24,049 bases of DNA from a virus, in IMG/VR virus record IMGVR_UViG_3300021964_000525, positions 1 to 24,049 of that record; one strand, given 5' to 3'. Made by a program: the position numbers and the translations under genes. Within the stretch, counting starts at the first letter, position 1. Each line of letters begins with the position of its first letter. This document shows positions 1 to 24,049 of the stretch, one piece after another. Under the pieces are notes generated by a model, which made no database searches, was not told the origin of the DNA, and was given only the letters and a program-made list of their open reading frames with translations.

Positions 1-249
1 AGGTACATTCCATCTCTGACCTGCGTCTGTTCTTACCAACACATATTTGATCTTAACCTTCTCAACGGTACCAGTTTCTGTTCTACCGTGTCTGCCTTGG
101 AACGATACCCTGTCTCTGAATTTCAAACTGTGGGCATCTTGGAAGTGTAATTGATTTCTTCTCAACTTCACCGCCTCTATCACTTTGTTCAATTCATCGT
201 TGTTCAACACACCGACGTCTTGTATCAACTTGTTCAACTTCATATACAT
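1..249 (-). CDS. Small SH3-like (KOW-like) phage protein, C-terminus cut by window edge
   Basis: The gene is open from the left edge to an ATG at 249-247, giving 83 visible residues that start MYMKLNKLIQDV. Residues 1-35 look like a helical segment. Residues 43-83 contain a short beta-rich stretch (FRDRVSFQGRHGRTETGTV, then a WNVP end) resembling the small SH3/KOW-like domains of many phage and bacterial proteins (typical pattern GxxGRxxxGTVxKV...W.VP). AAGGAG at 259-264 lies 9 bases before the ATG at 249 and favours it over the in-frame ATG at 243. A sigma70-like promoter lies just upstream (284-311, minus). The role is unknown; nucleic-acid binding is a guess from the fold. The stop codon is outside the window. 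Confidence 0.75.
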   Translation of the reverse strand, partial: MYMKLNKLIQDVGVLNNDELNKVIEAVKLRRNQLHFQDAHSLKFRDRVSFQGRHGRTETGTVEKVKIKYVLVRTDAGQRWNVP

Positions 250-283
250 TTTTTTCAACTCCTTGTTTGGTTAATGTACTTTC

Positions 284-311
284 AGTATATAATGGATTGG
301 TAATGCGTCAA
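284..311 (-). promoter_or_regulatory. Sigma70-like (early-type) promoter for the 1-249 gene
   Basis: On the minus strand TTGACG (311-306) is followed by a 16-base spacer and TATACT (289-284). It is preceded by GG, giving GGTTGACG, the same octamer as the promoters at 428 (plus) and 5044 (minus). Transcription would start near 277, leaving a leader of about 28 bases that carries AAGGAG. Host RNA polymerase is expected to use it early in infection; this is inferred from sequence only. Confidence 0.6.
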
Positions 312-351
312 CCTACCTTAGAAAGTCGCATAGAATGGGAGGTTTTTGATC

Positions 352-417
352 ATGACACAGGATCTAGTGTTGATCTTGCTGGGTGGCACTAGCGGTAGTC
401 GGCTTTATATTATATAA
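352..417 (+). CDS. Possible 21-residue hydrophobic micropeptide
   Basis: ATG at 352 follows a strong Shine-Dalgarno (GGGAGG, 337-342) at 9-base spacing, then 21 codons run to TAA at 415-417. The peptide begins MTQDLVLILLGG and is hydrophobic in the first half, ending RLYII. The good ribosome binding site is the only real support; there is no recognised family and no clear plus-strand promoter in front. It could equally be a translated leader or chance. Confidence 0.25.
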   Translation: MTQDLVLILLGGTSGSRLYII

Positions 418-427
418 TATCACCAGG

Positions 428-455
428 TTGACGGTATAGGTATCCGTGTTAAAAT
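428..455 (+). promoter_or_regulatory. Sigma70-like promoter for the 562-1592 cassette
   Basis: TTGACG (428-433), a 16-base spacer and TAAAAT (450-455), with GG before the -35 as in the two other early-type promoters of the window. The predicted start near 462 leaves a leader of about 100 bases before the first gene at 562. It would make the 454-543 ORF untranslatable from its own ATG. Confidence 0.5.
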
Positions 456-561
456 GAATTATGATTACAAGGTTGCAGGTGCTGAAGATCTCATATCAGT
501 CCTCGTCAGAGGCATTGAAGAAGGCACTTGCGGTGGTCATTAACAATAGGGAGGAAATATA

Positions 562-804
562 ATGTCAGATACATTAAACAAAAAAGAAGTAGATCAATTG
601 ATGGACCTGTTCAATAAGATCAAATTAGACTTATCGGATTCAAGTTTCCCAACAAGGACTAACAGATTAGAGGCTGTGGAGAATATGAAGAAGGTTCTTC
701 AGATACACGGATATCAGATCACTGATCTTCCACCACAGGAGCCTACAAAGTTCGCAGACGCATTGGATCACCACCAAATAATGCAGAAAGGTATCGTTAG
801 ATGA
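562..804 (+). CDS. Hypothetical 80-residue phage protein, first of a coupled five-gene cassette
   Basis: The protein is hydrophilic and probably helical, with an N-terminal charged helix (MSDTLNKKEVDQLMDLF) and a middle section with a GYQITDLPP turn. GGGAGGA at 549-555 gives a strong ribosome binding site and fixes the start. The stop TGA (802-804) overlaps the next ATG (801), so translation of the cassette is likely coupled. No family was recognised and no catalytic motif is visible. Position behind an early-type promoter suggests an early accessory protein, which is inference. Confidence 0.75.
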   Translation: MSDTLNKKEVDQLMDLFNKIKLDLSDSSFPTRTNRLEAVENMKKVLQIHGYQITDLPPQEPTKFADALDHHQIMQKGIVR

Positions 805-1058
805 TTGAGGGATTGCAGACAAAATCCATAGAAGATATAGTCGAGGAGATGACGGACACATATATCAAAGGCGATTACATAGAGGGCTTCACCCGAGACG
901 GTGATGACGCCCTGATGAGTCCCAAGCGATTAGCGGATAGATTTCATTCGGTGTGCCTGGGATTTGGATACAGGGAGGCGGAGATCATACCTGCCAAATT
1001 GGAAATCGAGGAGTGGTGCCGAGAGCATCTATTAACATTGGAGAACAAATTCAGATGA
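801..1058 (+). CDS. Hypothetical 85-residue acidic protein
   Basis: It starts inside the stop of the preceding gene (ATGA at 801-804) and its own stop overlaps the next start at 1055. The sequence is acidic in its first half (EDIVEEMTD, DGDDALM) and ends with a probable helix (AKLEIEEWCREHLLTLENKF). No domain was recognised. Tight coupling on both sides supports a real gene. Function unknown. Confidence 0.7.
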   Translation: MIEGLQTKSIEDIVEEMTDTYIKGDYIEGFTRDGDDALMSPKRLADRFHSVCLGFGYREAEIIPAKLEIEEWCREHLLTLENKFR

Positions 1059-1168
1059 AGAAAAGAACCAAAAAGGCATTGATGGAGTTATTACATTTCT
1101 GGCCGATGTCCATATTCGTGCCACTCGTCCTGATAATACTGATACTAGGGGTGATATTCCAGATATGA
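1055..1168 (+). CDS. 37-residue single-span membrane protein
   Basis: The ORF begins at the ATGA overlap with the preceding stop (1055-1058). The protein has a basic N-terminus (MKKRTKKALM) followed by one strongly hydrophobic segment of about 21 residues (the SIFVPLVLIILILGVIF region) reaching the C-terminus. This predicts an N-inside inner-membrane peptide. The same frame is open back to 953, but the ATGA junction and the basic-then-hydrophobic layout favour 1055. Such peptides in phages can be holin-like, antiholin-like or superinfection factors; nothing here decides. Confidence 0.6.
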   Translation: MKKRTKKALMELLHFWPMSIFVPLVLIILILGVIFQI

Positions 1169-1362
1169 TATTAGACCTCTTGTTAGGATTGGTTGTGAAT
1201 GTAATGATGGTGGACAATGCCTCCGGACAGGCTCTCACCAAAGGAATCATTATGTATAACAAGATCGATAAGGTCAAGGAGGATGAAAACTTGAGGGCCG
1301 GCCTACATGAGGAGGCAAATCAAATTCTAAAAGACGCAATAAGGGAGGCAGGAAAACAATGA
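1165..1362 (+). CDS. Hypothetical 65-residue protein with hydrophobic N-terminus
   Basis: It starts by ATGA overlap at 1165 and ends by ATGA overlap at 1359-1362. Residues 1-15 (MILDLLLGLVVNVMM) are hydrophobic, followed by a soluble charged helical part (KIDKVKEDENLRAGLHEEA). It could be a membrane-anchored or signal-anchored small protein. AGGGAGG just before the next start (about 1340-1348) serves the following gene. No family was recognised. Confidence 0.6.
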   Translation: MILDLLLGLVVNVMMVDNASGQALTKGIIMYNKIDKVKEDENLRAGLHEEANQILKDAIREAGKQ

Positions 1363-1592
1363 CACACGAAACACATAAACATCATTTCCAAATCGCAGAC
1401 ATAGGTGCCTGGGATCTGGATGAGGACAGAAGCATCGTACCCAGCATCAACACCGTGCTGAAGCGATCAGGCATAGACGCGGTGGTGGACGGAGACGAGA
1501 TGAACAATGCTTCATTCACCGTTTGGACCTATTCACCCAGAGTGGTAGTGGAAGAGGCCTTGAAGGCGGATGGTATTGAACTAGAGGACTAG
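1359..1592 (+). CDS. Hypothetical 77-residue acidic protein, last of the cassette
   Basis: It begins at the ATGA junction at 1359 with GGGAGG upstream. The protein has a histidine-rich start (MTHETHKHHF), then an acidic globular part with the strand-like piece NASFTVWTY and a helical C-terminal end (VVVEEALKADGIELED). The stop at 1590-1592 lies 3 bases from the stop of the convergent gene at 1596. No known domain was seen. Confidence 0.65.
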   Translation: MTHETHKHHFQIADIGAWDLDEDRSIVPSINTVLKRSGIDAVVDGDEMNNASFTVWTYSPRVVVEEALKADGIELED

Positions 1593-1595
1593 TTC

Positions 1596-2108
1596 CTATT
1601 TCACAATTTTAGATTTGATGGGTGCCTTGGCACCTATCCTCTTGGCCACAGACTTGCCCTTGTTCTTGGCCTGCTTGATCTGGGCACCCTTCAGCCTCAA
1701 TGATCCTGCTCCAGACCTCTTGGTCATGGCCAGTTTCTTGCCTGCTATGCCGGCCTTGGCCTGACGCTTCTTCCTTATCTTCGCAGACTTCTTGGGGTCT
1801 GTCTTCTGGAAACAGGTGCTGGGTTTGGCCACGATACGGCCTTTCCTTGGACCTGATGAGCATCTGAATCCCTTTTTAGGTGCCTTGCCTTTGATACGCC
1901 TCAGGATCTGGCTGACGCCTTCCGTGATGGCAGAATGGTCTGGATGGGTCTCCAGGTTGTCAACCTCCAGTGCCAAATCGTTTTTTGACACTATATTTTG
2001 TGGCACTAGATCTTGTGTCTGATCGCCTTTGATGGCACTAGATATAGTATCGCTAGATATTGTATCTTTTGATTCTTTTGGCGCTATGATTACTTCCGTG
2101 ATCTTCAT
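1596..2108 (-). CDS. Very basic 170-residue phage protein, possible internal (capsid-packaged) protein
   Basis: Residues 1-60 are mixed and begin MKITEV. Residues 70-170 are rich in lysine and arginine with a GFRCSSGPRKGRIVAKPSTC segment carrying two cysteines, followed by KSAKIRKKRQAKAG-type repeats. Proteins with this GFRC..GP(R/K)KGRIV segment are, as I recall, common in marine T4-like phages without assigned function. A perfect TATAAATA late element (2114-2121) sits 5 bases ahead of the ATG at 2108 and there is no Shine-Dalgarno, so the mRNA may start at or near the AUG. The basic composition fits DNA binding or packaging in the head; that is inferred. Confidence 0.75.
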   Translation of the reverse strand: MKITEVIIAPKESKDTISSDTISSAIKGDQTQDLVPQNIVSKNDLALEVDNLETHPDHSAITEGVSQILRRIKGKAPKKGFRCSSGPRKGRIVAKPSTCFQKTDPKKSAKIRKKRQAKAGIAGKKLAMTKRSGAGSLRLKGAQIKQAKNKGKSVAKRIGAKAPIKSKIVK

Positions 2109-2113
2109 ACGAG

Positions 2114-2121
2114 TATTTATA
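2114..2121 (-). promoter_or_regulatory. T4-type late promoter TATAAATA
   Basis: Perfect T4 late consensus octamer on the minus strand, 5 bases before the ATG of the 1596-2108 gene. In T4, transcription starts about 6 bases after this octamer, which here would be at the start codon. Confidence 0.75.
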
Positions 2122-2122
2122 G

Positions 2123-2177
2123 ACCTTACACCTAACGCATCTAAACCTTAATGCTTATACCTTAACCTTAATGCTTA
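2123..2177. repeat. ACCTTA iterons and 14-base direct repeat between divergent genes
   Basis: ACCTTA occurs at 2123-2128, 2145-2150, 2159-2164 and 2165-2170, with ACCTAA at 2130-2135. The 14-mer AACCTTAATGCTTA occurs at 2144-2157 and 2164-2177, exactly 20 bases apart. The block lies directly upstream of the minus-strand late promoter and within the divergent gap, so it could bind a regulator or be a slippage-made repeat. Confidence 0.7.
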
Positions 2178-2258
2178 AGCCTAAAACAATAGAACTGATA
2201 ACATTTTATTACGCCTGCTACATTCTGCACAAGATCAACTTGACCCGGACAGATGTGT

Positions 2259-2264
2259 TAAATA
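2259..2264 (+). promoter_or_regulatory. TAAATA late-type element before 2273
   Basis: TAAATA ends 8 bases before the ATG at 2273. It matches the recurring TAAATA-then-ATG arrangement in this window, and no Shine-Dalgarno is present. Confidence 0.5.
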
Positions 2265-2272
2265 CAAGTGCG

Positions 2273-2509
2273 ATGAAGATATCCGAGATATACAACACAG
2301 ACGAAAACATAGGCCCAGCACCCAAGGGAGCATGTTCAAAACCTATGAGTAGCCTACCGGCTAGTTGGGTTAGCAGTTGTAAATCGCAGGGTAAGATGAA
2401 GCGTACAGGAAACCGTAGTGAGAAAGTGGGTGGCAAGACCATGAAGGTGAGTGGTAAGCGGATCAAGGGCAAGAAGTACGGTGGACCTTTACCAGACTAT
2501 TCAAAATAA
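2273..2509 (+). CDS. Small basic phage protein (78 residues)
   Basis: The protein begins MKISEIYNTDENIG, has a GACSKP...SWVSSCKSQG stretch with two cysteines, and ends with a lysine/glycine-rich tail (KVSGKRIKGKKYGGPLP). I chose 2273 rather than an in-frame ATG at 2171 because TAAATA lies 8 bases upstream and the MKI(S/T)E start resembles that of the divergent basic gene at 1596-2108. Similar short basic proteins are, from memory, common in marine T4-like phages. Function unknown; nucleic-acid binding or packaging in the head is plausible. Confidence 0.65.
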   Translation: MKISEIYNTDENIGPAPKGACSKPMSSLPASWVSSCKSQGKMKRTGNRSEKVGGKTMKVSGKRIKGKKYGGPLPDYSK

Positions 2510-2529
2510 GATACAAAATCAGAGACCTG

Positions 2530-2551
2530 ATAGCGAGCCAATAGCGAGCCA
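2530..2551. repeat. Perfect 11-base tandem duplication
   Basis: ATAGCGAGCCA occurs at 2530-2540 and immediately again at 2541-2551, 13 bases before the dehydrogenase start codon. No clear Shine-Dalgarno is found in this gap. Confidence 0.8.
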
Positions 2552-2564
2552 TAACTAGTCTTGT

Positions 2565-3734
2565 ATGCTAGAACGATTTTTTGGAAATAGAATAGTGTAT
2601 GGAACCAAGATAGGTTTCATAGGTCTGGGCAAACTCGGCATGCCTTGTGCGGAGGCCATTGCTCAGAAGGGTTTTGATGTCGCGGGGTATGACATCGTGA
2701 CTCGAAGATCCACTCTAGTAGAACTCAGAGATGACATCGATGACCTATGCAGAGACAGAGACATTGTATTCGTTGCCACGCCCACACCACACGAAGATGG
2801 TTATGATGGCAGACAACCAACCAGCCACCTGCCGCCAAAAGATTTCAATTACGACAGTGTGAAAGGCGTGTTGCGAGGCTGTAACAAACACATGGGACCT
2901 AACCAAACTTTGGTTTTGATATCAACGGTACTGCCCGGTACTATCAGGAGGGAACTGTCTGCTATAGTCCAAGGCGTTGGCCTGATCTACAACCCATACC
3001 TCATAGCGATGGGCACAGTGGCAGACGACATGATCAATCCAGAAATGATAATGATTGGCTCAGACAGAGGAGTGGATGATGCAAAGACACTGCAACTCGA
3101 AGCATTTTATAATCAGGTGTGTGACAACATGCCCAGGATAGAAAAAGGCACATGGGAAGAAGTCGAGTCAATGAAGATTTTCTACAACACCTTCATCAGC
3201 AACAAGATCGCTCTGGTCAATATGATACAAGACGTGGCGGCCAAGTTGGGTCACATGGACGTGGACAGGGTCACAGAATCATTGTCCAAGAGCACACAGA
3301 GAATAGTGAGTGACGCATACCTCAAAGCGGGCATGGGGGATGGTGGCAGTTGCCACCCAAGAGACAACATAGCCTTGCGTTGGCTTGCAAAGGATCTGGG
3401 CATCGGATATGATCTTTTTGAAAGCATAATGACCGCCAGGGAGAAGCAGGCAGAAAATATGGCACTTGCTATCTTACAGCACGGCAAAGACGTTTGCTTT
3501 ACTTCGGACACCTATAAGCCAGGCACTCACCTTGTGGATGGTTCATATAGCCTTCTGGTGCAACATTACGTGACGAAGCACGGAGGGAACATCGTAAACG
3601 GGTTCGAAACACCGGTACAGGTGGTGGTGAGAGTGCATGAAACAGATCAAATTACAGCAGATAATGACACTATAATATTTGACCCATGGAGAACCTACCC
3701 ACAAGCGCCTAATGTGGTGTACTATGGTAAATAA
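2565..3734 (+). CDS. Nucleotide-sugar (UDP-glucose/GDP-mannose type) dehydrogenase
   Basis: A 389-residue protein of the UDP-glucose/GDP-mannose dehydrogenase family, which oxidises the C6 hydroxyl of a nucleotide sugar to a uronate with NAD+. Visible motifs: Rossmann GFIGLGKLG at 17-25; ATPTP at about 71-75; STVLPGT at 120-126; ESMKIFYN at 201-208 with the conserved Lys204 and Asn208; catalytic Cys263 in GDGGSCHPRD (258-267, family form GGSCxPKD). A short C-terminal domain follows, so it looks intact and is slightly shorter than bacterial enzymes. The exact sugar cannot be read. It lies alone between small phage genes; the product could feed capsule or surface glycan remodelling of the host, or a virion glycan. 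The start is the first ATG; a GTG at 2595 is an alternative closer to the Rossmann start. Confidence 0.9.
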   Translation: MLERFFGNRIVYGTKIGFIGLGKLGMPCAEAIAQKGFDVAGYDIVTRRSTLVELRDDIDDLCRDRDIVFVATPTPHEDGYDGRQPTSHLPPKDFNYDSVKGVLRGCNKHMGPNQTLVLISTVLPGTIRRELSAIVQGVGLIYNPYLIAMGTVADDMINPEMIMIGSDRGVDDAKTLQLEAFYNQVCDNMPRIEKGTWEEVESMKIFYNTFISNKIALVNMIQDVAAKLGHMDVDRVTESLSKSTQRIVSDAYLKAGMGDGGSCHPRDNIALRWLAKDLGIGYDLFESIMTAREKQAENMALAILQHGKDVCFTSDTYKPGTHLVDGSYSLLVQHYVTKHGGNIVNGFETPVQVVVRVHETDQITADNDTIIFDPWRTYPQAPNVVYYGK

Positions 3735-3757
3735 AACTAGTTTTAGGAGATTTATTA

Positions 3758-4165
3758 ATGCCAAATTCAGATAACACACACGGAACTTTTAACAAACAGT
3801 CTATGATCATTTCACAACCAAAAAGTGGTTCAGAAGTACTAAGGGTATTCTCAAGCACAGACGATGCAAAGTCTTATATCTTCACAACAAATGCTTTGGC
3901 AGTCTGGGATGAATGTTGCACAAACCTACAGTGGGGACTTGTTGCAGACGACAATGGTGACAACACAAAATTGAAAGTCACATTTGATTTTGGAACAAAA
4001 GGCACATCTGATCAAAACGCGGCAGATGACTGGGCGGCTCAATGGTCGTCGAGATCAACAGCACTGACAAGCGGCAATGATTGGTACAAGAGCTCACCAC
4101 AAAGCACAGACAATCCATACCAAACAGGATTTGCAATAGAAAGTTCATCTGATCATTTGTTCTAA
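3758..4165 (+). CDS. Tandem paralogue A, 135-residue hypothetical protein
   Basis: A hydrophilic protein with no signal peptide. TTAGGAGA at about 3743-3750 is a good ribosome binding site for the ATG at 3758. It is clearly homologous to the next gene: both share FNK near residue 12, a DDAK/EDAK segment, a cysteine-containing W.L stretch, DNTKLK, TKG, DDWA/NDWA, and the terminal SDSHLF or SSDHLF. The conserved C-terminal SDHLF suggests a functional tail end. Family not recognised; could be a structural or inhibitor protein. Confidence 0.75.
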   Translation: MPNSDNTHGTFNKQSMIISQPKSGSEVLRVFSSTDDAKSYIFTTNALAVWDECCTNLQWGLVADDNGDNTKLKVTFDFGTKGTSDQNAADDWAAQWSSRSTALTSGNDWYKSSPQSTDNPYQTGFAIESSSDHLF

Positions 4166-4167
4166 GG

Positions 4168-4518
4168 TTGACTGGTAAATCAGACAAGTTCGGAATCTTT
4201 AACAAAAGAACACATATCCTGCTACAATTATCAGAAGACAAAAAGTCCTTCACAGATGTTGAAGATGCCAAAAGATGGTTCTTCACTCAAGAGGCGTTGG
4301 ACGTTCATTATAGCACCTGTTACAAATTAGAGTGGGAACTGTTAGATAACACGAAGTTGAAATACACAATGGCATGGACCACCAAAGGAGATCCAAACAT
4401 TTTACCAGAAAATGACTGGGCGGGAATTTACACTGCCTCAAAGCAAGAACTGATCGATAAACAAAAGTGGGCTCTAGGTCCTTACAGAACCGAAGTATCA
4501 GATAGTCACCTTTTCTAG
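4168..4518 (+). CDS. Tandem paralogue B, 116-residue hypothetical protein with TTG start
   Basis: It is homologous to the preceding gene along its whole length (FGIFNKR, EDAKRWFF, DNTKLKYT, NDWAG, SDSHLF). An in-frame stop at 4150-4152 means the start must lie after it, and TTG at 4168 is the only usual start codon. This start gives an N-terminus of exactly the same length up to FNK as paralogue A, which supports it. The TTG begins 2 bases after the TAA of gene A, in another frame, so translation probably depends on reinitiation. A terminator follows at 4527-4559. Confidence 0.75.
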   Translation: MTGKSDKFGIFNKRTHILLQLSEDKKSFTDVEDAKRWFFTQEALDVHYSTCYKLEWELLDNTKLKYTMAWTTKGDPNILPENDWAGIYTASKQELIDKQKWALGPYRTEVSDSHLF

Positions 4519-4526
4519 GTCACAAA

Positions 4527-4559
4527 AAAAGGGCGACACATTTCTGCACCGCCCCTTTT
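4527..4559. terminator. Bidirectional intrinsic terminator between convergent genes
   Basis: AAAAGGGCG (4527-4535) pairs with CGCCCCTTTT (4550-4559) with one bulged C, enclosing a 14-base loop. On the minus strand the stem is followed by seven Ts (complement of the A-run 4524-4530), a strong signal for the gene at 4571-4942. On the plus strand it has four Ts and ends paralogue B. Confidence 0.8.
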
Positions 4560-4570
4560 GGATTAATCAA

Positions 4571-4942
4571 TTACGCAGAGTAGTTGATTACTTTTCTGCC
4601 TGATTTTTTTAATAATGAAATGATGTTTGCTTTCATTGTTAAAGCAGAGTTCTTAGGTGCAACACCTAATACTTCTATTGTGAAGTCCAAACCTTTAGAT
4701 AACAACTTGTTAGTCGCTGTTTTTCTTGCAGTGTTTTTTACTGCTAGGTTTTTGAACTTGATTTTACCACCGTGTACTTCACCATTCACTTTGTATGAAG
4801 AAGCCGGCTCGGCGAATACACCAATTTGCTTCGCTCTTGATTTGAAGTTTCTAGTGTATACAACGTATTGTGTTGAGTTTGCCATGGTCTTTGTTTCCTC
4901 TTTAGTAGATGGAAAAAGTGTATTAAACATACCTTTTAGCAT
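4571..4942 (-). CDS. Basic 123-residue hypothetical protein with two candidate starts
   Basis: A lysine-rich beta-type protein (MANSTQYVVYTRNFKSRA, then YKVNGEVHGGKIKFKN and a helical C-terminus LLKKSGRKVINYSA). Two in-frame ATGs each have an AGAGGA ribosome binding site: ATG 4942 (site 4948-4953) and ATG 4885 (site 4896-4901, 10-base spacing). The gene could therefore make 123- and 104-residue forms; the 19-residue extension starts MLKGMFNTLFPSTKEE. A near-consensus sigma70 promoter is upstream (5021-5049) and a terminator lies downstream, so this is a single-gene unit, likely expressed early and strongly. No known family. Confidence 0.75.
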   Translation of the reverse strand: MLKGMFNTLFPSTKEETKTMANSTQYVVYTRNFKSRAKQIGVFAEPASSYKVNGEVHGGKIKFKNLAVKNTARKTATNKLLSKGLDFTIEVLGVAPKNSALTMKANIISLLKKSGRKVINYSA

Positions 4943-5020
4943 ATTGTTCCTCTTTCCTTGTTTGTTAGTTTAAGATTCATAAGAATTTCAATCTCTGTTA
5001 TCCTACGCATCATGTGTACA

Positions 5021-5049
5021 ATTATATACTAGAAAGTGTATTACGTCAA
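5021..5049 (-). promoter_or_regulatory. Near-consensus sigma70 promoter for the 4571-4942 gene
   Basis: On the minus strand TTGACG (5049-5044), a 17-base spacer and a perfect TATAAT (5026-5021), again preceded by GG. The predicted start near 5014 leaves a leader of about 70 bases before ATG 4942. This is the best sigma70 match in the window. Confidence 0.75.
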
Positions 5050-5078
5050 CCGGTATGAAAAGATCAACTTTTATGCGA

Positions 5079-5492
5079 CTAATTGTCCTTGTAATCGGGT
5101 ACCTGGAATAGGTCTATTCCCTCGTCCAGCAGTTGGTTTGTTTCTTCCTTGGTCGCTTTACCATAAAACTTCTGATCACGTTTGCCCTTAGCGGCCTTCC
5201 TTGCCTCCTTGGCGAAGTTCTTACCAACGTCCTGGAAGTCTTTCTTTATCTTCTTGTTCAACTTACGCAGGATGGATTCCGCACTCTCGCCCATTACCAT
5301 GTAGTCATCTGGTTCGCCCTTGGGTTTTGACAGTTTTACACTGGGAGCCATGATGGCCTTGTCAACGGCGGTGCTGTCACACATGGGACACTGTATCATG
5401 CCCTTGTTCTTTTGTTTGGTGTAGTCCTTACTGCTGGGGAACCAACCTTCGAACTCATACTTACATCTGCATCTCAGTTGGTATTTGATCAT
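5079..5492 (-). CDS. DUF1178 family protein with zinc-ribbon-like N-terminus
   Basis: A 137-residue protein from ATG 5492. It matches the bacterial DUF1178 pattern over its length: MIKYQLRC start, FEGWF at 14-18, CPMCDST at 35-41, KAIMAP at 45-50, and a C-terminal VGKNFAKEARK...FYGKAT.EE..L..EGID.F.VP. DUF1178 is, from family knowledge, mainly proteobacterial and of unknown function. The first metal knuckle is odd: C8-R-C10 followed by KY where bacterial members have a Gly-His. The frame is open upstream to 5600, but 5492 is chosen because the family starts MI(K/R)Y and TAAATA lies 5 bases ahead. Probable acquisition from a host. Confidence 0.8.
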   Translation of the reverse strand: MIKYQLRCRCKYEFEGWFPSSKDYTKQKNKGMIQCPMCDSTAVDKAIMAPSVKLSKPKGEPDDYMVMGESAESILRKLNKKIKKDFQDVGKNFAKEARKAAKGKRDQKFYGKATKEETNQLLDEGIDLFQVPDYKDN

Positions 5493-5497
5493 AATAT

Positions 5498-5503
5498 TAT
5501 TTA
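5498..5503 (-). promoter_or_regulatory. TAAATA late-type element before the DUF1178 gene
   Basis: TAAATA on the minus strand ends 5 bases before ATG 5492. No Shine-Dalgarno is present. Confidence 0.5.
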
Positions 5504-5548
5504 CATTATACACTTGACAGATGAAACTGTCTACTATATTATTAAAAT

Positions 5549-5689
5549 ATGAGAATAGGCGCAACTGGATATACACCAGGTAGACCCAAGAAGACTTCAC
5601 AGGGCAAGAACAAGAGCAGGATCAAACTGAGCTCTATGAACAAGCACAAGAAGAGGAGTTTCAAGGCTTATGCAGGACAGGGAAAGTAA
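5549..5689 (+). CDS. Small basic conserved phage protein (46 residues)
   Basis: ATG 5549 to TAA 5687-5689. The product starts MRIGATGYTPGRPKKTSQG and continues lysine-rich to KAYAGQGK. This GxTG(Y/W)..GRP..S.QG...KKxxxGQG layout is one I recall from many marine T4-like phages; function unknown, possibly nucleic-acid binding. It lies on the plus strand opposite the upstream side of the DUF1178 gene and overlaps the next gene by 20 bases. Confidence 0.7.
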   Translation: MRIGATGYTPGRPKKTSQGKNKSRIKLSSMNKHKKRSFKAYAGQGK

Positions 5690-5828
5690 TACAAAACTGC
5701 TTGAGGCGGAGATAGGTAACCTGCAGGTACAGATAAGTGAGTACAGACAGATCATAGCGGAACTTACGGAAAAACTACAGAAGTACGAGCAGAAGTATGG
5801 GTCTGTTTTCACCCGTGCCGCAGATTGA
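5670..5828 (+). CDS. 52-residue coiled-coil protein
   Basis: ATG 5670 to TGA 5826-5828. The product is almost one long helix (KLLEAEIGNLQVQISEYRQ, then IIAELTEKLQKYEQKYGSVF) with heptad-like hydrophobic spacing, predicting a coiled coil. It starts inside the 3' end of the preceding gene in another frame and overlaps the convergent gene (5809-6246) by 20 bases. Small proteins of this type occur next to the GRP-rich small protein in related phages, as I recall. Function unknown. Confidence 0.65.
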   Translation: MQDRESNTKLLEAEIGNLQVQISEYRQIIAELTEKLQKYEQKYGSVFTRAAD

Positions 5829-6246
5829 AGATCACAGCATCCTTACGTCTCCTGAACTTCAAGGTTTCGTAGTCAACTATATGAACATTCATCATGCCGC
5901 CGTACTCTTTCATGATCCTTTCTTGATCTAATGGACGGATGGTGATGACTTCTCTGTCAGGCAAGGTGACATTGTAACCATGGAACATGGGCCACCAGTG
6001 CAATGGGTTGATAGAATCAAATTTCTCTTTCATTAATACAAGCATTATGATAGGTACTATAGTGAATGGCTCTGCCCACCAAGGGATTGCGTCTATTGTT
6101 AGCCAATCCACGAGATGTATAAATCCTGTCCACATGCCCAGTATGGTTAACAGAATGCCCATGATGGGCCAGAAGTCATCCTCTATGTCTATGTCATTAT
6201 CATAGTGGGAATACATTCTTCGTTTCTGTTGGTTACTCATATTCAT
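5809..6246 (-). CDS. Two-helix membrane protein of unknown function (145 residues)
   Basis: A hydrophilic N-terminus (SHYDNDIDIEDDFWP) leads into a hydrophobic segment at about residues 25-48 (IMGILLTILGMWTGFIHLV), a tryptophan-rich loop, a second segment around 55-72 (AEPFTIVPIIMLVLM), then a soluble C-terminal half rich in charged residues (RPLDQERIMKEYGG, FRRRKDAVIF). Two membrane helices with both ends in the cytoplasm are predicted. The start may be 6246 or the ATG at 6240; neither has a clear Shine-Dalgarno. TATACT upstream could be a -10. No known family. Confidence 0.7.
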   Translation of the reverse strand: MNMSNQQKRRMYSHYDNDIDIEDDFWPIMGILLTILGMWTGFIHLVDWLTIDAIPWWAEPFTIVPIIMLVLMKEKFDSINPLHWWPMFHGYNVTLPDREVITIRPLDQERIMKEYGGMMNVHIVDYETLKFRRRKDAVIFNLRHG

Positions 6247-6272
6247 ATAAAGTATATAGTGCAACAGATAAC

Positions 6273-6293
6273 TACAACATATAAACTGTTGTA
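6273..6293. repeat. 7-base inverted repeat in the divergent gap before tctA
   Basis: TACAACA (6273-6279) and TGTTGTA (6287-6293) are perfect inverted arms around a 7-base AT-rich spacer, in the gap between the divergent gene starting at 6246 and tctA at 6340. It may be an operator or weak hairpin. Confidence 0.5.
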
Positions 6294-6339
6294 ACGCTCC
6301 CAGAGAAGTTCACAGCATAAATCCCCAAAATAAAACTAT

Positions 6340-7776
6340 ATGGAACTTGCTATACTAATGGCGGGTATTGTTTACGGCTTGATCATCGGCCTAATACCAG
6401 CCGCGGGAGCGACGACAGGACTGATCACACTATTTGGATTCATGCCCTACTTCGTGGGCGACCCCTACCTGGGCGTGATATTCTGTGTGGCAGTAGTTGC
6501 CTCATCAACAACCGGTGATTCATTCAGTGGTGTGCTACTTGGCATACCCGGAGCCAACTCTGCGGCCGCAACCATGGTGGATGGTTTCCCCATGGCCAAG
6601 CGCGGTGAGGCCACCCGTGCCTTATCGGCCGCTATAACATCAAGCACGGCAAACGGATTGTTCTGGGGATCACTGACTTTCCTGTTCCTACCATACTACA
6701 CCAAGGTTGTGATGTACATGGGCATACCGGAACTGTGGGCACTGGTCGTGTTGGCGTTCGTCACCGTGGGATTCCTCTCAACTAAGAAATACGTGAGAAG
6801 TGTCCTGGCGATCGTGCTTGGCATCACGCTGGGATTAGTGGGAGTGGATGCCAACAACGTGCCTCGCTTGACGATGGGATGGAGATATCTAGAGGATGGC
6901 ATCCAGATACTTCCTTTCGTGGCGGGACTGTTTGCGATACCAGAGCTCTGGGACGGATGGTTCAACAGGAAGAAGACTACCACTATACACACAGGCAAGG
7001 GCAGTTTACAGGATCTGTCGCAGGGCATCCGGGACACTGTGAGATGTTGGCGTGACAGCATACGAGGGGGTGCCATAGGTTCTTTCATAGGACTGCTACC
7101 TGGACTGGGTGGTGCGATGGCGGACTGGTTGGCCTACGGAGCCACCGTGGCTTCAAACCCCAAAGAGAAATTTGGTGATGGAAATGTAAAAGGAATTGTT
7201 GGAGCGGAGGGTGCCAACAACGCACAGAAGGCCTCCAGTTTCATACCCACCGTTCTGTTTGGTATACCAGGGGCACCATTCGCCGCGATCCTGATGGGAC
7301 TGTTCCTGTACTTGGGCATTGATTTGGGATCACCCGACACATTCTACGATGAGCAACTGTTCGACAGCATGACATTCGCTTTCCTGGCTGGCACTGTGTT
7401 GACCGCTGTCATCTGTTATGGTCTGGCCTACTTCGCTGGATGGGTCACACGTGTGCCTTACATCTACTACTTCCCCTTCATCCTGGCAGTGATCATCTGG
7501 GCCACCTTACAGTACACTGGTGGTTGGGAGGACCTGGCCACACTGACGGCATTCTCCGTACTGGGGGTGCTGTGTAAGAAATTCCAAGTCAGCAGGCCAG
7601 CACTGCTGATCGGATACCTGCTGAGTGACAGGATCTACAATCTCACTTATCAACTAATATCCTTGCATACATTTAATGATTTAATTACCAGACCTATCTT
7701 TATTTTTTTGATGTTCTGTGTTATACTATTATTGTATTGGGGTATAACAAAAAGGAGTCGAATAGACTATGCTTAA
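6340..7776 (+). CDS. tctA: TctA-family large membrane subunit of a tripartite tricarboxylate transporter
   Basis: A 478-residue polytopic membrane protein with the duplicated TctA layout. First half: GLIPAAGATTG near residues 17-27 and the signature GDSFSGVLLGIPGANSAAAT followed by DGFPMAKRGEATRALS. Second half: FIGLLPGLGGAMADWLAYGA, a GADGN..GIVGAEGANNAQKASS-type loop, then FIPTVLFGIPGAPFAAILMG. Family members move citrate or other carboxylates across the inner membrane using an ion gradient, with a periplasmic TctC receptor and small TctB. It is a little shorter than bacterial TctA (about 500) and lacks the usual extra N-terminal residues. Codon usage turns sharply AT-rich in the last ~40 codons. 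It overlaps tctC by 8 bases. No tctB is visible nearby. No clear ribosome binding site; first ATG used. Confidence 0.9.
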   Translation: MELAILMAGIVYGLIIGLIPAAGATTGLITLFGFMPYFVGDPYLGVIFCVAVVASSTTGDSFSGVLLGIPGANSAAATMVDGFPMAKRGEATRALSAAITSSTANGLFWGSLTFLFLPYYTKVVMYMGIPELWALVVLAFVTVGFLSTKKYVRSVLAIVLGITLGLVGVDANNVPRLTMGWRYLEDGIQILPFVAGLFAIPELWDGWFNRKKTTTIHTGKGSLQDLSQGIRDTVRCWRDSIRGGAIGSFIGLLPGLGGAMADWLAYGATVASNPKEKFGDGNVKGIVGAEGANNAQKASSFIPTVLFGIPGAPFAAILMGLFLYLGIDLGSPDTFYDEQLFDSMTFAFLAGTVLTAVICYGLAYFAGWVTRVPYIYYFPFILAVIIWATLQYTGGWEDLATLTAFSVLGVLCKKFQVSRPALLIGYLLSDRIYNLTYQLISLHTFNDLITRPIFIFLMFCVILLLYWGITKRSRIDYA

Positions 7777-8815
7777 GAAAACGATAATGGCTTTGGTGTT
7801 AATGACAACCACTGCCTTGGCCGACTACAACTTGATCGTGCCACAAAAACCATCTGGTGGTACTTCTGTGTGGGCACAGATAGTTGTGGCCGAATGGGAG
7901 AAACACCTAGGTGAGCAGATCAATCTCATATACAAGCCAGGTGCCAGGGACCAACTGGGACCAAACGAGTTCCAGAACACACTGAGGTTCGATGACCGGA
8001 CCATACTGGTATCACACGGAGGAAACGGAATATCATATCTTGTTGAACCTGTTGATTACAATTACTTAGATTGGGAATCAATCGGACAAATGAACTTGAA
8101 CATCATTGTAGGTGCAAGGAATAAAGCCGATACTAAGAATGGTCCTATAAAATTTCCGTCAGGCTCCGGTATGACGCCAGAGGTAATGGCCATAGTCATG
8201 TTACTGACAGGACCAAATGGTGATCCCATAAAAACTTTCGAGGACAAAGTTGTATGGGTAAAAGGAATGAAAGGATCAGAGAGACGACTTGCATTCATCA
8301 GAGGTGATCTAAACGCAACTAGAGAAAACCCCGCGGCGTACAAGAAACACGTGATGCCGGTAATTGAAAAAGGTGACGCCTACACTTGGTTCCATCATGG
8401 ACTCCTTGATGTCAACACGGGTAAACACAGCGAAGATCCAAACTTTACAGAACCAACTTTTGAAGCATTATTTGAACAGATGCATGGTGTTGCTCCAAGT
8501 GGTGACTTCTATGATGCCTACAAACTAGTCAAGAGTTGGAGAGACGCACTTCAGAAGGCGTTCTGGGTGAACAAGGGAAATCCAAACAAAGACAAACTCG
8601 TCGCCGCACTTGACAAGATGATCAACGATCCAGAGTCTGTTGCCGCAATCGAAAAGAAAGTTGGCAAGTACGAATGGAGAACGGGTCAACAGGGCGACGA
8701 TGCCGTAAGAACACTAAAGACTTTTATCACTCCAAAGTCCTTAAAAACTTTGGCAGATTTCAAAAGTAAGCAGTTGGGTTACAATACTGTCTATAAGGAA
8801 GAGTTGACAAAATAA
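7769..8815 (+). CDS. tctC: TctC/Bug-type periplasmic solute receptor
   Basis: A 348-residue protein with a signal peptide (MLKKTIMALVLMTTTALA, cleavage likely after residue 18). The mature start (YNLIVPQKPSGGTSVWAQIV and HLGEQINLIYKPGA) matches the Bug/TctC family opening, where a GG(T/G) loop and PGA-type strand line the carboxylate pocket; the typical bacterial form is PGG.TD..AR....L...LG..V.V.N.PGA. The rest diverges from standard TctC, so the ligand is uncertain. AAGGAG at about 7750-7755 and an 8-base overlap with tctA show co-translation. With tctA it should supply a receptor and permease acting at the host inner membrane. Confidence 0.75.
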   Translation: MLKKTIMALVLMTTTALADYNLIVPQKPSGGTSVWAQIVVAEWEKHLGEQINLIYKPGARDQLGPNEFQNTLRFDDRTILVSHGGNGISYLVEPVDYNYLDWESIGQMNLNIIVGARNKADTKNGPIKFPSGSGMTPEVMAIVMLLTGPNGDPIKTFEDKVVWVKGMKGSERRLAFIRGDLNATRENPAAYKKHVMPVIEKGDAYTWFHHGLLDVNTGKHSEDPNFTEPTFEALFEQMHGVAPSGDFYDAYKLVKSWRDALQKAFWVNKGNPNKDKLVAALDKMINDPESVAAIEKKVGKYEWRTGQQGDDAVRTLKTFITPKSLKTLADFKSKQLGYNTVYKEELTK

Positions 8816-9384
8816 TGTATATCCTTCTCACTGGTGCTCCCGGATCAAAATGGAGCAGTGTGGCAGAAAGCCTAAGTCGGTCGCCAGACATAGACAAATC
8901 TGACAGCACCAGTGAGAGAGCATACAACAACGGAGAGGTCAAGCACAAGGGATCATATTTTGATCCCGGAATGGAATTTGAAAACGATAGGGAGAACTGG
9001 GACAAACCCTTCACAGGCACAGGACATAGAGTAATCAAATCACACACATTTGCACACAATCTGGATGAACTTGCAAGTCTTGGATATCCTATCGTAATGG
9101 TATATCGTAGCCACCTTGAATGTTATGATTGGTGGGTGCAGGCCGGAGGGTTTGATATAACCTACCCTAACTATGGCTACTACGAGAACCTAGATAAAAT
9201 GAAAACACACATACTGAAGCAAAACAGAGACATAAACAGATTTATTCTGGATAATCTCAAAAGGATTTGTTGCCCTGTTGACAACTTTGATCTTTGCAAT
9301 GTGCTTGGAATTAAAAAACCGCCACGTAGAGATGTCATACATAATTACGCGGACAGAGATACTAAAGTGTACGTGTACAAATGA
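8815..9384 (+). CDS. P-loop sulfotransferase-like protein
   Basis: A 189-residue protein. The N-terminal MYILLTGAPGSKWSS holds a P-loop-like turn (residues 7-15) as in the 5'-phosphosulfate loop of sulfotransferases or a kinase Walker A. Further conserved-looking pieces are YFDPGMEFE, VIKSHTFAHNLDE and YPIVMVYRSHLECYDWWVQ, the last at the position of the sulfotransferase 3'-phosphate RxxxxCxxW/S region. I recall near relatives in cyanophage-type myoviruses. The start overlaps the tctC stop (TAATG at 8813-8817) and the stop overlaps the next ATG. Substrate unknown; a kinase of the same fold is the alternative. Confidence 0.7.
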   Translation: MYILLTGAPGSKWSSVAESLSRSPDIDKSDSTSERAYNNGEVKHKGSYFDPGMEFENDRENWDKPFTGTGHRVIKSHTFAHNLDELASLGYPIVMVYRSHLECYDWWVQAGGFDITYPNYGYYENLDKMKTHILKQNRDINRFILDNLKRICCPVDNFDLCNVLGIKKPPRRDVIHNYADRDTKVYVYK

Positions 9385-10040
9385 ACAAAAAAATATTTGC
9401 AAAACTCTTGGGTCACAGCCAGAACGACCTTACGAAGATCACACAACCATGGATAAAGGAAACATTTGGTGTTGAAGTGGATCGTTGCGACACTTTAGAA
9501 GACTACTCAGAAGCAATAGACGAAGCCAGCCTCGAAAGGTACTTTTCAAAGTATTGGCACAACGACATGAAGAAATGGAAGTACTCTGGACTTGCATTGA
9601 TAGATGAGGTCAACAGCCTAAAGCCAAGAAAAGTTCTAGATGTCGGGTGTGGATATAATGAGTTCAAAGGAAAGATAGATAATCTCGTGGGCATTGATCC
9701 TTACAACGACAAGGCAGACCTAAAGGTCAGCACACTGCAATACAAAACGGATGAGAAATATGATGTTATATTGTGTCTTGGTTCGGTCAACTTTGGATCC
9801 AAAGACAATATCATCGCAGAAGTGGGCAGATGTGTAAATCTTCTAGCAGACGATGGCGTCATGTTTTTCCGTGTCAATCCTGGACTGTCACACGATAAGA
9901 CAGAAGCAGACTGGATTGAATTCTATGCATGGAATGTACCATTTATTATTGAACTGGCAGAAATGTATAAATTAAAGATTTTAGACATCAGAGACGATAC
10001 AAATCAACGCAAATATTTCATTTACCGCAAAACCAAGTAG
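9381..10040 (+). CDS. Class I SAM-dependent methyltransferase
   Basis: A 219-residue protein with the Rossmann methyltransferase motifs: motif I VLDVGCGYNEF (85-95), acidic motif II VGIDPYN (about 103-109), motif IV YDVILCLGSVNFGS (127-140) and a later strand pair (GVMFFRVNPG). An N-terminal helical region of about 80 residues may bind the substrate. The start overlaps the previous stop (ATGA at 9381-9384). Nothing shows the methyl acceptor; small-molecule or glycan methylation is as possible as protein. It belongs to the enzyme cluster with the sulfotransferase-like and amidinotransferase genes. Confidence 0.85.
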   Translation: MNKKIFAKLLGHSQNDLTKITQPWIKETFGVEVDRCDTLEDYSEAIDEASLERYFSKYWHNDMKKWKYSGLALIDEVNSLKPRKVLDVGCGYNEFKGKIDNLVGIDPYNDKADLKVSTLQYKTDEKYDVILCLGSVNFGSKDNIIAEVGRCVNLLADDGVMFFRVNPGLSHDKTEADWIEFYAWNVPFIIELAEMYKLKILDIRDDTNQRKYFIYRKTK

Positions 10041-10071
10041 ACATTTGCTATTATTCTGTTATAATAAAGAG

Positions 10072-10077
10072 TAAATA
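10072..10077 (+). promoter_or_regulatory. TAAATA late-type element before 10085
   Basis: TAAATA ends 7 bases before ATG 10085, followed by CCACAGT. The gene has no Shine-Dalgarno. Confidence 0.5.
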
Positions 10078-10084
10078 CCACAGT

Positions 10085-10381
10085 ATGCAAAAACACACAA
10101 AAAGTTTACTGGAAGAATTGAGCTCTATGCCTCTAAAAAGAGACAAAGAAGAGGTGGTCGAGAGCCGTGCGTCACACATACTTGAGTCTGCAATAAGACT
10201 TATGACTTACATCAGAGAAAACTTTGATCAAGACACAGCATTCAAATTAGAAAAAAAATTTAATTCTGCTCTCAAGAACATGGACGCATCTAAATTTTCA
10301 AAGGGCGTCGCAAGGATCAAAGAAAACAAAGACATCAAACAAAACATCCTTAAGATAAAAGACGGCGATTACGAAGAGTAA
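10085..10381 (+). CDS. Conserved helical phage protein (98 residues)
   Basis: An all-helical, charged protein starting MQKHTKSLLEELSSMP, with VVESRASHILESAIRLMTYI and a basic C-terminal half (KFSKGVARIKEN). Proteins with the VESRASH/N element are, from memory, conserved in marine T4-like phages without a function. It separates the methyltransferase from the amidinotransferase and its TAA is 2 bases before the GTG of the next gene, so the two are likely co-transcribed. Confidence 0.7.
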   Translation: MQKHTKSLLEELSSMPLKRDKEEVVESRASHILESAIRLMTYIRENFDQDTAFKLEKKFNSALKNMDASKFSKGVARIKENKDIKQNILKIKDGDYEE

Positions 10382-10383
10382 TT

Positions 10384-11409
10384 GTGTCATCAAAAACTAA
10401 TATCTCGACACATTCACCATTCCAACCTCTAGAGGCCGTGTTGGTAGGGCAAGGCGTCAGTGGTAATTTTTTCGATTGGGTAGATGATCCTGAAGTGAGA
10501 CATCCATTACAACAGATAGTACATGAAACGCAAGAGGACCTCGAAAATATCAAAAAGGTATGCAGAAAGTTTGGTGCAGAAGTTTTCCAGGCACAAGCTC
10601 TGGAGTATGATAATGCTCTTTTAGACAGGCAGGCCATACCCGTGCCGCCAATTCAACCCAGAGATGTTCACCTTACACTTGACGACAAGGTATATTGCAC
10701 ATCGACCAACAAAATCTGGAACTACATCTATGAAATCGTACATGAGGACAACATCGTGAATCTTTTCAATCTGACGTACACCGGGCAGACGCAATTCACA
10801 GGCGGTGAAATGATCAACGGAGCAAATTGTCTCAAGGTAGGGACAAGGATTATATTGCCACACATGATTGATGGCGCAATGAGAGAATTTGGCATAAATT
10901 TTTTCAAAGAGAAAGGGTATGAAGTGATCGAAACCAACGATCCAGGACACTCGGATGGTTGCATGTCGGTGCTCAAGCCTGGTGTGCTGATTTCGATCAT
11001 GGATGTAATGAACTACGACAAAACTTTCAAAGGATGGGAAGTTTTGAGCATCAAAGAGCAAGGATGGAATCAGATGCGTGGATGGCTTGAATTCAAAAGT
11101 AAAAGTAAAGGAAGATGGTGGATAGAAGGCGAGGAGTCTAACGAGTATCTTACCGACTTTGTGGACAAATGGCTGAAGGACTGGGTTGGGTATGTTGAAG
11201 AAACAGTATTTGATGTGAACATGTTCAGTCTTTCAGAAGATGTGGTGATGGTGAACAATTACAACAAGGAAGTGTTTGATTTCCTAAAGAAACATAGGAT
11301 AGAACCTGTCATCTGTCCAATCAGACACCGATATTTCTGGGACGGTGGATTGCACTGTTTCACGTTAGATCTCAAACGTCAAGGCATCAGAGAGGACTAC
11401 TTTAGATGA
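10384..11409 (+). CDS. Glycine/inosamine amidinotransferase-family enzyme
   Basis: A 341-residue protein with the pentein/amidinotransferase arrangement: RDV near 93-95 (substrate arginine/aspartate region), FTGGEMINGAN at 138-148 with acidic Glu142, the catalytic histidine in GHSDG (His189), and the nucleophile Cys325 in GGLHCFTLDLKRQG. Family members transfer an amidino group from arginine to an amine such as glycine or a cyclitol amine, releasing ornithine. All three catalytic positions are present, so it should be active. The start is GTG (10384), 2 bases after the previous stop. Acceptor unknown; a deiminase activity is the main alternative. It overlaps the next gene by 4 bases. Confidence 0.85.
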   Translation: MSSKTNISTHSPFQPLEAVLVGQGVSGNFFDWVDDPEVRHPLQQIVHETQEDLENIKKVCRKFGAEVFQAQALEYDNALLDRQAIPVPPIQPRDVHLTLDDKVYCTSTNKIWNYIYEIVHEDNIVNLFNLTYTGQTQFTGGEMINGANCLKVGTRIILPHMIDGAMREFGINFFKEKGYEVIETNDPGHSDGCMSVLKPGVLISIMDVMNYDKTFKGWEVLSIKEQGWNQMRGWLEFKSKSKGRWWIEGEESNEYLTDFVDKWLKDWVGYVEETVFDVNMFSLSEDVVMVNNYNKEVFDFLKKHRIEPVICPIRHRYFWDGGLHCFTLDLKRQGIREDYFR

Positions 11410-12077
11410 AATTGATAGGACTTGCGGGATCAAATATTGCATACATTGGGATGGTACTAACCGGTACTCCCTTTGGAAAGGCGTTGTCTTATCACAATCA
11501 AGTTTTTGATCACAGGGATAAAGGAAAAGGCCGATTCCAATACTTTCATGATATGACCAAAGATGATTCTGATGTAAAAATAATATTCGATGACCAACAA
11601 GAAATAATCGTGTTGAATTGGCAGGTCAAGTTTCGATTGCATCCAGATTCTGATTTCAATACCAAAGAGGGAGATGTCTGGAGCAGGTCACAGTATCAAA
11701 TATGGAAAGATTTTGGAAGCCTATGGGAGACCCGGGCGGTGCTCCAATGGACTCACTCTTTGCACGATGATCAGCATCTTAGATCCACCTCTGATTATGC
11801 TGGTAGCATCTTTGATGGACAAAGTTTATACAAAGGGTTTACTGAAGCACGAGCAGAGTTTTCAAAGTTCGGAATAGATTACACTCAACAGGATTACAAC
11901 GATTGGCGTCACAGTCAGGGGATTGTGTTCGGTTATATTGAGCAATTGAACGACGTTACGGAGGTGGGACAGGTCGATTCCCTACCAAATGATGTGCTCA
12001 AAGGCATAGCACTTGGGCGTGTGGCAAAAAACAATGGCCTGTCAGAGGACAATGTATGGGAACGCTACATTAAATAA
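11406..12077 (+). CDS. Unknown 223-residue protein coupled to the amidinotransferase
   Basis: ATGA overlap at 11406-11409 with the amidinotransferase gene. The N-terminus MKLIGLAGSNIAYIGMVLTG then TPFGKALSYHNQVFDH resembles the opening of an alpha/beta fold with a first strand and a glycine loop, but not a clean Walker A or GxGxxG. The middle is rich in Asp, Trp and Gln (FNTKEGDVWSRSQYQIWKDF) and the C-terminus is helical. Position suggests it shares a substrate with the neighbouring enzymes. No family was recognised. Confidence 0.65.
   Translation: MKLIGLAGSNIAYIGMVLTGTPFGKALSYHNQVFDHRDKGKGRFQYFHDMTKDDSDVKIIFDDQQEIIVLNWQVKFRLHPDSDFNTKEGDVWSRSQYQIWKDFGSLWETRAVLQWTHSLHDDQHLRSTSDYAGSIFDGQSLYKGFTEARAEFSKFGIDYTQQDYNDWRHSQGIVFGYIEQLNDVTEVGQVDSLPNDVLKGIALGRVAKNNGLSEDNVWERYIK
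12071..12076 (+). promoter_or_regulatory. TAAATA late-type element before 12082
   Basis: TAAATA overlaps the preceding stop codon and ends 5 bases before ATG 12082 (ACAGT between). No Shine-Dalgarno. Confidence 0.55.
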
Positions 12078-12081
12078 CAGT

Positions 12082-13296
12082 ATGCTTATAGAAGATGTAT
12101 TAACAGAATTCAAACGTACACACCTTGAACACATCGAGGACATTGTGATCACGGACGGCTACGAGGGTGGCAAGGCGGTCGTTGAATACTTCAGAGGTCT
12201 GTTGCTGACTTTGAAAGGCACAAGTTCAGAAGCAATGAGTGTGTCCGTTAAGTGGGACGGAGCACCTGCTGTGGTGTGTGGGACAAACCCAGACAATGGA
12301 AGATTCTTCGTTGGAACCAAATCAGTCTTTGCCAAGAATGCCAAAATTAATTACACCAAGAGAGACATAGCAAACAATCACGGCACGGATGAACTCGGAC
12401 AGAAACTATTGAAGTGTTTGGTACATCTCAAAAAAATTAACATACAGGGTGTGGTGCAGGGTGACCTTCTATTCACAGACGAAGACATCACACGTAAGAA
12501 TGTGGAGGGTAAACCTCACTTGACTTTTACTCCCAACACCATCACCTATGCTGTGCCAGAGGCAGGCTCCCTAGGAAAACAGATAGACAGAGCAAAGGTT
12601 GGAATAATTTTCCATACGACCTATGTTGGAGACAGTCTGGCTGACATGGAGGCAAAGGGAGGTGCAGATGTCAGTTCCTTTACCAAGAATGCAGATGTGT
12701 TCTTTGATAACGCAACCTACAAAGATGTGTCTGGTAGTGCCAAGTTCACAGACGATGAGACAAAACAATTCTTCAATGGCATTGAGAAACTTGAGAACCT
12801 ATTGAATAGCGTGCCAAGGAATCTATCAAGTGTGCTGGGACAGAACCAGGACTTCATTCCCATGTTCCAGATGTACATCAACGCACGGGTAAGAGAAGGC
12901 GAACTACCAAACGACGCCAACAAGTTCCTACAGGGTTTCCGTAAGTTCTACACCGACAGGATGCAACAGCAGATGTCAGGTCTTAAGGCACAGAAGGCGT
13001 TACAACTAAGACAGGACAAGATGAAACAGATGCCCGTGTTCCTCAACAGGGCCAAGAAGCCACTACAGGCAATGCTGACATTCTACAGGGCGGTGCAGAC
13101 CATGAAGGCATTTGTGTTGAGGAAGATGAACCAAGCGATGGCTATAGGTTCATTCCAACAGACGGACAATGGTTTGGAAGTCACGGAACCAGAAGGTTTC
13201 GTCGCTGTTGATAAAACTGGCAACGCTGTGAAATTAGTAGATAGGTTAGGTTTCTCGAGACGTAACTTGACTGCCGTCAGCAAATTCAAGAAATGA
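12082..13296 (+). CDS. Probable nucleotidyltransferase (ligase-fold) phage protein
   Basis: A 404-residue protein from ATG 12082; the frame is open from 12013 but the TAAATA element and family-like start favour 12082. Motifs match the polynucleotide ligase/capping superfamily: VKWDGAPAV (56-64, motif I KxDG with Lys57 as the nucleotidyl acceptor), GTKSVFAK (78-85), VQGDLLF (125-131, motif III-like), EGFVAV (371-376, motif IV) and VKLVDR (383-388, motif V). A helical insertion of roughly 170 residues (about 190-360) separates motifs III and IV, unlike typical ligases. I recall this family as conserved but uncharacterised in cyanophage-type myoviruses. Role in RNA/DNA end joining is inference. 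Its last 51 bases overlap the convergent gene. Confidence 0.7.
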   Translation: MLIEDVLTEFKRTHLEHIEDIVITDGYEGGKAVVEYFRGLLLTLKGTSSEAMSVSVKWDGAPAVVCGTNPDNGRFFVGTKSVFAKNAKINYTKRDIANNHGTDELGQKLLKCLVHLKKINIQGVVQGDLLFTDEDITRKNVEGKPHLTFTPNTITYAVPEAGSLGKQIDRAKVGIIFHTTYVGDSLADMEAKGGADVSSFTKNADVFFDNATYKDVSGSAKFTDDETKQFFNGIEKLENLLNSVPRNLSSVLGQNQDFIPMFQMYINARVREGELPNDANKFLQGFRKFYTDRMQQQMSGLKAQKALQLRQDKMKQMPVFLNRAKKPLQAMLTFYRAVQTMKAFVLRKMNQAMAIGSFQQTDNGLEVTEPEGFVAVDKTGNAVKLVDRLGFSRRNLTAVSKFKK

Positions 13297-14292
13297 TTCT
13301 AGGGTCTTGTTGATCTCTAAACTTAATTTTTCCTTATTGAAGAAAAGATCAGCATTGTGTTTTCGCATACTTTGTGATTGCAGATAGATGTCTTCCCATG
13401 GTGCTTCATGTAGATTTTTTATTGTCCTTGCTAATTTTTCTATCCTGTGATCACTGTCTTTTTCTAGGTCATAGGATTCGTCAAAATACTTGCTGAAAGT
13501 TTTGAAACCCATCTCTCTCAATTTCTGAAGATACAGATAATTGCCATGGACAACAAAAACTTGTTGTGCTATGATTGGCTTCCATATCTTTTCTGTCATG
13601 AATATTTCAGTGGCATTGTCGTTTGTTTCTGACACGATGCTACACCAACTGTCATTGTATGGCTTCTCATAGATGTCTTGGTCCATTCCATAAGTAGGGT
13701 AGTTCTGTGCCCAGGGTAGTTCATACTCCTTTGGGAGTTTCTTTTCAGGCCATCTGGTCCATATACTTTTTTCTAAGGTGTCCTGTGACTGCAACCTTTC
13801 AAAAAGTTTTACTCTGTGTTTCCTATTCAATTTATTCAGATAGAGAAAATTGAATTTTTTATCATCATGTTTGAATGCGAATGTCTTCCCACGATGCTTT
13901 TGCAACATGTAGAACCAAAACCACGACACTCCAGCACACCATATCATTTCGTCCACACGTGGTGGATAAAGGTCCATTCCCTGTATGTTCTCTAGTGATT
14001 CCCATGGAGTTGCCAAAATGAATTTGAAGCCTTGGCTATGCAACAGATCTTTCCTTTTCTTTAAATCATTCCTATACTCACTGCTTTTTGATGGATGGTA
14101 CTGCCCCACTATACTTCTGTCAATTATGGCAAATTTTCTGTCATATGCATCAAGATCAAAACCCGGTAACATGTAATATTCTGAACAGCAATCAAAATGC
14201 TGATCCTTTATGGTGTTCATGTTGATAAAGGCATTGTATAGGTCATTATGCCCTGTCTTCATGAGATCTGTGAGAATTAAGTTTCGTTGCAT
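13246..14292 (-). CDS. Glycosyltransferase-like protein (fucosyltransferase/exostosin-type C-terminus)
   Basis: A 348-residue protein. The C-terminal part carries the pattern SIVSETNDN...FMTEKIWKPIIAQQVFVV, then LREMGFKTF and FDESYD, which resembles the donor-binding segment of GT10/GT47-like enzymes (FxLxxEN....YxTEKl..al....vPv). The N-terminal half is mixed alpha/beta with FILATPWES and KHDDKKFNFLYLN. It is likely a nucleotide-sugar-dependent glycosyltransferase acting in the host cytoplasm on a glycan, DNA base or virion protein. Its start is only 19 bases from the divergent gene at 14312, and its end overlaps the ligase-like gene by 51 bases. No ribosome binding site is visible. Confidence 0.7.
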   Translation of the reverse strand: MQRNLILTDLMKTGHNDLYNAFINMNTIKDQHFDCCSEYYMLPGFDLDAYDRKFAIIDRSIVGQYHPSKSSEYRNDLKKRKDLLHSQGFKFILATPWESLENIQGMDLYPPRVDEMIWCAGVSWFWFYMLQKHRGKTFAFKHDDKKFNFLYLNKLNRKHRVKLFERLQSQDTLEKSIWTRWPEKKLPKEYELPWAQNYPTYGMDQDIYEKPYNDSWCSIVSETNDNATEIFMTEKIWKPIIAQQVFVVHGNYLYLQKLREMGFKTFSKYFDESYDLEKDSDHRIEKLARTIKNLHEAPWEDIYLQSQSMRKHNADLFFNKEKLSLEINKTLESFLEFADGSQVTSRET

Positions 14293-14300
14293 CGCTTCAA

Positions 14301-14306
14301 TAAATA
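14301..14306 (+). promoter_or_regulatory. TAAATA element in a 19-base divergent gap
   Basis: TAAATA (14301-14306) ends 5 bases before ATG 14312. The surrounding AATAAATATT reads AATATTTATT on the other strand, toward the gene starting at 14292, so the two genes share this very short control region. Confidence 0.5.
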
Positions 14307-14311
14307 TTGTT

Positions 14312-14872
14312 ATGCTTACACCATTTTTAAAGTATGTATCAGAAGGTAAAGTGATTAGACGCCATAGTGACTTGCAACGATATTCATTCCCAGAAGTAAC
14401 AGAAAGGATCTATCTAAGTTTTTTGGCCTTGGCACTTTTAAGCCAAACGCAAAATGGAAAAACATTTGCAGACAGATACGCTGATCAGACAATGGCCAAG
14501 GGCACTTTCGATCAGGTTAGAATTATGAACAACGATCTTGCCAACATGTTGGCGATAGTCGCAGGTGATCCTGAAATCACAAAAAAACTTAAAAACAAGA
14601 ACCAGGCCCAGGCCATGAGGCAACGACAACCAGTGCCCGTGATGGCCCTGCGTAGATACATGAGGACATGGGATGATCACTTCAAGAACTTGACAAACCT
14701 AGAAAGGGCATTGGACATCACGGATGCCAACCTTAAGAACATCAGGCGATCAGTAGCCAATTACAACAGTCTGCAATCTAGACTGAAACTACAGACCCTA
14801 CACAGGCTACAACAGCAACTACAGGCTAAACTGCCCAACACGGATATACACAAGAAGTTCAAGGAGTTATGA
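14312..14872 (+). CDS. Helical phage protein of unknown function (186 residues)
   Basis: From ATG 14312 (MLTPFLKYVSEGKVIRRHSD); an upstream in-frame ATG at 14210 is rejected because it would run through the divergent gene and the TAAATA element. One mildly hydrophobic stretch (IYLSFLALALLSQ, about 32-44) is followed by a long, mostly helical, Gln/Asn/Leu-rich region to the end (SLQSRLKLQTLHRLQQQLQA). It resembles conserved hypothetical proteins of T4-like marine phages. The stop overlaps the next start (ATGATG at 14869). Confidence 0.7.
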   Translation: MLTPFLKYVSEGKVIRRHSDLQRYSFPEVTERIYLSFLALALLSQTQNGKTFADRYADQTMAKGTFDQVRIMNNDLANMLAIVAGDPEITKKLKNKNQAQAMRQRQPVPVMALRRYMRTWDDHFKNLTNLERALDITDANLKNIRRSVANYNSLQSRLKLQTLHRLQQQLQAKLPNTDIHKKFKEL

Positions 14873-14991
14873 TGGCCAAAGAGAAATGCCACAGGTGCAA
14901 CTGTGACCCGCACTGCGATGGGCACTGTGCCAACTGTGAGCAGTGTGATCACTGTGACTCTAATGATTGCCTAGGGAAGGACAGACAATGA
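14869..14991 (+). CDS. Cysteine-rich 40-residue protein, copy 1
   Basis: The product holds nine cysteines and four histidines in about 28 residues, arranged C-x2-C-x-C-x2-H-C-x3-C-x2-C-x2-C-x2-C, a metal-binding or metallothionein-like density. It starts in overlap with the stop of the helical gene and its own stop overlaps copy 2 (ATGA at 14988). No known domain name fits with certainty; zinc ribbon pairs or metal storage are the options. Confidence 0.7.
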   Translation: MMAKEKCHRCNCDPHCDGHCANCEQCDHCDSNDCLGKDRQ

Positions 14992-15107
14992 TCAAATATA
15001 TTTGTGAACAATGCGGCTGTGAACAACACTGTAATAAATCCTGTACCGAGTGCCTGGACTGTCCAGACTGTGACTGCAAAAAGTGCCAAAAAAGCACAAG
15101 ATCTTAA
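14988..15107 (+). CDS. Cysteine-rich 39-residue protein, copy 2
   Basis: A second tiny protein with ten cysteines that aligns with copy 1 (CEQCGCEQHCNKSCTECLDC against CHRCNCDPHCDGHCANCEQC), the same spacing C-x2-C-x-C-x2-H-C-x3-C-x2-C-x2-C. The tail becomes lysine-rich (CKKCQKSTRS). It overlaps copy 1 by ATGA, so the pair is made from one message. A duplication followed by divergence is the simplest history. Confidence 0.7.
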   Translation: MIKYICEQCGCEQHCNKSCTECLDCPDCDCKKCQKSTRS

Positions 15108-15135
15108 TATTACAGCATAATTTACCAAATCAACC

Positions 15136-15143
15136 TATAAATA
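15136..15143 (+). promoter_or_regulatory. T4-type late promoter TATAAATA for the structural gene trio
   Basis: Perfect octamer; a start about 6 bases downstream gives a leader of roughly 55 bases containing a hairpin (15152-15172) and a strong AGGAGG site for the gene at 15207. Confidence 0.8.
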
Positions 15144-15151
15144 CAATTAAC

Positions 15152-15172
15152 ATGATGTCTGAGCGACATCAT
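15152..15172 (+). promoter_or_regulatory. Leader hairpin in the structural gene mRNA
   Basis: ATGATGTC (15152-15159), loop TGAGC, GACATCAT (15165-15172): a perfect 8-base-pair stem at the 5' end of the predicted transcript. It may protect the message from decay. The same bases open a 22-codon reading frame (15152-15220) that runs through the ribosome binding site and over the start at 15207. Confidence 0.6.
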
Positions 15173-15206
15173 AGTCATTTAAATCAGATAAAAAGGAGGA
15201 TTAAAA

Positions 15207-15617
15207 ATGGCAATAAGTGAAAACAATACAACTCACGTAGCATCAGGTGAATTTTTGGGCAAGGACCTAGAGTTCTTGAACCAAACTTTTCCAAGTTCTG
15301 TTGCGGCTAAGACAGCCAAAGACAGCACAATCGATGTGGTTGAGAAAACAATCCAAATCTACGCAAACATCGTAGGTGCGGGTCCGTTAGTAAACTCAGG
15401 TGTTGAGAAAAACTACATCGTTGAGGGCACTGACCAATTCGTTGGATCTCCAGCAAGTTCTGGCGGTACATTTACATTAACAACATCATCTGCGAACGCA
15501 ACAGCAGGAACTTTGGCCACAGCGGTACAGGCCCTAGGAACTGTTGACTCTATCAACATGGGTTCAGAAACATCTTTTGTTTCAAACCTTGCGATGAGAA
15601 AAGCGACGTTAGAATAA
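15207..15617 (+). CDS. Structural-type phage protein 1 (136 residues)
   Basis: A Ser/Thr/Ala/Gly-rich, low-charge beta-type protein starting MAISENNTTHVASGEFLGKD. It contains DVVEKTIQIYANIVGAG, VEGTDQF and a C-terminal VQALGTVDSINMGSETSFV. AGGAGG at about 15196-15201 is a very strong ribosome binding site. The composition, repeated in the next two genes, fits abundant virion (decoration, tail tube-like or fibre) proteins seen in cyanophage-type myoviruses, but the exact role cannot be named. First gene of a late trio ended by a terminator at 16609-16645. Confidence 0.75.
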   Translation: MAISENNTTHVASGEFLGKDLEFLNQTFPSSVAAKTAKDSTIDVVEKTIQIYANIVGAGPLVNSGVEKNYIVEGTDQFVGSPASSGGTFTLTTSSANATAGTLATAVQALGTVDSINMGSETSFVSNLAMRKATLE

Positions 15618-15639
15618 TCTTAGTACAGGAGAATAAATC

Positions 15640-16041
15640 ATGGCGATTTCAAGAAATCAATTCTCTGGTGCGAGAGTGGCAGAGGAGTTCGAAGGTGTTG
15701 ACGTATCATTGTTAACAGTTTCGTTAGGAGCAAATGCAAGTGCTGAGACTGGTGACTTCCAGTCTGATTCTGCACTGGCGGGATTACAGATTGTAGAGCA
15801 GACTATCATGAACCAAGGTGTGAACATCTTGGGATCTGGTACATTACAGGGTAACGAAAACTTTACGGTTTTAGTTAGAACTGACTCTCTACCTGTAGTT
15901 TCAGGATCAATATCCGCGGCGCATATCCAATCGGCTATCCAGGCGGCGGACACAGCACACAGAGGTAACACTCCAGGTCATACTGCTGATTTCAGTGGTG
16001 CGACAGTGGCGGTGAGACAACTGTACAGCACAACAGCGTAA
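15640..16041 (+). CDS. Structural-type phage protein 2 (133 residues)
   Basis: MAISRNQFSGARVAEEFEG start; QIVEQTIMNQGVNILGSG is in the same place as DVVEKTIQIYANIVGAG of protein 1, and the C-terminal IQAADT...SGATVAVRQL parallels its end. So the two are probably diverged paralogues. AGGAG (about 15627-15631) precedes the ATG by about 8 bases. Low charge and beta-rich composition suit a virion component. Function otherwise unknown. Confidence 0.75.
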   Translation: MAISRNQFSGARVAEEFEGVDVSLLTVSLGANASAETGDFQSDSALAGLQIVEQTIMNQGVNILGSGTLQGNENFTVLVRTDSLPVVSGSISAAHIQSAIQAADTAHRGNTPGHTADFSGATVAVRQLYSTTA

Positions 16042-16065
16042 TAGAATAGCATAAGGAGAAAAAAA

Positions 16066-16587
16066 ATGCCAATTACACAAAACAGATCAACTAACTTGAC
16101 GAGAAGACAGTCTTTCAATGGTAAAGGTTTGACTTTCGTTGAAGTTATATTTGCACAATCAGTTGATGGCGCGACAACTCCTGAATCTTTGGATTCAGTA
16201 TTTGACAAAGTATCAAAGGTTGTAAACAAGAATGGTACGCTTTTAGCACAATCTTACAGATTGGCGGCTAAGGCAACTGACAACGATGCGACTCTAGTGA
16301 CTGAGATCACAGCAAATGACTCGATCGACTCATTCCAGTACATCGTTGAAGGGACACCAGGTCAATTCAACGCGGCGGATTCAGAAGGTGACATCAACAT
16401 GGACGTTGATGCAACTGTAATCGCTGGCGCTGAAGAAGACCTTGAGGCAGACATCAGAGCGGTGTTAGACGGTGACTCATCGAACAACACGCAACACGTG
16501 GAGGTAAGAACATTATTACCTGAAGGTCACGTTAACGGTGACGCATCCACTTTCGTCGGAATGTTTGACCAAAGAGGTAACGCATAA
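16066..16587 (+). CDS. Structural-type phage protein 3 (173 residues)
   Basis: MPITQNRSTNLTRRQSFNGKGLTFVEVIF start, then SVFDKVSKVVNKNGTLLAQS and YIVEGTPGQF, which echo the EKTIQI and YIVEGTDQF segments of protein 1; an acidic insertion (DSEGDINMDVDATVIAGAEE) makes it longer. AAGGAG at about 16052-16057 is followed by an A-run before the ATG. Likely third paralogue and virion protein of the trio. The terminator follows 21 bases after the stop. Confidence 0.75.
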   Translation: MPITQNRSTNLTRRQSFNGKGLTFVEVIFAQSVDGATTPESLDSVFDKVSKVVNKNGTLLAQSYRLAAKATDNDATLVTEITANDSIDSFQYIVEGTPGQFNAADSEGDINMDVDATVIAGAEEDLEADIRAVLDGDSSNNTQHVEVRTLLPEGHVNGDASTFVGMFDQRGNA

Positions 16588-16608
16588 TAATATCTAATTG
16601 ATATTACC

Positions 16609-16645
16609 AAAGGGCGGATCTATATTTTAGGTTCGCCCTTTTTTT
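16609..16645 (+). terminator. Intrinsic terminator after the structural trio
   Basis: AAAGGGCGGATC (16609-16620) pairs with GGTTCGCCCTTT (16630-16641), a 12-pair stem with two G-U pairs and a 9-base loop, followed by a T-run to 16645. Confidence 0.85.
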
Positions 16646-16650
16646 ACGAT

Positions 16651-16656
16651 TAAATA
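16651..16656 (+). promoter_or_regulatory. TAAATA late-type element before 16662
   Basis: TAAATA ends 5 bases before ATG 16662, directly after the terminator, with no Shine-Dalgarno. Confidence 0.6.
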
Positions 16657-16661
16657 ATCAC

Positions 16662-17324
16662 ATGCCGGAACCCATAGAACAAACCATAGCAATAATTAAC
16701 TCACCAGACAGCAAACTCAGGGACATCACACCTATAATCTACAGATTGGATGATTCGCACCCGGCACACATCACGAGGTTTAGATACCTTGATCAGACCT
16801 GTTGTGCCAGCGGCACCATGAGGAACTGGCTGTCCACCGAATACGGAAGCGAGGGATGGCACATGCAGACCGATCAAAAGGACGACTCGCCGATATTTGC
16901 CCTGGTGCGTGATCCCAGAGAACGATGGTGGTCCGGCGTGCGATCATGGATGAACAACCTGCCTTGGTACTCGTGGTGGGAGAACGAACAACTGATGACT
17001 GACTATTTCCCACACTTCAACCGTTTCACGACAAGCCAATGGCAGATACTCGACCAAGTGGAGGTTGACCATTACATCAAAGTTGACAGTGACCTAGCAG
17101 ACAGGTTCGCAAATTTCTGCAGGAAACACAAACTTTTGCAATATGGCAGATTGAAAAAATTTAAAAACCACAGACACCAGGATGAAAACGTCATGAAGAT
17201 GGAGAACACAGGTAGATCCCAACTGGAGAAGTTCCTACGACAGAACAAGAAATGGAACGACAAGTTGGAGGAGTTCCTTGCCCCAGACTACGCATATTGG
17301 GATCGGGTAAGCGGACAGGCCTAG
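16662..17324 (+). CDS. Sulfotransferase-like protein
   Basis: A 220-residue protein. FALVRDPRERWWSGVRSWM (79-97) is the classic 3'-phosphate-binding motif of sulfotransferases (RDPxxRxxS), the segment that holds PAPS. An N-terminal 5'-phosphosulfate loop is not clear: NSPDSKLRD at 13-21 is the only candidate and there is little ahead of it, so the enzyme could be non-canonical. C-terminal basic helices (FKNHRHQDEN) follow. Acceptor unknown; carbohydrate or tyrosine on host surface or virion is possible. It ends one base before the next ATG. Confidence 0.75.
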   Translation: MPEPIEQTIAIINSPDSKLRDITPIIYRLDDSHPAHITRFRYLDQTCCASGTMRNWLSTEYGSEGWHMQTDQKDDSPIFALVRDPRERWWSGVRSWMNNLPWYSWWENEQLMTDYFPHFNRFTTSQWQILDQVEVDHYIKVDSDLADRFANFCRKHKLLQYGRLKKFKNHRHQDENVMKMENTGRSQLEKFLRQNKKWNDKLEEFLAPDYAYWDRVSGQA

Positions 17325-17798
17325 ATGTTTGAATACAGGATTCACACGCTGGTGGACATCACGGACAATGGCAATCTTAGGCAACCGTTTCCATTCAATA
17401 CCCCGTCTGGTGATGTGATACACGACAAACACACACTAGGTATCGCCAGAAACCAAAACAGTAATTTCGCCACACTGTTGCAACTGCTCCAGATGAGGGG
17501 TAACGTGACCTGGGAGAACCCACCACTCAGGATGGAGTTACAGTCACTGGGCAACCACGGTTTCGGATCCTTCTATGAGGGCAAACACACCACATGGCAC
17601 TTCCAGTTCTTCACGGAACAGACAGGAGTGTATGGCGATGTGATAGATCCAACCGCGTATCTACAAGAAGATTTCCACCAGGTGCCTATCGTTAGTTTCT
17701 GCAAGGAGACCGCGACCTTCCCATTGAGCACGTTTGACACTTGCACACCCGCTACCATAAACACGTACTTTTCGTACGCTGGACCAATCGATAAATAA
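17325..17798 (+). CDS. Conserved phage protein (157 residues)
   Basis: Starts MFEYRIHTLVDITDNGN immediately after the preceding TAG. Middle section GIARNQNSNFATLLQLLQMRGNV, then WHFQFFTEQTGVYGD and a C-terminal DFHQVPIVSF. This YT(L)VDIT...Q(N)F.TL.Q...R.NV...F.TE pattern is one I recall as conserved in marine T4-like phages, possibly a virion or assembly protein. No catalytic motif. The stop codon (17796-17798) overlaps a TAAATA element. Confidence 0.7.
   Translation: MFEYRIHTLVDITDNGNLRQPFPFNTPSGDVIHDKHTLGIARNQNSNFATLLQLLQMRGNVTWENPPLRMELQSLGNHGFGSFYEGKHTTWHFQFFTEQTGVYGDVIDPTAYLQEDFHQVPIVSFCKETATFPLSTFDTCTPATINTYFSYAGPIDK
17792..17797 (+). promoter_or_regulatory. TAAATA late-type element with a longer leader
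   Basis: TAAATA overlaps the preceding stop and is followed by ACAGT as at 12077-12081, but the next ATG is at 17848. The leader of about 45 bases has AAAGG before the start. Confidence 0.45.
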
Positions 17799-17847
17799 CA
17801 GTACATTTTAGGCACAAACAACAACACACAAAGGCTCATCAAAGGCA

Positions 17848-18162
17848 ATGCGACAGGCACACTTCCAGGCTATAACGGCGGAGATCAGAGAGATCAAACA
17901 GGAGTTGAGAGAATTTATTATACTGATGAGTACAACAGATTTAGAGAAACAGAACCTAGAAGCACACGTGGACCTGTGTTCAGAGAGATACAAAGGACTT
18001 CACGATAGGTTGAGTGCTATAGAACTTCGTCTAGGCAAGATGAACGAAGAGATGACAGCGGGTCACAAGTCACAGACAAAGACGATCATAGCAACAGCGG
18101 GCACAGTGGTCGCAGGTTTACTATCAACGGTGGTGGTGATCCTGATGAAGATGCCAGGCTAA
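17848..18162 (+). CDS. Coiled-coil, C-terminal membrane-anchored protein (104 residues)
   Basis: Residues 1-70 are helical and charged (EIREIKQELREF; LHDRLSAIELRLGKM). Residues 80-101 are hydrophobic (IIATAGTVVAGLLSTVVVIL), one membrane span at the C-terminal end. The layout of a soluble coiled coil with a tail anchor is seen in phage proteins of the haemolysin-XhlA/holin-associated kind. The NLEAHVDLCSERY segment resembles conserved marine phage proteins that start at MSTTDLEKQ (ATG 17926), so that internal start is a real alternative. AAAGG precedes 17848. Confidence 0.7.
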   Translation: MRQAHFQAITAEIREIKQELREFIILMSTTDLEKQNLEAHVDLCSERYKGLHDRLSAIELRLGKMNEEMTAGHKSQTKTIIATAGTVVAGLLSTVVVILMKMPG

Positions 18163-18174
18163 AATTACCAATAG

Positions 18175-18408
18175 ATGTTCATACAGATAGCACCCAAGGC
18201 CAAGGTCTACGTCACAGACACTGACGTTGAATTCATAAGGCAACACACAACAGAATCATTCAGGGCAAAGCAACTGTCACCAGAGGAGGCTGACAGGGCC
18301 AAGCGATTGGCAGACAAGGCAGTGTTCGTGAGGAAAAAACTTGACGACGACACCCAATATGCTTTAAATAGGAAGATAAGGTTCGTTGCCAATGACAGGA
18401 AAAAATAA
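18175..18408 (+). CDS. Hypothetical 77-residue protein
   Basis: Starts MFIQIAPKAKVYVTDTDVEF, then LSPEEADRAKRLADKAVFVRKKLDD and a basic end (RKIRFVANDRKK). The helix-turn-strand order and VYVTD...L...ADKA...RKK pattern could be a small winged-helix-like fold, but that is weak. No clear Shine-Dalgarno. It overlaps the next gene by 17 bases. Confidence 0.65.
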   Translation: MFIQIAPKAKVYVTDTDVEFIRQHTTESFRAKQLSPEEADRAKRLADKAVFVRKKLDDDTQYALNRKIRFVANDRKK

Positions 18409-18895
18409 ATCAGAACTGGTAAAACAGATAGAGGCCTACGGTCTCAAGAACAAACTCGAGGACCTCGCACGGAAGGAAGAGGCACGAAGGCCGTTCCGTC
18501 ATCTGCCCAAACAGTTCTCCAAGGGCATCTTAATCGGTAACATCGCAATCGTTCCCAAGAAGCACACAGGCACAAGGTACGTGTATGTGATAGCAGACAT
18601 GATGGAGGCAAAACTTCTACACGAGGACATCAACCTAAAGCAGACAGCGATACTAGTGGCACACCACCTCGCTGACGGCAAGAGCATTCCTGGCAACATT
18701 CTAGAATTAGACACCAAACACGCATCGCAACTGTTTGACATACAGAACGCCAAACGTATGATAAGGGAGGCACAGAAAGAGAAGGACGAACTTATGGAAG
18801 ATGTTTACTGGGACAGGCTAGACGTCGCAAACCGCCTAGCGGACGAGTGCAAGGGCAAAATACAGCATATCTTTAATGACACGTTCGGAGGCTAG
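18392..18895 (+). CDS. Hypothetical 167-residue protein
   Basis: From ATG 18392 (MTGKNKSELVKQIEAYGLKN), with AAGG 10 bases upstream; a TTG at 18386 is a less likely start. A charged helical N-terminus, a beta stretch (KGILIGNIAIVPKKHTGTRYV) and a C-terminal helical region (KRMIREAQKEKDELMEDVYW) follow. Similar proteins occur in marine T4-like phages, from memory, with no function. It ends just before the TAAATA element of the next unit. Confidence 0.65.
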   Translation: MTGKNKSELVKQIEAYGLKNKLEDLARKEEARRPFRHLPKQFSKGILIGNIAIVPKKHTGTRYVYVIADMMEAKLLHEDINLKQTAILVAHHLADGKSIPGNILELDTKHASQLFDIQNAKRMIREAQKEKDELMEDVYWDRLDVANRLADECKGKIQHIFNDTFGG

Positions 18896-18899
18896 ATAA

Positions 18900-18905
18900 T
18901 AAATA
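18900..18905 (+). promoter_or_regulatory. TAAATA late-type element before 18914
   Basis: TAAATA ends 8 bases before ATG 18914, in the context AATAAATAAACACAGTATG; no Shine-Dalgarno. Confidence 0.55.
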
Positions 18906-18913
18906 AACACAGT

Positions 18914-19774
18914 ATGAAGAGTTTAGACCTTACAAAACCAGTAACAACTGAATCATTATTGAAAGAATTCGAATCAAGATTCAACATGACCATGGATCTA
19001 ACACAGTTGGATGAAGTTGAATTACAAGATTACGCAAATCATGTGAGAACAAAGATACACGAGATCACACAGAACACACACTTCGGACAAGAATTAAAAG
19101 ATGACGCCTATCAGAAAAATCAAATGATGTTGGACATTATCAATCAAGCGATCTCAGAGAGAAAACTTGCCGAGTACGGTGGCAACATGGCAGACCCAGA
19201 AGCCAAAGCAGGTTCAACAGCGATCAGTGCCAAAGGCAAACTTGACAAAGGTCAGGCACTATCACAGGATGAGAAGAAAGTTGTTAGCAAGATGCTTACA
19301 AAAGAAGGTGTTGAAGAACAATCAGAATTAATTTTAGCGGCCAAGGACATGATGGACAAGGTAACAGGTTACTTGGAAGATCTAGCGTCAATGAAGACAG
19401 AAGGAATGTTAGAACTAGCAGACAGAATCAGAGATGAGATGGGAGCGGACAAGGCAGACGCTTTCATGCAAAAGATCCAGCCAGCGATTGAACAGGCGGA
19501 AGCGACTTTGACAACAACCAGGCAAGAACTGGACAACGGTGTAAGAATATTGACCGGAGAAGAAGTTGCTTCAGAACCCATGGGAGCCGATGACACGATG
19601 GACATGGACACAGATCTAGACTCACTGGACTCAGACACAGATGCAGAGACAGATGAGTTTGGAGCCTCTGATGCTGAAGCGGGTGGCACAGAACCTGAAG
19701 GCAGAGAGCAGAGAGAATCCAAAGAAGTGTTTGAAGCATCAAACAGATTGTATAGCAGATTAGCGGGGAAGTAA
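18914..19774 (+). CDS. Probable virion protein with acidic C-terminal region (286 residues)
   Basis: Helical N-terminus (MKSLDLTKPVTTESLLKEFE, DEVELQDYANHVRTKIHEI), with SGYQKN-type element (DAYQKNQMMLDIINQAISE) that I recall from conserved structural proteins of marine T4-like phages. Residues 95-200 are charged helices. Residues about 225-265 are very acidic (MDMDTDLDSLDSDTDAETDE), ending with a short basic tail. The acidic stretch may mimic DNA or act in head assembly. Co-transcribed with the next GTG-start gene, 4 bases downstream. Confidence 0.7.
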   Translation: MKSLDLTKPVTTESLLKEFESRFNMTMDLTQLDEVELQDYANHVRTKIHEITQNTHFGQELKDDAYQKNQMMLDIINQAISERKLAEYGGNMADPEAKAGSTAISAKGKLDKGQALSQDEKKVVSKMLTKEGVEEQSELILAAKDMMDKVTGYLEDLASMKTEGMLELADRIRDEMGADKADAFMQKIQPAIEQAEATLTTTRQELDNGVRILTGEEVASEPMGADDTMDMDTDLDSLDSDTDAETDEFGASDAEAGGTEPEGREQRESKEVFEASNRLYSRLAGK

Positions 19775-19778
19775 TCCC

Positions 19779-20135
19779 GTGAGATTTTACGAATTCAAAA
19801 AATCAGACAGCGAATTAGAGTCAGCCATAATCAACGTGTTGTTGAACATGCGTGGTGATGCTGACGGAAAAAACAGTCCAAGTGACATCAGCATGGATGC
19901 CGTTAAACAGATCATGAGCAACACAGGTTACCCAGCATTCAATTACGATGTGTTCAAGAGGATCTATGACCAGGATGGTGACCTCAAGAATGTTGTAGCA
20001 GACTTTGATCAAGAGAAAATAATTGTGAAGACTGATCACGAGGCAGAGAAAGATCCTGCCATGGACTACGACGATCAAGGCAGTACAGATGTGGTCAAGA
20101 AGATGGCCAGATCTGCAATGAAAAGACGTCAGTAA
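19779..20135 (+). CDS. Small phage protein with GTG start (118 residues)
   Basis: GTG 19779, with GGGGAAG about 9 bases upstream. The product starts MRFYEFKKSDSELESAIINV, then VKQIMSNTGYPAFNYDVFKR and a C-terminal YDDQGSTDVVKKMARSAMKRR. It resembles conserved T4-like marine phage proteins starting MRFREF; the M(K/R).(Y/F).EF start is also like the T4 internal-protein targeting start MKTYQEF, which is an analogy only. Function unknown. Confidence 0.65.
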   Translation: MRFYEFKKSDSELESAIINVLLNMRGDADGKNSPSDISMDAVKQIMSNTGYPAFNYDVFKRIYDQDGDLKNVVADFDQEKIIVKTDHEAEKDPAMDYDDQGSTDVVKKMARSAMKRRQ

Positions 20136-20164
20136 TTGACAAACACATATTTTAGTAATACAAT
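20136..20164 (+). promoter_or_regulatory. Consensus-like sigma70 promoter at the exonuclease gene
   Basis: TTGACA (20136-20141), 17-base spacer, TACAAT (20159-20164). The predicted start is near 20171, which is the second of two adjacent ATGs (20168 and 20171), so the message would have no leader. Confidence 0.5.
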
Positions 20165-20167
20165 ATA

Positions 20168-20875
20168 ATGATGAAAATACCAGAAGATGTCCTTGTGAAA
20201 AAAGGGATCACTTACAATCAGAAGTATCCTTACAATGAATTGTCTAAGATTACCAAGAATCACAAAAGACACTATGAAACACCAGACGGCCGAGCGGTGC
20301 CTAGTGTGACAACTGTGCTATCAGCAACCAAGGACATGACTCATCTACACGCATGGCGTAAGAGGGTGGGTGCGGAAAAGGCGCAACAGATCACCACAGA
20401 GTCAGCGAACATAGGAACAGTCATGCACCGTAGCCTTGAGAAGCACGTAAAAGGCGAGGACAGGACTCCAGGCTCAAACCTAATACAGCAGAAGGCACAC
20501 AAGATGGCCAACGTGATCATAGACAACGGACTCAACAATGTCAGCGAGGTGTGGGGCTCAGAGGTATCGCTTTACTATCCAGAACTTTACGCAGGCACAA
20601 CTGACTTGGTCGGAGTTTACAAAGGCGCTCCTGCAATCATGGATTTTAAACAAGCGAGACGTCTCAAGAAGAAAGAATGGGTAGAAGATTACTTCCTACA
20701 GTTGGTGGCATATTCTGAAGCACACAACAAGATGTATGACACGCAGATCAAGACAGGACGTATCTTTATATGCACACAGAACAACGAATATCAAACCTTT
20801 GACATAGACAACTACGAGCACTGGGTTGGACAGTGGTACGCTAAATTGGAACAATACTACAAGTCTATACTATAA
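20168..20875 (+). CDS. RecB-like PD-(D/E)XK exonuclease
   Basis: A 235-residue protein with the Cas4/RecB-type nuclease core: N-terminal VPSVTTVL (44-51), GTVMH (83-87) with His87, E132, GTTDLVGV (143-150) with metal ligand Asp146, IMDFKQAR (157-164) with the Asp159-x-Lys161 pair, and YFLQLVAYSEA (175-185) with Gln178 and Tyr182. These define a two-metal nuclease, probably acting on DNA ends in recombination, repair or host DNA degradation. T4-like marine phages carry a similar stand-alone exonuclease. Start: ATG 20168 or 20171. Confidence 0.85.
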   Translation: MMKIPEDVLVKKGITYNQKYPYNELSKITKNHKRHYETPDGRAVPSVTTVLSATKDMTHLHAWRKRVGAEKAQQITTESANIGTVMHRSLEKHVKGEDRTPGSNLIQQKAHKMANVIIDNGLNNVSEVWGSEVSLYYPELYAGTTDLVGVYKGAPAIMDFKQARRLKKKEWVEDYFLQLVAYSEAHNKMYDTQIKTGRIFICTQNNEYQTFDIDNYEHWVGQWYAKLEQYYKSIL

Positions 20876-20881
20876 TAAATA
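20876..20881 (+). promoter_or_regulatory. TAAATA late-type element before the tail protein
   Basis: TAAATA ends 6 bases before ATG 20888 in the context AATAAATACGCTATATG, with no Shine-Dalgarno. Confidence 0.6.
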
Positions 20882-20887
20882 CGCTAT

Positions 20888-22501
20888 ATGCCTATAGTAC
20901 AGATATCTAGAATACAGCACAGACGTGGAAAAAGAACCGATCTACCACAACTTGCCGCGGGTGAATTGGGTTGGGTAATTGACGAACAACGACTTTTCAT
21001 AGGTAACGGCACGGTATCAGATGGTGCTCCCGCTGTAGGCAACACAGAAATCGTAACATCAGGCAGTTCAGCGTTCACGACAGCATTGAATCACACATAC
21101 AAAGGATACCTAGGCGATTCCACTCCAATAACGACATCTCAACAGAGAACTTTACAGAAGAGATTAGATGATTATGTATCAGTCAAAGACTTTGGTGCAG
21201 TAGGTGATGACAGCACAGCAGACGTAACAGCGATACAAAATGCTATAAATGAAATTTACATAGACACAGACACTACCGTGAGCAACGACAAGAGAGCGAG
21301 AAGAATATTATTCTTTCCAGCAGGCACATACAGAATCAATGCCGCACTGAAGATACCTCCATACGCACATCTAGTTGGCGAAGGTCCAGACAAGACCATA
21401 ATAAGGAATTCAGGCAACAATGCTGTGATGGTGACACAGGACACTTCGGAGAACGTTGGTGAAAGCATCACTGCATTAGTTGATCAGATACAGATTTCAA
21501 ACATGACTATAAAAAATTCAGTTGCCTATGGCGGAATGTCAATTGACCGAGCGTCTAAATTGTATTTCAATAATGTCAGGTTCGAGGGATCATACGCATC
21601 TGGGGGAGAGGATGATTCAAATTCAAAAGGTGTGACAGTTACCTCAAGCACCGCTTTGGCATGTACTAAAATTAATTTTAACCAGTGCCAGTTTTCTAAA
21701 TTCGCCAGATTGGTTGACATGAGTTTTGATGTTGACAATGTGAGGTTCAACAACTGTGACTTCAGTGAGGCATACTATGGTGCTATCTTTGGAGACGAGT
21801 GGGACAATTCAACCTCCAACGGTATGACATTGGGACCTAGGGGTATACACTTCACAGGCAACAGTTGGAGTGACATAGGACTACAGGCAATCTATGTCAA
21901 ACCAAAGAACGTGACTTCGTCAGAAGCACCATCACGTAACATTGTTTCCTATGGCAACTGGTACGGAGAAGATGTAGCAAACAATTTCCAAGGAGTGAAC
22001 TCATTAAACGAAGTTCCTGTGATACAGTTCGACCAAGACGAATGTACTTCGATGCTTGACTTTTTCGAGAGAACAGATCAAAGAGACACCGACTTTGGTG
22101 ATTCGACAGATCCTTCCAACACACCACCCGAGGTGCAAGGAATAGGAATACACACGAAAGCGATTAGACAGATAACATTATCAGACAACACATCGACGGC
22201 CACCGATACAGGAATCTACCTTCCTGGTTTGTCAGATAAGGGTGTGAGAATCACTTACAAGATCAACAGAGGCACCACGTTCAGGACAGGAGTAATGGTA
22301 ATCAGTGCCGCTGGAGAATTCTGCACAGCAAATGATGACTACGAGGAATCAAACGGAGACGCAGGCGTCACGCTGACAGCGAAGACATCAGACGGTGACT
22401 CCACTGGTGGTAATGACACCATCCGTGTTCAGTACGAGACTACAAACAATGCTGTACTAGGCGATGCCACCATGGAATACCAAATACAAATACTTGTATA
22501 A
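20888..22501 (+). CDS. Tail fibre/spike with pectate-lyase-like beta-helix
   Basis: A 537-residue protein. Residues 1-55 (ISRIQHRRGKRTDLPQLAAG, ELGWVIDEQRLFIGNGT) match the small N-terminal domain of phage tropism/tail proteins that docks to the baseplate or tail (Mtd_N-like). VSVKDFGAVGDDSTADVTAI (98-117) is the start of a pectate-lyase-type right-handed beta-helix, continuing through repeated N/D-rich strands (IQISNMTIKNS, LYFNNVRFEG, VRFNNCDFSEA). The C-terminal ~130 residues look like a beta-sandwich cap. It should bind or cleave host surface glycan. Late-type promoter in front. Confidence 0.85.
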   Translation: MPIVQISRIQHRRGKRTDLPQLAAGELGWVIDEQRLFIGNGTVSDGAPAVGNTEIVTSGSSAFTTALNHTYKGYLGDSTPITTSQQRTLQKRLDDYVSVKDFGAVGDDSTADVTAIQNAINEIYIDTDTTVSNDKRARRILFFPAGTYRINAALKIPPYAHLVGEGPDKTIIRNSGNNAVMVTQDTSENVGESITALVDQIQISNMTIKNSVAYGGMSIDRASKLYFNNVRFEGSYASGGEDDSNSKGVTVTSSTALACTKINFNQCQFSKFARLVDMSFDVDNVRFNNCDFSEAYYGAIFGDEWDNSTSNGMTLGPRGIHFTGNSWSDIGLQAIYVKPKNVTSSEAPSRNIVSYGNWYGEDVANNFQGVNSLNEVPVIQFDQDECTSMLDFFERTDQRDTDFGDSTDPSNTPPEVQGIGIHTKAIRQITLSDNTSTATDTGIYLPGLSDKGVRITYKINRGTTFRTGVMVISAAGEFCTANDDYEESNGDAGVTLTAKTSDGDSTGGNDTIRVQYETTNNAVLGDATMEYQIQILV

Positions 22502-22640
22502 CTTCACAATTAGATAGACAAAAAACTTTTTTTGTCATAATATTAGTACATTATAAAATTGCAAAACGACGTTGTGATTTTATTCGTATGACAAGTGACA
22601 AAAAAGATAAAAAAAGTTAAACGCACGGATTTAGGTAAAT
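22502..22640. promoter_or_regulatory. AT-rich gap before nrdA with two inverted repeats
   Basis: An AT-rich hairpin (GACAAAAA at 22517-22524 and TTTTTGTC at 22529-22536, loop ACTT) follows the tail gene and could be a weak terminator. An imperfect inverted repeat (AAAATTGCAA 22555-22564, TTGTGATTTT 22572-22581) follows. TATAAA at 22552-22557 has no good -35. It does not match an NrdR box by eye. Confidence 0.4.
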
Positions 22641-24049
22641 ATGGATACAACAAAAACAAAAATCAAAAACAAGAAATACAAAATTTTAATGCCGAACACC
22701 AACTCTAGTACGATCAAAGTTCAAAAAAGAGATGGCAGGCTGGAAGACCTTGATATTAATAAAATTCATTTCGTCGTTGAAGAGGCTTGTGAAGGTCTTG
22801 CTGGAGTGTCGTCGTCACAGATAGAGATGAATGCCAACATACAGTTCTATGATGGCATGACAACAAAAGATATCCAAAATGTTTTGGTGAGGTCGGCAAA
22901 CGATCTCATCAGTCTGGAAACACCAAACTATCAATACGCCGCGGCAAGATTACTTTCCTATGATGTAAGGAAGGAAGCACACGGCCAGTACGAATACATT
23001 CCATTATTGAAACTGATCCTAAGAAACATTAGATCGGGTGTGTATGACAAAGGCATACTAGACAAGTATTCAAAGACAGAGATTAAAAAATTCAATACAT
23101 GGATCAAGAGAGAAAGAGATCTCAAGTTCACTTACGCAGGACTTAGACAGATCTGTGACAAGTATCTTGTACAGGACAGGAGCACAGGACAACTGTATGA
23201 GACTCCACAAGACATGTACATGATGATAGCGGCAACACTGTTTGCGGACTATCCTGCAAAGACAAGGATGAGTTATGTGAAAAAATATTATGATGCGATA
23301 TCTCTACACAAGATCAACATACCTACGCCTGTGATGGCAGGTGTGAGGACTCCTATCAGACAGTTCGCTTCGTGCGTTCTAGTAGACAGTGATGATACAC
23401 TTCCTTCAATCTTTTCAAGCGATATGGCGATAGGTTTATATGTTGCCAGAAGAGCAGGCATAGGAATCAATGCAGGACGTATCAGAGGCATCAACAGTAA
23501 AATCAGGGGAGGGGAGGTCCAACACACGGGTGTGATTCCGTTCCTAAAAAAATTCGAATCAACTGTGAGATGTTGCACACAGAATGGGGTCAGAGGCGGG
23601 AACGCGACTGTACACTTCCCAATATGGCATCCAGAGATAGAAGACATCCTTGTACTAAAGAACAACAAAGGCACAGAGGACAACAGGGTTAGAAGGATGG
23701 ACTACTCCATACAGATATCCAAATTGTTCTATGAGAGATTCATGAACGAGGAAGACATCACTCTTATCTCACCGCACCAGGCTCCAGGGTTGTACGAAGC
23801 GTTTGGTACAGAAGATTTTGACGATTTGTACCTGAAGTATGAAGCAGACAAAACCATACCAAAGAAAACAGTACCAGCACAGGACTTGTTCTTTGATCTT
23901 TTGAAAGAAAGAGCAGAGACAGGTAGGATCTACATAATGAACCTTGACCACTGCAACTCACACAGTTCGTTCAAAGACAAAGTTTCAATGAGTAACCTGT
24001 GTCAGGAGATCACGTTACCCACAACACCCATACAGGACATACACGACGA
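22641..24049 (+). CDS. nrdA: Class Ia ribonucleotide reductase large subunit, C-terminus beyond window
   Basis: 469 codons are visible. An N-terminal ATP-cone is present (KRDGRLEDLDINKI, from residue 29), so allosteric activity control is likely kept. Catalytic landmarks: FASCVLVD with the first active-site Cys at 245; NLDHCNSHSSF near 434-444; SNLCQEI with Asn452, thiyl-radical Cys454 and Glu456, spaced as in the bacterial enzyme. It reduces ribonucleoside diphosphates to deoxyribonucleotides for phage DNA synthesis and needs the NrdB radical subunit, which is not in the window. The TAAAT before the ATG overlaps the start codon. Confidence 0.93.
   Translation, partial: MDTTKTKIKNKKYKILMPNTNSSTIKVQKRDGRLEDLDINKIHFVVEEACEGLAGVSSSQIEMNANIQFYDGMTTKDIQNVLVRSANDLISLETPNYQYAAARLLSYDVRKEAHGQYEYIPLLKLILRNIRSGVYDKGILDKYSKTEIKKFNTWIKRERDLKFTYAGLRQICDKYLVQDRSTGQLYETPQDMYMMIAATLFADYPAKTRMSYVKKYYDAISLHKINIPTPVMAGVRTPIRQFASCVLVDSDDTLPSIFSSDMAIGLYVARRAGIGINAGRIRGINSKIRGGEVQHTGVIPFLKKFESTVRCCTQNGVRGGNATVHFPIWHPEIEDILVLKNNKGTEDNRVRRMDYSIQISKLFYERFMNEEDITLISPHQAPGLYEAFGTEDFDDLYLKYEADKTIPKKTVPAQDLFFDLLKERAETGRIYIMNLDHCNSHSSFKDKVSMSNLCQEITLPTTPIQDIHD

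Follow-up and report, generated by a model that had tools for sequence, protein, structure and literature searches.

A two-part TctA/TctC-like transporter cassette with a candidate regulatory leader RNA in marine T4-like phages

Overview of the cassette

Comparative sequence analysis identifies a marine phage lineage with a widespread two-part transporter resembling the tripartite tricarboxylate transporters (TTT), in which a TctA permease is encoded together with a predicted receptor of the TctC fold. We consider it likely that this cassette constitutes a phage-encoded uptake module, consisting of TctA and its own receptor, expressed from a late-type promoter, operating without a phage TctB and preceded by a hairpin that is probably regulatory. 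Most of the nutrient-uptake genes known from viruses encode lone helper proteins. The lineage described here carries a permease together with its matching receptor; several divergent versions of the pair exist, located at dedicated sites and in most cases preceded by a conserved leader, and these phages thus seem to supply and control a small-molecule importer of their own. The window, namely the whole stretch of DNA that was analysed, is the entire IMG/VR virus record IMGVR_UViG_3300021964_000525 of 24,049 bases, itself a fragment of a genome (Table 1). A sequence-only reading of this DNA had drawn attention to the permease-receptor pair; the insertion site, a further transporter slot and the hairpin in the leader went unnoticed there.

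Table 1. Features of the cassette and its borders in the window
Feature	Coordinates	Strand	Basis
Left anchor of insertion site, 151-aa protein with two apparent membrane helices	5809..6264	-	Present with and without the cassette
Late-type promoter box GATAACTA (pattern NATAANTA)	6267..6274	+	Likeness to the T4 late promoter
Leader hairpin, 31 nt	6287..6317	+	Covariation; similar fold in relatives
TctA-type permease, 478 aa	6340..7776	+	PF01970 full-profile match; dN/dS 0.070
Predicted TctC/Bug-fold periplasmic receptor, 348 aa	7769..8815	+	Homology to receptors beside TctA-TctB fusions; AlphaFold model; dN/dS
Sulfotransferase-like gene (named by look only), usual third cassette gene	8815..9384	+	Follows the receptor in most relatives
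Methyltransferase, usual last cassette gene	9381..10040	+	PF13489, E 8e-7; conserved order
Right anchor of insertion site, 98-aa protein	10085..10381	+	Close to the left anchor in empty sites

The permease and its receptor

The permease aligns with PF01970 over 422 of the 423 profile positions (E 9e-93; 311.6 bits against a cut-off of 28.9), in agreement with the earlier claim of an intact protein, and it supplies the large TctA-family permease that belongs to a TTT system. A crude hydropathy count recovers 8 helices, against the roughly 12 expected of TctA. Its nearest cellular relatives are alphaproteobacterial TctA-TctB fusions with 33-37% identity, and the C-terminal end of the phage protein coincides with the junction at which these fused proteins continue into TctB. 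In the TctA tree the phage proteins from the insertion site (slot 1) form one clade and those from a second slot form another; long branches are present, and the placement of both clades among the cellular proteins is not settled by this tree.

The receptor gene begins with a signal-peptide-like segment (residues 1-18) and overlaps the permease gene by 8 bases, both as previously stated, and the same overlap recurs in 40 of 42 distinct relatives. Its assignment to the TctC type, made in the sequence-only reading, fails at the level of profiles and stands on other grounds. Searches with the Pfam, NCBIfam and PHROG profiles gave no match, PF03401, the TctC/Bug profile by which a TTT receptor is recognised, gave none up to E 10, and the sole match among PDB sequences was a TctC-type protein at E 0.89. 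In cells, the receptor has its closest relatives in alphaproteobacterial proteins (27-29% identity, E ~1e-27) encoded beside TctA-TctB fusion genes (~640-700 aa), and three of the four tested do match PF03401. An AlphaFold model of the phage protein (pLDDT 80, pTM 0.82) retrieves from the PDB 14 best fold matches that are all TctC/Bug proteins (best E 1.5e-9); the TM-scores are moderate (0.5-0.6), as may result if the two lobes of the modelled receptor are set at different angles. Because the predicted fold and the intermediate homologues, not the profiles, support that placement, we group the receptor with the TctC/Bug type. With the exception of a phage contig in a Pelagibacter metagenome-assembled genome (MAG), the closest cellular receptor in 398 Pseudomonadota genomes shows 28% identity (E 4e-20).

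The claim of function rather than decay is borne out by the constraint on both genes: among phage relatives the median dN/dS is 0.070 (TctA) and 0.065 (receptor), against a value of 0.039 in DUF6267, a core gene nearby. As genes of bona fide phage genomes with hallmark genes, kept by selection (dN/dS ~0.07), they are candidate viral auxiliary metabolic genes.

The insertion site and a second transporter slot

The receptor is encoded on 204 viral stretches, and the pair sought on other phage contigs was found there with its gene order usually kept, the cassette running TctA, receptor, sulfotransferase-like gene and methyltransferase. Neither Pfam nor PHROG profiles match the sulfotransferase-like protein, and the left anchor has no Pfam match. 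Through records reached via two neighbouring anchor genes we obtained 47 distinct fully spanned sites, comprising 29 empty sites, 12 occupied by a type I pair, 3 by a type II pair whose gene order is reversed, and one each with a truncated cassette, a sodium:solute symporter and other content; these counts are not population frequencies, since the fetches were similarity-ranked. The anchors lie 54-167 bp apart in 24 of the 29 empty sites. From these comparisons the cassette appears to come and go at one fixed position in the genome, which is often cleanly vacant. The site can hold divergent TctA/receptor pairs, and the type I cassette is also found in other genomic contexts, two contexts having been seen. 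In the second of these a transporter gene of the Vut_1 family (PF02592), a family that includes queuosine-precursor transporters, lies 5' of the cassette (L007:2369-2977, L051, L095). A DUF1178 protein (PF06676, E 7e-40; window 5079-5600, minus strand) adjoins the insertion site in most relatives.

A sodium:solute symporter replaces the TctA pair at slot 1 in L441 (2471-3913, minus strand) and L241 (2148-3593, minus strand), and partial copies are present in L376 and L256. It shows weak likeness to the urea symporter DUR3 and to other symporters; the DUR3-type likeness is too weak to name a substrate, and this assignment was dropped. The cassette is dispensable, given that three contigs, representing two distinct deletions, have lost its middle. 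In these (L128, L130/L258, L131/L259) the N-terminal part of TctA is fused into the methyltransferase gene and the leader hairpin is kept.

Outside the window record, a 117-aa gene marks a second slot, and of its 29 loci (L278-L306) 7 contain other TctA/receptor pairs. The receptors among them match no family profile, and the one that was modelled again finds TctC/Bug proteins as its best PDB matches. Alternative occupants of this slot are a receptor alone (L286, L294, L303) or 2OG-Fe(II)-oxygenase-like and PP-loop-like genes.

A late-promoter-like box and the leader hairpin

In T4 the late promoter reads TATAAATA. Of 60 distinct leaders, 51 have a box of the pattern NATAANTA beginning 24-25 nt 5' of the hairpin core, as against 3.9% in shuffles. 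The cassette would accordingly be read from a phage late-type promoter, presumably at a late stage of infection. Boxes of the form ATAANTA also stand just 5' of same-strand genes at window positions 2114, 2551, 15137, 17791, 18899 and 20875, which suggests T4-type late promoters across the region.

In the window the hairpin comprises an outer stem TGTTGT/ACAGCA, a bulged C at 6311, an AAC/GTT helix and an inner TC/GA stem; it differs from the canonical form, TGTTGT-AAC-GCTC-loop-GA-A-GTT-C-ACAACA, by a G for A in the outer stem. The exact pattern has 77 matches in 2.9 million viral contigs. With the window included (n=78), the first recognised gene on the 3' side is TctA or the receptor in 60 cases, the methyltransferase of a truncated cassette in 2 and the symporter in 1; of the 15 with no recognised gene, 3 are chance matches inside other sequence and most others visibly extend to where a TctA gene begins or to where the available sequence stops. 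Of the type I or Ib leaders, 44 of 49 carry the canonical hairpin, as do 8 of 11 of type II; the 6 second-slot leaders all lack it. Two symporter loci have readable upstream DNA, and the hairpin is present in L441 and not in L241. A divergent version, with both stems altered and the AAC/GUU helix, the bulged C and the single A kept, precedes TctA in 4 contigs.

Both-sided changes occur in 4 of the 11 base pairs and 98.7% of cells are paired, values reached by none of 500 shuffles; the test is inflated because the sequences are related, and several of the both-sided changes derive from one sequence, L430, with a replaced outer stem. By its covariation and fixed position the element qualifies as a conserved structure in the 5' leader of the kind seen in riboswitches, and we regard it as a candidate cis-regulatory RNA that would act at the start of the cassette message and probably regulate the cassette. 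None of the 4227 curated Rfam models matches it at the gathering score, matches at E up to 10 being of chance level and away from the hairpin, and 288 alphaproteobacterial genomes contain no convincing copy (best match E 0.015). A role as a flanking recombination repeat was rejected, there being a single strong copy per long record.

As to the mode of action, we lean towards an element that binds a protein or affects mRNA stability, or one that acts as a DNA site, over a ligand-sensing RNA. The element is short and near the likely transcript start, and no general expression platform is obvious: an intrinsic terminator follows it in L430 and L449 only, where it may serve the upstream gene. Against this stand the occurrence of one strong copy per long record, before transporter cassettes only, and the combination of invariant bulge and internal-loop letters with a variable outer stem; these features fit a riboswitch or a protein site alike. 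Tentatively, the hairpin could represent a new class of small, metabolite-sensing riboswitch, so far phage-only, that controls both TctA/TctC and sodium:solute symporter transporters, the link to two unrelated transporter families coming from one contig. Were it such a candidate regulatory RNA, its ligand could name the imported nutrient.

Proposed transport, with or without TctB

Characterised systems of the TctA family normally include TctB. The TctB profile PF07331 has no match in 13 long relatives; it likewise fails to detect TctB where this is fused to TctA, and for this reason two further profiles were built, with 19 fused and 20 free TctB sequences as input. These found none in 10,791 viral ORFs and did match the bacterial sequences from which they were made, a control that is not independent, the profiles having been tested on their own source sequences. 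The searches cover genome fragments, and an unrecognised or distant TctB could lie elsewhere in the genome. Within the reach of these profiles, the absence of a recognisable TctB is common to the entire phage clade, in line with what had been claimed for the window, and we do not class the cassette as a full TTT because TctB was sought and not found. The upstream 151-aa two-helix protein was considered as a TctB substitute and ruled out, as it occurs where the cassette is absent.

We propose that TctA and the receptor would supply the infected cell with a small solute that is probably carboxylate-like, and that either the two proteins suffice or a host TctB is used. The latter option, in which the phage proteins join the small subunit of the host to form a full tripartite transporter, is conceivable and, in our estimate, doubtful. 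TctB is a usual component of the TTT family (PMC5812351), TctA is present in 85 of 147 SAR11-family genomes, and the free-standing loci that were read also have TctB-sized neighbours. However, the nearest cellular relatives of the phage permease are fusions whose TctB cannot be lent as a free subunit, and every phage TctA lineage seen, including the unrelated second-slot ones, comes without TctB. TctA systems possibly working without TctB bear on the role of this accessory subunit.

The pair might instead be non-nutritional, an altered transporter or receptor serving to block superinfection or, with the neighbouring transferases, to shift surface chemistry. The sulfotransferase-like, methyltransferase and UDP-sugar dehydrogenase genes nearby are compatible with such a role, but permease and receptor stay paired across several divergent lineages and gene orders, and a symporter can occupy the same site. 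The kept pairing and the symporter replacement make solute import the simpler account, and we judge a non-nutritional role improbable. Contamination, a host-phage chimera or decaying passenger genes, as might be suspected of a metagenomic contig that has no close cultured-phage relative and a copy binned in a Pelagibacter MAG, are refuted by the recurrence of the receptor on more than 200 viral stretches in two genomic contexts, by long records that also bear hallmark phage genes and by the strong dN/dS constraint.

Relation to known systems

The solute-import module shares with the TctCBA, BctCBA and TphC-type systems a PF01970 permease encoded together with a TctC/Bug-fold receptor. It differs from them in that no TctB was found with the pair, its receptor is beyond the reach of PF03401, and it is phage-borne, at insertion sites, with a leader hairpin. 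The alphaproteobacterial fused TctA-TctB systems, whose receptors measure 370-400 aa, are the nearest cellular relatives of both phage proteins; in contrast to them, the phage TctA stops where TctB would start, and the type I order is TctA followed by the receptor.

Passing mentions of tctA or tricarboxylate transport, with no analysis attached, exist for a SUP05 virus contig (PMC4164917; repeated in a review, PMC6359870) and an oxygen-minimum-zone myovirus contig (PMC8115048); going by their descriptions, these are set apart from the present cassette by the lack of a receptor, site, distribution or regulation. A pelagimyophage survey mentions substrate transport genes without naming them (PMC7029224). 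The glutamine (glnA) riboswitches of marine phages, Melnitz and Mosig among them (PMC9004378), likewise are structured RNA elements in marine T4-like phages, but their gene context is different (tmRNA) and the present hairpin lacks an Rfam match. In the accessible literature, supplementary tables and subscription papers aside, we met no account of this pair, its site or its hairpin. The most novel part of this TTT-like two-part transporter cassette is its leader hairpin.

The phage and its host

T4-type portal, terminase, baseplate and capsid genes occur on long relatives of the window, on the same records, consistent with the T4-like genome proposed earlier; PF07068 (capsid) matched 1 of 14 records, which says little, the records being fragments. 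One portal and one DNA polymerase have their best cultured matches in Phosso and Atu_ph07 (469-kb and 490-kb phages), and the window's own exonuclease in 286-kb PA5oct-like phages. DUF6267 scores highest with the 147-kb T4-like Pelagibacter phage HTVC008M, and cyanophages make up most of its matches, and hence a jumbo T4-like genome is only likely for the window itself. The cassette phages as a group are probably giant bacteriophages.

Among cultured phages, 7 records match TctA at 26-31% identity, none of them close, and none match the receptor. One cassette-bearing phage contig (L133) is binned in a Pelagibacter MAG, which may be a host hint or mis-binning. SAR11 was not accepted as host on this basis, the bin being possibly wrong and the window having 44% GC. 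Two long relatives (L384:14336-15625, L389:15201-16496) also encode a ~430-aa protein that resembles, by eye only, a purine/uracil-type permease.
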